NCBI RefSeq assembly: GCF_018138715.1
Contig: NZ_JAGSHX010000006.1
Location: forward strand, 3,720,001 to 3,784,000
DNA length: 64,000 nt
Direction of reading: 5' to 3'
Origin: Streptomyces asiaticus
Lineage (GTDB): Bacteria > Actinomycetota > Actinomycetes > Streptomycetales > Streptomycetaceae
Shown here: positions 1 through 64,000 of the stretch, in pieces
Layout of the letters: the number at the start of each line of letters is the position of its first letter
Numbering within the stretch: position 1 is the stretch's first letter
Translations under genes and position numbers: made by a program
Notes under the pieces: generated by a model
Seen by the model: only the letters and a program-made list of their open reading frames with translations
Told to the model about the DNA's origin: nothing
The model's database searches: none

Positions 1-645
<645 letters not shown>

Positions 646-699
646 CCTCGTAGTTTCGTATGGGGCGGCGTCGAAGTCACGTGTTGTGGGGGCGAGTGG

Positions 700-903
700 G
701 GTGGGGGCGCCTACGGTGGGGCGCCTGCGGCGGGCTTTCCCCACCCCGCCCCTTCCCGAAACTGGGGGCTCCGCCCCCAGCCCCCCGTTTTCGGGGGCTC
801 CGCCCCCGGGCCCCCGCCGGAGCTCCGCCCCGGACCCCGCTCCTCAAACGCCGGAGGGGCTGGAATTGCCCCGCCAGCGCCGGAGGGGCTGGAATTGCCC
901 CGC
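700..903. repeat. Intergenic repeat tract between purE and the dipeptidase gene
   Basis: Bases 646-920 hold no credible gene. A 15-base GC hairpin unit, GGGGGCTCCGCCCCC, occurs at 764-778 and 793-807. A perfect 25-base direct repeat beginning GCCGGAGGGGCTGGAATTG lies at 850-874 and 879-903. Such strings are common between Streptomyces genes. The tract lies just after the purE stop and could act as its transcription terminator. Confidence 0.7.
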
Positions 904-920
904 TGGGGCTTGAATACGGC

Positions 921-1445
921 TCAGTGGCCGAAGCCGAACGAACCCGACCCGTCCACCTTCGCGCGCAGACGCTTGCCCTTCTCCGTGGCCTGGGCGTTGA
1001 GTTCGTCCTGGAACTCGCGCATCCGGGCCTGGAGTCCGGCGTCGTGGGCGGCCAGGATGCGGGCGGCGAGCAGGCCCGCGTTGCGGGCGCCGCCCACGGA
1101 GACCGTGGCCACCGGAACCCCGGCGGGCATCTGGACGATCGACAGCAGGGAGTCCATGCCGTCGAGGTACTTCAGCGGTACGGGTACCCCGATGACCGGC
1201 AGCGGGGTGACGGACGCGAGCATGCCCGGGAGGTGGGCGGCGCCGCCCGCGCCGGCGATGATCGCCTTGAGGCCGCGGTCCGCCGCGTTCTCGCCGTAGG
1301 CGACCATCTCGCGCGGCATGCGGTGTGCCGAGACGACATCCACCTCGTAGGGGACCTCGAACTCGTCGAGGGCCTTGGCCGCTTCTTCCATGACGGGCCA
1401 GTCGGAGTCGGAGCCCATGACGATGCCGATCACAGGAGCGCTCAT
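921..1445 (-). CDS. purE: N5-carboxyaminoimidazole ribonucleotide mutase PurE
   Basis: PurE converts N5-CAIR to CAIR in de novo purine synthesis. The 174-residue length and the N-terminal signature [14 protein letters not shown], followed by SAHRMPREM and [11 protein letters not shown], are those of class I PurE; SDSDW and AHR form the nucleotide site. I start at the ATG at 1445 and not at upstream in-frame codons, because PurE proteins begin just before this glycine-rich motif. The ATG overlaps the purK stop as ATGA (1442-1445), which indicates translational coupling and that PurK and PurE are made together as a two-step pathway. Confidence 0.97.
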
Positions 1446-2581
1446 TCGGTGATGGTCCCTCGGAGGTAGTCGGCGGCGTGGCGGCCGCGCTCGCGGACGT
1501 CGGCCAGGTCGTCGCCATAGGTGTTGACGTGGCCGACCTTGCGCCCGGGCTTCACGTCCTTGCCGTACATATGGATCTTGAGCGCCGGGTCGCGGGCCAT
1601 GCAGTGCAGATACGCCGCGTACATGTCGGGGAAGTCGCCGCCGAGCACATTGGTCATCACCGTCCACCGCGCGCGCGGGCGCGGGTCGCCCAGCGGGAGG
1701 TCGAGCACCGCCCGTACGTGGTTGGCGAACTGGGAGGTGACGGCGCCGTCCTGGGTCCAGTGGCCGGAGTTGTGGGGGCGCATGGCCAGCTCGTTGACCA
1801 GCAGCCGGCCGTCGCGGGTCTCGAAGAGCTCGACCGCGAGATGGCCGACCACCCCGAGCTCGGCGGCGATCTTCAGCGCCATCTCCTGCGCCTGGCCGGA
1901 CAACTCCTCGGAGAGGCCGGGGGCCGGGGCGATCACGGTGTCACAGACCCCGTTCACCTGGATCGACTCCACGACGGGGTAGGCGACGGCCTGACCGTGC
2001 GGGGACCGTACGACATTGGCGGCGAGCTCGCGGGCGAAGTCGACCATCTCCTCGGCGAGGACGGGCACGCCCGCGCGGAACGGCTCGGCCGCCTCCGCCG
2101 CGCCGCGGACGACCCAGACGCCCTTGCCGTCGTAGCCGCCGCGCACCGTCTTGAGGACGACCGGAAAGCCGTCGCCCTCGTCCGCGAATCGCGCCACGTC
2201 CTCGGGGTCGGCCACGATGCGGTGGCAGGGGCACGGCACACCGGCCGTACGCAGCCGCTCGCGCATCACACCCTTGTCCTGGGCGTGCAGCAGCGCCTCG
2301 ACTCCGGGGCGGATGACCACGCCGTCCGCTTCCAGCGCGCGCAGATGCTCGGCCGGGACATGCTCGTGGTCGAAGGTGACCACATCACAGCCCTGTGCGA
2401 AAGCACGAAGCGTGTCCAGGTCGCGGTAGTCGCCGATGACGACATCGCTGACCACCTGGGCCGCCGAGTCCTGGGGGGTGTCACTGAGCAGCTTGAACCT
2501 GATGCCGAGGGGGATGCCCGCCTCATGGGTCATACGGGCGAGCTGGCCGCCGCCGACCATGCCGACTACCGGGAATGTCAC
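1442..2581 (-). CDS. purK: N5-carboxyaminoimidazole ribonucleotide synthase PurK
   Basis: PurK is an ATP-grasp enzyme that makes N5-CAIR from AIR, ATP and bicarbonate. The protein starts [17 protein letters not shown], with the PurK N-terminal nucleotide loop, followed by [10 protein letters not shown], the ATP-grasp strand [16 protein letters not shown] and the metal-binding [17 protein letters not shown]. At 379 residues it has the usual length. I chose the GTG at 2581; the frame runs open further upstream, but that stretch is the divergent promoter region. A purine-rich Shine-Dalgarno stretch (GGAGGGGGA) lies upstream. It is coupled to purE by a 4-base overlap. Confidence 0.96.
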
Positions 2582-2743
2582 CCTCCCAGGGTAACTTCCC
2601 CCTCCGACCGGCCCTGACCTGCGTTGGAGGAACCTCCAGACAATCCGCCGGGCCCAGCCTCGCGGCCTGAAGGGCGCGAGGCGCGGCTGCTGGTTAGCAT
2701 GGGGTGATTGACAACGCCGACGGGACGGGGCTGAACGATCACC
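2582..2743. promoter_or_regulatory. Divergent purK / gtrA-like promoter region
   Basis: These 162 bases separate two divergent genes. A perfect 14-base palindrome TGGAGGAACCTCCA lies at 2625-2638 and could be an operator or a small hairpin. A sequence resembling a -10 box, TAGCAT, lies at 2695-2700, about 43 bases before the ATG at 2744; no good -35 box is visible. Promoter assignment is tentative. Confidence 0.35.
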
Positions 2744-3271
2744 ATGAGTGAACGGAGCACACTCGGTGGGCTGCGTGCCCGGATGGGGCAACTGACCCGC
2801 GAGATCGCGAAGTTCGGGGTGGTCGGCGGTGCCGGCGTCTTCGTCAATCTCGCGGTGTTCAACCTGGTGCGCGGGGTCACCGAACTCCCCGTGGTGCGGG
2901 CCAGCATCGTGGCCACGGTGGTCGCCACCGGCTTCAACTACGTGGGATACCGGTACTTCACCTACCGGGATCGCGACAAGCAGGGCCGCACCAAGGAACT
3001 CAGCCTCTTTCTGCTGTTCAGCGCCATCGGCCTGATCATCGAGAACGGTGTGCTCTACACCGCCACCTACGGCTTCGGGTGGGACAGCTCACTCCAGAGC
3101 AATATGTTCAAGTTCCTCGGCATCGGCCTGGGCACCCTCTTCCGCTTCTGGTCCTACCGGACCTGGGTGTTCCGGACGCTGCCCGCGCGGGAGGCCGTCG
3201 AGCACGCGGAGGCTTTCCTGTCCGAGGCGCCGCCCGCCCAGGCCACCCGGAAGCAGCCGGTCCGCAAGTAG
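2744..3271 (+). CDS. GtrA-like membrane protein
   Basis: This 175-residue protein has the GtrA/DPMS family signature: an N-terminal FGVVGGAGVFVNLAVFNL helix, a second helix containing VATVVATGFNYVGYRYFTY, and two further helices ending with FKFLGIGLGTLFRFWSYR. GtrA proteins are four-helix membrane proteins thought to help move lipid-linked sugars or to anchor glycosyltransferases in cell-wall polysaccharide assembly. No glycosyltransferase is adjacent, so the partner is unknown. The gene is convergent with the sensor kinase gene, 22 bases away. Confidence 0.9.
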   Translation: MSERSTLGGLRARMGQLTREIAKFGVVGGAGVFVNLAVFNLVRGVTELPVVRASIVATVVATGFNYVGYRYFTYRDRDKQGRTKELSLFLLFSAIGLIIENGVLYTATYGFGWDSSLQSNMFKFLGIGLGTLFRFWSYRTWVFRTLPAREAVEHAEAFLSEAPPAQATRKQPVRK

Positions 3272-3293
3272 CCCAGCGGCACGGCGGGGCCGC

Positions 3294-4544
3294 TCAGGAG
3301 ACCGAGGGGTCCTCGGCCTCCCGGCTGAGGAAGAGTGCGAACACCGGCGGATGCTGCTGGAGCAGCTCCAGCCGCCCGCCGTCCGCCTCCGCCAGGTCCC
3401 GCGCCACGGCGAGCCCCAGCCCCGTGGAGTTGCGCCCGCTGACCGTGCGCTCGAAGACCCGCGCCCCCAGGTCAGGCGACACCCCGGGCCCCTCGTCCGA
3501 GACCTCCACCACGGCCTGGTTGCCGGTGACGCGGGTACGCAGCGCGACCGTGCCGTCACCGTGCATCAGCGAGTTCTCGATCAGCGTGGCCAGCACCTGG
3601 GCGACCGCGCCCGGGGTGCCCACCGCGCGCAGCCCCTTCTTGCCCGAGCGCACGATGGCGCGGCCCTCGCTGCGCGAGGCCGGGCGCCACTCCTCGATCT
3701 GCTGCTTGACGACCTCGTCCAGGTCGAAGGCGACCGCGGAGCCGCTGCGCGGATCGCGCGAATTGGTCAGCAGCCGCTGAACGACATCGGTGAGCCGCTC
3801 CACCTGGCCCAACGCGATCGTCGCCTCCTCCTTGACCGTCTCCGGGTCGTCGGTGAGCGTGATCTCCTCCAGCCGCATCGACAGCGCGGTCAGCGGCGTA
3901 CGGAGCTGATGGGAGGCGTCGGCGGCCAGCCGCCGCTCGGCGGTGAGCATCCGGGCGATGCGCTCGGCGCTCGCATCCAGGACGTCGGCGACCCGGTCCA
4001 GCTCTGGCACCCCGTAGCGCCGGTGGCGCGGCCGGGGGTCCCCGGAGCCCAGCCGCTCGGCGGTCTCCGCGAGATCGGTGAGCGGGGCGGAGAGCCGGTG
4101 CGCCTGGCGTACGGCGAGGGCCACCGCGGCGAGCACGGCGAGCAGCGCCACCGCCAGGATGATCAGCATGGTGCGGCCGATCTCCCGGCTCACCGTGGAG
4201 CGGGACGCCTCGACCCGTACGACCTCGCCCTGCTCCCCCGGCTCCTCGGCGGAGATGACACTGCCCGCGGGGCGCTTGCCGATCTCCACCGTGCGGTGGT
4301 CGGGCATCCTGATCACGGCGTAGCGCCCGGGCTCGATCTGCTCGCGCAGCACCTTGGGGGTGACCCCCTCGCCGCCCAGCAGCCTGCTGTCGACGATGCT
4401 GACCAGGCGCACGGCGTCGGAGCTCACGCTCTCCTGGGCGCTGTTCTCGATGGTCCGGGTCTCGACGATGACCAGCGAAAGACCGAAGACCGCGATGACG
4501 ACGAGCACCACGGCCAGGGTGGAGTTGATCAAGCGACGGCGCAT
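3294..4544 (-). CDS. Two-component sensor histidine kinase
   Basis: This membrane sensor kinase of 416 residues has a first membrane helix at about residues 5-27, an extracytoplasmic sensor region to about 120, a second helix at about 124-145, and then a HAMP domain. The dimerisation box contains ASHQLRTPLTAL with the phosphorylated His at about 212. The ATP-binding domain has the N-box LIENSLMHG and G-boxes DEGPGV and GLGLAVA. It lies 22 bases downstream of the response-regulator gene on the same strand, so the two form an operon. The input signal cannot be told from the sequence. Confidence 0.95.
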   Translation of the reverse strand: MRRRLINSTLAVVLVVIAVFGLSLVIVETRTIENSAQESVSSDAVRLVSIVDSRLLGGEGVTPKVLREQIEPGRYAVIRMPDHRTVEIGKRPAGSVISAEEPGEQGEVVRVEASRSTVSREIGRTMLIILAVALLAVLAAVALAVRQAHRLSAPLTDLAETAERLGSGDPRPRHRRYGVPELDRVADVLDASAERIARMLTAERRLAADASHQLRTPLTALSMRLEEITLTDDPETVKEEATIALGQVERLTDVVQRLLTNSRDPRSGSAVAFDLDEVVKQQIEEWRPASRSEGRAIVRSGKKGLRAVGTPGAVAQVLATLIENSLMHGDGTVALRTRVTGNQAVVEVSDEGPGVSPDLGARVFERTVSGRNSTGLGLAVARDLAEADGGRLELLQQHPPVFALFLSREAEDPSVS

Positions 4545-4566
4545 TGCCCTACCGTGTCAGCTCTGG

Positions 4567-5247
4567 TCAGCTTTTCTCGAATCTGAAGCCGACACCGCGG
4601 ACGGTGGCGATATAGCGGGGATTGGCCGCATCGTCACCGAGCTTCTTGCGCAGCCAGGAGATGTGCATGTCGAGGGTCTTGGTGGAGGACCACCAGGTGG
4701 TGTCCCACACCTCGCGCATCAGCTGATCGCGGGTGACCACCCGCCCGGCGTCCCGCACCAGGACCCGCAGCAGATCGAACTCCTTGGCGGTCAGCTGGAG
4801 CTCCTCGTCGCCCATCCAGGCGCGGTGCGACTCGACGTCGATCCGCACCCCGTGGGTGGCCGGCTGCTGTTGCTGCGTCTCGACCGCGCCGCGCCGCAGC
4901 AGTGCCCGGACCCGGGCGAGCAGTTCGGCGAGCCGGAACGGCTTGGTCACGTAGTCGTCGGCGCCGGCGTCCAGGCCGACCACCGTGTCCACCTCGTCCG
5001 CGCGGGCCGTGAGCACCAGCACCGGAAAGCCATGGCCCTCCGTACGGAGCCGACGGCAGACCTCGAGCCCGTCCATCCCGGGCAGGCCGAGGTCGAGGAC
5101 GATCAGATCGACGCCTCCTTGCAGACCGGCGTCGAGCGCGGTGGGTCCGTCCTCACGCACCTCGACCTCGTACCCCTCGCGGCGCAGGGCGCGGGCGAGC
5201 GGCTCCGAGATGGATGCGTCATCCTCGGCGAGCAGTACTCGGGTCAT
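4567..5247 (-). CDS. OmpR/PhoB-family response regulator
   Basis: The protein has 226 residues. The receiver domain has the acidic pocket LLAEDD, the phospho-acceptor Asp52 in LIVLDLGLPGMDG, the conserved Thr in VLTARAD and the Lys in YVTKPF. The winged-helix DNA-binding domain contains LTAKEFDLLRVLVRD and IATVRGVGFRFE. An upstream in-frame extension to 5472 is rejected because receiver domains begin at MTRVLLAEDD, so the start is the ATG at 5247. It is the partner of the kinase encoded immediately downstream and may control the divergent peptide transporter across the 326-base intergenic region, although the sequence does not prove this. Confidence 0.95.
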   Translation of the reverse strand: MTRVLLAEDDASISEPLARALRREGYEVEVREDGPTALDAGLQGGVDLIVLDLGLPGMDGLEVCRRLRTEGHGFPVLVLTARADEVDTVVGLDAGADDYVTKPFRLAELLARVRALLRRGAVETQQQQPATHGVRIDVESHRAWMGDEELQLTAKEFDLLRVLVRDAGRVVTRDQLMREVWDTTWWSSTKTLDMHISWLRKKLGDDAANPRYIATVRGVGFRFEKS

Positions 5248-5573
5248 GGGGGTGATGGTAGTCCGCTGAGATCGGAGCACGGGGCGCGTACGGCGCGACG
5301 GACGGAGCACGGACGGTTGCACACCTCCCCGTGAGCTATCTCTCACCGTCCCCAAAGGTGTCAAGAACGTGTCGTATGGTGAAACAACGTCTGTAGCACT
5401 CCTCCGGGACCTTTGGTGGCGACGACGCACCCAAAGGTCTCTGTCATGTCCGGAGCGGGACGGGGTCGGCACAACCGGCCCGGCCGCGCCCGGCCGCTCA
5501 GTCGCTCAGCCATCCCCCCCACAGGGCGCTGGCCCCGCCTGGCAGCGCTCCCTGAGCACGCAAGGAAACCACC
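5248..5573. promoter_or_regulatory. Divergent response regulator / POT transporter intergenic region
   Basis: This stretch has no credible coding sequence. It contains the promoters for two divergent genes. The stretch around 5340-5395 is the least GC-rich part and the best place for promoter elements. A short Shine-Dalgarno sequence, AAGGAAA, precedes the ATG at 5574. No clear response-regulator direct repeat could be assigned by eye. Confidence 0.4.
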
Positions 5574-7100
5574 ATGGCGTCCAGCCTGACGAAGGGCGCC
5601 ACCGCGCAGGGGACCCCTGCCGGCGGCAAAACCTTCTTCGGCCACCCCCGCGGCCTGGCCACTCTCTTCATGATCGAGATGTGGGAGCGATTCAGCTTCT
5701 ACGGTATGCGGGCCCTGCTCGTGGTCTATCTGATCTCCGGTGGCCCCGACGCCAAGGACGGCGGGCAGGGCGGCGGACTCGGGATGACCGAGGGCAACGC
5801 GGTGGCCATCTACTCGGTGTACCTGGCCATGGTCTATCTGCTGGCCATGCCGGGCGGCTGGTTCGGCGACCGGGTCTGGGGTCCGCGCAAGACGGTGGTG
5901 ATCGCGTCCGGCATCGTGATGGCCGGGCATCTGGCGCTCTCCGTCCCCGGCCAGGCGACCTTCTTCGCCGGACTCGGCCTGGTGGCACTCGGCTCCGGTC
6001 TGATCAAGGCCAATATCTCCACGATGGTGGGCCAGCTCTACGACGGTCCGCAGGACCCGCGCCGGGACGGCGGCTTCACCATCTTCTACATCGGCATCAA
6101 CCTCGGGGCCTTCGCCGCCCCCCTGGTGATCGGCACCGTCGGCCAGTCGTACAACTGGCACCTGGGCTTCGCGCTCGCCGCCCTCGGCATGGCGCTGGGC
6201 CTGGTCCAGTTCCTGATCGGCACCCGCCACCTGAGCGCGGAGAGCAGCGTCGTCCCCACCCCGCTGGCCGCCGAGGAGCGCCGCTCCTGGCTGCGCAAGG
6301 CGATGATCTGGCTGATCGTGGCCGCGGTCTTCTACACCGGCGTGGTGCTGAGCGGCAGCTGGACCCTCAACTGGGTCCTGATCCCGATCACCATCCTCGG
6401 CCTGATCATCCCGACCGGGGTGCTGATCCGGATCAAGCGCGACCGGGAGCTCTCGGCGGTCGAGCAGACCAAGGTGAGCGGGTACATCTGGTTCTTCGTG
6501 GCCGCCGCCGTGTTCTGGATGATCTACGACCAGGGCGGTTCGACGATGTCGGCCTTCGCCGACTCCAAGACCGCGGACACGGTCTTCGGGCTGCACTTCC
6601 CGTCCTCGTGGTTCCAGTCCGTCAACCCGCTGATGATCATGGCGCTGGCGCCGGTCTTCGCCTGGCTGTGGCTGTGGCTGGCGCGGCGTGACCGGGAGCC
6701 GAACACCACGCTGAAGTTCGCGATGGCCCTGGTCCTGGTCGGTGCCTCGTTCTTCGTCTTCGTCGTGCCGATGGGGATGGCCGGGGACGGGACCAAGGTC
6801 AGCCCGCTGTGGCTGGTGTCGATCTACATGATCCAGACGATGGGTGAGCTGTGCCTGTCGCCGGTCGGCCTGTCGGTGACCACCAAGATGGCGCCGGCGA
6901 AGTACGCCAGCCAGATGATGGGCGTGTGGTTCCTGGCCGTGACCGCGGGCGACTGTGTCACGGGCCTGCTGTCCATCGCCGGGGTCGATCTGAGCGGGGG
7001 CGGGGTGATCGCGCTGGAGGCGACGATGGCGGCGCTCGCGGGCTTCGCGGTCTTCATGTACCGGAAGAAGGTCGTGGCGTTGATGGCCGACGTCCACTGA
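5574..7100 (+). CDS. POT/PTR2-family proton-dependent peptide transporter
   Basis: This 508-residue integral membrane protein takes up di- and tripeptides with protons. The family signature is present at the N-terminus as EMWERFSFYGMRALLVVYL, which includes the E-x-x-E-R-F proton-coupling motif, followed by GGWFGDRVWG in the loop between helices 2 and 3 and by FTIFYIGINLGAF in helix 5. The C-terminal half contains QTMGELCLSPVGLSVT. The number of hydrophobic segments fits 12-14 helices. It starts at the ATG at 5574. It is monocistronic, with a tandem repeat and a strong terminator right after the stop. Confidence 0.95.
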   Translation: MASSLTKGATAQGTPAGGKTFFGHPRGLATLFMIEMWERFSFYGMRALLVVYLISGGPDAKDGGQGGGLGMTEGNAVAIYSVYLAMVYLLAMPGGWFGDRVWGPRKTVVIASGIVMAGHLALSVPGQATFFAGLGLVALGSGLIKANISTMVGQLYDGPQDPRRDGGFTIFYIGINLGAFAAPLVIGTVGQSYNWHLGFALAALGMALGLVQFLIGTRHLSAESSVVPTPLAAEERRSWLRKAMIWLIVAAVFYTGVVLSGSWTLNWVLIPITILGLIIPTGVLIRIKRDRELSAVEQTKVSGYIWFFVAAAVFWMIYDQGGSTMSAFADSKTADTVFGLHFPSSWFQSVNPLMIMALAPVFAWLWLWLARRDREPNTTLKFAMALVLVGASFFVFVVPMGMAGDGTKVSPLWLVSIYMIQTMGELCLSPVGLSVTTKMAPAKYASQMMGVWFLAVTAGDCVTGLLSIAGVDLSGGGVIALEATMAALAGFAVFMYRKKVVALMADVH

Positions 7101-7132
7101 CGTCCGTAAGGACGTCCACTGACGTCAGTAAG
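7089..7132. repeat. 22-base tandem duplication across the transporter stop codon
   Basis: Two tandem 22-base units beginning GACGTCCACTGACGTC lie at 7089-7110 and 7111-7132 and differ at one base. The first unit contains the stop codon of the peptide transporter gene; the second is noncoding. It looks like a local slippage duplication. Confidence 0.85.
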
Positions 7133-7143
7133 AGGCTCACGAG

Positions 7144-7175
7144 GGGCCCGGCGCGGGGAGATCCGCGCCGGGCCC
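7144..7175 (+). terminator. Rho-independent terminator after the POT transporter gene
   Basis: A perfect 13-base stem, GGGCCCGGCGCGG paired with CCGCGCCGGGCCC, encloses a 6-base loop, followed by TTCG and little else. It has no U-tract, as usual in Streptomyces. It also lies after the end of the convergent surface-protein operon and may serve both strands. Confidence 0.8.
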
Positions 7176-7211
7176 TTCGCCATTCGTGTGGGCTTTCGTA
7201 TGGGCCGGTGT

Positions 7212-8630
7212 TCAGCGGGTGGTGCCGCGCAGCTTGCGCCACGGGGTGAGGGTGAAGATGGCGCCGCCGAGCAGCACGGTGGTACCGGCGATCAGGGCGA
7301 GCGCCTTCAGCCCGCCGTGGTCACTGGCACCGGTGTCGGCGAGTCCGCCGCTGGTGGACGAACCGCCGCTGCTGCCCGAACCGCCGCCGCCGGAGGTGGA
7401 GCCACCGGAGCCGCTGCCGCCGCCGGTCGAGTCACCGCCGGTGGTGCCGCCGGGCTGGCCGGTGGTGTCCAGTTCCAGCGAGGCGCCGGGGTCCTTGGAC
7501 GGGGTGCAGGTGGTGGTCGTACCGAGCGCCTTGACCGTCAGCACCCCGGGGGTGAGCGTCGACTTGCCGCTCGCACCCGGTTTGTAGGTGCCGGTGAGGT
7601 CGGGGATCTCGATCGGATCGCCGGACTTGATGGGCCCCTTGTTGGTCGGCCCCGCCACGGCGACGGTGCCCTTGTCCGCACCGCCGACCTTGACGGCCAT
7701 CGACGGCTTGACCGAATTGGCGGGGATGTCGGCCGGGCTGTCCATCACGGACTTGCCGAACTTCACGGTCAGCTCGAAGTTCCCACCGCTCTTGGTGGCG
7801 TTGATCTGCACCGGGGAGGTCGCGTTCTTGTCGCCGATGGGGGTCTTGCAGGCGTAGGCGACCTGAACCTCCTTGCCGGTGTACGAACCGCCACCGCCGC
7901 CCCCGCCACCGGTGGTGCCGCTCGTGGTGCCACTGGTCGTTCCGCTCGTGGTACCGCTGGTGCTGCCACTGGTCGTTCCGCTCGTGGTACCGCTGGTCGT
8001 ACCACTGGTGGTGCCGCTCGTGGTACCACTGGTCGTCCCGCTCGTGGTACCACTCGTCGTACCGCTCGTCGTACCGCCCGGGCCGCTGCCGCCGTCCGTC
8101 ACTTTGATGGTCGCGGCGGCCTTCACGTCCTCCTTCGCCGAGCACTTGGTGTCCGTGGACAGCGGCTTGCTGACATTGATGTTGTAGCCGCCGGGCGTCA
8201 GCGTCACCTCTCCCGCCTTGGTGAGCTTGAGCTTCCCCTTCATGTCGGAGAGCTTCATCTCACCGCCCTTGGGGATCGCCGGGTTCTCCCGCGGCCCCTC
8301 CATGGCCAGTTCGCCGGTCTGCGCGCCGCCCACCGTGACGGTGCCGGTCGGCAGCACGGTGTTGGCCTCCAGGTCGAGGATGGGCGGGTTCTTGGAGGCG
8401 GCCTGCACCGTCTTCCACACCACCTCGACCTCGTCCCCGACCTTGGCCGTCTCCGGTGCCGTCACGGCCACGGTCGTGGTGCCCTCCACCGGGGGCAGTC
8501 CGGAGATGGGGGGCGGTAAGCACTCGGTCTTGTACGAGACGTCGGCGCCCTCCGCGCTGCCCGCGCCGAGCAGCACGCCCGCACCGCCGAGCAGCAGCGC
8601 GACGGCGGCCGCACTCACTCTTGGTCGCAT
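7212..8630 (-). CDS. Secreted two-domain surface protein with Thr-rich linker and LAxTG-type anchor
   Basis: This 472-residue protein has a signal peptide (residues 1-29), a first Cys-containing domain starting VSYKTEC, a linker of about 14 units of Thr-Thr-Ser-Gly, and a second domain starting VQVAYACKTPIGDK and ending ALGTTTTCTP. The second domain is clearly homologous to the single domain of the protein encoded at 10763-11539; the first is more divergent. After a Ser/Gly-rich stalk the C-terminus reads LADTG, then a hydrophobic helix, then WRKLRGTTR. This is the arrangement of sortase substrates, and Streptomyces class E sortases recognise LAxTG. Residue 38 is encoded by TTA (8517-8519), predicting dependence on bldA. 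It is last in a four-gene operon, starting one base after the preceding stop. Function is unknown; cell-wall display is inferred. Confidence 0.85.
   Translation of the reverse strand: MRPRVSAAAVALLLGGAGVLLGAGSAEGADVSYKTECLPPPISGLPPVEGTTTVAVTAPETAKVGDEVEVVWKTVQAASKNPPILDLEANTVLPTGTVTVGGAQTGELAMEGPRENPAIPKGGEMKLSDMKGKLKLTKAGEVTLTPGGYNINVSKPLSTDTKCSAKEDVKAAATIKVTDGGSGPGGTTSGTTSGTTSGTTSGTTSGTTSGTTSGTTSGTTSGSTSGTTSGTTSGTTSGTTGGGGGGGGSYTGKEVQVAYACKTPIGDKNATSPVQINATKSGGNFELTVKFGKSVMDSPADIPANSVKPSMAVKVGGADKGTVAVAGPTNKGPIKSGDPIEIPDLTGTYKPGASGKSTLTPGVLTVKALGTTTTCTPSKDPGASLELDTTGQPGGTTGGDSTGGGSGSGGSTSGGGGSGSSGGSSTSGGLADTGASDHGGLKALALIAGTTVLLGGAIFTLTPWRKLRGTTR
7908..8079. repeat. 12-base repeat array encoding the Thr-Thr-Ser-Gly linker
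   Basis: About 14 degenerate 12-base units, typified by CTCGTGGTACCG on the + strand, encode Thr-Thr-Ser-Gly on the minus strand (one unit is Ser-Thr-Ser-Gly). The repeat separates the two globular domains. Such arrays often vary in copy number, and Thr-rich linkers may be O-mannosylated in actinobacteria. Confidence 0.9.
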
Positions 8631-8631
8631 C

Positions 8632-9705
8632 TCACGTGGTTCCTTTCGGGGTCGGTCGGTTCTCCTCGGTCGGTGCGGAAATCTGGTGGCGCGGCCGAGC
8701 CTCCGGCGCGGTGTCCGGGGTGAACCAGGGCAGCGCCGGCGGTGCGCCGTCCGCCGCGGCCGGTCCGGACGGCGGCGACGAGGGCGGGAACGGGGGCGGT
8801 GGCGGTGGCGGCGCGGTCCGGGCCGTACGGGGCCGTACCTTGTCCACGACGGCCATGCCGATCCGGAAGACCGTCGCCGAGACCACCACGCACAGCAGGA
8901 CCCAGAAGAGCGTGACGCCCCAGGGCCGTCCCACCGCCCACGGCTGTTCGACGAGCAGCTTGTGGCCGTAGCGCAGTGAGACCAGATAGTCGCCATGGGC
9001 CCCGGCGGACAGTTCGACGTCCAGCTTGACCTGCGCCTTCTTCCCCGGCTTGATGGTCCCCCGCCAGCGCTGCTCCTCCCAGGACGGGGCGAAGACGCCG
9101 TGCGAGCTGCCCACCTCGAAGACCGGGTCGCGGGCCGGGGTCGAGCCGAGATTGCCGACGGTGACCACGAGCTTTCGCCTCGGCGGTGCGCCGAACCAGG
9201 TCAGCACCCCGCTGGAGCCGTCGAGCCGGGCCGAGAGCACGCTCAGCCGCTCGCCCCCGGTCCGCTGCTTCGGCAGCGGCGCGACCGGGTGTCCGGCGAC
9301 CTTGAACGCCACGTCCGCGGCGGCGGCTTCGCCGGTGACGGTCGCTATATGGATGACACAGGGGCAGGGTTTGGGCGGCTCGGACACCGGCAGCTTCTTG
9401 GTGAAGGTGCCGTCCTTGCCGACGGTGACCGCCCTGCCGGCGCCGTTGGCGCACGCATTGGTGCCGCCGATCATGTTCTGCCCGCAGATGAGCAGGGTGA
9501 GCAGGGCGCGCGGCCGCCAGTGGGCGCCGGTCACGGTGACCGTGCCGCCCGTGCCCGCCTCGGCCTTGGAGACCTTGGCGGTCGGGCCCTCGGCCGCCGC
9601 GGCGCCGCCCGTAAGGGGCGCGCCGAGGGTGAGGAGGACCAGGGCGAGCACGGTGAGCACGGCGGAGGGCCGGACCGGGGTGCCTGGGTGTCGGCGTGCG
9701 TTCAC
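8632..9705 (-). CDS. Membrane-anchored surface protein with proline-rich cytoplasmic tail
   Basis: I do not recognise this 357-residue protein. It has an Arg-rich N-terminus, a signal sequence (about residues 15-38), and a beta-rich extracellular domain with TVTVTGAHWRPRALLTLLIC and four cysteines (in LLICGQNM, TNACANG and KPCPCV). A second beta domain with LVVTVGNLGSTPARDP resembles CARDB-like adhesion modules. It then has one membrane helix (about 268-290), and a cytoplasmic tail with a run of eight prolines. It starts at the GTG at 9705, which overlaps the previous stop as GTGA. Its place in the operon suggests that it is a membrane partner of the surface proteins. Confidence 0.8.
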   Translation of the reverse strand: MNARRHPGTPVRPSAVLTVLALVLLTLGAPLTGGAAAAEGPTAKVSKAEAGTGGTVTVTGAHWRPRALLTLLICGQNMIGGTNACANGAGRAVTVGKDGTFTKKLPVSEPPKPCPCVIHIATVTGEAAAADVAFKVAGHPVAPLPKQRTGGERLSVLSARLDGSSGVLTWFGAPPRRKLVVTVGNLGSTPARDPVFEVGSSHGVFAPSWEEQRWRGTIKPGKKAQVKLDVELSAGAHGDYLVSLRYGHKLLVEQPWAVGRPWGVTLFWVLLCVVVSATVFRIGMAVVDKVRPRTARTAPPPPPPPFPPSSPPSGPAAADGAPPALPWFTPDTAPEARPRHQISAPTEENRPTPKGTT

Positions 9706-10736
9706 GTGGTCGCTCCTGCCCCTGTGCGCTGCGATTGCGGCTGCGGTTCCGGCTGCGGCTGTGCTTCCGGCTGCGGCTGCGATCGCGGTGTGCGGTGTCG
9801 GCGGCGCCGCCTACGCAGCAGCCAGACGCCTCCCCCGGCGCCCGCCAAGGCGGTCGCCGCCGGTGCGAGCAGCCACCAGGGGACGGCCGTGTAGCCGGCG
9901 GTCGCGGTGGCGTGCGCGCCCCCGCCCGCGGTGACGGTGAGCGTCACGTCCACCGAGTCCAGGGCGGGCGGGTCCGGCCAGCTCTCGGTGAGCCGGACCC
10001 GTTTGCCCGGCGGCAGCTCGACCGGCAGGGTGCGGGGGGCCCGGCGCAGCACCTGGCCGAAGAGCCCGTCGGCACGTACGGCCAGCCGGGGGGTGAGCAC
10101 GGTGTTGCCGCGGTTGACCAGGGCGTAGCGGATGGCCGCCCCGTCCCCGTGACCCTGGACCGTCACGTCCTCGACGGAGAGGGCGGACAGCGTCGCGCCG
10201 CTGATCCGCAGCCGCAGCCGGACCGCGATCTCCCGGCCGCCGGAGGAGACCATGACCGCGCCGGGGTGCTCACCGGGCACCGCGTCGGAGGGGACGGTGA
10301 CGGTGAAGGGAATGTCGGCGCGGGTGCGGGGCGGCACCGTCACCCGCCGTTCGGCGAGCGCGATCCGGGCGCCGTCGCCGCCGCGCAGCCGGACGGTGCG
10401 GGGGTGCTCGCTCCGGTTGGTGACCGAGAGCTTGTCCTCGAGGACGGCGCCGGGCCCGCCTTCGAGGTAGATGTACGGCCGGTCGCCCGCGCCCGGCGCG
10501 CCGCCGCCCCCGGCGGCAGGGGCCGCCGACCAGTCGGGCCCGGCCGCGGCCGCCGTGGCGGTCCACGACGCGGAGCTCACCAGGGAGGCCAGGGAGGCGG
10601 CCAGCAGGACCGGGGCACAGGCGCGGACGGCTCGGCGGACGGCCGGACGTACCGCTGCCCGGACACCCCGGCGTACGGCTGCCCGCCCGGCCGGGCGGAT
10701 GACGGCATGGACCGTGGCACGGATACGCGACGGCAT
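9702..10736 (-). CDS. WxL-interacting-protein-like membrane protein (DUF916/DUF3324-like)
   Basis: This 344-residue protein has an Arg-rich N-terminus and signal sequence (about 40-62). A first beta domain begins PYIYLEGGPGAVLEDKLSV and contains LSVTNRSEHPRTVRL. A second beta domain contains IRYALVNRGNTVLTPRLAV. A membrane helix, PWWLLAPAATALAGAGGGV, is followed by a run of six arginines and a Gln/Pro-rich tail. This order (two Ig-like domains, one helix, basic tail) matches the DUF916-DUF3324 proteins that partner WxL surface proteins in Firmicutes. The assignment rests on architecture and a few motif positions, not on a search. It is coupled to the next gene by a GTGA overlap. Confidence 0.75.
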   Translation of the reverse strand: MPSRIRATVHAVIRPAGRAAVRRGVRAAVRPAVRRAVRACAPVLLAASLASLVSSASWTATAAAAGPDWSAAPAAGGGGAPGAGDRPYIYLEGGPGAVLEDKLSVTNRSEHPRTVRLRGGDGARIALAERRVTVPPRTRADIPFTVTVPSDAVPGEHPGAVMVSSGGREIAVRLRLRISGATLSALSVEDVTVQGHGDGAAIRYALVNRGNTVLTPRLAVRADGLFGQVLRRAPRTLPVELPPGKRVRLTESWPDPPALDSVDVTLTVTAGGGAHATATAGYTAVPWWLLAPAATALAGAGGGVWLLRRRRRRHRTPRSQPQPEAQPQPEPQPQSQRTGAGATT

Positions 10737-10762
10737 CGGCGGCTCCTCGGCTGCCGCGCGCG

Positions 10763-11539
10763 TCAGGAGGTGGGACGCTGACGGCGGGTCAGCCAGAGCG
10801 CCCCGGCCACCCCGGCGAGCAGCACCGTGCCGCCGAGGGTGCCGAGCGCGACGGCGGAGTCCGTCGGTCCGGTCTGCGGCAGCTGGTCGTTGCCGGAGCC
10901 GCCCTGCGCACCGCTGGAGCCGTCCGATCCGCCCGTGCTCGTACCACCCGTACTACCCGTACCGCCCGTACTGCCCGAACCGCCGGTGGAGCCGGAGTCT
11001 CCGCCGCCGCCCGCGGCCTTGACGTCCAGCGTCAGCGAGGGCTTGGGGTTGTTGCCGGGGGTGCAGGTGGTGGTCGTGCCCAGCGCCTTGATGGTGAGCG
11101 TGGAGGCGGTGAAGGTGACCTTTCCGCTCTTCTTGGGGGTGTAGGTGCCCGACAGGTCACTGATCTTGATCGGGGTGTTGGCGGGGATGGCCTTGTCGTT
11201 GGCGGGGCCCGACACCGATACCGTGCCGCTCTCCGCTCCGCCCAGTTTGATGAGCGCGCTGGGGTGCATGGCGCCCTTGCCGAGCTCGACGGGGCTGGAG
11301 GAGACGCCCTTCTGGAAGGACATCGTGAGCTTGTAGGAACCGCCGCTCGCGACGCTCTTGATGTCGATGGGCGATACGGCGCTCTTGTCGCCGATCGGCG
11401 TCTTGCACTTGTAGTCGACGTCCACGGTGTCGGCGTGCGCGGCCGGGGCGGTGAGCAGCACCACGGACCCGGCCAGGGCCGCCGCGAGCGTGAGGGCGCC
11501 GCCACGGCCGGCCGGACGGCGTTGGTTGTGGGACACCAC
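10763..11539 (-). CDS. Secreted single-domain surface protein with LPQTG-type anchor
   Basis: This 258-residue protein has a signal peptide ending near APAAHADT, then one Cys-containing domain from YKCKTPIGDK to ALGTTTTCTP that is clearly homologous to the second domain of the protein encoded at 7212-8630. A Gly/Ser/Thr-rich stalk follows, then LPQTG, a hydrophobic helix and RRQRPTS, a canonical sortase sorting signal. I start at the GTG at 11539, preceded by GAGAGGGG; a TTG further upstream has no ribosome site. It is the first gene of the four-gene operon, 26 bases before the next. Function is unknown; covalent attachment to peptidoglycan is inferred. Confidence 0.85.
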   Translation of the reverse strand: MVSHNQRRPAGRGGALTLAAALAGSVVLLTAPAAHADTVDVDYKCKTPIGDKSAVSPIDIKSVASGGSYKLTMSFQKGVSSSPVELGKGAMHPSALIKLGGAESGTVSVSGPANDKAIPANTPIKISDLSGTYTPKKSGKVTFTASTLTIKALGTTTTCTPGNNPKPSLTLDVKAAGGGGDSGSTGGSGSTGGTGSTGGTSTGGSDGSSGAQGGSGNDQLPQTGPTDSAVALGTLGGTVLLAGVAGALWLTRRQRPTS

Positions 11540-11709
11540 GAGATCCCCTCTCGTCAAGCGCCGCAGCCGAATGTAACTGACGGCACATCAGATTGGGCGC
11601 TGACGGTACGCCGGGGACCTCGTCAAGGGAAGACAAAGAGCACGCCGGATCGGCGTGGGGCGGAGAAGGGGTGGGGGAAAGCGGGATCGTGGCGCCGGAG
11701 CCGTGCTCT

Positions 11710-12237
11710 TCAGCCCGGCGCGGCCAGCTCGGCCCAGACCGTCTTGCCGGTCCCCTCCACGTTCCGCACGACCCCCCAGTCCAGGCACAGCCGCTGGACG
11801 ATGAACATGCCATGGCCGCCGGGGCGTCCGGCGCGGTGCGGGGTGCGCGGCGCGGGCGTACCGGTGCCGAGGTCCACGACCTCCAGACGGAGCACTTTGG
11901 CGTTGCAGCTGACGCGCAGCTCCTCGGGGCCCTCGGCGTGCAGACAGGCGTTGGTGACCAGCTCGGAGACGACGAGCAGCACATCCTCGGCGGCGGCCCG
12001 GTGGTCGGCGGTCGCGGCCGGAAGCCACCCCCAGTCGCGCAGCGCCTGGCGGGTGAAGTCGCGGGCGCGCGGCACGGCCCCGCTGGCACCGATCAGATGG
12101 AGTCTGCGGATCTGGCGGGTGGGGCCGGCGGTCGGAGGGGCGCCGGCGGTCGGAGGGGGCGGTGGGGAGGCCGAAGCGGCGGGGCCGTCCGGGTCCGGGC
12201 CGCGGTCGCCCGGCGGGTACGGCCGCGTGGTGCTCAT
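11710..12237 (-). CDS. RsbW-like anti-sigma factor / serine kinase (HATPase_c_2)
   Basis: This 175-residue protein has a Pro-rich N-terminal tail (residues 1-40) and a GHKL ATPase domain: VVSELVTNACLHA is the N-box, LEVVDLGTG the G1 box and GGHGMFIVQRL the G2 box. Proteins of this class bind SigB/SigF-type sigma factors and phosphorylate STAS antagonists. A STAS protein gene (12421-12789) and a sigma factor gene (13043-13990) are adjacent, so a partner-switching module is likely. It is downstream of the STAS gene on the same strand, separated by 183 bases. Confidence 0.9.
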   Translation of the reverse strand: MSTTRPYPPGDRGPDPDGPAASASPPPPPTAGAPPTAGPTRQIRRLHLIGASGAVPRARDFTRQALRDWGWLPAATADHRAAAEDVLLVVSELVTNACLHAEGPEELRVSCNAKVLRLEVVDLGTGTPAPRTPHRAGRPGGHGMFIVQRLCLDWGVVRNVEGTGKTVWAELAAPG

Positions 12238-12420
12238 CAGCGCTTCACCTCACCGATTCACCGATTCAGGGACAAGGGATACCTGATCTCTTCAACAGTT
12301 TCAGCCTGTCTCCTGCCCGGCCATAGCGTGAGAACACCCACTACTTCCGCCCCATCGATGTGACGCGGGCAACGCATCGATGACCCATCGATGACACGCC
12401 GGAAACAGGAGTGAGCCAAG

Positions 12421-12789
12421 TCACTCGACAAGAGCGGCGTCAAGCGACCCATGCACGGTAAAGACGGCGTCCGCGCCCGTGATCTCGAACACCCGGGCAA
12501 CGATCGGCAACATCCCTGCCAGGTGGACGCCGCCGCCCGCGGCCTCGGCCTTGAGCCGCGCGCCGAGGAGGACATTGAGCCCGGTGGAGTCGCAGAACTC
12601 CAGCTTCGAGCAGTCCACCACCAGCCGGACACGTCCCCCCTCCACGCATTTCTCAAGCGGCTCGCGCAGCACCTCGGCGGTGTGGTGATCCAACTCACCC
12701 ACCGGCGTGACGACCGCACTCGCCCCGTGGTGCCGAACCTCGACCTGAAGTCGGCCCTTGCTGGCGCTGCCGACCATCCCGCGGTCCAT
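12421..12789 (-). CDS. STAS-domain anti-anti-sigma factor
   Basis: This 122-residue protein has a single STAS domain. LVVDCSKLEFCDSTGLNVLLG contains the conserved Ser (in DSTG) that the anti-sigma kinase phosphorylates, and VTPVGELDHHTAEVLREPL is the usual first half. The start at 12789 follows GAGGTGCGCAG; MVGSASKG four codons downstream is the alternative. In its unphosphorylated form it would bind the anti-sigma factor and free the sigma factor encoded divergently at 13043-13990. By position it may correspond to the ArsI-PrsI-SigI set of S. coelicolor, but I am recalling that gene order and did not check it. Confidence 0.9.
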   Translation of the reverse strand: MDRGMVGSASKGRLQVEVRHHGASAVVTPVGELDHHTAEVLREPLEKCVEGGRVRLVVDCSKLEFCDSTGLNVLLGARLKAEAAGGGVHLAGMLPIVARVFEITGADAVFTVHGSLDAALVE

Positions 12790-13042
12790 CTGCGCACCTC
12801 TTCTGGCGTCTCGTTGCTTTCGATTGCGCGCATCGAACCCTACGCCTTCTACCCGCTGCTCTGGTAGCCGAACATTTCGCATAGTTCGGCAAATATGGAC
12901 AACGTGGACTTGCCACTTGGTGGCCGATGCAGGTAGGCGTAGAGGGTCACACCCGCTTACGGACCGGCTTTGGAGGCGCCGCTCACCGGAGCAGCACGTT
13001 ATGGCACCGGCAGCCATATGCCGAAGAACGATGGAGGAGACT
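12790..13042. promoter_or_regulatory. Divergent STAS / sigma factor promoter region with inverted repeat
   Basis: This region carries promoters for two divergent genes. A perfect 7-base inverted repeat, GCCGAAC at 12867-12873 and GTTCGGC at 12884-12890 with a 10-base AT-rich spacer, is a likely operator. A strong Shine-Dalgarno sequence GGAGGAG (13033-13039) fixes the sigma factor start at 13043. Confidence 0.5.
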
Positions 13043-13990
13043 ATGTCACCCCGCCTCGACGACACGCGTACCGAACCCACGGGGAGTACTCGGACCACCG
13101 TTTCGTCGGCCCCCCTGCCCGAGCAGTTCACCCCCGACGTTGACGCCCCGGCGACCGTTGGCCATCTCTTCGATGAACTGCCGGAATTGTCCGATCTGCC
13201 GGAAATCCCGCCGTATGACACGGTAGCGCCGGTGGACGCGAGGGCTCTGTCGAAGACCCTCTTCGAACGTCTCGAGGTGCTGGAGGAAGGCACCCACGAG
13301 TACGCCTATGTGCGTAACACCCTGGTCGAGCTCAACTTGGCGCTGGTCAAGTTCGCGGCCTCCCGGTTCCGCTCCCGCAGCGAGCCGATGGAGGACATCG
13401 TCCAGGTCGGCACCATCGGCCTGATCAAGGCGATCGACCGCTTCGAGACCGGCCGGGGCGTGGAGTTCCCGACCTTCGCGATGCCGACGATCGTCGGTGA
13501 GATCAAGCGCTTCTTCCGCGACACCAGTTGGTCGGTGCGCGTGCCGCGGCGCCTCCAGGAGCTCCGTCTCGACCTGGCCAAGGCCGGCGACGAGCTGGCC
13601 CAGCGGCTCGACCGCGCCCCCACCGTCGGCGAGTTGGCCAAACGGCTGGACATCAGCCCGGCCGAGGTGGTCGAGGGCATGGCCGCGAGCAACGCGTACA
13701 CCGCGAGCTCGCTGGACGCCCAGCCGGAGGAGGACGACTCCGAGGGCGCGCTGGCGGACCGGATCGGATACGAGGACCACGGGCTCGAAGGCATCGAGTA
13801 CGTCGAGTCCTTGAAGCCGCTGATCGCCGATCTGCCTGCCCGCGACCGGAAGATCCTCTCCCTGCGCTTCGTGGCCAATATGACGCAGTCGGAGATCGGT
13901 GAGGAGCTGGGCATCTCCCAGATGCATGTCTCGCGGCTGCTGTCGCGCACCCTCCGTCGGCTCCGCAAGGGTCTGATGATCGAGGAGTGA
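13043..13990 (+). CDS. SigB/SigF-family RNA polymerase sigma factor
   Basis: This 315-residue alternative sigma factor has region 2 with EDIVQVGTIGLIKAIDRFE and FPTFAMPTIVGEIKRFFRD, region 3 with LQELRLDLAKAGDELAQRL and region 4 with MTQSEIGEELGISQMHVSR, the helix-turn-helix that reads the -35 element. This is the group 3 SigB/SigF/SigI type that controls stress and differentiation genes in Streptomyces. The N-terminal 75 residues are acidic and low-complexity, as in relatives. It is regulated by partner switching with the divergently encoded anti-sigma and STAS proteins. A long terminator hairpin follows. Confidence 0.95.
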   Translation: MSPRLDDTRTEPTGSTRTTVSSAPLPEQFTPDVDAPATVGHLFDELPELSDLPEIPPYDTVAPVDARALSKTLFERLEVLEEGTHEYAYVRNTLVELNLALVKFAASRFRSRSEPMEDIVQVGTIGLIKAIDRFETGRGVEFPTFAMPTIVGEIKRFFRDTSWSVRVPRRLQELRLDLAKAGDELAQRLDRAPTVGELAKRLDISPAEVVEGMAASNAYTASSLDAQPEEDDSEGALADRIGYEDHGLEGIEYVESLKPLIADLPARDRKILSLRFVANMTQSEIGEELGISQMHVSRLLSRTLRRLRKGLMIEE

Positions 13991-14003
13991 CGCCTCCGCA
14001 GAC

Positions 14004-14047
14004 GGATAAGGGCCCGCCCCCGGATCGCCCGGGACGGGCCCTTATCC
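14004..14047 (+). terminator. Terminator hairpin after the sigma factor gene
   Basis: The arms GGATAAGGGCCCG and CGGGCCCTTATCC form a long perfect stem with further pairing towards the loop. The gene on the other side (hutI) is convergent, so the hairpin may stop transcription from both directions. Confidence 0.85.
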
Positions 14048-14101
14048 GTGTGCTCTGCGCCTATGCCTATGCGTGTGCCTATGCGTGTCTCCGCCGTGCC
14101 G

Positions 14102-15280
14102 TCAGACCAGGGTGCCCTCGTGCCACACCGCCGAGACCAGGGGCACGCCGGGGCGGTAGGCGAGGTGCACATGGGACGGGGCGTCCAGCAGCGCCAGATC
14201 GGCGCGGGCGCCCGGGCTCACCCGGCCCACGTCGGTACGGCGCAGGGCCCGCGCCCCACCGGCCGTGGCGGCCCACACCGCCTCGTCCGGCGTCATCCCC
14301 ATCTCCCGCACGGCCAGGGCGACGCAGAACGGCATGGAGCTGGTGAAGGACGAGCCCGGGTTGCAGTCCGGGGACAGGGCGACCGTGACGCCCGCGTCGA
14401 GCAGCCGGCGCGCGTCCGGATAGGTCGAGCGGGTGGAGAACTCCGCGCCCGGGAGCAGGGTGGCCACCGTCTCGCCCTGGGCCAGCGCGTCGACGTCCTG
14501 CTCGGTCAGATGGGTGCAGTGGTCGGCTGAGGCGGCGCCCAGCTCGACCGCCAGTCGCACCCCGGGGCCGTAGGAGAGCTGGTTGGCGTGGACCCGCGGG
14601 ATCAGCCCGCGCTCCTTGCCCGCGGTCAGGACGGCGCGGGCCTGGTCGCCGTCGAAGGCGCCCTGTTCGCAGAAGACGTCGATCCAGCGGGCGTGCGGGG
14701 CGCAGGCGTCCAGCATCGGGCCGGTGACCAGATCCACGTACCCGGCCGGGTCGTCGGCGAACTCGGGGGCGACGATATGCGCCCCGAGGAAGGTCACCTC
14801 GTCGGTGTGGGCACCGGCGATGGTCAGGGCGCGGGCCTCGTCCTGCGAGGTCAGCCCGTAGCCGGACTTGATCTCGACGGTCGTGGTGCCCTGGCGGCGC
14901 GCCTCGGCCACATAGCGGCCCACGTTGGCGTGCAGCACGTTGTTCGAGGCGGCGCGGGTGGCGGCCACGGTGGTGCGGATCCCGCCCGCGCTGTACGGGC
15001 GGCCGGACATCCGGGCGTTGAACTCCTCGGTCCGGTCGCCCGCGAAGACCAGATGGGAGTGGGAGTCCACAAAGCCCGGAATGGCGGCCCGGCCACCGGC
15101 GTCGACCCGGTTGTCGGTGGCGGGTGCTTTGCTGGACTCACCGACCCAGGCGATGCGGTCGCCGTCGATGACGACGGCCGCGTCCCGGATCAGGCCGAGG
15201 GGGCCTTCACCGAGGGAGGGGTCATTGGTGACCAGAGTGGCGATGTCGGTGATGGCCGTCGTGGGCGTCGCGGTCGTCAT
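14102..15280 (-). CDS. hutI: Imidazolonepropionase HutI
   Basis: HutI opens 4-imidazolone-5-propionate to N-formimino-L-glutamate, the third step of histidine catabolism. The 392-residue amidohydrolase has [14 protein letters not shown] with the metal His-x-His, [18 protein letters not shown], a histidine in [19 protein letters not shown] and [11 protein letters not shown] with the metal Asp. I start at the ATG at 15280, preceded by AAGGAGAG. An in-frame GTG at 15328 overlaps the hutF stop as GTGA but has no ribosome site. It is the last gene of the hut operon. Confidence 0.96.
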
Positions 15281-15324
15281 CGTGGGGGTGCTCTCCTTCG
15301 TCGGCCGTGCCGGTAGCGGCCGGG

Positions 15325-16794
15325 TCACGGTCCGTGCAGGGCTTCGATGGCCTCGGCCAGCGCTTGCGGCACACGCGGGACGAGCTGATGGGCGCCGTCC
15401 CGTACGACATGGCGGCCGCCGACCACGGTGTGCCGGACATCCGCGCTGGTCGCCGCGAATACGGCGGTCTCCGCGCCCAGCCGGGGCGGCGGTCCCGCGG
15501 TGCGCACCGAGTCCAGCGCGATCGTGGTGAGGTCGGCGAGCGCCCCCACCTCGATCCGGCCCGCCTCCGCGCCCCAGCCGAGCGCCGCATGGCCGTCCGC
15601 GGTGGCGGCCCGCAGCAGCTGGGCCGCGGTCCAGTGGCCCCGGGCGCGGGTGCGCAGCCGCTCGTCCAGCTCCATGGCGCGGGCCTCCTCCAGGATGTCG
15701 ATCACGGCGTGGCTGTCGCTGCCCAGCGAGAGCGGTGAGCCCGCGCTCTGGAGCTCGACGGCCGGGCCGATCCCGTCGGCGAGGTCACGCTCGGTGGTCG
15801 GGCACATACAGACACCGGTGGCGGTGTGGCCCAGCAGCCGGATGTCGCCCGGGGTGAGATGGGTGGCGTGCACGGCGGTGGTCCGCGGGCCCAGCACCCC
15901 GTGGTCGGCGAGCAGCCGGGTGGGGGTGAAGCCGTGAGCCTCCACACAGGCGTCGTTCTCCGCCGTCTGCTCGGAGAGATGCACGTGCAGGGGCGCCGTG
16001 TGCTCGTCGGCCCAGCCGGACACGGTCGCCAGCTGATCGACGGGGACGGCCCGCACCGAGTGGATCGCCGCGCCGATGCGGGTGTTGCCGTCACCCTTCA
16101 GCCCGGAGACCCGCTCGGCCCAGGCTTCGGCGGTGCCGTCGGAGAAGCGCAGCTGGTGCTCGTTGGGCTCGGCCCCGAAACCGGAGGAGAGATAGCAGGT
16201 GTCGAGCAGGGTGATCCGGATACCGGCCTCGGCCGCGGCCGCGATCAGGGCCTCCCCCATCGCGTTGGGGTTGCCGTAGCGGGCGCCGCCGGGCGCGTGG
16301 TGGAGGTAGTGGAACTCCCCGACGCAGGTGATCCCGGCCATGGCCATCTCGGCGTAGACGGCTCGGGCCAGCTCGAAGTAGCTGTCCGGGGTCAGCCGGT
16401 CGGCGACGCCGTACATCACCTCGCGCCAGGTCCAGAAGGAGTCCGGCGCGCCGCCCTTGCGCTGCTGGTCGGCCTGGCCGTTCGCCTCGTCTCCGGTCTC
16501 GGCTCCCGTCTTGCCGCCGTTTTCGCCGTCCGCCGCGCCGTTCGTCCTGCCGTTCGTCCTGCCGTCCGCCTGGACGACTCCGCGCAGGGCCCGGTGGAAG
16601 GCGTGGCTGTGGGCGTTGGCCAGGCCGGGGAGCGTCAGACCACGGAGGGTGACGGACCCGGCGGGCGGCCGCGGGCTCCCGGGCACCACCGCCGTGATCC
16701 GCCCATTGGCCGCGGCCACGATCACCACGTCCGACCGCACGCTTCCGTCCACCCAGGCGTGCTCCGCCCAGTACGTCTGCGCCGTCAGTGACAC
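15325..16794 (-). CDS. hutF: Formimidoylglutamate deiminase HutF
   Basis: HutF deaminates N-formimino-L-glutamate to N-formyl-L-glutamate. The 489-residue amidohydrolase has the metal-binding [15 protein letters not shown], a His in [17 protein letters not shown] and [11 protein letters not shown], and conserved WTWREVMYG and [10 protein letters not shown]. It starts at the GTG at 16794, preceded by GGAGGG, and overlaps the upstream M20 gene by 10 bases. Residues about 76-116 are an Asn/Gly/Gln-rich low-complexity insert lying between conserved motifs, with 12-base DNA repeats at 16537-16560. Use of HutF instead of HutG-type formiminoglutamase matches the known Streptomyces route to glutamate through formylglutamate. 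Confidence 0.93.
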
Positions 16795-18134
16795 GCCAGG
16801 CCCTCCAGTACCTCCGCGAGTGCGGCCACACCGGCGAGGCAATCGTCCTCGCCCGCCGTCTCCGCGGGTGAATGCGAGACGCCGGTGGGGTTCCTTACAA
16901 ACAGCATGGCCGTCGGAACCGACGCGGACAAAATGCCGGCGTCGTGCCCGGCCCCGGTGGGGAGGATCGGAACGCCGCCGAGCAGGCCCGAGAGCTGGTC
17001 ACGCAGGTCGTGGGCGAACTCCACGACCGGGGTGAAGGACTCCCGGGTGACCCGGACGTCCACTCCGTCGCGCTGTCCGCGCTCGACCGCGGCACGCTCG
17101 ATCTCGCCGACCACGGCGGCCAGGGTCTCCTCGTCGGCCGCGCGCGAGTCCAGCCAGCCGCGGACCAGGCTCGCGATCGCGTTGACCCCGTTGGGCTCGA
17201 CGCTGACCTTGCCGAAGGTCGCCAGCGCCCCGGCGAGCTTCGCCTTCTTACGGGCGGCGAGGACGGTGTTGGCGTAGGTGAGCATCGGATCGCGGCGGTC
17301 CTCGATCCGGGTCGTCCCGGCGTGGTTGGCCTCGCCGTGGAAGTCGAACCGCCAGCGGCCGTGCGGCCAGATCGCGGAGGCGACGCCCACGGGGTTCTTC
17401 GTATCGTCCAGGGCCCGCCCCTGCTCGATGTGGAGCTCGACGAACGCGCCGATGCGGGCCAGCCGCTCCGGGTCCGGGCCGATGGCGTCCGGGTCGTAAC
17501 CGGCGCGCTCCATCGCCCGGGGGAGGCTCAGCCCGTCCGCGTCGCGCAGCTCATGCGCCTGCGCGACGCTGAGCTGCCCGCTCGTCAGCCGGGAGCCGAC
17601 ACAGGCCAGGCCGAAGCGGGCGCCCTCCTCGTCGCCGAAGTTGACGATGGCGAGCGGTTTGGTGGGGTGGGCGCCGCGTGCTCGTAGCTCGTCGAGGGCG
17701 GCGAAGGAGGAGACGACGCCCAGCGGGCCGTCGAAGGCGCCGCCGTCGGGGACGGAGTCCAGGTGCGAGCCGGTGACGATGGCGTCTCCGGCTTCCGGGT
17801 CGCCGAGCCAGGCCCATTGGTTGCCGTTGCGGTCCACTTCGTAGGTGAGGCCGCGGTTTTGGGCTTGTTCCTTGAACCACGTTCTACAGTCGGCGTCCGC
17901 TTCGGTCCAGGCGTAGCGGCGGTAGCCGTTTGTTGTTGTGTTGCGGCCGATGGGGGTCAGGTCGCGCCACATGTCGTGGAACGACGCGCTGGTCGTGCTG
18001 GGTGCGCCCACGGCCGTCTCAGCCTCCGTTTCGTGTGCGGGTGCGGCCCGGTGGTCGGGTTGTGCCCACCCGTCCCTCCCCCAGCTACCGCTGGGAGGTG
18101 CCCCCTCCGCGGAACGATTGCTCACAACGGTCAC
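16785..18134 (-). CDS. M20 amidohydrolase (allantoate/N-carbamoyl amino acid hydrolase family), likely N-formylglutamate hydrolase
   Basis: This dinuclear metal enzyme of 449 residues has [19 protein letters not shown] with the first metal His and Asp, [17 protein letters not shown] and [11 protein letters not shown] with the last metal His. The family includes allantoate amidohydrolase, beta-ureidopropionase and L-carbamoylases. It sits between hutU and hutF in a coupled operon where the missing activity is N-formylglutamate hydrolysis, so I infer that role. The start taken is the GTG at 18134, overlapping the hutU stop as GTGA. Residues 1-54 are unlike the family; they include [13 protein letters not shown], encoded by a common intergenic repeat with a hairpin at 18080-18095. 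The conserved part begins at [10 protein letters not shown] (residue 55), which may be the ancestral start. Confidence 0.88.
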
Positions 18135-19789
18135 TCCGACTCCCTCATGGGGATCCTGACGTCTCGCTCGTCGGCTACTTCGTCCGCTCGGTCGTAGCCC
18201 GCGTCCACGTGGCGGATGACGCCCATGCCGGGGTCGTTCGTCAGGACGCGGCGGATCTTCTCGCCCGCGAGCGCCGTGCCGTCGGCGACCGTGACCTGGC
18301 CCGCGTGGATCGAGCGGCCCATGCCGACGCCGCCGCCGTGGTGGATGGAGACCCAGGAGGCGCCCGAGGCGACGTTGACCATGGCGTTGAGCAGCGGCCA
18401 GTCGGCGATCGCGTCCGAGCCGTCCAGCATGGCCTCGGTCTCGCGGTACGGGGAGGCCACCGAGCCGCAGTCCAGGTGGTCGCGGCCGATCGCCAGCGGT
18501 GCGGCGAGCGTGCCGTCGGCGACCATCTCGTTGAAGCGCTCGCCCGCCTTGTCGCGCTCGCCGTAGCCGAGCCAGCAGATACGGGCCGGCAGCCCCTGGA
18601 AGTGGACCCGCTCCTCCGCCATCTTGATCCAGCGGGCCAGCGACTCGTTCTCCGGGAAGAGCTCCAGGATCGCCTTGTCCGTGGCCGCGATGTCCTTCGG
18701 GTCGCCGGACAGGGCCGCCCAGCGGAACGGGCCCTTGCCCTCGCAGAAGAGCGGCCGGATGTAGGCGGGGACGAAGCCGGGGAAGGCGAAGGCGCGCTCG
18801 AAGCCCGCCAGCTTGGCCTCGCCGCGGATCGAGTTGCCGTAGTCGAAGACCTCGGCGCCCGCGTCCATGAAGCCGACCATGGCCTCGACGTGCTTGGCCA
18901 TGGACTCGCGCGCCCGCTGGGTGAAGTCGGCGGGCTTCTCGGCGGCGTAGGAGGCCATCTCGTCGAAGTCCACGCCGACCGGCAGATACGACAGCGGGTC
19001 GTGGGCGCTGGTCTGGTCGGTGACGATGTCGATCGGGGCGTTCATCGCGAGGAGCTGCGGGACCAGCTCGGCCGCGTTCCCCAGCACACCGATCGACAGG
19101 GGGCGCCGGGCGTCCCGGGCCTCGGTCGCGAGCTGGAGCGCGTGGTCCAGGCTGTCGGCGCGGACGTCCAGGTAGCGGTGGTCGATACGGCGCTCGATGG
19201 CGCGCGGATCGCAGTCGACGCAGATCGCGACGCCGTCGTTCATGGTGACCGCCAGCGGCTGGGCGCCGCCCATGCCGCCGAGGCCCGCGGTGAGGGTGAT
19301 CGTCCCGGCCAGGGTGCCGCCGAACTTCTTCGCGGCGACCGCGGCGAAGGTCTCGTACGTGCCCTGGAGGATGCCCTGGGTGCCGATGTAGATCCAGGAG
19401 CCGGCGGTCATCTGGCCGTACATGGTCAGGCCCAGCGCCTCCAGGCGGCGGAACTCCTCCCAGTTGGCCCAGTCGCCGACCAGGTTGGAGTTGGCGATCA
19501 GCACCCGCGGCGCCCACTCGTGGGTCTGCATGACGCCCACGGGACGGCCCGACTGGACCAGCATCGTCTCGTCCTGCTTCAGCGTGCGCAGGGTGCGGAC
19601 CATGGCGTCGAACGAGCGCCAGTCGCGGGCCGCCTTACCGGTGCCGCCGTAGACGACGAGCTTGTCGGGGTGCTCGGCGACCTCCGGATCGAGGTTGTTC
19701 TGGAGCATCCGCAGGGCGGCTTCCTGCTGCCACCCCCGGGCGCTGAGCTCTGCACCACGCGGCGCCCGTACGAGTCGCGGTCCTGTCAT
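18131..19789 (-). CDS. hutU: Urocanate hydratase HutU
   Basis: HutU converts urocanate to 4-imidazolone-5-propionate with a tightly bound NAD acting as an electrophile. The 552-residue length is normal. Signature stretches are [61 protein letters not shown], the family motif [11 protein letters not shown], and [19 protein letters not shown]. The ATG at 19789 is preceded by GGGAGG. It is the first gene of a leftward operon hutU - M20 - hutF - hutI in which each junction overlaps or is close. A histidine ammonia-lyase with an intact active site is not in this window. Confidence 0.97.
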
Positions 19790-19808
19790 GGGCCAAGCCT
19801 CCCTGTGC

Positions 19809-19844
19809 CATCAACTGGTTCGACTGCATGGACTGCAGCGACTG
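19809..19844. repeat. Four tandem 9-base repeats in the hutU leader
   Basis: Four adjacent 9-base units each ending in ACTG (CATCAACTG, GTTCGACTG, CATGGACTG, CAGCGACTG) occupy 19809-19844, about 20-55 bases before the hutU start. Read on the gene strand they are CAGTn units spaced one helical turn less a base. They could be a regulator binding array or a leader RNA element. Confidence 0.7.
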
Positions 19845-19859
19845 GATCGAGTTATTCAC

Positions 19860-19889
19860 ATCTTGATGCCGATGAATATGACTAGTCAA
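19860..19889 (-). promoter_or_regulatory. Predicted hutU promoter
   Basis: On the minus strand TTGACT (19884-19889) and CAAGAT (19860-19865) are 18 bases apart, a fair match to a vegetative promoter. The predicted transcript would carry the 9-base repeat array in its leader. Confidence 0.45.
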
Positions 19890-20019
19890 TACCGTGGGGT
19901 TCCGCATACGCCCAGGTGGTTCCGCGGCGCGGGCTCCCCGTGCTGGTCACGGCCGACCCGCGCCGGGCCGCGGGGTAGCGTCACCAGGTCGTGTCCCCAC
20001 GCCCGCCGAGGAGCCCTTC

Positions 20020-21036
20020 GTGTCCCTCCCCGCCACCCACCGCGAGGTCCGTCTGGCGGCCCTGCCCGACGGGGAGCTCACCCCCGGTCACTTCGAGGTC
20101 GTCACCGCTCCCGTCCCCGCCCCCGGCCCCGGTCAGGTGCTGGTGCGCAACCGGCTGATGAGCGTCGCCGCCGTGATGCGCCCGCTCACGCTCGCCGACC
20201 CGGACGCCTTCGGCCTGCCCCAGCTGCTGCACAAGGCCGGTGAGGTGATGCGGGGCGCGGCCCTCGGCGAAGTGGTCCGGGCGCCGGGCACGGACCTCGC
20301 CCCCGGCACCCTCGTCCGCCACCGCGCGGGCTGGCGCGAGTACGCGGTCCTGAACGCCCCCGAGGTCTCGCCCGTCGACCCCGAGGTGCTGCCGGACCCC
20401 GCGGCCCATCTCTCGCAGGGGTTCACCGCCTGGCTGGGGGTGGTGCGCGGGGCCGGGGTGCGCCGTGGCGACACGGTGTTCGTCACCGGCGCGGCGGGCG
20501 GAGTGGGCTCCCTGGCCGGGCAGTTCGCCCGGCTGCACGGCGCAGCGCGGGTCATCGGCTCCACCGGCTCCCGGCACAAGGCCGACCGGCTGACGCGGGA
20601 GCTGGGCTATGACGCGGTCGTGCTGCGCGGCGCCGGATCGATCGAGGAACAGCTGCGCGCGGCCGCCCCCGACGGCATCGACGTCCTCTTCGACACCGTC
20701 GGCGGCGAACAGCTGCGGGCCGCCCTGGCCCTGGCCCGCCGCAACGCCCGGTTCGCCCTGGTCGGCGCGCTGGCCGCACAGCTCTCCGACGACGCGCTGG
20801 CCCCGACCGCGATCAGCACCCTGGCCCTGATCACCCGGAGCATCACACTGCGCGGCATCAGCGCGGTGGACCACCAGGACGCCATGCCCGGGTACCTGAG
20901 CGAGTTCGGCCGGGCGCTGCGCGAGGGCGCGCTCACCTACCCGTACACCCGGCTGACGGGGATCGACCAGGCGCCGGGCGCGCTGTGCGAGCTGGTGGCG
21001 GGCCGCCATCTCGGAGCGGTGCTGGTGGAGCTGTAG
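20020..21036 (+). CDS. MDR-family NADP-dependent oxidoreductase (curcumin reductase/LTB4 dehydrogenase-like)
   Basis: This 338-residue protein is a medium-chain reductase without structural zinc. It has the N-terminal GroES-like domain and a Rossmann domain with DTVFVTGAAGGVGSLAGQFA, and LFDTVGGEQLRAALALA in the second half. Relatives reduce the double bond of enones or prostaglandin-like compounds with NADPH. The GTG at 20020 is preceded by GAGGAG six bases upstream; the upstream open frame is rejected. It is divergent from hutU, and neither gene suggests a role for the other. Confidence 0.88.
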   Translation: MSLPATHREVRLAALPDGELTPGHFEVVTAPVPAPGPGQVLVRNRLMSVAAVMRPLTLADPDAFGLPQLLHKAGEVMRGAALGEVVRAPGTDLAPGTLVRHRAGWREYAVLNAPEVSPVDPEVLPDPAAHLSQGFTAWLGVVRGAGVRRGDTVFVTGAAGGVGSLAGQFARLHGAARVIGSTGSRHKADRLTRELGYDAVVLRGAGSIEEQLRAAAPDGIDVLFDTVGGEQLRAALALARRNARFALVGALAAQLSDDALAPTAISTLALITRSITLRGISAVDHQDAMPGYLSEFGRALREGALTYPYTRLTGIDQAPGALCELVAGRHLGAVLVEL

Positions 21037-21148
21037 GGCCGGGTCGGCCCGGCTCCGGGGGCCGCGCTCCCGGCGACCGCACGACCCCGCCCCCGGAGCG
21101 CCCCCCGCGGAGCTGGTCCGCGGCCGTTCCGGATGGTTGGCTGAAAGC

Positions 21149-22510
21149 ATGACGTCGAAAGCGGTTGCGATGGCCACCCGGCGCGAACAGGCCGTACGGG
21201 CGGCCGTGGAACAGCGGCTGCTCGGCCCGGACCAGCCCGTCGTGGGGCTGCTGGACGTGGCCGGGATCCGCTCCGCGGCCGCCGGGCTGCGCGCGGCCTT
21301 CGAGGAGGTCGTGGCGCCCGGCACGCCCATCCTGCACGCCTTCGCGGTCAAGGCCGCCGCGCTCGTCCCCGTCCTGCGGCTGCTGGCCGACGAGGGCCTG
21401 GGCTGCGAGGTGGCCAGCCCGGGCGAGCTGGCGCTGGCCCGCGCGGCGGGGGTGACGCCCGACCGCATCGTCCTGGACTCCCCCGCCAAGACCACCGCCG
21501 AGCTGCGCGAGGCCCTCGACCTGGGCATCGCCGTCAACGCCGACAACCCCCAGGAGCTGGAGCGGCTCGACGCGCTGGTGGGGCACCGCGCCGCCCCGCC
21601 CCCGCCCCTGGGCCTGCGGGTCAACCCCCAGGTGGGCGGCGGCAGCATCGACGCGATGAGCACCGCCACCGCGACCTCCAAGTTCGGCGTGGCCCTCCAG
21701 GACCCGGGGGCGCGCGCGTGGGTTGTGCGCGCCTTCGCCGAGCGCCCCTGGCTGACCCGGCTGCACGCGCACGTCGGCTCCCAGGGCTGTCCGCTGGAGC
21801 TGATGGCGGCGGGCATACGGGCGACCTACGAACTGGCCGAGGAGATCAACGAGGCGGTCGGCCGGCGGCAGATCGACGCCCTCGACATCGGCGGCGGCCT
21901 CCCGGTGAACTTCACCTCCGACGAGGTCACCCCCGGCTTCCGGGAGTACGCCCGGCTGCTGCGGGCCACCGTGCCGGGGCTCCTCGACGGGCGGTACAAG
22001 CTGGTGACCGAGTTCGGACGGTCCCTGCTCGCCAAGTCCGGCCTGGTGCTGGCCCGGGTCGAATACACCAAGTCCGCGGGCGGCCGTCCGATCGCGGTCA
22101 CCCACGCGGGCGCCCAGCTCGCCACCCGTACGGTCTTCGCCCCCGAGGCTTGGCCCCTGCGGGTCCTGGCCTACGACGCGGAGGGCCGCCCCAAGGCCGA
22201 GACCGGCGACGGCCCGGTCCCCCAGGACATCGCCGGTCCCTGCTGCTTCGCGGGCGACCTGGTCGCCCGCGACCGGCCACTGCCGGAGCTGGCGATGGGC
22301 GATCTGGTCGCCCTGCTGGACACCGGCGCGTACTACTTCTCCAACCACTTCGCCTACAACAGCCTGCCCCGCCCGGGGATCTACGGCTTCGACGCGACGA
22401 GCCCCGACGGCGATGTGCGCTTCGCGACGGTACGGGAGCCGCAGACGGTGGACGAGATCGTGTCCGAGAGCGGCGCGAAGCATGCGCTGGGCCTGAGCCG
22501 GTTGCGGTAG
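21149..22510 (+). CDS. Fold-type III PLP decarboxylase (Orn/DAP/Arg decarboxylase family)
   Basis: This 453-residue protein has the alanine-racemase-like barrel: HAFAVKAAALVPVL contains the PLP lysine, CEVASPGELALA follows, HVGSQG carries the His that stacks on PLP, and DIGGGLPV is the phosphate-binding glycine loop. The C-terminal domain has DLVALLDTGAYYFSNHFAYNS, where the family Tyr and Asn line the substrate pocket. The specificity Cys region reads AGPCCFAGDLVARD. Substrate (diaminopimelate, ornithine, arginine or another amino acid) cannot be decided. I use the ATG at 21149; TTG at 21137 and ATG at 21170 are alternatives. Confidence 0.85.
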   Translation: MTSKAVAMATRREQAVRAAVEQRLLGPDQPVVGLLDVAGIRSAAAGLRAAFEEVVAPGTPILHAFAVKAAALVPVLRLLADEGLGCEVASPGELALARAAGVTPDRIVLDSPAKTTAELREALDLGIAVNADNPQELERLDALVGHRAAPPPPLGLRVNPQVGGGSIDAMSTATATSKFGVALQDPGARAWVVRAFAERPWLTRLHAHVGSQGCPLELMAAGIRATYELAEEINEAVGRRQIDALDIGGGLPVNFTSDEVTPGFREYARLLRATVPGLLDGRYKLVTEFGRSLLAKSGLVLARVEYTKSAGGRPIAVTHAGAQLATRTVFAPEAWPLRVLAYDAEGRPKAETGDGPVPQDIAGPCCFAGDLVARDRPLPELAMGDLVALLDTGAYYFSNHFAYNSLPRPGIYGFDATSPDGDVRFATVREPQTVDEIVSESGAKHALGLSRLR

Positions 22511-22514
22511 GGCG

Positions 22515-22595
22515 CGGGGCGCCCAGGCTGTGGGGCGCCCAGGCTGTGCTTGGGCTGTGGGGCGCCCAAGCTGTGCCCAGGCTGTGGGGCCCAGA
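22515..22595. repeat. Tandem GGGGCGCCCAGGCTGT repeats
   Basis: Directly after the decarboxylase stop there are complete and partial copies of a 16-base unit GGGGCGCCCAGGCTGT. Two are near-identical and adjacent at about 22516-22547, followed by truncated units and a variant with AAGCTGT. Each can form a short hairpin. It may act as a terminator or be a slippage array. Confidence 0.75.
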
Positions 22596-22628
22596 AGTCC
22601 GCCGTACACGTGACGCTTTCGTCTGGGC

Positions 22629-23070
22629 CGGCGTTGATTGAGCATCGGGTCAGGTGGGGGCGGGCGCGGGCCACGTCGCCGGCCACCGGCCAGTGGGGGC
22701 GAAGCCCGGTGGCGGCCTCCGTGACCCGGAGCCGAGGCCGCTGCCGGACTGCGGGCCCCGCGTGGCCCGGCCGCCCGGAGGCGATCGGTCGCTGCCCAGA
22801 CCGCGCTCCCGGATGGCTGGGCGCGTCACGCGTCGTGCCCGGTGGGGTACCCCCTTCAAGAAAACACTTGATCTGGCGCAACTAATTTGTCAAACGTTTT
22901 CGAGAGGGGTACCCCAACCCCACGGCAGTCCGGATCGGCGCGAAGCCCGGGCCGGAGGGGCGCCGCAACCGGGCCCGCCCCCACGGGCGGGCCGTCGGCG
23001 ACGGACCCCGGCCAGGGCGCCCCCGCCCCCATGCTCAAAGGCGCCGAAGGCGCGAGACGGCGCCGCACCA
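22629..23070. repeat. Long imperfect palindromic intergenic element, copy 1
   Basis: The stretch 22511-23151 has no gene and lies between convergent genes. Its centre, 22844-22915, is bounded by GGGGTACCCC on both sides, with paired inner arms (AAAACACTTGAT against GTCAAACGTTTTC) around CTGGCGCAACTAAT. The flanks are also related in inverted orientation: GATTGAGCATCGGGTC near 22634 against GCCCCCATGCTCAAAGGCGC near 23024. A 20-base core (22867-22886) recurs exactly, inverted, at 41150-41169. No transposase is encoded. Confidence 0.75.
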
Positions 23071-23151
23071 ACCCACGCCGCGCAACCCCGCCGGGGCAAC
23101 CCCCTCAGGGGCAACCCTCAGCGCCAGGCACCCCTCAACGCCGAGCAACCC

Positions 23152-23739
23152 TCAGCGCCCGGCCCCCGCCATCGCGCGGGAGCGCCTCGCGCCACCCGGC
23201 CCCGCGTCACCGGCCACGATCCCCGTCGTCTGGTAGCCGTCCACCGCCTTGCCCGCCGGCCGCCCCCGGGGGACCCGCTCCGTGCGGACCCACAGCAGCA
23301 CGTCGTGCGCGCGCTCCCAGCGGCCCAGCCACAGCGCCTTGGCCCACAGCCCGGCGCCCAGCCCCGCCAGCAGCATCCCGCCCGCCGCCGGAACGGCGAA
23401 GGACGAGCCCATCGCGGCGAGGAAGGCCAGCAGCAGCCACCACCGCAGGGCGCGCCGCCGGGTCCTTACGGTCACCGCGCGGTCCTGGAGGAAGACCGCC
23501 TTGCCCGCGCGCGAGGCGTCGCGCGCCAGCTCCAGATACCGCTTGCGGCGCACCACGAACACCACGGCCCCCGCGACCAGGAAGAGCGCCGCCCCGGCGA
23601 GCACTCCGATCCGTCGCCCGGTCAGCCCCGGCACCAGTGCCCCGACCCCCGCGGCCAGCACACCGGGCCACCACAGCCACCCCGCGGGAGCCCTCACGAT
23701 CACCGCCACCCGTGCCAGCGCATACGCCCCGCGCCCCAC
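23152..23739 (-). CDS. Small multi-pass membrane protein of unknown function
   Basis: This 195-residue protein has four hydrophobic segments: WLWWPGVLAAGVGALVPGL, GVLAGAALFLVAGAVVFVV, and two in the WWLLLAFLAAMGSSFAV to GLGAGLWAKALWLG region, separated by a basic loop RRKRYLELARDASRAGK. The C-terminal 40 residues are Gly/Arg-rich. I start at the GTG at 23739, because AGGAGG lies six bases upstream; the longer frame from 23754 would place that ribosome site inside the gene. I do not recognise a family. It is convergent with the PLP decarboxylase gene across the palindromic element. Confidence 0.7.
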   Translation of the reverse strand: MGRGAYALARVAVIVRAPAGWLWWPGVLAAGVGALVPGLTGRRIGVLAGAALFLVAGAVVFVVRRKRYLELARDASRAGKAVFLQDRAVTVRTRRRALRWWLLLAFLAAMGSSFAVPAAGGMLLAGLGAGLWAKALWLGRWERAHDVLLWVRTERVPRGRPAGKAVDGYQTTGIVAGDAGPGGARRSRAMAGAGR

Positions 23740-23866
23740 GACCGACCTCCTCACGCCTGGTGAATTCCGGAAGAAATCCCTGTCGAATCGAGGAATCTAG
23801 CCAGGATGCCTGAGAATTCGGTGAGAGGAACGGGGGTTGGCACACAGAGCGGCCCGGAAGCCCGGC

Positions 23867-24811
23867 TCACTCCACGAACAGGCCCCGCTCCGCCGCCTTC
23901 GCGTCGAACTCCTCCAGCCGCGCCTGCGCGTCCGGCAGCGCGTCGCACATCGCCTCCAGCAGCACCCGCCCCAGCAGCATCGGCGCGCACGCGGTGTCGA
24001 AGGCGAGGCCCGTGCCGACCGCCGCGGGCAGCAGCAGATCGCTGTGGCGGGCGACCGGGGCGAAGGCGCTGTCGGCGACGGTGACCACGGTCAGGCCCAC
24101 CTCCCGGGCGTACTCCAGACCCTCCACGAGCTCGCGCGGATGCCGCGGCAGCGCGAAGCACAGCAGCGCCGTCGCACCCGCCCGCTTCGCCGCGTCCACG
24201 CGGTCGTCGAGCATCGTGCCGCCCTCGTCGAGCAGCCGGACGTCCGGATGGACCTTGCGCGCGAAGTAAGTGAAGCCGCGGGCCTGCGCGGAGGCGGCGC
24301 GCAGCCCGAGGACCGGCAGCGGACGGGAGTCGGCGAGCAGCCGTCCGGCGCGGACGACGGGGGCGGGGTCGGCCAGCAGCGCGGCGAGATGGCGCAGATT
24401 GTCGATCTCGGACTGCACGGCCTGCTGGTACTCGTTGTACGACCCCTCGTCCGCCTCCGGCTCCGCGGGCGCGACATCGCGCAGATGCTTGCGCAGCGCC
24501 GGATAGCCGTCGAACCCGAGGGCGACCGCGAAGCGGGTCACGGACGGCTGGCTGACGCCCGCGAGCTCGGCCAGTTCGACGCTGGAGAGGAACGGCGCGT
24601 CCGCGGCCCGCCGCACCATGCAGTGGGCGATCCGCCGCTGGGTCGGGGTCAGCCGGTGGCCTTCGAAGAGCGCCTGGAGGCGGGCGGCGGTCGAGGCGCC
24701 GGAAGCGGCCGAGACGCCCGGCACCCCCGCCGACACCGCCGTGGCGCCCTCGTCCACCCGCGTCATCCGCGCACCGTCCACCCCGTCGCTCACCCCGTGT
24801 TCCGTACCCAT
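23867..24811 (-). CDS. MurR/RpiR-family transcriptional regulator
   Basis: This 314-residue protein has an N-terminal helix-turn-helix of the RpiR type (LAELAGVSQPSVTRFAVALGFDGY) after TPTQRRIAHCMV, and a C-terminal SIS domain (LLADSRPLPVLGLRAAS and ATALLCFALPRHPRELVEG) that normally senses a phosphorylated sugar or similar ligand. The ATG at 24811 is preceded by AGGAGG. It is 31 bases downstream of the ammonia-lyase-like gene and presumably controls that gene and the divergent transporter operon. A palindrome in the shared promoter region (26495-26510) is a candidate binding site. Confidence 0.92.
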   Translation of the reverse strand: MGTEHGVSDGVDGARMTRVDEGATAVSAGVPGVSAASGASTAARLQALFEGHRLTPTQRRIAHCMVRRAADAPFLSSVELAELAGVSQPSVTRFAVALGFDGYPALRKHLRDVAPAEPEADEGSYNEYQQAVQSEIDNLRHLAALLADPAPVVRAGRLLADSRPLPVLGLRAASAQARGFTYFARKVHPDVRLLDEGGTMLDDRVDAAKRAGATALLCFALPRHPRELVEGLEYAREVGLTVVTVADSAFAPVARHSDLLLPAAVGTGLAFDTACAPMLLGRVLLEAMCDALPDAQARLEEFDAKAAERGLFVE

Positions 24812-24842
24812 CACGTCCTCCTGACCCTCGTACCCTCGTCCC

Positions 24843-26369
24843 TCAGGCCCCCGCCAGCCGGTCGAGCAACCGCGCGGCCACCGCCACATCCTCCGTCAAC
24901 GGCCGGTCCTCCATCCGGGGATCGAGCACTTCCGACGCCAGGGCGAAGGCCACACCGGCCGGGAGCTCCGGGTCCGGCTCAAGCCCGCGCTGGCGCAACG
25001 CCCGTACGGCGGCGACGAGTTCACAGCCCAGGACCAGCCGGTAGTGGTCGGCCACCCGGAGTGTCTGGCGGGCGCCGAGCGAGGCGAAACTGGCCTGTTC
25101 CTCCACCCCGCGCGAGAGCACGGCGTGGCCCAGCGAGGCGGGGTGGGAGACCGCGCGCATCTCGCCGAGGGCCGCCCCCGCCGCGTATTCGAGGATCATC
25201 ACGCCCGAGCTCGCGGGCGCGGCGTCGCCGAGGAAGGGGCGCAGCCGGGTGAAGTCGGGTTCGCTGAGCGCGGCGAGCCGGGCGGTGGAGAGCCGGGCGG
25301 TCTGGAGCGCGGCGAGCCGGAAGTGGTCCAGGGCGAGTGCGGTGTGCGCGGCGTAGAAGTTGCCGTGGTGGTAGGCGGCCTCGTCGGTGGAGCTGATCAG
25401 CGGGTTCTCGGCGGCGGCGTTGAACTCGACGGCCAGCACCCGCTCCAGCGCGTCCGCCGCGTCCAACGCCGGTCCGTGGATCTGCGGCAGACAGCGGAAG
25501 CCGTACGGGTCCTGTATGCGGCCCAGCGGCGGGGTGGGCCGGGGCGGGGCGCCGAGCAGGGCGCGCATCCGGGCTGCGGCCGCGACGGAGCCGGGGTGCG
25601 GCCGGGACGCGTGGACGGGTTCGGCGTACGCCTCGTACGAGCCGCCGACCGCGATCAGCGAGAGCGCGGCCACGGCGAGCGAGGCGGACAGCAGCCGCCG
25701 CAGCTCGGCGAGGGCGAGCGCGGACTGGCCGAGGGTGAGGGCGTTGCTGCTGATGAGCGCCAGGGCGTCGTTGCTGTCGAGGGTGATGGGGTCGGGGGCG
25801 CGGCGGCCCGGGGCGGCCTCGGTGAGGTCCCAGGGGTGCTCGCCGACGAGCGCGAGACCGGTCTGGGCGAGCGCGGCGAGGTCCCCGGTGCCGACCGCGC
25901 CGTATTCGTTGATCACCGGGTGGGCGCCGCTGTCGAGGCCCTCCACGAGCGCGGTGACGACGGCGGGGCGCAGCCCGGCACCGCCCGCCAGCAGCTGATT
26001 GGCACGGACGGCCATCATGGCGCGCACCTCGCGGCCGGGCAGCTGTGCGCCGATCGCACCGGCGTGGCTGCGCAGCAGCCGCAGCCCGTGGTCGGAGTCG
26101 GCCGGGCCGACGTCCTCGGTGCGGTTGGCGCCCACACCGGTGCTGCGCCCGTAGACGCGGCCGGTGGCCGCGAGCCGGTCCGCGGTCTCCCAGGCGCGCT
26201 CGGCCAGGGCCAGCGCTGTGGGATCGGGCGCGGCGGGCCGGCTGAGCCGGTCGGCCAGACGCGCCACATCCACGACGCGTAGGCTCCGGCCGTCCAGCGT
26301 GATCCGCGGTTCGGCACCGTCGGCGCCGTCGGCCGCCGCGTGATCAGCGTCCAGCATGTGAGACAACAT
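24843..26369 (-). CDS. HAL/PAL-family lyase homologue lacking the MIO Ala-Ser-Gly triad
   Basis: This 508-residue protein has the fold signatures of histidine/phenylalanine ammonia-lyases: the catalytic Tyr loop YGRSTGVGANR (Tyr73), IQDPYGFRCLPQIHG with the substrate-binding Tyr and Arg, GNFYAAHTALALDH, and the C-terminal Glu in VEEQASFASLGA. The position of the cofactor-forming triad reads GAVGTGDLAAL: Gly160-Thr161-Gly162 in place of Ala-Ser-Gly. The conserved Asn-Gly of LLNGT is also changed (LALISSNALT). It is thus unlikely to form the MIO electrophile and is not a normal HutH. Ergothionase, which eliminates trimethylamine from ergothioneine, is to my knowledge a MIO-free member of this superfamily. 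The neighbouring betaine-type importer fits such a substrate, but the substrate is inferred. Confidence 0.88.
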   Translation of the reverse strand: MLSHMLDADHAAADGADGAEPRITLDGRSLRVVDVARLADRLSRPAAPDPTALALAERAWETADRLAATGRVYGRSTGVGANRTEDVGPADSDHGLRLLRSHAGAIGAQLPGREVRAMMAVRANQLLAGGAGLRPAVVTALVEGLDSGAHPVINEYGAVGTGDLAALAQTGLALVGEHPWDLTEAAPGRRAPDPITLDSNDALALISSNALTLGQSALALAELRRLLSASLAVAALSLIAVGGSYEAYAEPVHASRPHPGSVAAAARMRALLGAPPRPTPPLGRIQDPYGFRCLPQIHGPALDAADALERVLAVEFNAAAENPLISSTDEAAYHHGNFYAAHTALALDHFRLAALQTARLSTARLAALSEPDFTRLRPFLGDAAPASSGVMILEYAAGAALGEMRAVSHPASLGHAVLSRGVEEQASFASLGARQTLRVADHYRLVLGCELVAAVRALRQRGLEPDPELPAGVAFALASEVLDPRMEDRPLTEDVAVAARLLDRLAGA

Positions 26370-26530
26370 CCAGGGCAACCCCTCTCGAACACGCCCTTTT
26401 CGGGCCAATTGCCTAGCGCTCCGTCCACATCGCGAGCAGAAGTAACCGGTGATTAACGCAGACCTCTTGACTTCTATTCACTCGACTATGACTGTGCATG
26501 ACTATATGCAGACAGGGCAAGGGGAAGCGG
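26370..26530. promoter_or_regulatory. Shared promoter region of lyase and ABC importer with TGCAT palindrome
   Basis: The 161-base divergent region is AT-rich at its right end. TGCATGACTATATGCA (26495-26510) is an inverted repeat, and GACTAT occurs twice (26484-26489 and 26500-26505). A TTGACT at 26467-26472 could be a -35 box for the rightward operon. An RpiR-type operator is plausible. Confidence 0.5.
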
Positions 26531-27661
26531 ATGATCAGCTTCAAGGACGTCAGTAAGCACTATCCGAACGGCACCACAGCGGTGGATCGCCTCAGTCTCG
26601 AACTCCCGGAAGGGGGCATCACCGTTCTTGTCGGCACCTCGGGCTGCGGCAAGACCACCACCCTCCGCATGGTCAACCGCATGGTCGAACCGAGCAGCGG
26701 CACGGTGAGCGTGGGCGGGCGTGATGTCCTGAAGGCGGACGCCGCCGAGCTGCGGCGCGGAATCGGCTATGTGATCCAGCAGGCCGGGCTCTTCCCGCAC
26801 CGCACGATCCTCGACAACATCGCCACCGTTCCACTGCTGCTGGGCTGGGGCCGCCGCAAGGCGCGGGCCCGCGCGGCCGAGCTGCTGGAGCTGGTCGGGC
26901 TGCCCGCCGACTCCGGCAAGCGCTACCCGCACCAGCTCTCGGGCGGTCAGCAGCAGCGCGTCGGGGTCGCCCGCGCGCTGGCCGCCGATCCGCCGGTGCT
27001 GCTGATGGACGAGCCGTTCGGGGCGGTCGACCCGGTCGTACGGACCCAGCTCCAGAACGAGCTGCTGCGGCTCCAGAGCGAGCTGCGCAAGACGGTCGTC
27101 TTCGTCACCCACGACATCGACGAGGCGGTACGGCTCGGCGACCGCATCGCGATCTTCCGCACCGGCGGCCATCTCGTCCAGTGCGCACCCCCCGCCGAGC
27201 TGCTGGCGAGCCCCGCCGACGACTTCGTGGCGGGCTTCCTGGGCGCCGAGCGCGGGCTGAAGCTGCTCTCCCTGTCCACCCTCGCCGACGTGGCGCGGCA
27301 GCCCGTGCCCGCCGACGGGCAGCGCTGGCGGCTGGTCACCTCCGAGCGCGGTGAGCCGCTGGGCTGGCGCGACACCGAGGGGCCGGAGGGCGACCGGGCC
27401 CCGCTGCTGCCGGTGCGCCCGCTGCGGGACGGCGACTCGCTGCTCACCGCGCTGGACGAGTCGCTGGCCTCCCCCGCCGGTCTGGTGGCCCGGGTGGACG
27501 CCGACGGGGTGCTCACCGGGGTCACCGGGCGCGAGGCGATCCATGAGTACGCGGGGCGGCGCCACGCGGAGGCGGGCCGCGCGGCCGCGCTCAAGAACGC
27601 CGCCGAGGCTCCCGAAGCCGACGGGGACCCGAAGAGCTCCGACACGAGCGTGACCGCATGA
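26531..27661 (+). CDS. ABC transporter ATPase, quaternary amine/betaine importer (OpuA/ProV type)
   Basis: This 376-residue ATPase starts at MISFKDVSKHYPNG. It has Walker A GTSGCGKTTT, the Q-loop in YVIQQAGLFPH, the signature LSGGQQQR, Walker B LLMDEPFGAVD and the switch His in FVTHDIDEAV. After about residue 240 there is a C-terminal extension with a CBS-like segment (LPVRPLRDGDSLLTAL and ARVDADGVLTGVTG), as in osmoprotectant transporters, where it senses ionic strength or nucleotides. It is the first gene of a five-gene rightward operon, with the next gene overlapping as ATGA. Confidence 0.94.
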   Translation: MISFKDVSKHYPNGTTAVDRLSLELPEGGITVLVGTSGCGKTTTLRMVNRMVEPSSGTVSVGGRDVLKADAAELRRGIGYVIQQAGLFPHRTILDNIATVPLLLGWGRRKARARAAELLELVGLPADSGKRYPHQLSGGQQQRVGVARALAADPPVLLMDEPFGAVDPVVRTQLQNELLRLQSELRKTVVFVTHDIDEAVRLGDRIAIFRTGGHLVQCAPPAELLASPADDFVAGFLGAERGLKLLSLSTLADVARQPVPADGQRWRLVTSERGEPLGWRDTEGPEGDRAPLLPVRPLRDGDSLLTALDESLASPAGLVARVDADGVLTGVTGREAIHEYAGRRHAEAGRAAALKNAAEAPEADGDPKSSDTSVTA

Positions 27662-28299
27662 CCATCGACTGGGGCTGGTTCCCCGACCATCGGAGCACCC
27701 TGGTCACGCTCACCCTGGACCACCTCTCCACCGCCGTCCCCGCCGTCCTCTTCGGGCTGCTGATCGCGCTGCCGCTGGCGGTGATCGCCCACCGGGTGCG
27801 CCCGCTGCGCGGACTCCTGCTGGGGCTCTCGAACATCCTGTTCACGATCCCCTCCATCGCGATCTTCGTCCTGCTGCTGCCGGTCACCGGCCTCACCCGC
27901 TCCACCGCGATCACCGGCCTGACCATCTACACCCTGGTCGTGCTGCTCCGGAACACCGTCGAGGGCCTCGACAGCGTTCCCACCAAGGTCCGTGAGGCGT
28001 CCACCGCGATGGGCGCCCGCCCGCTGCGCACCCTGCTCACCGTCGAGCTGCCGCTCGCCTTCCCGGTGATCATGGCGGGCGTACGGGTGGCCACGGTGAT
28101 GGCGATATCGCTGGTCAGCGTGGCCAGCTACATCGGGTACGGCGGCCTCGGCCAGCTGTTCACCGACGGCTTCCAGCGCAACTACCCCACCCCCGTCGTG
28201 GCCGGAGTCGTCCTGTCCCTGCTGCTGGCGCTGGTCGCGGACGCCGTGCTGGTCACCATCCAGTGGCTGTGCACCCCGTGGCTGAGGAGGCGTGCCTGA
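27658..28299 (+). CDS. ABC permease, quaternary amine importer (OpuBB/ProW type)
   Basis: This 213-residue permease has about five or six membrane helices and the cytoplasmic coupling motif EASTAMGARPLRTLLTVELP, which contacts the ATPase. SLVSVASYIGYGGLGQLF is typical of betaine and choline permeases. It overlaps the ATPase gene by four bases. It pairs with the second permease (28301-28978) to form the channel. Confidence 0.93.
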   Translation: MTIDWGWFPDHRSTLVTLTLDHLSTAVPAVLFGLLIALPLAVIAHRVRPLRGLLLGLSNILFTIPSIAIFVLLLPVTGLTRSTAITGLTIYTLVVLLRNTVEGLDSVPTKVREASTAMGARPLRTLLTVELPLAFPVIMAGVRVATVMAISLVSVASYIGYGGLGQLFTDGFQRNYPTPVVAGVVLSLLLALVADAVLVTIQWLCTPWLRRRA

Positions 28300-28300
28300 C

Positions 28301-28978
28301 ATGCTCGAACTACTCCAGAACCTCCTCCGCTGGCTGACCAGCGGCGCCCAGTGGTCCGGGCCCGACGGCATCGCCACCCGCCTGCTGGAGCACCTCCAGT
28401 ACTCGGTGCTGGCCACCCTGGTCGCCGCCGCCATCGCGCTGCCGGTCGGGCTGCTCATCGGGCACACCGGGCGCGGTGCGTTCCTCGCCATCAACCTCTC
28501 CGGCTTCGGGCGGGCGCTGCCGACCGTCGGCCTGGTCACGCTGGTCTTCCTGGCCAGCGGGCTGAGCATGTGGCCGGTGTACGTCTCGCTGGTCGCCCTC
28601 GCGGTCCCGGTGATCGTCACCAATACGTACGCGGGCATGGCCGCCGTGGACCCCGAGGTCAGGGACGCGGCAAGGGGCCAGGGCATGCGCTGGTACCAGG
28701 TGCTGTTCCAGGTCGAGCTGCCGCTCGCGCTGCCGCTGATCATGACCGGGCTGCGGCTGGCCTGCGTCCAGGTCGTGGCCACCGCCACCATCGCCGCGTA
28801 CGTCAGCTTCGGCGGACTCGGCCGCTATGTCTTCGACGGGCTCGCCCAGCGCGATCTGGTGCAGGTGCTGGGCGGGGCGGTGCTGGTCGCCGTGCTGGCC
28901 ATCGCCCTGGACCTGGCGCTGGCCGGAGTGCAGCGCCTGCTGTTCCGCAACCGCCCCCCGCGCGCCCACGCGCACTGA
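28301..28978 (+). CDS. ABC permease, quaternary amine importer (second subunit)
   Basis: The protein has 225 residues, with the coupling motif DAARGQGMRWYQVLFQVELP and the family stretch VVATATIAAYVSFGGLGRY. I start at the ATG at 28301, which has GAGGAGG ten bases upstream; the GTG at 28292 is too close to that site. A two-permease, separate-binding-protein layout is the OpuC/OsmU type of osmoprotectant and betaine importers. Confidence 0.92.
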   Translation: MLELLQNLLRWLTSGAQWSGPDGIATRLLEHLQYSVLATLVAAAIALPVGLLIGHTGRGAFLAINLSGFGRALPTVGLVTLVFLASGLSMWPVYVSLVALAVPVIVTNTYAGMAAVDPEVRDAARGQGMRWYQVLFQVELPLALPLIMTGLRLACVQVVATATIAAYVSFGGLGRYVFDGLAQRDLVQVLGGAVLVAVLAIALDLALAGVQRLLFRNRPPRAHAH

Positions 28979-29067
28979 GCGCCGCCACCCGGCTTCACCC
29001 CGAGGCGACTCAGCGCCCCACCGACTCAGCGACTTCACTCCGAACTCCGATCCGAGGAGACGACCCC

Positions 29068-30006
29068 ATGAACCGCAGGAAACTGCTCGGCGGCTTGCTC
29101 GCCGGCGCCTCCGTGCCCACGCTCGCCGCCTGTAGCGGCGGCGTCACCTCGCTCAAGGGCGACGGCGGCAGCGGTGGCTCGGGCGGCGGCAGCAGCCTGG
29201 GCGGGCTGGTCATCGGCACCGCCAACTTCACCGAGAACCAGCTGCTGGGCTACCTCTACGCCGAGGCGCTGAAGGGCGCGGGCATCAAGACCAGCGTGCG
29301 GCCCAACCTCGGTTCCCGAGAGATCGTCATACCCGCCCTCCAGCAGGGCGATATCGATCTGCTCCCCGAGTACCAGGGCAATCTGCTGCTCCACTTCGAC
29401 GACAAGGCCCCCCAGACCGAGGCCGGCGATCTCCAGAACGCCCTCACCGTGGCCCTCCCCAGCGGTCTGGAGGCCCTGTCGTACGCGGCCGCCGAGGACA
29501 AGGACGTCTTCTGCGTCACCCGCGAGGCCGCCCGGAAGCACGGGCTGCGCAGCTTCGCCGACCTCGCCAAGCAGAACGGCAAGCTGGTCTTCGGTGGCCC
29601 GGCGGAGGACAAGAACCGCGTGGTCGGCCTCGTCGGCCTCAAGGACCGCTACGGCGTGACCTTCAAGGAGTTCAAGGCCCTCGACGCCTCCGGGCCCCTG
29701 GTCAAGGGCGCGTTGAAGAAGGGCGACGTGGACGTGGCCAACCTCTTCTCCACCGACCCCGACATCGAGGCCAACGACTGGGTGATCCTCGCCGACCCCA
29801 AGGCGCTCATCCCCGCCCAGCACATCGTGCCCGTGATCCGCGCCGCCAAGGCCGACGCCAAGGTCCGCAAGGCCCTGGCCCGCCTCGGCGGTGCCCTCAC
29901 CACCCGGGAACTGGCCCGGCTCAACAAGCTGGTGAGCAACGACAAGAAGGACCCGGACCGGGTCGCCGCCGACTGGGCCGCCAAGAACGGCCTCACCAAG
30001 AAGTAG
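29068..30006 (+). CDS. Lipoprotein substrate-binding protein of the betaine ABC importer
   Basis: This 312-residue precursor has a lipobox LAAC with Cys22; the leading MNRRKLLGG carries a twin-arginine-like pair, so export may be through Tat. A Gly/Ser linker is followed by the binding-protein domain: VIGTANFTENQLLGYLYAE and GDIDLLPEYQGNLLLHF are typical of OpuBC/ProX-type quaternary-amine binders. Ligand specificity cannot be read by eye. Relatives bind choline, glycine betaine, carnitine, proline betaine or, in EgtU-type proteins, ergothioneine. Confidence 0.92.
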   Translation: MNRRKLLGGLLAGASVPTLAACSGGVTSLKGDGGSGGSGGGSSLGGLVIGTANFTENQLLGYLYAEALKGAGIKTSVRPNLGSREIVIPALQQGDIDLLPEYQGNLLLHFDDKAPQTEAGDLQNALTVALPSGLEALSYAAAEDKDVFCVTREAARKHGLRSFADLAKQNGKLVFGGPAEDKNRVVGLVGLKDRYGVTFKEFKALDASGPLVKGALKKGDVDVANLFSTDPDIEANDWVILADPKALIPAQHIVPVIRAAKADAKVRKALARLGGALTTRELARLNKLVSNDKKDPDRVAADWAAKNGLTKK

Positions 30007-30022
30007 CGGCAGGAGCACCCGT

Positions 30023-31489
30023 ATGCCCGACTCCCCAGACTCTCTGGACTCCCCAGTCCCCCTGGACTCCCTGGTCGAAAAGCGCTCGATCGACGTCGTC
30101 CCGGACGCGGAGCGCCATGGCACCGCCTTCAGCCAGTTCACCCTGTGGCTCGGCGCCAACCTCCAGATCACCGCCGTCGTGACCGGCGCCCTGGCCGTGG
30201 TCTTCGGCGCCGCCGCCTTCTGGTCGATCATCGCCCTGCTGATCGGCAACCTGCTCGGCGGAGCCGTCATGGCCCTCCACTCCGCCCAGGGACCCCGGCT
30301 CGGCCTGCCCCAGATGATCTCCTCCCGGGCCCAGTTCGGGGTCCGGGGCGCGATCGTCCCGCTGCTGCTGGTCATCGTCATGTACGTGGGCTTCTTCGCC
30401 AGCGGCAGCGTGCTGGCGGGGCAGGCGGTCGGCGAACTCACCCATCTCGGCGACACCACCGGAATCGTCCTCTTCGCCCTCGTCACCGCCGTGGCGGCGG
30501 CCGTCGGCTACCGCCTGATCCACACCCTGGGGCGGATCGCGGGCGTCGTCTGCGCCCTGGCCTTCGTCTATCTGGGCATCCGGCTGCTGGACCGCACCGA
30601 CCTGGCCACCCTCCTCCACGACCGGACCTTCGACTTCCCGCTCTTCCTCCTCGCGGTGTCGCTGTCCGCCTCCTGGCAGCTCGCCTTCGGCCCGTACGTC
30701 GCCGACTACTCCCGCTATCTCCCGCGCGCCACCTCCGCGAAGGCCACCTTCTCCTGGACCCTCGCCGGCACCGTCCTCGGCTCCCAGTGGTCCATGACCT
30801 TCGGCGCCCTCGCGGCGGCCGCGGCCGGCCACGCCTTCGTCGGCCACGAGGTCACGTACATCGTCGGCCTCGGCGGCGGCGCGGCCCTGATCACCTCGCT
30901 GCTCTACTTCGTCATCGCCCTCGGCAAGCTGACGATCAACGTGCTCAACACCTACGGCGGCTTCATGTCGATGGTGACCAGCGTCAGCGGCTTCCGCGGC
31001 CGCGCCACCCTCTCCCCCCGCGGCCGGGCCGCCTACATCGCCGGGATCATGGTCGCGGGCACGGCGGTCGCACTGCTCGGCAAGGACAGCTTCCTGTCCT
31101 CCTTCAAGGACTTCCTGCTGTTCCTGCTGACCTTCTTCACCCCGTGGAGCGCGATCAACCTCGTCGACTACTACGCCATCGCCAAGGAGCGCTACGACAT
31201 CCCCGCCCTCAGCGACCCGAACGGCCGCTACGGCGCCTGGCGCTGGAAGGCGCTGTCCACCTACGCCCTCGGCGTCCTCGCCCAACTCCCCTTCCTGTCC
31301 ACCGCCTTCTACACCGGCCCCTTCGTCGCCCCCCTGGGCGGCGCGGACATCTCCTGGCTCGTCGGCCTCGCCGTCCCCGCCGCCGTCTACTGGCTCCTGG
31401 CCCACCGCGACACCGCCCACGTCCCGGACCGCATGATCCTCACTCCGGAACCGGCCCCCGGCCGTCCGTACGTCGCCGAGCCCGAGTGA
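30023..31489 (+). CDS. NCS1-family permease (cytosine/purine/hydantoin type)
   Basis: This 488-residue protein has about 12 membrane segments and NCS1 features: FTLWLGANLQITAVVTGAL in helix 1, SRAQFGVRGAIVPLLLVI in helix 3, and LTFFTPWSAINLVDYYAIAK near helix 10. NCS1 carriers import nucleobases, allantoin, hydantoins or vitamins with protons or sodium. It follows the binding-protein gene by 16 bases and so belongs to the importer operon. It may bring in, or export, a heterocyclic product of the pathway. The N-terminal 20 residues are a Ser/Asp/Pro repeat. Confidence 0.9.
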   Translation: MPDSPDSLDSPVPLDSLVEKRSIDVVPDAERHGTAFSQFTLWLGANLQITAVVTGALAVVFGAAAFWSIIALLIGNLLGGAVMALHSAQGPRLGLPQMISSRAQFGVRGAIVPLLLVIVMYVGFFASGSVLAGQAVGELTHLGDTTGIVLFALVTAVAAAVGYRLIHTLGRIAGVVCALAFVYLGIRLLDRTDLATLLHDRTFDFPLFLLAVSLSASWQLAFGPYVADYSRYLPRATSAKATFSWTLAGTVLGSQWSMTFGALAAAAAGHAFVGHEVTYIVGLGGGAALITSLLYFVIALGKLTINVLNTYGGFMSMVTSVSGFRGRATLSPRGRAAYIAGIMVAGTAVALLGKDSFLSSFKDFLLFLLTFFTPWSAINLVDYYAIAKERYDIPALSDPNGRYGAWRWKALSTYALGVLAQLPFLSTAFYTGPFVAPLGGADISWLVGLAVPAAVYWLLAHRDTAHVPDRMILTPEPAPGRPYVAEPE

Positions 31490-31507
31490 GCCGGACCCGG
31501 GGTACGT

Positions 31508-32476
31508 CTACGGTTCAGGAGCGCGGTGGGCGCGACGGTAAGCCAGTGGGGACAGGCCGAGGTGGGCGTGGAAGTGCTTGCGCAGCGCGACCGGATCCCC
31601 GAAGCCGCAGACAACGGCGATCCGCGCGACGGTCAGATCGCTGGACTCCAGCAGGCGGCGCGCCTGGGTCAGCCGGCTTTGCACCAGCCATTGGAGAGGG
31701 CTGGTGCCCACCTCGGCGCGGAACCGCCGGGTGAACGTACGCTCACTCATGTGAGCGTGGCGGGCCATGTCCTGCAGCGTGAGCGGCTCGGCCAGACGGC
31801 TCTGCGCCCACTGGCGGGTGGCCGAGGTGGAACGGTCGGCATCCTTCGGCACCGGGTGCTCGATGAACTGTGCCTGTCCGCCCTCGCGCCATGGAGCCAC
31901 CACGCATCGTCGCGCCGCGGCGGTGGCCACGGTCGCGCCGTGGTCCCTGCGGACCAGGTGGACGAACAGGTCGATGCCGGCCGCCCCGCCGGCAGCTGTC
32001 AGGACGCGTCCGTTGTCGACGAACAGCACGTCCGGATCGACCTCGACGTCGGGGAACAGCCGGGTGAACTGGCCGCACAGCGCCCAATGGGTGGTGGCCC
32101 GCAGTCCGTCCAGCAAGCCGGCCGCCGCGAGCAGGAATGACGATGTGCACAGGCTGACGATGCGGGCCTCCGGCCCGATCCGGGCGAAGGCCGCGGCGAC
32201 CCGGGCGGGCAGCTCGCCGGTGGCCAGCAGATGTTCGTCGGGCTCCTGGGTGGCGATCACCACGGTGTCCGCACCCTCCAGGAGTGACTCGTCGTCGTCG
32301 ACGACGATCCGGAAACCCTCGTTCGTGCGGACCGGTCGGCCGCCGAGCGAGCAGGTCGTCACGGAATAGAGCCGTGCCCCGGTCGGGTCGAGGGCCTCGT
32401 TGAGCACCCGGGCCGCGATGCCCAGGTCCATCGGCATGACCCCATCGAGGGCGAGAACTGCAACGCGATGTGGCAT
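31508..32476 (-). CDS. GlxA-type AraC-family transcriptional regulator (DJ-1/PfpI domain)
   Basis: This 322-residue protein has an N-terminal class I amidotransferase-like domain. It starts VAVLALDGVMPMDLG, and IVSLCTSSFLLAAAGLLDG contains the nucleophile-elbow Cys. A C-terminal AraC helix-turn-helix pair follows: LTLQDMARHAHMSERTFTRRF and ARIAVVCGFGDPVALRKHF. Such regulators act as activators or repressors of adjacent operons. It is divergent from the oxidoreductase cassette that follows and probably controls it. No ribosome site is obvious before the ATG at 32476, so the mRNA may be leaderless. Confidence 0.92.
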   Translation of the reverse strand: MPHRVAVLALDGVMPMDLGIAARVLNEALDPTGARLYSVTTCSLGGRPVRTNEGFRIVVDDDESLLEGADTVVIATQEPDEHLLATGELPARVAAAFARIGPEARIVSLCTSSFLLAAAGLLDGLRATTHWALCGQFTRLFPDVEVDPDVLFVDNGRVLTAAGGAAGIDLFVHLVRRDHGATVATAAARRCVVAPWREGGQAQFIEHPVPKDADRSTSATRQWAQSRLAEPLTLQDMARHAHMSERTFTRRFRAEVGTSPLQWLVQSRLTQARRLLESSDLTVARIAVVCGFGDPVALRKHFHAHLGLSPLAYRRAHRAPEP

Positions 32477-32607
32477 GGCTGGAATGGTACGACACGTGAC
32501 TGTCCAGCCACTCACGACGTCTTCTGAGCGTCGACGAGGCTGAAGCACATGCCTGGGCTCTCGGCCCGGACCGAAGAACATGCGAAGCGGATATGAGCGA
32601 GGAAAGT

Positions 32608-33570
32608 ATGAGCGAGCAGACGATGCGCGCCGTCACCGTCAAGGAGTTCGGTGGACCGGAAGTGCTGACCGCCGGCCGGGTCGCGCGCCCCGAGCCACTG
32701 CCGACCGAGGTGCTGGTGCGCGTGCACGCCGCCGGAATCAACCCGGTGGACTGGAAGACCCGCGCGGGCCACGGGATGGCCGGGCTGCAGACGCTGCCGC
32801 TGATCCTCGGCTGGGACGTCTCCGGCGTCGTCGAGGAGACCGGCTTCGGTGTCACCACGCTCGCACCCGGTGACGAGGTCTACGCCATGCCGTGGTTCCC
32901 GCGCCCGGCCGGCGGATACGCCGAGTTCGTCACGGCACCGTCCCGTCAGTTCGCCCGCAAGCCGGTCTCGCTCTCGCACGTCGAGGCCGCGGCTCTGCCG
33001 CTCGCGGCGCTCACCGCCTGGCAGACCCTGGTCGACACGGCGCGCGTCACCGCCGGGCAGCGGGTGTTGGTGCACGCCGCGGCCGGTGGCGTGGGGCACT
33101 TGGCAGTGCAGTTCGCCAAGCACCTTGGCGCCGAAGTGATCGCGACCGCCCGCGAGCCCCGGCACGCCTGGCTCAAGGAACTGGGCGCGGACGAGACAAT
33201 CGACTACACCCGGCAGCGGTTCGAGGAGGCCACCGGCAAGGTCGATGTCGTCATCGACCTGATCGGCGCCGCGGATGACACCGACGTGCGATCGGTGTCG
33301 GTGACCCGGAGAGGCGGCCTGATCGTCTCCATCCCGGGCGGTGTCTCGGACGCCCTGGCCACTGCCTCCGGACAGGCGGGTGTGCGCACCAGCCCGCTGC
33401 TGGTCGAGCCGGACGCCGCCGCTCTGACGGCCATCGCCGACCTGGTCGACTCCGGTGCGGTCCGGGTCGAGGTCGAGCGCAGCTTCGCCCTGGAACAGGC
33501 CGCCGAAGCGCACCGGCTGGGCGAGACCAACCGCACCCGCGGCAAGCTCGTGCTGGAGGTGGCGCGGTGA
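32608..33570 (+). CDS. MDR-family NADP-dependent quinone/enone oxidoreductase
   Basis: This protein of about 320 residues has the Rossmann motif RVLVHAAAGGVGHLAVQFAK and AGINPVDWKTRAG near the N-terminus, and DVVIDLIGAADDTDVRS in the second half. There is no zinc site. It resembles bacterial quinone oxidoreductases. The ATG at 32608 has GAGGAA just upstream; an ATG five codons earlier (32593) is possible, and the two starts share the same ATGAGCGA string. It overlaps the next gene as GTGA. Confidence 0.9.
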   Translation: MSEQTMRAVTVKEFGGPEVLTAGRVARPEPLPTEVLVRVHAAGINPVDWKTRAGHGMAGLQTLPLILGWDVSGVVEETGFGVTTLAPGDEVYAMPWFPRPAGGYAEFVTAPSRQFARKPVSLSHVEAAALPLAALTAWQTLVDTARVTAGQRVLVHAAAGGVGHLAVQFAKHLGAEVIATAREPRHAWLKELGADETIDYTRQRFEEATGKVDVVIDLIGAADDTDVRSVSVTRRGGLIVSIPGGVSDALATASGQAGVRTSPLLVEPDAAALTAIADLVDSGAVRVEVERSFALEQAAEAHRLGETNRTRGKLVLEVAR

Positions 33571-34538
33571 CGTCGACGACCGCACTCGTGGTCGGGGGCA
33601 CCGGGACCATGGGCACCCGGATCGTCCGCGCCCTCGCCGCACGGACCGGCACCGTCGTGCGGGTGCTGACGCGGAACCCGTCCTCGGAGCGGGCCCGTGG
33701 CCTGGTCGAGAACACCCCCGGTGACATTCGGCCGGTCCGCGGCGACCTGGACGACGAGCAGTCCCTGAAGACCGCGTTCCAAGGTGTCGACCAGGTCTTC
33801 TGCAATACCGACTTCTTCGCCACCGCCAGCCCTCAGCAGGAGTACGCACAGGGGCTGCGGGCCCTGCACGCGGCGCAGCAGGCCGGGGTGGACCGGTTCG
33901 TCTGGTCGTCACTGGACAACGCCGCCATCCTCACCGACGGGCGTATCCCGGTCCCCCATTACGACGCGAAGGCCGCCGTGGAGGCCCACATCGCGCTGCA
34001 GCGCTCCGAAGAGGCCATGCGTCAGGAGACCGACGGCTGGTACTCGCGGCACGTCGCCGTCCTGGTGACCGCACCATACTTCGAGAACCTGTACAGCCTG
34101 GCGCCGCAGCGGGCCCGGCTGCCCGACGGACGGGAGGGCCTCGTATTCGCCCTGCCGCTGGGCCGGGCCGGCCGCTGGCCCTTGATCGCGCTCGACGACA
34201 TCGCCTTCTTCGCCCGCCACCAGCTCGACCACTGGGACGACTGGGGCGGCCGGACCCTGCGCATCGCCGCCGACGCCCTCACCGGTGACCAGATCGCGGC
34301 GGCGTTCGAGAAGGCGACCGGTGTGCCGAGCGTCTACCAGGCGGTGGATCTCGACGAGTTCAGCCGGTCTCTACCAGGGATCGGCCACGACCTGGCCGCG
34401 ATGTTCGCCTTTTTCCAGGACCACGACCTCCTCTCCCGGGACCGGGATCTGCAGGCCCTGCGCGCCCTGCACCCCGAACTCGCCACCTTCGGCGACTGGT
34501 TGACCACCACCGGATGGGACGGCGCCGCCGCGGGATGA
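33567..34538 (+). CDS. NmrA-like NAD(P)-binding protein
   Basis: The protein has 323 residues. The N-terminus LVVGGTGTMGTRIVRALAA is the NmrA/atypical SDR dinucleotide motif; IRPVRGDLDDEQSLKTAFQGVDQVF and DRFVWSSLDNA follow as in NmrA proteins. These bind NADP without obvious catalysis or act as redox-sensing regulators or isoflavone-reductase-like enzymes. It starts at the GTG at 33567, coupled to the MDR gene by four bases, so the two probably act on the same redox substrate or signal. Confidence 0.88.
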   Translation: MTSTTALVVGGTGTMGTRIVRALAARTGTVVRVLTRNPSSERARGLVENTPGDIRPVRGDLDDEQSLKTAFQGVDQVFCNTDFFATASPQQEYAQGLRALHAAQQAGVDRFVWSSLDNAAILTDGRIPVPHYDAKAAVEAHIALQRSEEAMRQETDGWYSRHVAVLVTAPYFENLYSLAPQRARLPDGREGLVFALPLGRAGRWPLIALDDIAFFARHQLDHWDDWGGRTLRIAADALTGDQIAAAFEKATGVPSVYQAVDLDEFSRSLPGIGHDLAAMFAFFQDHDLLSRDRDLQALRALHPELATFGDWLTTTGWDGAAAG

Positions 34539-34587
34539 CAACGCGGCAGCCGACCGAAAATGATCTTTGCCAGTAGAGAGGATTTTG

Positions 34588-35031
34588 ATGCAGAACGTCA
34601 CCCGGACGCATTCCCTGCCCACACCTTCGATCACCCGCTCCTCCGCCGCCGAACTCATCGCGGCTGTGCGCGCGGCTGCCGAGAACATCGGATTCGAAGC
34701 CGCCATCGCGGTCACAGACGCCGGCGGTCATCTGAAGGCGTTCGAACGCGCCGACGACGTACCGTTCCTCGCCGCCGAGGTCGCCGTCGACAAGGCATGG
34801 ACGGCAGCCTCCTTCCGCAGCGCCACCCACGTCTGGAATTCCTACGTAACCGACCCTCAGGTCGCCCCTCTCTCCCACCATCCTCGGCTCATGGCCGTCG
34901 GCGGCGGCTATCCCGTCATCGAACTCGGCGAGTCAATCGGCGGTTTGGGCGTCTCCGGCGGCAGTGCCGAGCAGGATCAGCAGGCCGCGGAAGCCGGACT
35001 GCGAACGCTGGGGTTCGAAGTCCCCGCCTGA
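34588..35031 (+). CDS. GlcG/HbpS-family protein
   Basis: This 147-residue protein has the GlcG/HbpS (DUF336) pattern: AAAENIGFEAAIAVTDAGGHLKAF, AAEVAVDKAWTAASF and a Gly-rich C-terminal segment GGGYPVIELGESIGGLGVSG. HbpS of Streptomyces binds haem and modulates a redox sensor kinase; other members have unknown roles in glycolate or diol loci. No signal peptide is seen, so it should be cytoplasmic. It follows the NmrA gene by 49 bases and is probably in the same operon under the GlxA-type regulator. Confidence 0.85.
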   Translation: MQNVTRTHSLPTPSITRSSAAELIAAVRAAAENIGFEAAIAVTDAGGHLKAFERADDVPFLAAEVAVDKAWTAASFRSATHVWNSYVTDPQVAPLSHHPRLMAVGGGYPVIELGESIGGLGVSGGSAEQDQQAAEAGLRTLGFEVPA

Positions 35032-35117
35032 GCCACGCGCGCGCCCGCCGGCGGCGAGGAAGACCGGACGGTCGCCCTCCGGAGTGCCCCATGCCCTGGC
35101 ACCGGCCCGCGCCCTCG

Positions 35118-35751
35118 TCATCTCAGGGCGGCGACGATGCGCTCCCGCGCCCCGGCTGCCCGGGGGTCGTCGGAGGAGGCCAGCGCGCTCAGGGCCGCGG
35201 CCCAGTGCCGCCGCGCCTCCTCGGCCCCGTCAGCCTCATCGGCCTCTCGCAGCGCACCGGCGAGACCGTCGAGGGAGAGCGCCGTGTGCCACAGGTCGTC
35301 CAACTCCCGGTGGGTCGCCGCGGCGCGGCGGTAGAAATCGGCCGCCTCGCCGGGCCGCCCAAGCCGCCGGTACGTCTCCCCCGCGCCGTCCCACGCCCGC
35401 GCCTCCCGCGCCCGCGCCTGCCACGCCCGGTCGCCGAGGCGTCGCTGGAGGGAGGCGGCCCGCTGGAACGAGACCAGGGCGGCGTCGAACGCACCGTTGG
35501 CCTGCCGCGCCCGGCCCGGCTCCAGCAGCCAGTACCCCTCCCGCATGTGGTTGCGGTGGGTGAGGGCGATGTCCAGCGCGCCCTGTGCGGACCGCAGCGC
35601 CTCCTCCGGCTGCCCGCGGTCCCGCTGAATGGCGCTGACGCTCGGCCTCCGCGGTGCGGTCGCCCAGCCTGCGGGCGGCGCGCAGTCCGATGCGGCCCAT
35701 GGGGAGCCATTCCTCGAACGGGTTCAGGAGCATATGCGCGCTCTGCAGCAC
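35118..35751 (-). pseudogene. Remnant of a TPR-containing regulator, frameshifted and 5'-truncated
   Basis: Two overlapping minus-strand frames together make a tetratricopeptide-rich C-terminus. The upstream frame gives QSAHMLLNPFEEWLPMGRI up to GDRTAEAE near 35640. The sequence then continues in the next frame as SAIQRDRGQPEEALRSAQG into THRNHMREGYWLLEPGRA, with TPR helices to the stop at 35118. A single-base shift near 35630-35640 joins them. There is an in-frame stop just before the first frame, and no NB-ARC or DNA-binding part nearby. It most likely descends from an AfsR/LuxR-type regulator. A sequencing error could explain the shift but not the missing 5' part. Confidence 0.65.
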
Positions 35752-36000
35752 CGCGGGAAGCCTTCAGGCGATCACATCGAGACCGGCCTCCTCGGCCGCG
35801 CGGGTCGCGGCCGGCGCGGAGTGCGCATACCAGACCGGCACCCGCCGCGGCGCCGCCCCGCGTTCCTCCGGGAATTCCTCCTGGCGGCCGGGCACCCGCA
35901 CGCGCATGCTCATGAGCCGCTGTCCTTTTGCTGCCCTGTCCATCACGATCCGCCTCTTCTCTCGCGTTCGGTCGTCGGGACGGTCGCTGGACGGCCCGGA

Positions 36001-37380
36001 TCAGGCCGGGGGCAGGAGCTTCTTCTGGGGCTTGCCCATGGCGTTGCGGGGCAGGGCCTCCAGGAAGCGCACCTTGCGGGGGCGCTTGTGGACGGAGAGC
36101 TGGGAGGCCACGAAGTCGATCAGCTCCTGTTCACCGATGCCGTCGGCCACGACATACGCGACGATCTCCTGACCCAGGTCCTCGTGCGGGGCGCCGACGA
36201 CGGCGGCCTCGCGGACGGCCGGGTGGTCCAGCAGGGCGTTCTCGACCTCGCCCGCGCCGATGCGGTAGCCGCCGGACTTGATCATGTCGGTGGAGGCGCG
36301 GCCCACGATGCGGTGGAAGCCGTCCGGGTCGATGGCGGCGATGTCGCCCGTGCGGAACCAGCCGTCCTCGGTGTACGAACCGGCCGTGGCCTCGGGGCGG
36401 TTGAGGTAGCCGTCGAAGAGGGTCGGGCCGGTCAGCTGGAGCTCGCCGATCTCGGCGCCCTCCTCGGCGGCGATCCGGGTGCGGATGCCCGAGAGCGGGG
36501 TGCCGACGTAGCCAGGGCGGCGCTCGCCGTCGGCGCGGGTGCTGAGGGTGATGAGGGTCTCGGTCATGCCGTAGCGCTCGATGGGGCGCTGGCCGGTGAG
36601 CCGTTCCAGCTCGCGGAAGACGGGGGCGGGCAGCGGGGCGCTGCCGGAGACCAGCAGCCGGGCCGAGGCCAGGGCGCGGGCGGAGTCCGGGTCCTGGACG
36701 ATGCGGTTCCAGACGGTGGGGACGCCGAAGTAGAGGCTGCCGTTCGCCGCCGCGTACGCCGCCGGGGTCGGCTTGCCGGTGTGGACGAGGCGGCTGCCGG
36801 TGCGGAGTGCGCCGAGGACGCCGAGGACCAGGCCGTGCACATGGAACAGCGGCAGGCCGTGGACCAGGGTGTCGTCCGGCGTCCAGGCCCATGCCTCGGC
36901 CAGCCCGTCCAGGTCGGCGGCCACCGCCCGCCGGGAGATCAGCGCGCCCTTGGGCGCCCCCGTGGTGCCCGAGGTGTAGAGGATGAACGCCGTGGACTCC
37001 GGGTCCGGCTCCGCCTTCGTCCACGCGGCGCGCTCGGTCGGGTCCACCGGGACGGTCTCGACCGGGGCGTCCACGGCCTCCCCGGTGAGCAGCAGGGTGG
37101 CGCCCGAGTCCCGCAGTATGTGGTCGCGTTCGGCCGGACCTGAGTCCGGCGGTACGGGCACCACCGGCACCCCGGCCAGCAGCGCGCCGACCACCGCGAC
37201 CACCGTCTCCGGGGTCGCGGTCGCCCGGACCGCGACGACCGGCGCACCGGCGATACGAGCCGCCACCGCGCCCGCGGCCCCGAGCAGTTCCTCGCGCGAG
37301 AGCGCGCGGCCGCCGATGCTCAGCGCGTCGGGGCGGTCGTCGCCGGGCGATGCGAGGGACGTGAGGAGAGGTGCGGTCAC
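36001..37380 (-). CDS. Acyl-CoA synthetase (MatB-like AMP-forming ligase)
   Basis: This 459-residue ANL-superfamily enzyme has the P-loop FILYTSGTTGAPKGA, LPLFHVHGLVLGV, the A5 motif ERYGMTETL, the A7 Asp in WFRTGDIAAIDPDG, IKSGGYRIGAGEVE and the C-terminal catalytic Lys region ALPRNAMGKPQK. FHVHGLVLG and the overall length match malonyl-CoA synthetases (MatB) and related short acyl-CoA ligases; the acid used is not certain. It starts at the GTG at 37380, preceded by AAGGAG. It stands alone on the minus strand. Confidence 0.9.
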   Translation of the reverse strand: MTAPLLTSLASPGDDRPDALSIGGRALSREELLGAAGAVAARIAGAPVVAVRATATPETVVAVVGALLAGVPVVPVPPDSGPAERDHILRDSGATLLLTGEAVDAPVETVPVDPTERAAWTKAEPDPESTAFILYTSGTTGAPKGALISRRAVAADLDGLAEAWAWTPDDTLVHGLPLFHVHGLVLGVLGALRTGSRLVHTGKPTPAAYAAANGSLYFGVPTVWNRIVQDPDSARALASARLLVSGSAPLPAPVFRELERLTGQRPIERYGMTETLITLSTRADGERRPGYVGTPLSGIRTRIAAEEGAEIGELQLTGPTLFDGYLNRPEATAGSYTEDGWFRTGDIAAIDPDGFHRIVGRASTDMIKSGGYRIGAGEVENALLDHPAVREAAVVGAPHEDLGQEIVAYVVADGIGEQELIDFVASQLSVHKRPRKVRFLEALPRNAMGKPQKKLLPPA

Positions 37381-37439
37381 GGAACTGACTCCTTCCACAG
37401 CGGGCCGGGGGTGCTTCTCCGTCCCGCGCGTCTTCCGGG

Positions 37440-37498
37440 GGGCTGGCTTCGGGGCCTGGTTTCGGGGGCTGGTTTCGGGGGCTGGTTTCGGGGGCTAG
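37440..37498. repeat. 13-base tandem repeat, GGGGGCTGGTTTC
   Basis: About four head-to-tail copies of GGGGGCTGGTTTC, two of them exact, lie between the acyl-CoA synthetase gene and the divergent membrane-protein gene, about 60-120 bases before the first and 40-100 before the second. They fall in the shared promoter region. Confidence 0.85.
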
Positions 37499-37540
37499 CC
37501 CTACCGACAAAGCGTCCCCGCGACCGTACCGTTCCTAAGC

Positions 37541-37978
37541 ATGGACGCCCGTGACCCGGATCTGAATAAGGAACTCGACGCGGCCCTGCAAACCCGTAAG
37601 GAGCTGGGTGCGGAGTACGAGTCGGAGCTGGTCGACTCCTTCATGGAGAAGGTCGAGCAGCGCTTCAACGATACGGCGGACCGCCATGTCCGCCGCCAGC
37701 TCGCCGAACAGCAGATGGCGACGGCCCGCGGCAGCCGCCCGTACGCCACCGGCGCGCCCGCGGACCAGGCCCACGGCCTGGGCGTCGGCGAGCGCTTCGC
37801 CTTCGTCGGGGTCTCCCTGGTGCTGGCCATCCCGCTGTCGGCCATCGGCGTCGTGAACGAGGGCCTGCCGGGCCTGCTGATCACCTGGGCCGGAGTCTTC
37901 GGCGTCAACGCCGTTCATGCCATGGGGGCCTTCTCCCGGCTCCGCCGGGGCCATGGGCAGGAGAAGAGCAGGGACTAG
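37541..37978 (+). CDS. Conserved membrane protein of unknown function
   Basis: This 145-residue protein has a charged, probably coiled N-terminal half (LDAALQTRKELGAEYESELVDSF), a disordered middle and two C-terminal membrane helices (FAFVGVSLVLAIPLSAIGVV and LPGLLITWAGVFGVNAVHAM). Both termini would be cytoplasmic. Proteins of this type are widespread in Streptomyces, but I know no function. It is monocistronic, with a terminator directly after the stop. Confidence 0.82.
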   Translation: MDARDPDLNKELDAALQTRKELGAEYESELVDSFMEKVEQRFNDTADRHVRRQLAEQQMATARGSRPYATGAPADQAHGLGVGERFAFVGVSLVLAIPLSAIGVVNEGLPGLLITWAGVFGVNAVHAMGAFSRLRRGHGQEKSRD

Positions 37979-37987
37979 AGAAGTCTG

Positions 37988-38048
37988 CGCGGGGACCGCC
38001 GCACCCCGGTGACAAGCCACCGAGGGCGGGACGACGGCGGTCCCCGCG
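37988..38048 (+). terminator. Terminator with nested hairpin
   Basis: An outer 13-base stem, CGCGGGGACCGCC (37988-38000) with GGCGGTCCCCGCG (38036-38048), encloses a smaller hairpin around CGGTGACAAGCCACCG. It follows the membrane-protein gene by ten bases. Confidence 0.8.
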
Positions 38049-38259
38049 GGGACGCGGGCCGGGTCAGGGCCGGAATTCCGCGTCCAGGCGACCATGGAGG
38101 TCCGGGAGCCGCTCCGGAGGTCCTGTCGCCTTGTCTCGGGTGTCGGTGTCGTCCTTCCGACGCCCACTAATCTGCCGGAGCTGTGTTAACCCTGTGCTGC
38201 GGGCGCGTGACACGTTCGTACCACTTGCCCGAAGGGGGCGTTGGGGTCCTTACGGGCCC

Positions 38260-39645
38260 TCACTTCGGGCCGTTGGCCAGGTACGCCAGCAGGTCCTGCC
38301 GGCTCACCACACCCTTCGGCTTGCCCTCCACCAGCACGATCGCCGCGTCCGCCGCGCCCAGCACCGCCATCAGGTCCTCGACCGGCTCACCGGAGCCGAC
38401 ATGCGGCAGCGGCGGGCTCATGTGCTTCTCCAGCGGGTCGGTCAGCTCCGCGCGCTTCGCGAACAGGGCGTCCAGCAGCTCGCGTTCCACCACCGAGCCG
38501 ATGACCTCGGCGGCCATCACATCCGGGTGGCCGGCGCCCGGCTTGACGATCGGCATCTGCGAGACGCCGTACTCCCGCAGTACGTCGATGGCCTCGCCCA
38601 CCGTCTCGTCCGGGTGCATATGGACCAGCGAGGGCAGCCCGCCCTCCTTGCCCTGGAGCACATCGCCGACCCGCACCGAGGGGCCGTCCTCCTCGAGGAA
38701 GCCGTAGTCGGCCATCCACTCATCGTTGAAGATCTTGGAGAGATAGCCGCGGCCGCTGTCGGGCAGCAGGACGACCACCACATCGTCCGGGCCGAGCCGC
38801 TCGGCGACCTTCAGCGCGCCCACCACGGCCATCCCGCAGGAGCCGCCGACCAGCAGTCCCTCCTCCTTGGCCAGCCGCCGCGTCATCTGGAAGGCGTCCT
38901 TGTCGGAGACGGCGACGATCTCGTCCGCGACGGTCTGGTCGTACGCGGTCGGCCAGAAGTCCTCGCCGACGCCCTCGATCAGATACGGGCGGCCGGAGCC
39001 GCCGGAGTAGACCGAGCCCTCGGGGTCGGCGCCGATCACCTGGACCCGGCCCTCGCTGGCCTCCTTCAGATAGCGGCCGGTGCCGGAGATCGTGCCGCCG
39101 GTGCCGACGCCCGCCACGAAGTGGGTGATCTTGCCTTCGGTCTGCTCCCACAGCTCGGGGCCGGTGGTCTCGTAGTGGGAGAGCGGGTTGTTCGGGTTGC
39201 TGTACTGGTCGGGCTTCCAGGCGCCCGGCGTCTCGCGGACCAGCCGGTCGGAGACGTTGTAGTACGAGTCGGGGTGCTCGGGGTCCACCGCGGTGGGGCA
39301 GACCACGACCTCGGCGCCGTAGGCCCGCAGCACATTGATCTTGTCCGTGGACACCTTGTCCGGGCAGACGAAGACGCACTTGTAGCCCTTGCGCTGGGCG
39401 ACCATGGCGAGGCCCACACCGGTGTTGCCGGAGGTCGGCTCCACGATGGTGCCGCCCGGCTTCAGCTCCCCGGAGCGCTCGGCGGCCTCTATCATCCGGA
39501 CCGCGATCCGGTCCTTCACCGAGCCGCCGGGGTTGAAGTATTCGACCTTGGCCAGGACGGTCGCCCGGATGCCTTCGGTCACGGTGTTGAGCTTCACCAG
39601 CGGGGTGTTGCCGACCAGCTCAATCATCGATTCGTAGTACTGCAC
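38260..39645 (-). CDS. Cystathionine beta-synthase
   Basis: This enzyme condenses L-serine with homocysteine to cystathionine. The 461-residue protein has the PLP lysine in NPGGSVKDRIAVRM, VEPTSGNTGVGLA, the phosphate loop GVGTGGTISGTGRY, and two C-terminal CBS domains (residues about 335-455, with MHPDETVGEAIDVLREYGVSQ and VGSGEPVEDLMAVLGAADAA) that bind adenosyl ligands in relatives. The presence of the CBS pair separates it from cysteine synthases. It starts at a GTG at 39645 with AGGAG upstream. Confidence 0.93.
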   Translation of the reverse strand: MQYYESMIELVGNTPLVKLNTVTEGIRATVLAKVEYFNPGGSVKDRIAVRMIEAAERSGELKPGGTIVEPTSGNTGVGLAMVAQRKGYKCVFVCPDKVSTDKINVLRAYGAEVVVCPTAVDPEHPDSYYNVSDRLVRETPGAWKPDQYSNPNNPLSHYETTGPELWEQTEGKITHFVAGVGTGGTISGTGRYLKEASEGRVQVIGADPEGSVYSGGSGRPYLIEGVGEDFWPTAYDQTVADEIVAVSDKDAFQMTRRLAKEEGLLVGGSCGMAVVGALKVAERLGPDDVVVVLLPDSGRGYLSKIFNDEWMADYGFLEEDGPSVRVGDVLQGKEGGLPSLVHMHPDETVGEAIDVLREYGVSQMPIVKPGAGHPDVMAAEVIGSVVERELLDALFAKRAELTDPLEKHMSPPLPHVGSGEPVEDLMAVLGAADAAIVLVEGKPKGVVSRQDLLAYLANGPK

Positions 39646-39842
39646 ACCTGCTCCTGGTCCGGTTCCGCGGGATCTCCGCGTCGGGGCGGCCGCCGTCGCG
39701 GGGCCGTGCTGTCAGCTTATTGCGCGCCACCGCCCTCCGGCCGGTGCGTTGGGACGAAGCCTGCACGGGGCAACAAGTTGTTAGCAAGGCGTACAAAGGA
39801 GAAAGAAGCGCGTACGCGTGCGGACGGAGGTGGGCTGGACCC

Positions 39843-40874
39843 ATGTCGATGTCGAGGGCGAGGGTGGCGCGGCGGATCGCCGCCGCGGCGGCGTACGGGG
39901 GCGGCGGGATCGGGCTGCTGGGCGGGGTGACCGCCGTGCTGTTGCTCACTGAGGTGTCCCATGCGAAGCGGGTCGTGGGCGGGTCGGACGACCCGCCTCC
40001 GCGCGCGGACGGGCGATATGGCTTCGCCTTCGCCCGCAGGACCGGCCAGTCACCCTTGCGGCTGGCCTTTCTCGGCGACTCCACGGCCGCCGGGCAGGGC
40101 GTCCACCGCCCTAGTCAGACACCGGGCGCGCTGCTCGCCTCGGGGCTGGCGGCGGTCGCGGAGCGCCCGGTGGACCTGCGGAACGTGGCGCTGCCGGGGG
40201 CACAGTCCAGCGACCTGGAGCGCCAGGTCACGCTGGTGCTGGAGGATCCGGACCTGCTCCCCGACGTATGCGTGATCATGATCGGCGCCAATGACGTCAC
40301 CCGTCGGATGCCGCCCGCCAAATCGGTGCGGCTGCTGTCGGACGCGGTGCGCAGACTGCGCGACAGCGGTTGCGAGGTGATCGTGGGCACCTGTCCCGAC
40401 CTCGGCACGATCGAGCCCGTCTATCAGCCGCTGCGCTGGATCGCGCGGCGGCTGAGCCGACAGCTGGCCGCCGCGCAGACGATCGGGGTGGTCGAGCAGG
40501 GCGGGCGCACGGTCTCGCTGGGCGATCTGCTGGGCCCGGAGTTCGCGGCGAATCCGCGGGAGCTCTTCGGCCCGGACAACTACCACCCCTCGGCGGAGGG
40601 GTACGCCACGGCCGCGATGGCCGTCCTGCCGACCCTGTGCGACTCGCTGGGCCTGTGGCCCGAGGAGGCGCCGGAGACGCTCGACGAGGGCATCCTGCCG
40701 GTCGCCACGGCGGCGGCCGAGGCGGCCGCGGAGGGCGGCACGGAGGTCACCGCGGCCCGCGGCCCCTGGGCCCGTCTGCTGCGCCGCCAGGGCCCCGCCA
40801 CGAAGGAGCCCGCGGCCGTCTCCGGCTCCCCCGACGCACCGTCCCCGACGTCCCCGCCCCCTTCGGGCTGCTGA
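39843..40874 (+). CDS. SGNH-hydrolase (GDSL lipase/esterase) with membrane anchor
   Basis: The protein has 343 residues. A hydrophobic N-terminal segment (about residues 12-36, GGGGIGLLGGVTAVLLL) serves as signal anchor. The SGNH blocks are LAFLGDSTAAGQG with the nucleophile Ser, NVALPGAQS with Gly, CVIMIGANDV with Asn, and GPDNYHPSAEGYA with the catalytic Asp and His. Typical substrates are acyl or acetyl esters on sugars or lipids outside the membrane. The C-terminal 80 residues are low-complexity. ATGs at 39843 and 39849 are both possible starts. Confidence 0.9.
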   Translation: MSMSRARVARRIAAAAAYGGGGIGLLGGVTAVLLLTEVSHAKRVVGGSDDPPPRADGRYGFAFARRTGQSPLRLAFLGDSTAAGQGVHRPSQTPGALLASGLAAVAERPVDLRNVALPGAQSSDLERQVTLVLEDPDLLPDVCVIMIGANDVTRRMPPAKSVRLLSDAVRRLRDSGCEVIVGTCPDLGTIEPVYQPLRWIARRLSRQLAAAQTIGVVEQGGRTVSLGDLLGPEFAANPRELFGPDNYHPSAEGYATAAMAVLPTLCDSLGLWPEEAPETLDEGILPVATAAAEAAAEGGTEVTAARGPWARLLRRQGPATKEPAAVSGSPDAPSPTSPPPSGC

Positions 40875-40967
40875 CCTTGCGCGGGCCCGCCGCCCCGGGG
40901 TGAGGCCCCAGCCGCCCACCCGGGCCCGGCCCGGCGCACCCCTCCGGGTGCGGGCTGATCTACTCGG

Positions 40968-41353
40968 CCAGGTGCGGCTTTCGTCTCGCGCCTTCGGCGC
41001 AATTGAGCATGGGTCGGGGGTGCCGGGCCGGGCCCCCTCCGCCGGGCGCCGGGCCGATGGGCGCGAAGGCCGGCGACGGCTTCCCCGGCTGGGGGCCGGA
41101 GCCGAAACCGGACAGCGGGCGGGGGCCCTCTCAGGGAATCGCTTGATGTATTAGTTGCGCCAGATCAAGCGTTTTGGAGAGGGGGTACCGAACCCCTGCC
41201 GCCCGCAGCCCGGAGGGATCCCGGCCCCCGAGCACGGAAGCCGCCACCGGCCGCCGCCACCACCGGTCCGGCGCCCGGCGGCGCATCCCGGCCCCGGCAC
41301 CCCTGCCCCGCTGCTCAATTGCGCCGAAGGCGCGAGACGGCGCCGCACCCGGG
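40968..41353. repeat. About 385-base imperfect palindrome, copy 2 of the dispersed element
   Basis: The 659-base stretch 40875-41533 holds no gene. Its centre is this palindrome. A 26-base arm beginning TCTCGCGCCTTCGGCGCAAT at 40984-41009 has an exact inverted partner at 41312-41337. Between them the two halves align inverted with only scattered differences. The middle has CGCTTGAT (41140-41147) against ATCAAGCG (41164-41171). The 20-base core at 41150-41169 matches 22867-22886 exactly in inverted orientation. The element could fold into a very long hairpin. Confidence 0.85.
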
Positions 41354-41533
41354 GCGAGCCGCGCAGCCAGACCCCATGCGCGAAAAGGGCGCACCCCAGG
41401 CGAAACCCCGAGTCGCTGAGCGTACGCTTGGAAAAAAGAGTCCGGTGTCACAGCCCGCACCCCGTGACCCTGCCGATACGTACGGGTAACTTCCCTCGGA
41501 GTCCCGCCCGCACCCCGCCCCCCTGGAGCCGTG

Positions 41534-42754
41534 ATGCCCGAAGCAGTGATCGTCTCTGCCGCCCGTTCCCCCATCGGCCGCGCCTTCAAGGGCTCGCTCA
41601 AGGATCTGAGGCCGGACGACCTCACCGCCGAGATCATCCAGGCCGCGCTCGCCAAGGTCCCCGAGCTCGACCCCCGCGAGATCGACGACCTGATGCTCGG
41701 CTGCGGGCTCCCGGGCGGTGAGCAGGGGCACAACCTGGGTCGGATCGTGGCCGTGCAGATGGGGATGGACCACCTCCCCGGCTGTACGATCACCCGCTAC
41801 TGCTCCTCCTCCCTCCAGACCTCGCGGATGGCGCTGCACGCCATCAAGGCGGGCGAGGGCGACGTCTTCATCTCGGCGGGCGTCGAGATGGTCTCGCGGT
41901 CGAAGAAGGGCACCTCGGACGGGCTGCCGGACACCCACAACCCGCTGTTCGCGGAGGCCGAGGCCCGTACGGTCGCGCGCGCCGAGCAGGAGGGCTCCGA
42001 CTGGCACGACCCGCGCGAGGACGACCTGCTGCCCGACCCGTACATCGCGATGGGCCAGACGGCGGAGAACCTGGCCCGGCTCAAGGGGGTCACCCGCGAG
42101 GAGATGGACGAGTTCGGCGTGCGGTCCCAGAACCTCGCCGAGGAGGCCATCAAGAAGGGCTTCTGGGAGCGGGAGATCACCCCGGTGACCACCCCCGACG
42201 GCACGGTCGTCAGCCAGGACGACGGCCCCCGCGCGGGCACCACCCTGGAGGGGGTGCAGGGCCTGAAGCCGGTCTTCCGCCCCGACGGCCGGATCACCGC
42301 GGGCAACTGCTGCCCGCTCAACGACGGCGCCGCGGCGCTGGTGATCATGTCCGACACCAAGGCGCGGGAGCTGGGCGTGACCCCGCTGGCGCGGATCGTG
42401 TCCACCGGCGTCACCGGCCTCTCCCCCGAGATCATGGGCTACGGCCCGGTCGAGGCGTCCAAGCAGGCGCTGGCCCGCGCGGGGATGTCGATCGGCGACA
42501 TCGACCTGGTGGAGATCAACGAGGCGTTCGCCGCGCAGGTCATCCCGTCCTACCGCGACCTGGGCATCGACCTGGACCGTCTCAACGTCAACGGTGGCGC
42601 GATCGCCGTGGGCCACCCCTTCGGCATGACCGGCGCCCGGATCACCGGCACGCTGATCAATTCGCTCCAGTTCCACGACAAGCAGTTCGGCCTGGAGACC
42701 ATGTGCGTCGGCGGCGGCCAGGGCATGGCCATGGTCATCGAGCGCCTGAGCTAG
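41534..42754 (+). CDS. Acetyl-CoA C-acyltransferase (thiolase)
   Basis: This 406-residue thiolase has the acyl-accepting Cys in [10 protein letters not shown], the His in [10 protein letters not shown] and [16 protein letters not shown] regions, and the second catalytic Cys in [17 protein letters not shown] context ([15 protein letters not shown]). It cleaves 3-ketoacyl-CoA in beta-oxidation or condenses acetyl-CoA units. There is no adjacent FadB-type multienzyme gene. It starts at the ATG at 41534 with GGAG five bases upstream; a GTG immediately before is the alternative. A strong terminator follows. Confidence 0.94.
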
Positions 42755-43059
42755 CAGGTGCCCGGCGGATCGTGACGCCCGCGGCGGGCTGTTCCACGCG
42801 GCCGAGCCGACCCGGGCCCCGCGGCCCCGCCGCGGCGCGTCTGCGACACTGGTTCGATCCGGGCCGTGACCGAATCTCCCCCAGGATGTGACAAAAGTCC
42901 TGGGGGAGAGCCGTCTGCCCAGCTCAGCACCGGTGACCAAAGGCCCGCCCGGTACCGAATTCTGCCCATTTGGTGATGGTATGCACTGACGTCGAGAGGC
43001 GATAAGCCTCAAGCTGAGGTAGGAATTCGGGGGATCTACAGCCAACCGGGAGTACGTCA
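42755..43059 (+). promoter_or_regulatory. Intergenic region with terminator and leader of the 43060 gene
   Basis: This 305-base stretch has no gene. Beyond the hairpin at 42876-42908, the right half (42935-43055) is relatively AT-rich and contains the promoter and leader of the next gene, including a short hairpin-forming stretch GAGGCGATAAGCCTC near 42993-43011. I could not assign -35/-10 boxes. Confidence 0.4.
42876..42908 (+). terminator. Terminator after the thiolase gene
   Basis: A perfect 11-base stem, CTCCCCCAGGA with TCCTGGGGGAG, encloses an 11-base A-rich loop (TGTGACAAAAG). It is 122 bases after the thiolase stop. Confidence 0.8.
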
Positions 43060-43983
43060 GTGAGCCCCACGAGTCTTGTCCTCCTCCTGGCCGCGGTGAC
43101 CGCCACGGCCGTAGGGGCGGCTGCCTTGCACACCGCGCGCGGTGTGCGCCGGCAGATCAGTGAGCTGCGCGCCGAGCTCGCGGCCACCGTGACCGCCGGC
43201 CCCCGGACGGGCGGCGGAGGCGGCGGCGAGGAGGGCGGCCCGACGGTGCCCGCGCCCCGCGCCACCCCGGTCGCCGAGATACGCGCGGCCGTCGCCGACG
43301 CGCTGGCCGAGGAGCGGGAGCGCGAGCTGGCCGAGGCGCGGGCGTTCTGGGCCGCCCAGGAGGCCAGGGACTCCGCCGGAGCGGCCGACGCCCATTCGCT
43401 GCTGAGCGGGCCGGGCGGGTTCGAGGACGCCTCCCAGGACGCGCAGCTCTTCGTGCCTCGCCAGGCAGACCTGGCCGGGCTCGAACCGCTGCTCGGGCTG
43501 GACGCGCTGGGCCCCGACGCCATGGACTCCTATGGGGACCAGGAGCCCGAGGTCGAGTCCGAGGTGGAGCTGGAGCTGGGCGCAGGGGCGGAGCCCGCGG
43601 CCGAGCCCCGGGAGTCGGCCGAGCTGGCGGCGGCCCGCCGTCGCCATCCGTCCCACCCCGACTTCGCCCCGTCGTCACCGGTCGCCGACCACGACCGTAC
43701 GGTGACCCGGCTCACCGAGCTGGCCGACGCCCGCACCCCGCTGTCCGATGTGCGGCCCGGGCCCCTCGGCACCCTCGATGTCTACGTCTTCGCCGACGGC
43801 ACCACGATCTGCATGACCCCGGGCCACCGGGAGACGGCCGAGCGGCTGGCGGACGCGCTGCGCGAGGGCACCGCCCCGGTGCTGCTCGGCGGCTCGGGCG
43901 TCTCCGGTGCTTATGCGCTCACGTTCGGTTGCGGCGAGGAGAACGTGTACGTCCTCGCCGACCGCGTCATCGCCTCGCTGTAA
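43060..43983 (+). CDS. Conserved actinobacterial protein, N-terminal membrane helix, unknown function
   Basis: This 307-residue protein has one N-terminal membrane helix (SLVLLLAAVTATAVGAAAL), then a coiled, acidic region with AVADALAEERERELAEARAFW, a Glu-rich stretch, and a C-terminal globular domain with TLDVYVFADGTTICMTPGH and ALTFGCGEENVYVLADRVI. The final domain suggests binding of a small ligand or partner. I do not know a function. It starts at the GTG at 43060 after GGGAG. It is probably monocistronic. Confidence 0.8.
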   Translation: MSPTSLVLLLAAVTATAVGAAALHTARGVRRQISELRAELAATVTAGPRTGGGGGGEEGGPTVPAPRATPVAEIRAAVADALAEERERELAEARAFWAAQEARDSAGAADAHSLLSGPGGFEDASQDAQLFVPRQADLAGLEPLLGLDALGPDAMDSYGDQEPEVESEVELELGAGAEPAAEPRESAELAAARRRHPSHPDFAPSSPVADHDRTVTRLTELADARTPLSDVRPGPLGTLDVYVFADGTTICMTPGHRETAERLADALREGTAPVLLGGSGVSGAYALTFGCGEENVYVLADRVIASL

Positions 43984-44002
43984 GGGACACAGCTCCCCGG
44001 GG

Positions 44003-44088
44003 CGGGCCCTCGGGCCGCAAGCGGGCTCCTCAGGCCGCAAGGGGACCTCAGACCGCAAGTAGGCCCCGGGCCGCAAGCGGGCCCTCAG
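44003..44088. repeat. Degenerate tandem repeats GGGCCGCAAGCGGGC
   Basis: Four units of about 20 bases built on CAGGCCGCAAGcGGGCcCT lie between the convergent genes ending at 43983 and 44085. Each can form a small hairpin; the array may act as a bidirectional terminator. Confidence 0.7.
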
Positions 44089-44426
44089 ACGCCGCAGCGC
44101 CCCGCCGCCTCCACCACGAGCGCCACCGCCTCGGCGGCCCCCCGCGCCGCCTCGTCGCCCCCGGCGCCGCCCGGCGCACGCTCCAGCGCGTGCACCAAAT
44201 CATGTCCGGCCACCGCCACCTGGTCGGCGACCACGAAAAGCCCCGCGTCGGGCATGATCCGCAGCGGGGTTCCCGGCTCCTCGAGCCGCTGTGCGCGCAC
44301 CGACAATTCCCTGGCCAGGGCCAGCCCTTCGGCCGCCGCGCCCGCGCGCAGCCGGGACTGCGGAAGGGCGCGCAACCGGTCGGCGAGCCGGTCGACGGCG
44401 GTCAGGAGGGGGGAGACATCATCCAC
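44085..44426 (-). CDS. Small conserved helical protein of unknown function
   Basis: This protein of about 113 residues is predicted to be helical: LLTAVDRLADRLRALPQSRL and ALARELSVRAQRLEEPG, then PLRIMPDAGLFVVADQVAVAGHDLVHAL. I start at the GTG at 44426 (VDDVSPLL); a GTG at 44474 would add 16 residues. The family is common in Streptomyces and uncharacterised to my knowledge. It is divergent from the DUF4287 gene. Confidence 0.7.
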   Translation of the reverse strand: MDDVSPLLTAVDRLADRLRALPQSRLRAGAAAEGLALARELSVRAQRLEEPGTPLRIMPDAGLFVVADQVAVAGHDLVHALERAPGGAGGDEAARGAAEAVALVVEAAGRCGV

Positions 44427-44545
44427 GCTCCGAGCGTATGCGCCACTGAGGGACTGTTGCCAACGGGCGAACACTCAGGCACGGTGAGCTGAAGGAAACC
44501 CGGGCTATGGAACCGGGTCCGGCATGGAAGCGTCCGGAGGCGCCG

Positions 44546-44776
44546 ATGTCCCAAATCTTCTCCGACGAGACTCACCGGAACCTACTCTCCCGCATCCCCC
44601 AGTGCACGGGCCGTGAAGTCGCAGACTGGCTGCGCACGGTCGACGAGGGCCCCGCTTTCTTCCGATTCGAGGAGAAGGTCAGCTGGCTGCGCGGCGAGCA
44701 CCAGCTCGCCTACGGCCATGCGAAGGCCATCATCCATGAACACGACTTGAGGCGCGCGGCCCGCAAGCTGCTGTAG
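44546..44776 (+). CDS. DUF4287-family small protein
   Basis: This 76-residue protein contains the DUF4287 core: TGREVADWLRTVDEG, FEEKVSWLRGEHQLAYGHAKAIIHEHDLRRA. The stretch LRGEHQLAYGHAKAII is typical. The function is unknown; relatives are often fused to or near DUF5655 proteins. The ATG at 44546 follows GGAGG by five bases. A very strong terminator follows. Confidence 0.85.
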   Translation: MSQIFSDETHRNLLSRIPQCTGREVADWLRTVDEGPAFFRFEEKVSWLRGEHQLAYGHAKAIIHEHDLRRAARKLL

Positions 44777-44843
44777 CCCGCTGCCCGGAGGCAGAAGCGT
44801 GTATGACAGACCCACCGAACGGAGCGGCTTAAGCCGTACAGGA

Positions 44844-44883
44844 AGAAGGGCCCGCGGAGGTCTTCGCCTCCGCGGGCCCTTCT
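44844..44883. terminator. Perfect 17-base-stem bidirectional terminator
   Basis: AGAAGGGCCCGCGGAGG (44844-44860) pairs perfectly with CCTCCGCGGGCCCTTCT (44867-44883) around a TCTTCG loop. It lies between the convergent DUF4287 and BI-1 genes and has A/T edges on both sides. Confidence 0.92.
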
Positions 44884-44921
44884 ACGTGCTACGCGACGCT
44901 CAGGGGCGCTAGTGCTAGTCG

Positions 44922-45818
44922 CTAGTCCCTGAAGATCGAGATCAGCCGGAGCAGCTCCAGGTAGATCCACACCAGCGAGAGCGTCAGCCCGAAGGCGGCC
45001 AGCCAGGACTCCTCGCGCGGAGCGCCGTACCGGACACCGTCCTCGACCTGCTTGAAGTCCATCGCCAGGAACGCCGCGCCGAGCACGACGCCGACGAGGC
45101 CGAAGACGATGCCGAGGCCACCGCTGCGGAAGCCGAGGCCGTCCCCGCCGCCGATGGCGGCAAACAGCAGGTTGACCGCCATCAGCAGGATGAACCCGAT
45201 GGCGGCGGCGAGCACAAAGCGCTGGAATCGCGCGTTCACCCGGATGAGGCGGGTCTTGTACGCGACGAGCACACCGACGAACACGGCCATCGTGCCGAGC
45301 ACGGCCTGCATCGGGATGCCGGACCAGCGCTCGTTGTACACCTGGCTGATAACGCCGAGGAAGAGGCCCTCGAAGAGGGCGTAACCCATGATCAGCGCGG
45401 GCGAGGCCGTGCGCTTGAACGACTGGACGAGGCCGAGCACCATCGCCACGAGCGCGGCGCCGAAGCCCACGCCCACCGGAAGCTGCGCGATCCACGCGGC
45501 CGCGGCGGCGACGATGACGGTACCGAGGGTCATACCGGTGCGCATGACGACGTCGTCCATCGTCATCCGGCCGGTCTGAAGCGGGCCCGCCGGCGGCGCG
45601 CCGTACATCTGCTGGAGCTGTTCGGGGGTCAGATTCTGCTGGTCGCCCGCCGCGTAGGGGTTCGTGGGCGCCTGTGTCTGCGCGTACGGGGTACCGCCCG
45701 CGTACGGATTGGCCTGACCGGCGGCGGGGCTCCCGGCCTGCGGCGCCGCGCCGAAACCGGCGTAGCCGCCGCTGCGGCTGAACCCCCGTCGCGAGAAGAC
45801 CGGGTTGCTGCTCCTCAT
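44922..45818 (-). CDS. Bax inhibitor-1 (YccA/UPF0005) family membrane protein
   Basis: This 298-residue protein has a cytoplasmic N-terminus of about 90 residues rich in Ala, Gln, Pro and Tyr (NPYAGGTPYAQTQAP), then seven membrane segments. The family features GYALFEGLFLGVISQVYNE and GVVLGAAFLAMDFKQVEDGV are clear. BI-1 proteins act as pH-sensitive calcium leak channels in the few studied cases. The ATG at 45818 follows GGAGGAG. It is monocistronic, with the shared terminator downstream. Confidence 0.92.
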   Translation of the reverse strand: MRSSNPVFSRRGFSRSGGYAGFGAAPQAGSPAAGQANPYAGGTPYAQTQAPTNPYAAGDQQNLTPEQLQQMYGAPPAGPLQTGRMTMDDVVMRTGMTLGTVIVAAAAAWIAQLPVGVGFGAALVAMVLGLVQSFKRTASPALIMGYALFEGLFLGVISQVYNERWSGIPMQAVLGTMAVFVGVLVAYKTRLIRVNARFQRFVLAAAIGFILLMAVNLLFAAIGGGDGLGFRSGGLGIVFGLVGVVLGAAFLAMDFKQVEDGVRYGAPREESWLAAFGLTLSLVWIYLELLRLISIFRD

Positions 45819-46003
45819 CTCACTCCTCCGTGGCCGCCGAGCGCGACCTTGACTCAAGAGTAATGGGTAAGCAAAGAAAGCACCCTAGTGCCCAAGGAGG
45901 ATCTTTTCATGCAAGAAGAGGCCGCGCGAGGCCCCTGCGGGCCCCGCGCACGCACCTGGGGCGACCATCCACACACGCTGAGTGCGCCCACCGGATCTGA
46001 AGG

Positions 46004-46086
46004 TGCCCGGAACCGGACTTGAACCGGTACGCCCGCGAGGGGCAGCGAGGTTTAAGCTCGCCGTGTCTGCATTCCACCATCCGGGC
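46004..46086 (-). tRNA. bldA: tRNA-Leu(UAA), bldA
   Basis: The minus strand from 46086 reads GCCCGGATGGTGGAATGCAG and folds as a class II tRNA. The acceptor stem GCCCGGA pairs with TCCGGGC, the anticodon stem is GCGAG/CTCGC around the loop CTTAAAC, giving anticodon UAA, and there is a long variable arm and the T-loop GGTTCAAGTCC. The terminal CCA is not fully encoded (ACCT follows). Anticodon UAA reads the rare leucine codon UUA, the role of bldA, which in Streptomyces links UUA-containing genes to morphological development and antibiotic production. The sequence matches my memory of S. coelicolor bldA. It is a single gene with no neighbouring tRNA. Confidence 0.95.
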
Positions 46087-46489
46087 AGCGGTTCCCCCTG
46101 GGCCGTACGGTGCGCATACGGCCCTCCCCTGGAAGAGAGCAGCACGAGCCTATCCGGGGACATGCCCCCGCACAGCGAATCCTCGGCCCGAGGTTGTCTT
46201 ATTTTATTGGCAACTGAGGGTGCATCAGCAGCGGGGCGGGGTACCCAAAGATGCCGACGGCCATTGGACCTGGCGATATGCCCTGAACCCCCATTAACTG
46301 GGGATTGACGCAATCTCGACGCCCCGGATGGGGCGTCCTCTCCTCCTTGAGGAGGACTCCGCCAACACCACCTACATCGCGAGACCCCCACGAGAACGGG
46401 AGCACGGGCTGATCCCGTCCCCCTTCACAACCGGAACCATGGAGTGACGTCCCGCCCACTCCCGCAGAGCACGACAGGAGTCATTCACC
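46087..46489. promoter_or_regulatory. bldA promoter side and leader of the ABC exporter with three hairpins
   Basis: This 403-base divergent region has no annotated gene. The bldA promoter must lie at its left end, but I cannot assign boxes confidently. Around 46195-46215 it is unusually AT-rich. Three consecutive small hairpins occur before the ABC ATPase gene: CCCCA-TTAAC-TGGGG (46289-46303), GACGCCCC-GGAT-GGGGCGTC (46318-46337) and TCCTCC-TTGA-GGAGGA (46341-46356). They could form an RNA leader that controls the exporter. A 39-codon open frame (46328-46447) overlaps them but is not convincing. Confidence 0.45.
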
Positions 46490-47272
46490 GTGACCACCAT
46501 GCCCCTCGGCGTCCAAACCACCGCCCACTCCGCCGCGGCAGCCGCCCGCGCCACGGACCTGAGCAAGGTCTACGGCGAGGGCGAGACCCAGGTAATCGCC
46601 CTGGACTCGGTCTCCGTCGAGTTCCGCCAGGCGGAGTTCACCGCGATCATGGGCCCCTCCGGCTCCGGCAAGTCCACGCTGATGCACTGCATGGCGGGTC
46701 TCGACACCATCTCCAGCGGCTCGGCCCGGATCGGCGACGTCGAACTGACCACGCTCAAGGACAAGAAGCTCACCCAGCTGCGCCGCGACAAGATCGGCTT
46801 CATCTTCCAGGCATTCAACCTGCTGCCGACGCTGAACGCGCTGGAGAACATCACCCTCCCGATGGACATCGCGGGCCGCAAGGCCGACCAGGCGTGGCTG
46901 GACCAGGTGGTGGCCACGGTCGGTCTGGCCGGCCGGCTCAAGCACCGCCCCAACCAGCTGTCGGGTGGTCAGCAGCAGCGCGTCGCCGTGGCCCGCGCCC
47001 TGGCCGGCCAGCCGGAGATCATCTTCGCCGACGAGCCGACCGGCAACCTGGACTCCCGCTCCGGCGCCGAGGTCCTGGGCTTCCTCCGCAACTCGGTGCG
47101 TGAGCTGGGCCAGACGATCGTGATGGTGACCCATGACCCGGTCGCCGCGTCCTACTCCGATCGGGTGGTCTTCCTCGCCGACGGCCGGATCGTGGACGAG
47201 CTGCGGAACCCCACCGCCGACTCGGTACTGGACCGCATGAAGCGCTTCGACGCCAAGGGCCGTACGAGCTGA
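46490..47272 (+). CDS. MacB/LolD-type ABC transporter ATPase
   Basis: This 260-residue ATPase has Walker A GPSGSGKST, Q-loop FIFQAFNLLPTLNALENI, signature LSGGQQQR, Walker B IIFADEPTGNLDS and switch MVTHDP. FADEPTGNLD is characteristic of the MacB/LolD/FtsE class, which couples to FtsX-fold permeases in export, lipoprotein release or mechanotransmission. It starts at the GTG at 46490 with AGGAG eight bases upstream. The partner permease gene is 71 bases downstream. Confidence 0.94.
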   Translation: MTTMPLGVQTTAHSAAAAARATDLSKVYGEGETQVIALDSVSVEFRQAEFTAIMGPSGSGKSTLMHCMAGLDTISSGSARIGDVELTTLKDKKLTQLRRDKIGFIFQAFNLLPTLNALENITLPMDIAGRKADQAWLDQVVATVGLAGRLKHRPNQLSGGQQQRVAVARALAGQPEIIFADEPTGNLDSRSGAEVLGFLRNSVRELGQTIVMVTHDPVAASYSDRVVFLADGRIVDELRNPTADSVLDRMKRFDAKGRTS

Positions 47273-47343
47273 CGCGGGGCGCGCGCCCGTACCAGCACGC
47301 CGCCCCGCACTCCCCCACTCCACCCCCTCAGGACTGACACCTC

Positions 47344-49893
47344 ATGCTCCGTACAGCCCTGCGCAATGTGCTTGCGCACAAGGCCCGGTTGCTGATGACC
47401 GTGCTCGCCGTGATGCTCGGCGTGGCCTTCGTCGCCGGCACCCTGGTCTTCACCAACACCATCTCCGACGCCTACCAGAAGAGCTCCCAGAAGGGCTTCA
47501 AGGGCGTCGACGTCGCCATCACGCCCGACAAGAAGGACGACGACTCCGCCAACCCCGGTGACGCGCCCCGGCTGAGCCAGCGGCTGCTGGACCAGGCGTC
47601 CAAGGCGCCCGGCGCCACCTCCGCCTTCGGTGTGGTGAAGGGCTCCTCCGCCCTCGCCGACAAGAAGGGCGACCTGCTCGGCAGCGGCTTCCCCAACCTC
47701 GGCGGCAACTACTACCCGGGCTCGGGCGGCAAGGACCCCCGGTACAACATGACCGAGGGCCGCGCCCCCAAGGCCGCGGGTGAGATCGCGCTCGACTCCA
47801 GGACCGCCGAGCGCGGCCACTACAAGGCCGGGGACTCCATCCGGGTCTCCGTCGACGGCCCGGTGCGCACCGAGAAGGTCGTCGGCGTCTTCACCACCGA
47901 CGACGGCAATGTCGCTGCGGGCGGCACCCTCGCGCTGTATGACACGGCCACCGCGCAGAAGCTGTTCGGCAAGCCCGGGCAGTTCGACGAGATCGATGTG
48001 AAGGCCGACGCGGGCACCTCGCAGTCCACCCTGAAGTCGTCGATCGACAAGATCCTGCCCGAGCAGGCCAAGGCCACCACCGCCAAGAAGCTCGCCAAGG
48101 ACCAGGCCAAGGCGATCGAAGAGGGCATGAGCAGCATGCAGACCGCGATGCTGGTGTTCGCCGGTATCGCGCTCTTCGTCGGCATCTTCATCATCGTCAA
48201 CACCTTCTCCATGCTGGTCGCCCAGCGCACCAGGGAGCTCGCCCTGATGCGCGCGGTGGGTGCGACCCGCCGTCAGGTCACCCGCTCGGTGCTGATCGAG
48301 GCCACCGTCGTGGGCGCCGTCGCGGCCGTGGTGGGTCTCGCCGCCGGTGTCGGCATCGGCGCCGTACTGCGCTCGGTGCTCAACTCCACCGGGGCCAAGG
48401 TCCCGGACGGTCCGCTGATCATCGCGCCGACCACGGTGCTGGCCTCGGTGGTCGTGGGTGTCGTGGTGACCGTCCTCTCCGCCTGGCTGCCCGGCCGCCG
48501 CGCCGCCAAGATCCCGCCGGTCGCCGCGATGAACAGCGTGCACGCCGCGCCGACCACCCGCGGTCTGGTGCTGCGCAACACCATCGGCTCGATCCTCGCC
48601 GCGGCCGGTGCCGCGCTGGTGGTCGCCGGTGCGGGCATGGGCGGCGACGGCCAGGGCCCGATGGCGTTCGGCGCGGCCGTCCTGGTGATCGGCATCTTCG
48701 TGCTCACCCCGCTGCTGTCCCGGCCGCTGATCGCGGCCGCCGGCCCGGTGCTGCGGATCTTCGGGATGCCCGGCAAGCTGGCCCGGCAGAACGCGGTGCG
48801 CAACCCGCGCCGCACCGCCGCAACCGCCTCCGCCCTGATGGTGGGTCTCACTTTGATCACCGGTATGACGGTGATCGCTGGATCCATGCAGAAGGGGATC
48901 GACAAGATGGCGGCCGACGGGCTGAAGTCCGACTACGTCGTCAGCATGGGCGGGGGCGGCGGGACCGGCGGGCGGCCGCTGTCGCCCGAGGTGTCCAAGA
49001 CCCTGGCGAAACTGCCCGAGGTCACCACGATCAGCCCGCTGCGCTCCTCCCCGGCCCGGATCGCCGGCGACTCCGACTCCCTGACGGGCGTCGACCCGAA
49101 GGCCATCAAGGACCTGGTGAAGGTGGACTTCACCGAGGGCTCGTTCGCCGCGCTCGGGGGCACCAAGGCCCTCATCGACGACAAGATCGCCGATGAGCAC
49201 CACTGGAAGGTCGGCTCCACCATCCCGGTGACCTACGAGGACGGCCGCAGCGGCAAGCTGACCGTGGGCGGTGTCTTCGAGGGCAACCAGATGATCCGCG
49301 GCGTCATGGTCGACAGCGCCACGGTCACCCCGCACATGACCACCGTCGCGGACTTCCAGGTGATGCTGAAGACCAAGGGCGGCGCCACGGAGAACAACAA
49401 GGACCTGCTGAAGAAGACGCTCGGCGAGAACCCGGCGATCAAGATCCAGAACAAGCAGGACACCTCGGACGAGATCGCCAGCGCCTTCACCCTGATGCTG
49501 AACATGCTCTACGGGCTGCTCGCCATGGCCGTGATCGTCGCCGTGCTCGGTGTCATCAACACCCTGGCGATGTCGGTCTTCGAGCGGTCCAAGGAGATCG
49601 GCATGCTGCGGGCGATCGGCCTGGACCGGGGCGGCGTCAAGCGGATGGTGCGGCTGGAGTCGCTGGTCATCTCGCTCTTCGGCGGGGTGCTCGGCCTCGG
49701 GCTCGGCGTCTTCTTCGGCTGGGCGGCCGGTGAGCTGATCGCCACCGAGCTGCCGAGCTACGAGCTGGTGCTTCCGTGGGCCCGGATGGGGCTGTTCCTG
49801 CTGATGGCCGCCCTCGTGGGCGTCATCGCGGCGCTGTGGCCGGCCCGGCGGGCCGCCAAGCTCAACGTGCTGGCCGCCATCAAGGCCGAGTAG
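47344..49893 (+). CDS. FtsX-like ABC permease (duplicated MacB-type)
   Basis: This 849-residue permease has two FtsX modules. The first has an N-terminal helix (RLLMTVLAVMLGVAFVAGT), a large extracytoplasmic domain (about residues 40-250) and three helices around VFAGIALFVGIFIIVNTFS. A middle region contains two further helices. The second module has NPRRTAATASALMVGLTLITG, a periplasmic-type domain, and final helices ending in MAALVGVIAALWPARRAAKLN. The layout fits exporters of peptides or lipids in Actinobacteria. It forms a complete exporter with the ATPase encoded upstream; the substrate is unknown. Confidence 0.93.
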   Translation: MLRTALRNVLAHKARLLMTVLAVMLGVAFVAGTLVFTNTISDAYQKSSQKGFKGVDVAITPDKKDDDSANPGDAPRLSQRLLDQASKAPGATSAFGVVKGSSALADKKGDLLGSGFPNLGGNYYPGSGGKDPRYNMTEGRAPKAAGEIALDSRTAERGHYKAGDSIRVSVDGPVRTEKVVGVFTTDDGNVAAGGTLALYDTATAQKLFGKPGQFDEIDVKADAGTSQSTLKSSIDKILPEQAKATTAKKLAKDQAKAIEEGMSSMQTAMLVFAGIALFVGIFIIVNTFSMLVAQRTRELALMRAVGATRRQVTRSVLIEATVVGAVAAVVGLAAGVGIGAVLRSVLNSTGAKVPDGPLIIAPTTVLASVVVGVVVTVLSAWLPGRRAAKIPPVAAMNSVHAAPTTRGLVLRNTIGSILAAAGAALVVAGAGMGGDGQGPMAFGAAVLVIGIFVLTPLLSRPLIAAAGPVLRIFGMPGKLARQNAVRNPRRTAATASALMVGLTLITGMTVIAGSMQKGIDKMAADGLKSDYVVSMGGGGGTGGRPLSPEVSKTLAKLPEVTTISPLRSSPARIAGDSDSLTGVDPKAIKDLVKVDFTEGSFAALGGTKALIDDKIADEHHWKVGSTIPVTYEDGRSGKLTVGGVFEGNQMIRGVMVDSATVTPHMTTVADFQVMLKTKGGATENNKDLLKKTLGENPAIKIQNKQDTSDEIASAFTLMLNMLYGLLAMAVIVAVLGVINTLAMSVFERSKEIGMLRAIGLDRGGVKRMVRLESLVISLFGGVLGLGLGVFFGWAAGELIATELPSYELVLPWARMGLFLLMAALVGVIAALWPARRAAKLNVLAAIKAE

Positions 49894-49935
49894 CCGAGCA
49901 GCCGAGCGGGCCGCACAGCGGCGAGCCGGACCCGG

Positions 49936-49976
49936 GACGTCCCCGTCCGCCCCTCTGAGGGGCGGACGGGGACGTC
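49936..49976. terminator. Long terminator between ABC permease and methyltransferase genes
   Basis: Arms GACGTCCCCGTCCGCCCC and GGGGCGGACGGGGACGTC pair perfectly around a short TCTGA loop. The flanking genes are convergent, so it probably acts on both. Confidence 0.9.
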
Positions 49977-49992
49977 CGCGTTACGGCCGGTT

Positions 49993-51306
49993 TCAGCCGC
50001 GCCAGTCGCGGGCCCGCAGCGGAAGCCCCGAGGCCCCGCCCTCGGGGGTACGGACGGCGAGGATCTGGTTGACCCCGATCCGGTTGCGCTCGAAGGAGAG
50101 GGCGGAGGCCGCCATGTAGAGCCGCCAGACCCGGGCCCGGCCCGGGGAGGTCAGCCGCACGGCCTGGGCCCAGGACCGCTCCAGGTTGGCGACCCAGCGG
50201 CGCAGCGTGAGCGCGTAGTGCTCACGGATGGCCTCCACGTCGCGCACCTCGAAGCCCGCCTCCTCCAGCTGGGCCACGGTCCGGCCGACCGGGGCGAGCT
50301 CACCGTCGGGGAAGACATAGCGGTCGATGAACTCGTCCACGTGGTACGCCCCTTCGTCCGGCTGGGGGCGCCGGGCGATCTGGTGGTTGAGCAGCCGCCC
50401 GCCGGGCCGCAGCAGCCGGTGCAGGATGGCGGTGTACTCGGCGTACCGCACGGCGCCCACGTGCTCGGCCATGCCGATCGAGGAGATGGCGTCGTAGGGC
50501 CCGTCCGGAACCTCGCGGTAGTCCTGCACCCGGATCTCCACCTGGTCGGTGAGCCCGGCGTCCGCGATGCGCTTACGGGCGTACGCCGCCTGCTCCTCGG
50601 AGAGCGTGACGCCGACGGCGCGCACCCCGTACTCGCGCGCCGCGTGCAGCACCATCGAGCCCCAACCGCACCCCACGTCCAGCAGTCGCTGACCGGGCTT
50701 CAGCGCCAGCTTGCGGCAGACCAGGTCCAGCTTGGCGCGCTGGGCCTCCTCCAGCGTGGAGTCCGCCCGGTCCCAGTAGGCGCAGGAGTAGACCATCGAG
50801 GGGCCGAGCACCAGCTCGTAGAAGTCGTTGCCGACGTCGTAGTGGTGGCTGATGGCCTTACGGTCGCGGCGCAGGGAGTGCAGCGGACCGAGGGTGGTCC
50901 TGGCCTCCTCGCGCGGCGGGGGCGGCGGCAGCCCCGGCCCGGCGAGCGCGATCATCTCCAGGGCGGCGGTGCGCAGCCCGGGGGCGCGCAGCGCCTGGAG
51001 GCCGGTGCGCAGCCGGGACCGCGGCGCGGTGGCGGGGCCGCGCTCCCACAGCAGCCCGGACAGCCGGTCCAGCGCGTCGTACAGATCGCCCTCGACATCG
51101 AGGTCCCCCGCGACCCAGGCGCGGGCCAGGCCCAGCTCGCCCGGCCGCCACAGGATCCTGCGCAGCGCCCGGCGGCGCCGGATGACCAGGGTGGGCGCGC
51201 CGGGCGGGCCGGTCTCGCTGTGGTCCCAGGCGCGGACGCGGATCGGGAGAGGGGTCCCCAGCACCTCCTCGGCCAGGGTGGCGATCCGCCCAGCGGCGTC
51301 GGCCAT
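49993..51306 (-). CDS. Cyclopropane-fatty-acyl-phospholipid synthase-like methyltransferase
   Basis: This 437-residue SAM-dependent enzyme has a helical N-terminal lipid-binding part, then ISHHYDVGNDFYELVLGPSMVYSCAYW, which is diagnostic for CFA/mycolate cyclopropane synthases. The SAM motif is LLDVGCGWGSMVLHAA, followed by GVTLSEEQAAYA, ISSIGMAEHVG and LLNHQIARRP. It would methylate or cyclopropanate unsaturated chains of membrane lipids. I start at the ATG at 51306, just after GGAGG. It is downstream of ndh by 232 bases on the same strand, but a terminator lies between them. Confidence 0.93.
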   Translation of the reverse strand: MADAAGRIATLAEEVLGTPLPIRVRAWDHSETGPPGAPTLVIRRRRALRRILWRPGELGLARAWVAGDLDVEGDLYDALDRLSGLLWERGPATAPRSRLRTGLQALRAPGLRTAALEMIALAGPGLPPPPPREEARTTLGPLHSLRRDRKAISHHYDVGNDFYELVLGPSMVYSCAYWDRADSTLEEAQRAKLDLVCRKLALKPGQRLLDVGCGWGSMVLHAAREYGVRAVGVTLSEEQAAYARKRIADAGLTDQVEIRVQDYREVPDGPYDAISSIGMAEHVGAVRYAEYTAILHRLLRPGGRLLNHQIARRPQPDEGAYHVDEFIDRYVFPDGELAPVGRTVAQLEEAGFEVRDVEAIREHYALTLRRWVANLERSWAQAVRLTSPGRARVWRLYMAASALSFERNRIGVNQILAVRTPEGGASGLPLRARDWRG

Positions 51307-51450
51307 TTCGCACCTCCGTGATGGCGAGTCAGGAAGATTCACTCACCACGTAAACACCATGGAACCCGCCGTACAGTCCCGCCGACACGTCTGGAATCGG
51401 CAAAACAGCTTCAAAAGCGGGCCATTGGAGGGCGTCCGGGGGCAGACGTA

Positions 51451-51482
51451 AGGGCGTCCGCCCCACGGATGGCGGACGCCCT
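51451..51482 (-). terminator. Terminator after ndh
   Basis: A perfect 12-base stem, AGGGCGTCCGCC with GGCGGACGCCCT, encloses an 8-base loop, 56 bases downstream of the ndh stop on the minus strand. Confidence 0.85.
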
Positions 51483-51538
51483 CGGCGTTCAGTTGTGCGG
51501 TTCGCGCCCGTCTGGGCGGGCCGGGCGGGCCCGTACGG

Positions 51539-52918
51539 TCAGGACGCCTTGGCCTTCTCGGCCGGGGCCGCGGGCTTGGCCGCGGTGGCGGCGCTGACCG
51601 GGGAGGCGGCCTCGTAGAACTCCTCGCGGGGGTTCTCGATGGCGCCGAGCGAGACGACCTCGCGCTTGAGGAACATCCCCAGCGTCCAGTCGGCGAGCAC
51701 CCGGATCTTCCGGTTGAAGGTCGGCATGGCCATGCCGTGGTAGCCACGGTGCATGTACCAGGCCAGGCGGCCCTTCAGCTTGATCTTCATCTTGCCGAAG
51801 ACGATCATCGCGACGCCCTTGTGGAGGCCCAGACCCGCGACGGCGCCCTTGTTGGCGTGCTTGTACTCCTTCTGCGGGAAGCCCCGCATACCGGAGATCA
51901 CGTTGTCACCGAGGACCTTGGCCTGGCGCAGCGCGTGCTGGGCGTTCGGCGGGCACCAGGCGCCCTCGCCGGCGGCGAGGTCCGGGACCTGGGCGTTGTC
52001 GCCGGCGGCCCAGATGTAGTCGCTGCCCTGGACCTGGAGGCTCGGGGCGGTGTCCACATGGCCGCGCGGGCCGAGCGGGAGACCGAACCGGGCCAGCGCC
52101 GGGTTGGGCTTGACGCCCGCGGTCCACACGATGGTGTTGGAGTCGACCTCGAGGCCGTTCTTGAGGACGACATGGCCGTCGACGCAGGAGTTCATCGAGG
52201 TCTCGAGGTAGACCTCGATACCGCGCTTCTGGAGGTGCTCAAGACCCCACTTGCCGAGCTTCGGGCCGACCTCGGGGAGGATCTTGTCGGCGGCGTCGAC
52301 GAGGACGAAGCGCATGTCCTCGCGCTTGACGTTGGGGTAGTACTTGGCCGCGTCACGGGCCATGTCCTCGACCTCGCCGATGGTCTCCGCGCCGGCGAAG
52401 CCACCGCCGACGAAGACGAAGGTGAGCGCCTTGCGGCGGATCTCCTCGTCCGTGGTGGAGTCGGCCTTGTCGAGCTGCTCGAGGACGTGGTTGCGCAGGC
52501 CGATGGCCTCCTCTATGCCCTTCATACCGATGCCGTTCTCAGCGAGACCGGGGATCGGGAAGGTGCGGGAGACCGCGCCGAGGGCGACGACCAGGTAGTC
52601 GAAGGGCAGCTCGTACGTCTCGCCGACGAGCGGCTGGATGACGGCGACCTTGCGGTCCTGGTCTATGGTCGACACGCGGCCGGTGAGGACCTCCGCCTTG
52701 GGGAGCACGCGCCGCAGCGGAACCACGACGTGGCGCGGGGAGATGCTGCCGGCCGCAGCTTCGGGGAGGAAGGGCTGGTACGTCATGTACGAGCGAGGGT
52801 CGACGACCGTGACGGTCGCCTCGCCGTACCGCATCTTCTTCAGAATGCGGCGCGCCGCGTACAAGCCAACGTACCCACCGCCTACAACGAGGATCCTGGG
52901 ACGCTCCGTGGTGCTCAT
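51539..52918 (-). CDS. ndh: Type II NADH dehydrogenase
   Basis: This 459-residue non-proton-pumping NADH:menaquinone oxidoreductase has the FAD-binding ILVVGGGYVGLYAARRI, NAD-binding TFVFVGGGFAGAETIGEVED, and IWAAGDNAQVPDL, with a C-terminal membrane-binding region (KLKGRLAWYMHRGYHGMAMP). The C-terminal 30 residues are Ala/Pro/Lys-rich. I start at the ATG at 52918; a GTG at 52936 is a possible upstream start. A Rex-like operator about 310 bases upstream suggests control by the NADH/NAD ratio. Confidence 0.93.
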   Translation of the reverse strand: MSTTERPRILVVGGGYVGLYAARRILKKMRYGEATVTVVDPRSYMTYQPFLPEAAAGSISPRHVVVPLRRVLPKAEVLTGRVSTIDQDRKVAVIQPLVGETYELPFDYLVVALGAVSRTFPIPGLAENGIGMKGIEEAIGLRNHVLEQLDKADSTTDEEIRRKALTFVFVGGGFAGAETIGEVEDMARDAAKYYPNVKREDMRFVLVDAADKILPEVGPKLGKWGLEHLQKRGIEVYLETSMNSCVDGHVVLKNGLEVDSNTIVWTAGVKPNPALARFGLPLGPRGHVDTAPSLQVQGSDYIWAAGDNAQVPDLAAGEGAWCPPNAQHALRQAKVLGDNVISGMRGFPQKEYKHANKGAVAGLGLHKGVAMIVFGKMKIKLKGRLAWYMHRGYHGMAMPTFNRKIRVLADWTLGMFLKREVVSLGAIENPREEFYEAASPVSAATAAKPAAPAEKAKAS

Positions 52919-53313
52919 GATTCGAGTATCCAGCACCCCTTGGGGGGGACCTCGTGAGCCCCTTCACAAGCATGGTGGAGGTATCTGCTACACTCCGCCG
53001 CCCCCGTGATGGACGCCATACCGGCACAGCGGAACCACTGGCCGGATCGAGACGTTCCCACCCCTCTGAACAGGGCTTGTGACTGAACGCGCGAGTAGAC
53101 CAGACGGTCCGCGCGAGGACACCGAACACCGCCCTGACACCTCACGATCCGGTCAGTTACGGGGCCCGGCCGCCGAAACCGCCCCAGAGCGCCGCATCGG
53201 GGCGGCCACCAGGCGCCTTTTTCATGTGAAGAGTTTCACGAACTTTCTCGGAGGCGGCTCGCGGAGGGCCCCCGACGGGGGTTCCGCGGCCGCTCATACG
53301 TTATTCCGCCCGC
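52919..53313 (-). promoter_or_regulatory. Long ndh upstream region
   Basis: These 395 bases between ndh and the upstream gppA stop hold no credible gene. Apart from the Rex-like site near the far end, I see no clear -10/-35 pair. If the operator lies at the promoter, the ndh mRNA has a leader of about 280 bases. Confidence 0.4.
53225..53240. promoter_or_regulatory. Rex-like operator
   Basis: TGTGAAGAGTTTCACG matches the Streptomyces Rex operator pattern TGTGAACnnnTTCACA closely: the half-sites TGTGAA and TTTCAC are intact, with only the last base changed. Rex represses respiratory genes until NADH rises, and ndh is to my knowledge a Rex target in S. coelicolor. The next leftward start is ndh. 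Confidence 0.65.
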
Positions 53314-54273
53314 TCAGGCGATGCTCCAGGCGAGCCCGTCGAGGATGTCGTGTTCGCTCACCACGACCTCCTCGGCGCCGGTCCTTTCCATGATCGAAAG
53401 CAGGATGAGCGCCCCCGCGCCGATCACGTCGACCCGCCCCGGGTGCATCACCGGGATCTCCGCCCGCTCCGCGTGACTGGAGCCGAGCAGCCTGCCCGTG
53501 ATCTCACGGACCTGGCCGAGGGTGATCCGGGAGTGGTGGATCGCGGAGGAGTCGTACTCCTTCAGCCCCAGCGCGATCCCGGCCACGGTGGTGACCGAAC
53601 CGGCGAGACCGACCAGCGCGTGTCCGTCCGCGGGACGGCAGGCGCGGCTGAGCGGCACGGTGCGCTCGGCCAGGTCCAGCGCCCGCTCCACATCGGCCCT
53701 TATGGCGGCGATCTGATCCTCCGTCGGAGGATCGGTGATCCGGCCGTCCACCACCAGATGGCGCTCGGTCAGCCGGACGCAGCCGATGTCCACGCTGCGG
53801 GCCGCCCGCACCCCGTCGCCGCCCTCGACGAACTCCGTCGAACCGCCGCCGATGTCCACCACCAGGTACGGCCCGGCCACATGGTCATGGCCGGTGAGCT
53901 CCTTGGTGGCCCCGGTGAAGGAGAACTCCGCCTCCTGGTCCCCGGTGATCACCTCGGGCTCCACGCCCAGGATCTCCACGACCCCGCGCACGAACTCCTC
54001 GCGGTTCTCGGCGTCCCGGGAGGCGGAGGTGGCCACGAAGCGGACCCGCTCGGCGCCCAGCTCGCGTACGACCTCCGCGTACTCGCGGCAGGCGGCGAAG
54101 GTGCGCTCCAGGGCCTCGGGGGCGAGCCGGCCCGTGCGGTCCACGCCCTGGCCCAGCCGGACGATCTTCATTCGGCGGTCGAGCTCGATCAGCTCCCCGG
54201 TGGCCGGATCGGCGTCCGCCACCAGGAGCCGGATCGAGTTGGTGCCGCAGTCCACGGCGGCGACGCGGGTCAT
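53314..54273 (-). CDS. Ppx/GppA-family phosphatase
   Basis: This 319-residue protein of the exopolyphosphatase/guanosine pentaphosphatase family starts VAAVDCGTNSIRLLVAD, the phosphate-1 loop of the ASKHA fold. VRFVATSASRDAENREEF, YLVVDIGGGSTEFVEG (phosphate-2) and ALVGLAGSVTTVAGI follow. It is the short single-module form found in Actinobacteria; polyphosphate or pppGpp hydrolysis is expected. It overlaps the DUF501 gene as ATGA (54270-54273), so the two are coupled. Confidence 0.92.
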   Translation of the reverse strand: MTRVAAVDCGTNSIRLLVADADPATGELIELDRRMKIVRLGQGVDRTGRLAPEALERTFAACREYAEVVRELGAERVRFVATSASRDAENREEFVRGVVEILGVEPEVITGDQEAEFSFTGATKELTGHDHVAGPYLVVDIGGGSTEFVEGGDGVRAARSVDIGCVRLTERHLVVDGRITDPPTEDQIAAIRADVERALDLAERTVPLSRACRPADGHALVGLAGSVTTVAGIALGLKEYDSSAIHHSRITLGQVREITGRLLGSSHAERAEIPVMHPGRVDVIGAGALILLSIMERTGAEEVVVSEHDILDGLAWSIA

Positions 54274-54818
54274 GCGCTCTCCTCCCGGCCCGGGGCCTCG
54301 GTCTGGCAGGGGCTCACACACGGGCCCTTGCGCCACCACTCCGGCAGCATCGCGATCGCCTCGTCCCCCAGCGGATTGACCCCGGGACCGGCCGCGAGGG
54401 AGTGGGCCACCAGCACATGCAGGCACTTCACCCGGTCCGGCATGCCGCCCGCGCTGGGGAAGCCCTGGAGCACCTCGACGGCGTCGCGGCGCGCGATGTA
54501 GTCCTCGTGGGCGGCGCGGTAGGCGGCGGCCAGCTCGGGGGCGGTGCCCAGCCGGGCCGTCATCTCCTTCATCACGCCCTCGGCCTCCAGCGTGCCGATC
54601 GCGGACGCGGCGCGCGGACAGGTCAGGTAGTAGAGGGTGGGGAAGGGCGTACCGTCCTCGAGCCGCGGCGCGGTCTCCACGACGTCCGGATTGCCGCAGG
54701 GGCAGCGGTGCGCGATGGCGCGCAGGCCCCGGGGCACCCGGTTCAGCTGCTCCCGTACGGCGTGGATGTCCGCGTCGGTGGGCGCGGTGGGCTCCGTCTG
54801 GGGCGGGGGCGTATCCAT
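54270..54818 (-). CDS. DUF501 protein
   Basis: The protein has 182 residues. The conserved cysteine pattern HRCPCGNPDVVETAPRL, TLYYLTCPRAASAIG and MPDRVKCLHVLVAHSLA is that of DUF501, found in nearly all Actinobacteria between DivIC/FtsB and Ppx/GppA. The Cys/His residues suggest a metal site, but the function is unknown. A Cys-rich C-terminal tail (GPCVSPCQTE) is present. It follows the DivIC gene by 70 bases. Confidence 0.9.
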   Translation of the reverse strand: MDTPPPQTEPTAPTDADIHAVREQLNRVPRGLRAIAHRCPCGNPDVVETAPRLEDGTPFPTLYYLTCPRAASAIGTLEAEGVMKEMTARLGTAPELAAAYRAAHEDYIARRDAVEVLQGFPSAGGMPDRVKCLHVLVAHSLAAGPGVNPLGDEAIAMLPEWWRKGPCVSPCQTEAPGREESA

Positions 54819-54888
54819 GAGTGGGAAAGCTCTTCTTCTTCGTTTCGATTCGAACGCCGGGTGCGGCCGGCGGCCGGAGCGCGGCGCC

Positions 54889-55371
54889 TCAGCGGCGCGC
54901 GCCGCCCGCCCCCGCCGCGTCCGCCGTGTCCACGGCGTCCCAGAGGTTGGTGTACCAGGGGCGGCCGGCCGCGCCCTGGTCGGTGGAGTGCTCGGTGGAG
55001 CCGGCGCCGTCCACCACGCTGTAGCCGGTCTCCCCCGGCATCAGGAAGTGCAGCCGCTCCCGGGCCTGCTGCTCGGTGTAGGCGGGGTCGCGCAGCCGGG
55101 CCTTCCGCTCCCGCAGCTTCTTCACGTCCTCGCGGGCCCGCTGGGCCTCGTGCCGCTGCTCGGCGATGTCGGAGCGCTGGGAGATGTACTGCCGCATCGG
55201 ATAGGCGAGCGCCACGACGAGGGAGCAGACGACCAGCGCGAGCAGGGCGGCCCGGCCGGTCAGCCGGCCGCGGCGGCGCTTGGTGCGCACCCGGTAGACC
55301 CGGGCGGCGGCGTGCTCGCCGAGCGCCTTGAGCCTGGTCGCGGTGGAGAACCGTTCCCGATCCGCCGGCAC
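54889..55371 (-). CDS. FtsB/DivIC-like septum formation initiator
   Basis: This 160-residue bitopic membrane protein has a basic cytoplasmic N-terminus (RTKRRRGRLTG), one membrane helix (AALLALVVCSLVVALAY), then an extracellular coiled coil (SDIAEQRHEAQRAREDVKKL) and the motif LRDPAYTEQQARERLHFLMPGE typical of DivIC. It would form a complex with FtsL and FtsQ to activate septal wall synthesis. A GTG start at 55371 is used. It lies downstream of eno, with a terminator between. Confidence 0.92.
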   Translation of the reverse strand: MPADRERFSTATRLKALGEHAAARVYRVRTKRRRGRLTGRAALLALVVCSLVVALAYPMRQYISQRSDIAEQRHEAQRAREDVKKLRERKARLRDPAYTEQQARERLHFLMPGETGYSVVDGAGSTEHSTDQGAAGRPWYTNLWDAVDTADAAGAGGARR

Positions 55372-55421
55372 GTCGCCTCCCCGGTGATGACTTCGCTTGG
55401 GTAACGCCGTCGAGCGACGCC

Positions 55422-55456
55422 GTCCCCGGCCACGGTACGGGACCGCGGCCGGGGAC
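55422..55456 (-). terminator. Terminator after eno
   Basis: A 10-base perfect stem, GTCCCCGGCC with GGCCGGGGAC, encloses a 15-base loop, 20 bases past the eno stop. Confidence 0.8.
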
Positions 55457-55475
55457 AGGCGTCAGACGTGTCCGC

Positions 55476-56969
<1,494 letters not shown>

Positions 56970-57000
56970 TCAGCTGGGGTCCCCGGGGGGAGTCCTCAGA

Positions 57001-57060
57001 CCGGGGCCGTGACCATGACCGTGGCTGTGACCGGGGCCGCGGCCATGACCGTGGCCGTGG
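57001..57060. repeat. 30-base tandem repeat after the rpfA stop
   Basis: Two adjacent 30-base units, each starting CCGGGGCCG and containing CCATGACCGTGGC, match at 26 of 30 positions. Read on the minus strand one frame gives His-Gly repeats. It abuts the rpfA stop codon. Confidence 0.8.
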
Positions 57061-57061
57061 C

Positions 57062-57778
57062 TCAGCGGAGGTGCAGCTGCTGGCCCGGGAAGATCAGGTC
57101 GGCCTGCTCCACGATGTCCTTGTTCAGCTCGAAGACCTTCTTCCAGCCGCCCTTGACGTCGTGAGCCTTGGCGATCTTGCCGAGGGTGTCGCCGGACTTG
57201 ACCTTGTACTCGCCGTCACCCTTCTTGATCGGGCCACGGGTCTGCTGCCGCGCGGCGTGCTCGGGCGCGGTGCGCGGCTGCGCCTTCGGCTGGGCCTTCG
57301 GCTGCGCCGACTGGGCGGCCGGGGCGGACTTGGTGGTCGCCGAGGACTGGTCCTGCGACCCGGAGGGCGCGGACGGCGCGGACGGGGCGGACGGGGCGGA
57401 CGGGCTGCCGCCGGAGGTCAGACCCTTGCCGCAGACCGGCCAGGCGCCCTTGCCCTGGCTGCCCAGGACCTTCTCGGCGATCTGGATCTGCTGGGCCTTG
57501 CTGGCCTTGTCCGCGGTGGAGGCGTAGGCCGTGCCGCCGTAGGCGGCCCAGGTGGAGCTCGAGAACTGCAAGCCGCCGAAGTAGCCGTTGCCGGTGTTGA
57601 TCGACCAGTTGCCACCGGACTCGCACTGCGCGACCTGGTCCCACTGCGAGGTGGTGGCCGCGGAGGCGGAGGTCGCCCCGATGAGCGGTGCCGCCACGGC
57701 GGCACCGGCGAGACCGGTGAGCGCGGCGATACGGGTGGCCTTGGAGGGGCGGCGGTGCTTCCCGTTGGACTTGAGCAT
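57062..57778 (-). CDS. rpfA: Resuscitation-promoting factor, Rpf domain plus LysM
   Basis: This secreted 238-residue muralytic enzyme has a signal peptide (residues 1-41, ending SASAA). The Rpf lysozyme-like domain runs from SQWDQVAQCESGGNWSINTG, with the catalytic Glu in QCESGG, through YFGGLQFSSSTWAAYGG. A Ser/Ala/Pro-rich linker with four SAP units follows, then a C-terminal LysM domain (EYKVKSGDTLGKIAKAH to IFPGQQLHLR). Rpf enzymes cleave peptidoglycan and promote spore germination. I use the ATG at 57778 with AGGAA upstream. The leader carries a ydaO riboswitch, as known for rpfA in S. coelicolor. Confidence 0.93.
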   Translation of the reverse strand: MLKSNGKHRRPSKATRIAALTGLAGAAVAAPLIGATSASAATTSQWDQVAQCESGGNWSINTGNGYFGGLQFSSSTWAAYGGTAYASTADKASKAQQIQIAEKVLGSQGKGAWPVCGKGLTSGGSPSAPSAPSAPSAPSGSQDQSSATTKSAPAAQSAQPKAQPKAQPRTAPEHAARQQTRGPIKKGDGEYKVKSGDTLGKIAKAHDVKGGWKKVFELNKDIVEQADLIFPGQQLHLR

Positions 57779-57799
57779 TTTGGTTCGTTTCCTCACCGA

Positions 57800-57985
57800 C
57801 GCCTACGAGGTGAGCTGTCGGGTTCGGACGTGAGTTGCCCGGCCGGTCGCGATGGTCGCTCCCGGCTTCACCCCTAGCCGACAAGCCCGTGTCCACAGGC
57901 CACTCGGCACCTACCTTGGGTCCCCCGCTCCTGCCTTCGGCGCTGACGCGTCGGTTTCCCCCCGACCGCCGGCAGGATTCGGCGT
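57800..57985 (-). promoter_or_regulatory. ydaO-type c-di-AMP riboswitch upstream of rpfA
   Basis: On the minus strand the leader contains the conserved blocks of the ydaO-yuaA class in order: CCGAATCCTGCCGG, GGGGGAAACCGAC, GCCGAAGGCAGGAG, GGGGGACCCAAGGTAGGTG, CTAGGGGTGAAGCCGG and GACAGCTCACCTCGTAGGCG. The class binds cyclic di-AMP, usually shutting off expression of cell-wall hydrolases and ion transporters. The block ends about 20 bases before the ribosome site. Confidence 0.85.
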
Positions 57986-58085
57986 GACGATCGACGGTGC
58001 CCGCGGTGGCGAGCGGAAAGACGTTAAACACACCTGCCAAGAACGTTCAAACACCCCAAGGGCAGCGAATGGGGCTGTAATTGAT

Positions 58086-58124
58086 CTCACCCGGCCCACA
58101 TCGACGCAGGTGGGGCCGGGTGAG
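58086..58124 (-). terminator. Terminator downstream of rpfB
   Basis: A 12-base perfect stem, CTCACCCGGCCC with GGGCCGGGTGAG, encloses a 15-base loop, about 84 bases after the end of the second Rpf gene on the minus strand. Confidence 0.8.
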
Positions 58125-58207
58125 GAGGGATCGGACACGAGGCGCGCCCCGGAAAATGTGACGAGATGTATGTCTCACCGGGTCCAGATCGGGCAATTCC
58201 CCCCGAA

Positions 58208-59212
58208 TCACTGCTCCCTGATGGTCAGGTCAAGTCGCTGACCAGGGATGATCAGATCGGGGTCGGTCCCGATGAGGTCCTCGTTGGACTCGTAGAGCCC
58301 TTCCCAACCCCGGGACACATTCTGGTGCTCGGCGATCCCTGACAGGTTGTCACCGGGGCGAACAGTGTAATCGCCGTCCGTGGAGCCCTCGTCGCGGTCC
58401 GAAGCGCCGCGCGAGGCATGGCGCCCGGAGGGCCGTGCGCTCCCGGCGTCGCCGTCGTCGGCCCCCTCTCCGGCGTCCGGGGAGCCGCGGTGGCGGCCGG
58501 AGGGCGACGGGTCGGCCGAGGGGGTCCTGGAGTCGTCCGACGCCGAGGGGCGGTCCGAGCCCGAGGGGCCGTCCGCATCCGCATCATCCGCCGCCGGGTC
58601 GTCCGAGGCGGAGCCGTCCAACCCGTCGGGGGACTTGGAGGTGTGGGGCGCCTCCGGGTCCTCGGCCGACCCGGACGCGTCCGGCGCGTCCTGCCTGTCG
58701 GCGCCGTCGGACGTCCCCGAACGGTCGGCGTCCGAGGAGGAGCCGTCCCGCCCCCGGTCCCCCGGGTCGTCATCGCCACGCCCCGCCCCCGGGTCCGAGG
58801 TGGCCGTGGTGCCGGGGTCCACATCGGGGGCGCCGCCGCCGTCGGTGAGCCCGGCGCCCAGCGCACAACTCGGCCAGGCGTCGGGGCCGCGGTCGCCGAG
58901 GATCGCCTCGGCGACGGATATCTGCTGGGAGCGGCTGGCGAGGTCGGGGCGCGGGGCGTACTCCGTGCCGCCGTACTTCTTCCACATGTCGAGGGTCAGC
59001 TGGAGCCCGCCGTAGAAGCCGTTGCCCTCGTTGGCGCTCCACATACCGCCGCTCTCGCACTCGGCGACGTGATCCCATGTGGCGGTCTGCGCGGCCTGTG
59101 CGCCGGTCGCCCCGAAGAGGGGCATGGCGAGGCCCGCTCCCGTGACCCCCGCCGCGACGATGATGGCCGGAGCCTGACGGGGGCGACGGTGTCGACCATT
59201 ACCGGAACGCAT
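58208..59212 (-). CDS. rpfB: Resuscitation-promoting factor with Asp/Ser-rich linker and LysM
   Basis: This secreted 334-residue protein has a signal peptide (1-41, ending AQAAQ) and an Rpf domain with catalytic Glu in ECESGGMWSANEGNG and FYGGLQLTLDMWKKYGG. A very long linker (about 125-275) rich in Asp, Ser, Gly and Pro follows, then a C-terminal LysM domain (YTVRPGDNLSGIAEH to IPGQRLDL). It resembles RpfA but with a strongly acidic linker three times as long. It has no riboswitch in its leader, unlike rpfA. The symbol is given by position and is less certain. Confidence 0.88.
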   Translation of the reverse strand: MRSGNGRHRRPRQAPAIIVAAGVTGAGLAMPLFGATGAQAAQTATWDHVAECESGGMWSANEGNGFYGGLQLTLDMWKKYGGTEYAPRPDLASRSQQISVAEAILGDRGPDAWPSCALGAGLTDGGGAPDVDPGTTATSDPGAGRGDDDPGDRGRDGSSSDADRSGTSDGADRQDAPDASGSAEDPEAPHTSKSPDGLDGSASDDPAADDADADGPSGSDRPSASDDSRTPSADPSPSGRHRGSPDAGEGADDGDAGSARPSGRHASRGASDRDEGSTDGDYTVRPGDNLSGIAEHQNVSRGWEGLYESNEDLIGTDPDLIIPGQRLDLTIREQ

Positions 59213-59397
59213 GCGATTGACCTCTCCTATGGCGCTATGGCCCTATGGCGACAAGGTTTGCCGGTGAACATAGCGAGGGCACTCGATCATCACAAGGCGA
59301 TGTATCCCAGGTCACGCCAAGGTCACACGGCTGATCATTCATCACCTATGTCCGCCCGTACGGGCCTTGGGGGCCGCAGCCGCCCGTTTCGCGGGGC

Positions 59398-60675
59398 TCA
59401 GCCGTCCGCGGAATTCCAGGTCACCGGGAGCGTGCGCAGCCCGCGCATGATCAGCCCGCCGCGCCACCGCAGCTCGTCCGGATCCTCCGCGAGCCGCAGC
59501 CCGGGCAGCCGCCGCAGCAGGGTGGCGATCGCGGTCTGGGCCTCCAGCCGGGCCAGCGGGGCGCCCAGACAGTAATGGATGCCGTGGCCGTAGCCGAGGT
59601 GCTGATTGTCCCGGCGGGTGAGATCGAGGACGTCCGGCTCCGCGAACCGTTCGGGGTCCCGGTCGGCCGCGGCGAGCACCACCAGCACCGGCTCCCCCTC
59701 GGCGATGTGCTGCCCGGCGAGGGTGAGCGGCTCGGTGGCGAACCGCCAGGTGGCGATCTCCACGGGTCCGTCGTAGCGGAGCAGTTCCTCGACCCCGGCG
59801 GCGAGCAGCCGCTCGTCCCCTTCTTCCATGGCCCGCCGCATGAGGGCGCGCTGCTCCGGATGGCGCAGCAGCGCGTAGACGCCGTTGCCGATGAGATTGA
59901 CGGTCGTCTCGAAGCCGGCGAAGAGAAGGATGAAGGCCATGGCCGCGGCCTCGTTCTCGGTGAGGTGCTCACCGTGGTCGCTCGCCCGGATCAGCCCCGA
60001 GATCAGATCCTCCCCGTCCTCTTCTTCCCTGCGCTCCGCGAGTTCCAGGCGCTTGCGGTGGATCAGCTCGCCCAGATACGCCCGGATCCTCTTCACCGCG
60101 CGGGCCACTCCGCCGCGCGGGCCGCCGCCGTGCCGGATCATCGCGCCCGCCCAGTCCCGGAAGTCGTCCTGGTCCTCGCGCGGCACCCCGAGCAGATCGC
60201 AGATGGCGTAGATGGGGAGGGGGAAGGCGAACTCATGGATGAGATCCGCCTCTCCCCTCTCTTCGAAGGCGTCGATGAGCTGATCGGTGAGCGTTTGCAC
60301 CCGGGGGGCGAACGCGGCCACCCGGCGCGGGGTGAACGCCCTCGAGACCAGCCGCCGCAGCCGGGTGTGGTCGGGAGGGTCGATATTGAGCAGATGTGTC
60401 ATCAGCTCGGCGCGGCGTTCGCCCGGGATGCCCACCTTGCCCTTGGCGTGGGCCGCCGCACTGTGCCGCTGGGGGTTCTTCGAGAGCCGGGGATCGGCCA
60501 GCGCCTTTCTGGCGTCGGCGTAACGGGTCACCAGCCAGGCGTCCACACCACTGGGCAACGTGGTCCGGTGCACCGGGGCGTGTTCGCGTAGCCAGGCGTA
60601 CGCGGGGTAGGGATCGCTGGCGAACTCCCAGGTGAAGAGGGTGGGAGCGGAGCTGTCACGGGGCTGTTCCGACAC
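59398..60675 (-). CDS. Cytochrome P450
   Basis: This 425-residue bacterial P450 has the I-helix LLFAGFETTVNL (oxygen-activating A-G-x-E-T-T), the K-helix Glu-Arg pair in EELLRYDGP, and the haem loop HLGYGHGIHYCLGAPLARLE with the axial Cys. The usual Phe of the haem loop is Tyr here. HLLNIDPPDHTRLRRLVSRAFTP is typical of CYP105/107-like enzymes. It would hydroxylate a lipophilic metabolite with electrons from a ferredoxin encoded elsewhere. It is preceded by an A-rich purine tract unusual for this genome. Confidence 0.94.
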   Translation of the reverse strand: MSEQPRDSSAPTLFTWEFASDPYPAYAWLREHAPVHRTTLPSGVDAWLVTRYADARKALADPRLSKNPQRHSAAAHAKGKVGIPGERRAELMTHLLNIDPPDHTRLRRLVSRAFTPRRVAAFAPRVQTLTDQLIDAFEERGEADLIHEFAFPLPIYAICDLLGVPREDQDDFRDWAGAMIRHGGGPRGGVARAVKRIRAYLGELIHRKRLELAERREEEDGEDLISGLIRASDHGEHLTENEAAAMAFILLFAGFETTVNLIGNGVYALLRHPEQRALMRRAMEEGDERLLAAGVEELLRYDGPVEIATWRFATEPLTLAGQHIAEGEPVLVVLAAADRDPERFAEPDVLDLTRRDNQHLGYGHGIHYCLGAPLARLEAQTAIATLLRRLPGLRLAEDPDELRWRGGLIMRGLRTLPVTWNSADG

Positions 60676-61328
60676 CCCCCGACGATACCGGCGAGGGGCC
60701 GCTCCCCCCTCGGTCTGCCGGAAGTAACCACAGACAAGAGAAATAAGGGAATAAGAAGAACAAAGAGAATATGGGAGTCATGACCGGGATGAATGTCTAG
60801 CGGAATTCCCCATTCATCTCCACACACCCTTCACCACCCGCGCACAGCCGGGGCCGAATGCCCGGATATCTGATGGCTGGGACCGCCCTTCAGCGGATGC
60901 CCGCGCCGCCCCGTTACGATCCGCCGGGACCCGCCCTGACGTCGGTCAACGCGATGAACTGGGGGTGTGGCTGAAACGCCGTCAGGTGAACGAATGGGAC
61001 TGGGGCACATGCACGGGGCCCAGTGATACCGGTGATACGATCACCGCGCTTGCCAGGCGAGCCAAGGGCGCGTAAGACACACGGCGATCCGGCACATCAC
61101 GCCGAGAGGATCCCCACTCTGAGGAGCATTATGCCGCCAGTCGGGCATACGGAGCCGTTCCGGCGCACCGACGCCTGTGCGCTGCCGTCGGCAAGACGAG
61201 TGCGACGTCCCCGGAACCCGCGGGCGCCGTACGAGCGCTGACTTACCGCCGCCCCGACCATTCCAGACGCATAACGCACCACACCTCCCTAAAGTCCCTG
61301 GCGGTCTAGTCGTTTAAAGAGAGTCTCA
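60676..61328. other. Long divergent region between P450 and conservon
   Basis: This 653-base gap holds the promoters of the P450 and the conservon. A purine-rich, A-rich strand (60722-60783) near the P450 is markedly unlike the surrounding GC-rich DNA. A short open frame with a good ribosome site is at 61131-61241. The region before cvnA (61255-61328) is AT-richer and probably contains its promoter. Confidence 0.5.
61131..61241 (+). CDS. Possible 36-residue Arg/Pro-rich leader peptide
   Basis: An ATG at 61131 follows GAGGAG at a four-base spacing. The frame encodes 36 residues starting MPPVGHTEPFRRTDACALP and ending RRPRNPRAPYER, with a stop 85 bases before cvnA. There is no recognised family. 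It may be a small regulatory or leader peptide of the conservon operon, or chance. Confidence 0.25.
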   Translation: MPPVGHTEPFRRTDACALPSARRVRRPRNPRAPYER

Positions 61329-62471
61329 ATGACGCAATATCTACAGGATCCAGCGCTCTGGGCCCTGATCGCTGGCACGCCTCTCGCCGCAACCGCCATT
61401 ATCCGCGGGCGAAAGACGCGAGCGAATCTGCGCCGGGAGCGGGCGGAGCTAGAGAAACGCGCGGCCGACCTCGAGAACAATTACGCCGAGGCGGTGCAGG
61501 AGGCACAGAACCGCGCCGAAGAGGCCACCAAGAGCGCGCTGAAGTCCGCCATGCGAACCCTTCAGGGTCTCGCCAACGAGCAGCAGCTGGCCATCTCCAA
61601 GACGCAGGACAAGTACGGCGAGCACCAGCTTCTCCAGGACCTCCTGGAGATCGACCATATGAACTCGCAGTTCGGTCGGCGTGCGCAGTCCATCGCGGTG
61701 CTCTGTGACGGCTGGCTGGGTCGGCAGCGAGCCGTTGCCTCGGTGTACGACGTGGTGCGCAGCGCCAAGGGCCGCATCCGTCACTACACCCGGGTGGAAA
61801 TCCGCTCGCAGAGCAATTTCGCCCTGGTCAGCCGGGCCGTGGAACCGGTCGCGCTGGCGCTGGCCGAGCTTTTGGACAACGCGACCAGTTACTCCGCGCC
61901 CGACTCGCCCATCGACATCACCATCCGCACCGTCCCCAAGGGCGTCTGCGTCATCATCGACGACGCCGGCGTCGGTATGAACGAGGAGGAGAAGAACCGG
62001 GCGGACAAGCTGCTCTCGGCCACCCATGCCACCGGTGTAACGGGACTGGGCAATCCGCCGCAGTTCGGTTTCGCGGTGATCGGTGTGCTCGCCGCGCGCT
62101 ACGGCTTCACGGTGTCCGTCGATTCGACCTCTCCGTACGGTGGTGTGCGCGCGGTCGTGCTTCTCCCCGAGGACCTTCTGACCAATATGCCCGAGCCGGA
62201 AGTGCAGCCGACGACCCACGCTCCCGCAGCGGCCGAGCAGTCGGAGCCGAGCGGTTCCACCATGACCAGTTCCACCGTGGGCGGTTCCACCGCCGGGGGC
62301 CTGCCCAAGCGCCGCCGTAAGGGCGCGATTTCCATCGTCCCGAGAGCGGACGCCACTGCCGCGGCCCGGACGAGCGAGGAAACCGCATCGATCATGGGCG
62401 CGTTCCAGCGCGGCACTCAGTCCGGCCGCTCAGCAGCAAACCCGAGCAGGGAAGGGCATGATCCTCAGTGA
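61329..62471 (+). CDS. cvnA: Conservon protein CvnA, nitrate/sulfonate sensor-like ATPase
   Basis: The protein has 380 residues. A short N-terminal membrane helix (WALIAGTPLAATAII) precedes a coiled coil (RRERAELEKRAADLENNYAEA). A GHKL ATPase domain follows, with ALAELLDNATSYSAPDSP (N-box), CVIIDDAGVGMNEEE (G1) and GFAVIGVLAARYG (G2). No phospho-acceptor His box is evident, as in other CvnA proteins. In S. coelicolor CvnA is the membrane member of a G-protein-like complex with CvnB, C and D. The tail is Ser/Thr-rich with a basic patch KRRRKG. It overlaps cvnB as GTGA. Confidence 0.93.
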   Translation: MTQYLQDPALWALIAGTPLAATAIIRGRKTRANLRRERAELEKRAADLENNYAEAVQEAQNRAEEATKSALKSAMRTLQGLANEQQLAISKTQDKYGEHQLLQDLLEIDHMNSQFGRRAQSIAVLCDGWLGRQRAVASVYDVVRSAKGRIRHYTRVEIRSQSNFALVSRAVEPVALALAELLDNATSYSAPDSPIDITIRTVPKGVCVIIDDAGVGMNEEEKNRADKLLSATHATGVTGLGNPPQFGFAVIGVLAARYGFTVSVDSTSPYGGVRAVVLLPEDLLTNMPEPEVQPTTHAPAAAEQSEPSGSTMTSSTVGGSTAGGLPKRRRKGAISIVPRADATAAARTSEETASIMGAFQRGTQSGRSAANPSREGHDPQ

Positions 62472-62869
62472 ACAACGACCTGTCATGGATGCTTGAGAGC
62501 GCCCTGGAAGTACCAGGTGCTCGTCATGCGATCCTGGTTTCCGCCGACGGTCTGCTGATGGCCCGTTCTCAAGAGGTCAAAAAGGACGAGGCCGACACCG
62601 TCGCGGCGGCGATGAGCGGCATCCAGTCGCTGAGCCGCACCATGGCCGGCTTCTGCGGTGGCCCCCATATGACGTGGCGCCAGACCCTGGTGGAGTTCGA
62701 CGGTGGCTGGGTCTTCCTCATCTCCGCGGGTGAGGGTGCGTATCTGGCGGTCTCCTCGGCGCCCGATGTCGACATGGCCGACATCACCTTCCGGATGCAG
62801 CAGCTTGTCGGGCAACTCGGCAAGGCGCTGACCACACCACCTCGCGAAAACACCGGAATTCAGGCATGA
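62468..62869 (+). CDS. cvnB: Conservon protein CvnB, roadblock/LC7 domain
   Basis: The protein has 133 residues. The roadblock/LC7 fold is shown by LEVPGARHAILVSADGLLMARS, ADTVAAAMSGIQSLSR and VFLISAGEGAYLAVSS. Proteins of this type act as scaffolds or GTPase-activating partners for small GTPases such as CvnD and MglA. It starts at the GTG at 62468, overlapping cvnA by four bases, and overlaps cvnC as ATGA. Confidence 0.94.
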   Translation: MNNDLSWMLESALEVPGARHAILVSADGLLMARSQEVKKDEADTVAAAMSGIQSLSRTMAGFCGGPHMTWRQTLVEFDGGWVFLISAGEGAYLAVSSAPDVDMADITFRMQQLVGQLGKALTTPPRENTGIQA

Positions 62870-63237
62870 CGGCGCCAGGCGAGCAGGAGCCCGAATCCGC
62901 TCAGTTAGTGCGACCGTACGTCATCACCAACGGTCGAGGGCTGCCGGAGAACGACCAGTTCAACTTGATCACGCTGGTCACCGCCTCCGAAGAGAGACCC
63001 CCCAGCCATCTCGACCCGGAGAAGCGCGGGCTCCTGGAGCTGTGCTCGGGTGGTTATCTCTCGGTCGCGGAGATAGCCGGACACATGGGACTTCCGATCG
63101 GCATCGTGAAGGTCCTGCTGTCCGATCTCTCCACGGACGGCTACCTCATCACCCGTGCACCCGCGCCTCCCGCGCAGCTTGTCGACGTTTCGCTCCTTCA
63201 GGAGGTGCTGGATGGGCTCCAGGCCCGTTTCGGATGA
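62866..63237 (+). CDS. cvnC: Conservon protein CvnC (DUF742), contains a TTA codon
   Basis: This 123-residue protein has the DUF742 pattern: LVRPYVITNGRG at the N-terminus and a winged-helix part with LLELCSGGYLSVAEIAGHMG and VKVLLSDLSTDGYL. Codon 14 (62905-62907) is TTA, which only bldA tRNA should read, so production of CvnC and perhaps of the downstream coupled CvnD should depend on bldA. It starts at the ATG at 62866 in an ATGA overlap with cvnB. Confidence 0.93.
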   Translation: MTAPGEQEPESAQLVRPYVITNGRGLPENDQFNLITLVTASEERPPSHLDPEKRGLLELCSGGYLSVAEIAGHMGLPIGIVKVLLSDLSTDGYLITRAPAPPAQLVDVSLLQEVLDGLQARFG

Positions 63238-63802
63238 TGACGTCTATCTGAACGAAGCGGTGCAGATCGCGGCCAAGATCCTGGTCGTGGGGCATTTCGC
63301 GGTCGGAAAGACGACGTTCATCGGCACCATGTCCGAGATTCCTCCGCTGCGCACCGAGGAGCGGATGACTCAGGCCGGAGCCCATGTCGACGACCTCATG
63401 GGCACCCGGGGCAAGACCACGACCACCGTGGCCATGGACTTCGGCCGGCTCACGCTCAGCGACAGACTTGTCCTGTATCTCTTCGGCACACCCGGACAGG
63501 AGCGCTTCGTCCAGGTGTGGGAGGACATGACCCGAGGCGCTCTCGGGGCACTGATCCTCGTCGATCCCGAACGGCTCAAGGAATCCTTCCCGGTGATCGA
63601 CCTGGTGGAGCACTACGGACTGCCCTATGCGATTTCCGTCAACCACTTCGACGGCACGCCGGCCCGCCCCGACGACGAATTGCGCGAGGCGCTCGACCTG
63701 CTGCCCGAGACCCCGATCGTCACCTGTGACGCACGTGACGAGAAGTCATCGGCCAACGCGCTGATCACGCTTGTCCGTTACCTACAGGAACGTACCCGCT
63801 AG
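63212..63802 (+). CDS. cvnD: Conservon protein CvnD, small GTPase
   Basis: This 196-residue GTPase has the P-loop GHFAVGKTTF, switch II LFGTPGQERF and the guanine-recognition motif NHFDGT. The start at 63212 has AGGAGG seven bases upstream and lies 26 bases inside the end of cvnC in another frame. The upstream open frame from 63155 is rejected for lack of a ribosome site. It completes the cvnABCD unit. The signalling input and output of conservons are poorly known, but one set (rar) affects aerial growth in Streptomyces. Confidence 0.94.
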   Translation: MGSRPVSDDDVYLNEAVQIAAKILVVGHFAVGKTTFIGTMSEIPPLRTEERMTQAGAHVDDLMGTRGKTTTTVAMDFGRLTLSDRLVLYLFGTPGQERFVQVWEDMTRGALGALILVDPERLKESFPVIDLVEHYGLPYAISVNHFDGTPARPDDELREALDLLPETPIVTCDARDEKSSANALITLVRYLQERTR

Positions 63803-63811
63803 GAGCACCTG

Positions 63812-64000
63812 ATGAACATGCAATCGGATTTTCCGGCGGCGCCACCACCCGGCTGCCCCGCCCATGGCAGTGGCAAGCGGGTGCCGCTGTACGGGACGGA
63901 GTTCGCCGCCGATCCGGGTGCCTACTACACCTATATGCGCTCGTACGGCCCGGCCGCGCCGGTGGAGCTCTCCCCGGGCGTCGAGGCCACGCTGGTCACG
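63812..64000 (+). CDS. Cytochrome P450, N-terminal part cut by window edge
   Basis: An ATG at 63812 begins a frame open to the end of the window (63 residues). It shows CPAHGSGKRVPLYG, then FAADPGAYYTYMRSYGPAAPVELSPGV, the proline-rich N-terminus and helix A of a P450. It starts nine bases after cvnD, so it belongs to the operon. Conservons followed by P450 genes are known in S. coelicolor (rar locus). The catalytic part is outside the window. Confidence 0.82.
   Translation, partial: MNMQSDFPAAPPPGCPAHGSGKRVPLYGTEFAADPGAYYTYMRSYGPAAPVELSPGVEATLVT

Follow-up and report, generated by a model that had tools for sequence, protein, structure and literature searches.

Gene content of the divergon and the neighbouring hut operon

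The genes under study form a divergon within the window, by which we mean the whole analyzed stretch of 64,000 nucleotides from a Streptomyces genome of 11.88 Mb. Its minus strand carries a gene for a MIO-less protein of the aromatic-amino-acid-lyase family (24843..26369; PF00221, 374.6 bits at a cut-off of 27.3) and, 31 bp behind it, a gene for an RpiR-type regulator (23867..24811; PF01418, 43.2 bits). The plus strand hosts an ABC ATPase of the quaternary-amine importer type (26531..27661; PF00005, and TIGR01186 proV with 303.9 bits just below the cut-off of 326.6), two ABC permeases (27658..28299 with 84.1 bits and 28292..28978 with 65.6 bits toward PF00528 (BPD_transp_1), the top NCBIfam match of the first being ProW, far under cut-off), a substrate-binding lipoprotein of the OpuAC/ProX kind (29068..30006; PF04069 (OpuAC), 172.9 bits) and, 16 bp behind the latter, an accessory NCS1 permease (30023..31489; PF02133, 192.9 bits). 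Genes were called with our own simple, non-standard caller, and the start codons of lyase, ATPase, and regulator were chosen by eye from ribosome-site-like sequence. The lyase reading frame is open to a TTG at 26408 with the likely start at ATG 26369 (508 aa), that of the ATPase is open from 26498 with the likely start at ATG 26531 (376 aa), and that of the regulator is open to 24889 with the likely start at ATG 24811 (314 aa).

With an OpuAC domain, two permeases, and an ABC ATPase encoded in one operon, the plus strand contains all parts of a quaternary-amine ABC importer. Profile scores and coordinates thereby confirm the arrangement given in the preliminary description, i.e., one divergent promoter flanked by the MIO-less lyase and regulator on one side and by the four-gene importer of the quaternary-amine type and the NCS1 permease on the other. 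Its further statement that a hut operon lies 4 kb away is borne out as well: the distance between this operon (14102-19789, minus strand) and the RpiR gene is 4.08 kb. It encodes, all on the minus strand, the urocanate hydratase HutU (18131..19789; hutU equivalog, 908.2 bits, cut-off 375), an allantoate-amidohydrolase-like enzyme (16785..18011; NF006770, 672.8 bits, cut-off 372), the formimidoylglutamate deiminase HutF (15325..16842; TIGR02022, 524.1 bits, cut-off 413.05), and the imidazolonepropionase HutI (14102..15328; TIGR01224, 363 bits, cut-off 298.15).

The lyase and importer units are separated by 161 bp, which include an operator-like 18-bp palindrome, GTGCATGACTATATGCAG (26494..26511), a putative site of the RpiR protein. 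When at most two mismatches are allowed, 79 of 80 Streptomyces lyase loci contain the pattern CTGCATGAC-NN-TATGCAG, whereas the reversed control occurs at none of them. Genome-wide, the search returned the palindrome itself at one mismatch and three sites at three mismatches, compared with four and three sites for reversed controls. Since only one close site exists in the genome and the others do not exceed the reversed controls, the palindrome looks dedicated to this divergon. The regulator is presumed to be local to it and presumably binds at 26494-26511.

Sequence features and phylogeny of the lyase

HutH forms its MIO cofactor from an Ala/Cys-Ser-Gly tripeptide. Whereas this tripeptide is intact in the HutH controls (LG-CSG-DL), the loop of the window lyase reads VG-T-GD, with one residue deleted, and the protein does not reach the hutH equivalog (291.8 bits, cut-off 539.15). 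The designation as MIO-less thus holds, based on the VG-TGD deletion as opposed to LGCSGD in the controls. All of the 120 listed homologues share this deletion (3709 passed the E-value), the best two among the matches listed being 95% identical and both from Streptomyces. The loop was one residue short in all 24 non-HutH loci of a search on class level as well, for which 23 out of 28 genomes were counted (all with the deletion) and five left out (all with the MIO motif). More distant members of the clade carry loops of the type VG/IG/LG-TGD or -TAD. A HutH with MIO motif is encoded elsewhere in the same genome, outside the window.

Apart from the loop, the resemblance to HutH extends over the fold and the active-site Tyr, His, Gln, Arg, Phe, and Glu positions. 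Tyr, His, Gln, Arg, and Glu at the catalytic positions of histidine ammonia-lyase (HAL) are kept in 22 of 22 clade rows and Phe in 21. The conserved Glu, which we take to be HAL E414, is replaced by Gln in tyrosine aminomutase (TAM), while the His is common to both. The S-x-N-A motif reads SSNA in the window lyase (SSNA-like in the clade), SCNA in the ergothionase of Treponema denticola, and NGTQ in P. putida HAL.

The T. denticola enzyme (Maurer et al. 2019, as cited in PMC13405746) is one of the nearest known counterparts. Its structure is deposited under the title of an ergothionase (PDB 6S7J), and like the window lyase it is of the HAL fold, free of MIO, and of equal loop length (SSIGEGDI). 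Trimethylamine as leaving group would be a further likeness, proposed here for the window lyase. However, the two enzymes belong to different clades. In an unrooted tree of 37 rows, leaving out the long row L179_30, the 22 rows of the actinobacterial lyase clade are set apart with a support of 100/100, while the ergothionase, represented by one row, pairs with a Sinorhizobium meliloti lyase (100/99). HutH, HAL, TAM, and two rhizobial lyases constitute a further group (100/98). Moreover, a Gln-Lys pair of the ergothionase is Glu-Tyr in the clade of the window lyase (21 of 22 rows each). The Lys, presumably Lys384 and of importance in the T. denticola enzyme, is thus exchanged for Tyr in 21 of 22 rows and for Asn in the remaining one. 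As judged from alignment and tree, the window protein is a predicted MIO-less lyase outside the ergothionase clade.

Gene partners in Streptomyces and beyond

The conservation of the neighbourhood was surveyed in the best 80 of 569 candidate Streptomyces loci; as some of the stretches end at contig ends, absences are upper bounds. The RpiR gene accompanies the lyase gene in 73 loci and hutU lies within the fetched stretch in 59. All four importer genes are present in 55 loci, some of them in six, and none in 19. The latter comprise four loci with genes for a dioxygenase/amidohydrolase pair (three of these with NCS1), six with NCS1 alone, and nine with none of these in the stretch; importer remnants were observed at two loci (L109 and L130). 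The preliminary description had named orthologous lyases without the transporter as an observation that would speak against it, which literally applies to these 19 loci. In our view, they weaken the case for a strict lyase-importer coupling but leave the substrate class unaffected. NCS1, which it had counted as part of the set, does belong to the divergon in the window; present in only 30 of 80 loci, it was rejected as a core partner. Two further genes recur between hut operon and divergon, encoding a PLP decarboxylase (21137-22510, 56 of 80 loci) and a 200-aa open reading frame (23152-23754, 58 of 80). In this comparison of lyase-bearing loci only, both are taken for a synteny backbone.

Ten of the 80 loci contain a protein of the cysteine-dioxygenase family, an amidohydrolase-2 protein, and a LacI regulator, seven of them together with NCS1. 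In four loci (L061, L064, L065, and L089), the genes for NCS1, dioxygenase, amidohydrolase, LacI, importer, lyase, RpiR, and HutU even follow one another within 19.5 kb. Extension toward 16 loci outside Streptomyces (40-53% lyase identity) revealed the importer in 11 (at 40-52% lyase identity), the dioxygenase/amidohydrolase pair in eight, both in five, and neither in two (L051 and L176). The recurrence of lyase and importer at this degree of divergence, in combination with the palindrome in nearly all Streptomyces loci, indicates an association beyond chance. hutU was found inside the stretch in four of these 16 loci. The arrangement of the hut genes that adjoin the lyase cluster varies among L052, L167, L169, and L179. 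The hut proximity within Streptomyces is probably inherited synteny, counting once.

The neighbouring dioxygenase matches the PDB entries 8QFL-8QFR with ~250 bits, compared with <30 bits for other cysteine dioxygenases. The molecule is named cysteine dioxygenase in the PDB; we take it to be the ergothioneine dioxygenase of Thermocatellispora tengchongensis. A 2024 study in Angew. Chem. reportedly describes this actinobacterial dioxygenase and its partner, a metal-dependent hydrolase of ergothioneine sulfinic acid, which together convert ergothioneine into hercynine and SO2. One genome of another family in the class encodes 8QFL (159 of 159 aligned residues identical), and there the genes for the lyase (GTGDL loop), a LacI regulator, the amidohydrolase, and the dioxygenase lie side by side. 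The placement of T. tengchongensis in Streptosporangiaceae agrees with this match but does not prove that the genome is from that species. Among seven dioxygenase stretches inspected in that family, the amidohydrolase was present in all seven and the lyase in five. Of its 297 genomes, 162 have the dioxygenase (E<=1e-60) and 133 the lyase, with 114 encoding both proteins (P = 1.2e-23, with related genomes treated as independent), leaving 19 lyase genomes without the dioxygenase and 48 dioxygenase genomes without the lyase. As 12 dioxygenase genomes were counted without a position, distances cover 104 of the 114 shared genomes: the genes are less than 5 kb apart in 77 and less than 20 kb in 89, further apart on one contig in four (93 on one contig in total), and on different contigs in 11. 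In a class-wide sample of 296 genomes, 20 encode the amidohydrolase and 23 the MIO-less lyase, with an overlap of 12 genomes (P = 1.7e-10, again with related genomes treated as independent); in the five Streptomyces among these 12, the two genes are far apart or on different contigs.

Such dioxygenase and hydrolase genes thus adjoin the lyase in many relatives, but the window genome encodes no close homologues. At E<=1e-6, no homologue of the ergothioneine sulfinate hydrolase type was found in it, and a search for a close dioxygenase returned only two paralogues of 33% and 38% identity.

Candidate substrate and fate of the product

Taken together, gene partners and sequence comparisons make it probable that the divergon imports hercynine and that the lyase splits off trimethylamine, giving urocanate for the Hut enzymes. 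Hercynine (N-alpha-trimethylhistidine) would enter via the ABC importer and undergo beta-elimination of trimethylamine to urocanate, which adjacent HutU, amidohydrolase, HutF, and HutI would convert toward glutamate, with RpiR acting at the palindrome between both transcription units. Being a good leaving group in itself, trimethylammonium would make the electrophilic MIO found in HutH unneeded, which would account for the deletion of MIO, while urocanate is the proposed common product of both enzymes. In relatives with an adjoining dioxygenase and amidohydrolase, ergothioneine would first be converted into hercynine and SO2 and hercynine would then be passed on to the lyase. If this pair delivers hercynine, the adjoining lyase is best read as a hercynine-using enzyme, a role deduced from its gene partners; the proposed substrate equals the product ascribed to the pair. 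Substrate, product, leaving group, and importer ligand are therein all predicted. A literature search returned no description of a hercynine lyase, which is a weak sign of novelty, as few subscription journals were covered.

The fate of the product was approached by a scan for the thiourocanate pathway, whose NCBIfam families NF058530, NF058531, and NF058540 represent homologous enzymes of a parallel route. HutU and the amidohydrolase of the hut operon score under the cut-offs of these families. No thiourocanate hydratase (NF058530) above cut-off was found in the window genome, HutU being the sole match with about 656.5-656.8 of 930 bits, whereby five of 14 control genomes gave matches, none of them above cut-off, so that no true positive was seen for this model. 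Lacking the dioxygenase/hydrolase pair and a thiourocanate hydratase above cut-off but equipped with HutU and HutH, the organism probably starts from imported hercynine. Its genome also encodes EgtD, the hercynine-making enzyme (373.2 bits, cut-off 290.9). Consequently, hercynine made inside the cell would have to be shielded from the lyase; that RpiR control achieves this is a guess.

The binding protein is the weakest point of the hercynine assignment. Its best PDB matches are Lmo1422, EgtUC, and ProX (1sw1). It is of the same kind as the binding protein of EgtU, in which Glu375 and Arg379 of EgtUC contact imidazole and carboxylate (PMC9732360). We counted the pocket positions in 85 rows including the window protein, drawn from loci with a binding protein covering >70% of the query. 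The equivalents of Glu375 and Arg379 are kept in 84 rows each (one gap). In contrast to EgtU, the protein encoded here is a separate lipoprotein and the equivalents of three pocket residues differ, Tyr341 being Asp in 80 of 85 rows (five gaps), Tyr443 being Gln in 78 (Ala in four, Glu in three), and Thr275 being Arg in 80 (five gaps). In addition, Tyr419 is Phe in all 85 rows and Phe293 is Tyr in 80. Judged by these pocket residues, the protein does not classify as an EgtU and its aromatic cage is partly gone. This corrects the hint of the preliminary description at an ergothioneine binder, given the exchanges at Tyr341 and Tyr443. Asp and Gln at these cage positions would also be unexpected for a tight trimethylammonium binder and count against hercynine; the ligand may possess a second positive centre or the trimethylammonium group may be placed differently.

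Three other explanations have to be weighed. In the first, the lyase would be an ergothionase turning imported ergothioneine into trimethylamine and thiourocanate, as would be allowed by what it has in common with the T. denticola enzyme (fold, lack of MIO, length of the loop, and an S-x-N-A motif) and by the rank of EgtUC among the top binding-protein matches. The substrate of the T. denticola enzyme contains sulfur, whereas the one proposed here does not, and the partner genes in relatives would take off the sulfur first. Together with the separate clade, the Glu-Tyr in place of Gln-Lys, and the genome without a thiourocanate hydratase above cut-off, this renders the ergothionase assignment unlikely. 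Hercynine fits better than ergothioneine in terms of the missing close dioxygenase and hydrolase, the missing thiourocanate hydratase above cut-off, and the distance of the lyase clade to the ergothionase. The core idea that a MIO-less lyase feeds a histidine-derived betaine into the hut pathway after uptake is thereby retained on the grounds of comparative genomics, while ergothioneine as this betaine gives way to hercynine.

Still somewhat less probable is another activated histidine derivative as lyase substrate and importer cargo, e.g., S-oxidised ergothioneine, dimethylhistidine, or a histidine-containing natural product. It would agree with the altered cage of the binding protein, featuring an Asp pair, Asp144 and Asp146, as well as Arg84, and with NCS1 beside the dioxygenase/amidohydrolase genes in seven of ten such Streptomyces loci. 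Yet the product ascribed to these partner genes is hercynine, and the hut enzymes use urocanate. That the importer is an ordinary osmolyte system for glycine betaine or choline and a historical neighbour of a lyase that is inactive or of unrelated role is very improbable, since the general betaine families to which its genes belong and the importer remnants at two loci are set against a linkage retained across families at 40-52% lyase identity, kept active-site positions of the lyase, and the palindrome in 79 of 80 loci.

Returning to hercynine as the substrate, we consider it reasonably likely that hercynine trimethylamine-lyases constitute a distinct, cofactor-free family of the HAL fold that occurs across actinobacteria and links oxidative ergothioneine breakdown with the degradation of histidine. 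Soil actinobacteria would thereby take ergothioneine and hercynine to glutamate, SO2, and trimethylamine, with uptake and regulation being dedicated in Streptomyces. If true, this would fill in how aerobic ergothioneine degradation proceeds beyond hercynine, and a large set of Streptomyces proteins annotated as "aromatic amino acid ammonia-lyase" despite being without the catalytic cofactor would gain a function. A source of soil trimethylamine would be indicated as well. Furthermore, HutH with MIO and the related lyase without it, for which we propose one and the same product from histidine and its trimethyl derivative, respectively, would make the need for MIO directly testable.

Genes flanking the cluster and other Streptomyces lyase loci

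Two further genes lie near the putative betaine cluster in the window. Adjoining the NCS1 permease gene, an AraC-type regulator with a DJ-1/PfpI domain is encoded at 31508-32581 on the reverse strand, scoring 128 bits against GbdR at a cut-off of 480. Between hut and the cluster lies a forward-strand gene for a PLP-dependent decarboxylase of the diaminopimelate-decarboxylase kind (21137-22510). Of the Streptomyces loci with the lyase, taken as the best 80 of 569 candidates, 56 contain this decarboxylase gene. Short importer-gene remnants adjoin a full-length lyase at two loci (L109:5663-6927 and L130:7252-8697), which suggests that the importer was lost there recently.

Another Streptomyces clade of the lyase comprises the loci L033, L048, L177, L178, L183, and L184, all with a binding-protein gene immediately before the lyase and a protein of ~640-1090 aa alongside. 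Most of them additionally encode small conserved proteins, which we take to be conservon-like.

Divergent and plasmid-borne lyases

The divergent HAL-family lyases at L219:6567-9142 and L179:13473-15978 are each adjoined by a protein that by its look is putatively ornithine cyclodeaminase/mu-crystallin-like, with a betaine-type importer or the amidohydrolase close by.

A further type of MIO-tripeptide absence, GSAGY, was observed in lyases encoded on a Rhizobium plasmid (L225:6902-8395) and a Shinella plasmid (L227:5890-7377). ABC transporter genes adjoin both, a gene annotated hutC adjoins the former, and both were placed on the HAL side of the 37-row unrooted tree. On a Sinorhizobium meliloti plasmid, a lyase annotated as histidine ammonia-lyase (L223:6833-8473), with an ABC transporter nearby, lacks the MIO motif and has GSVG-QAD at that position. 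It matches the T. denticola ergothionase with 300 bits, forming one group with it in the same tree, and is possibly an ergothionase-like enzyme.
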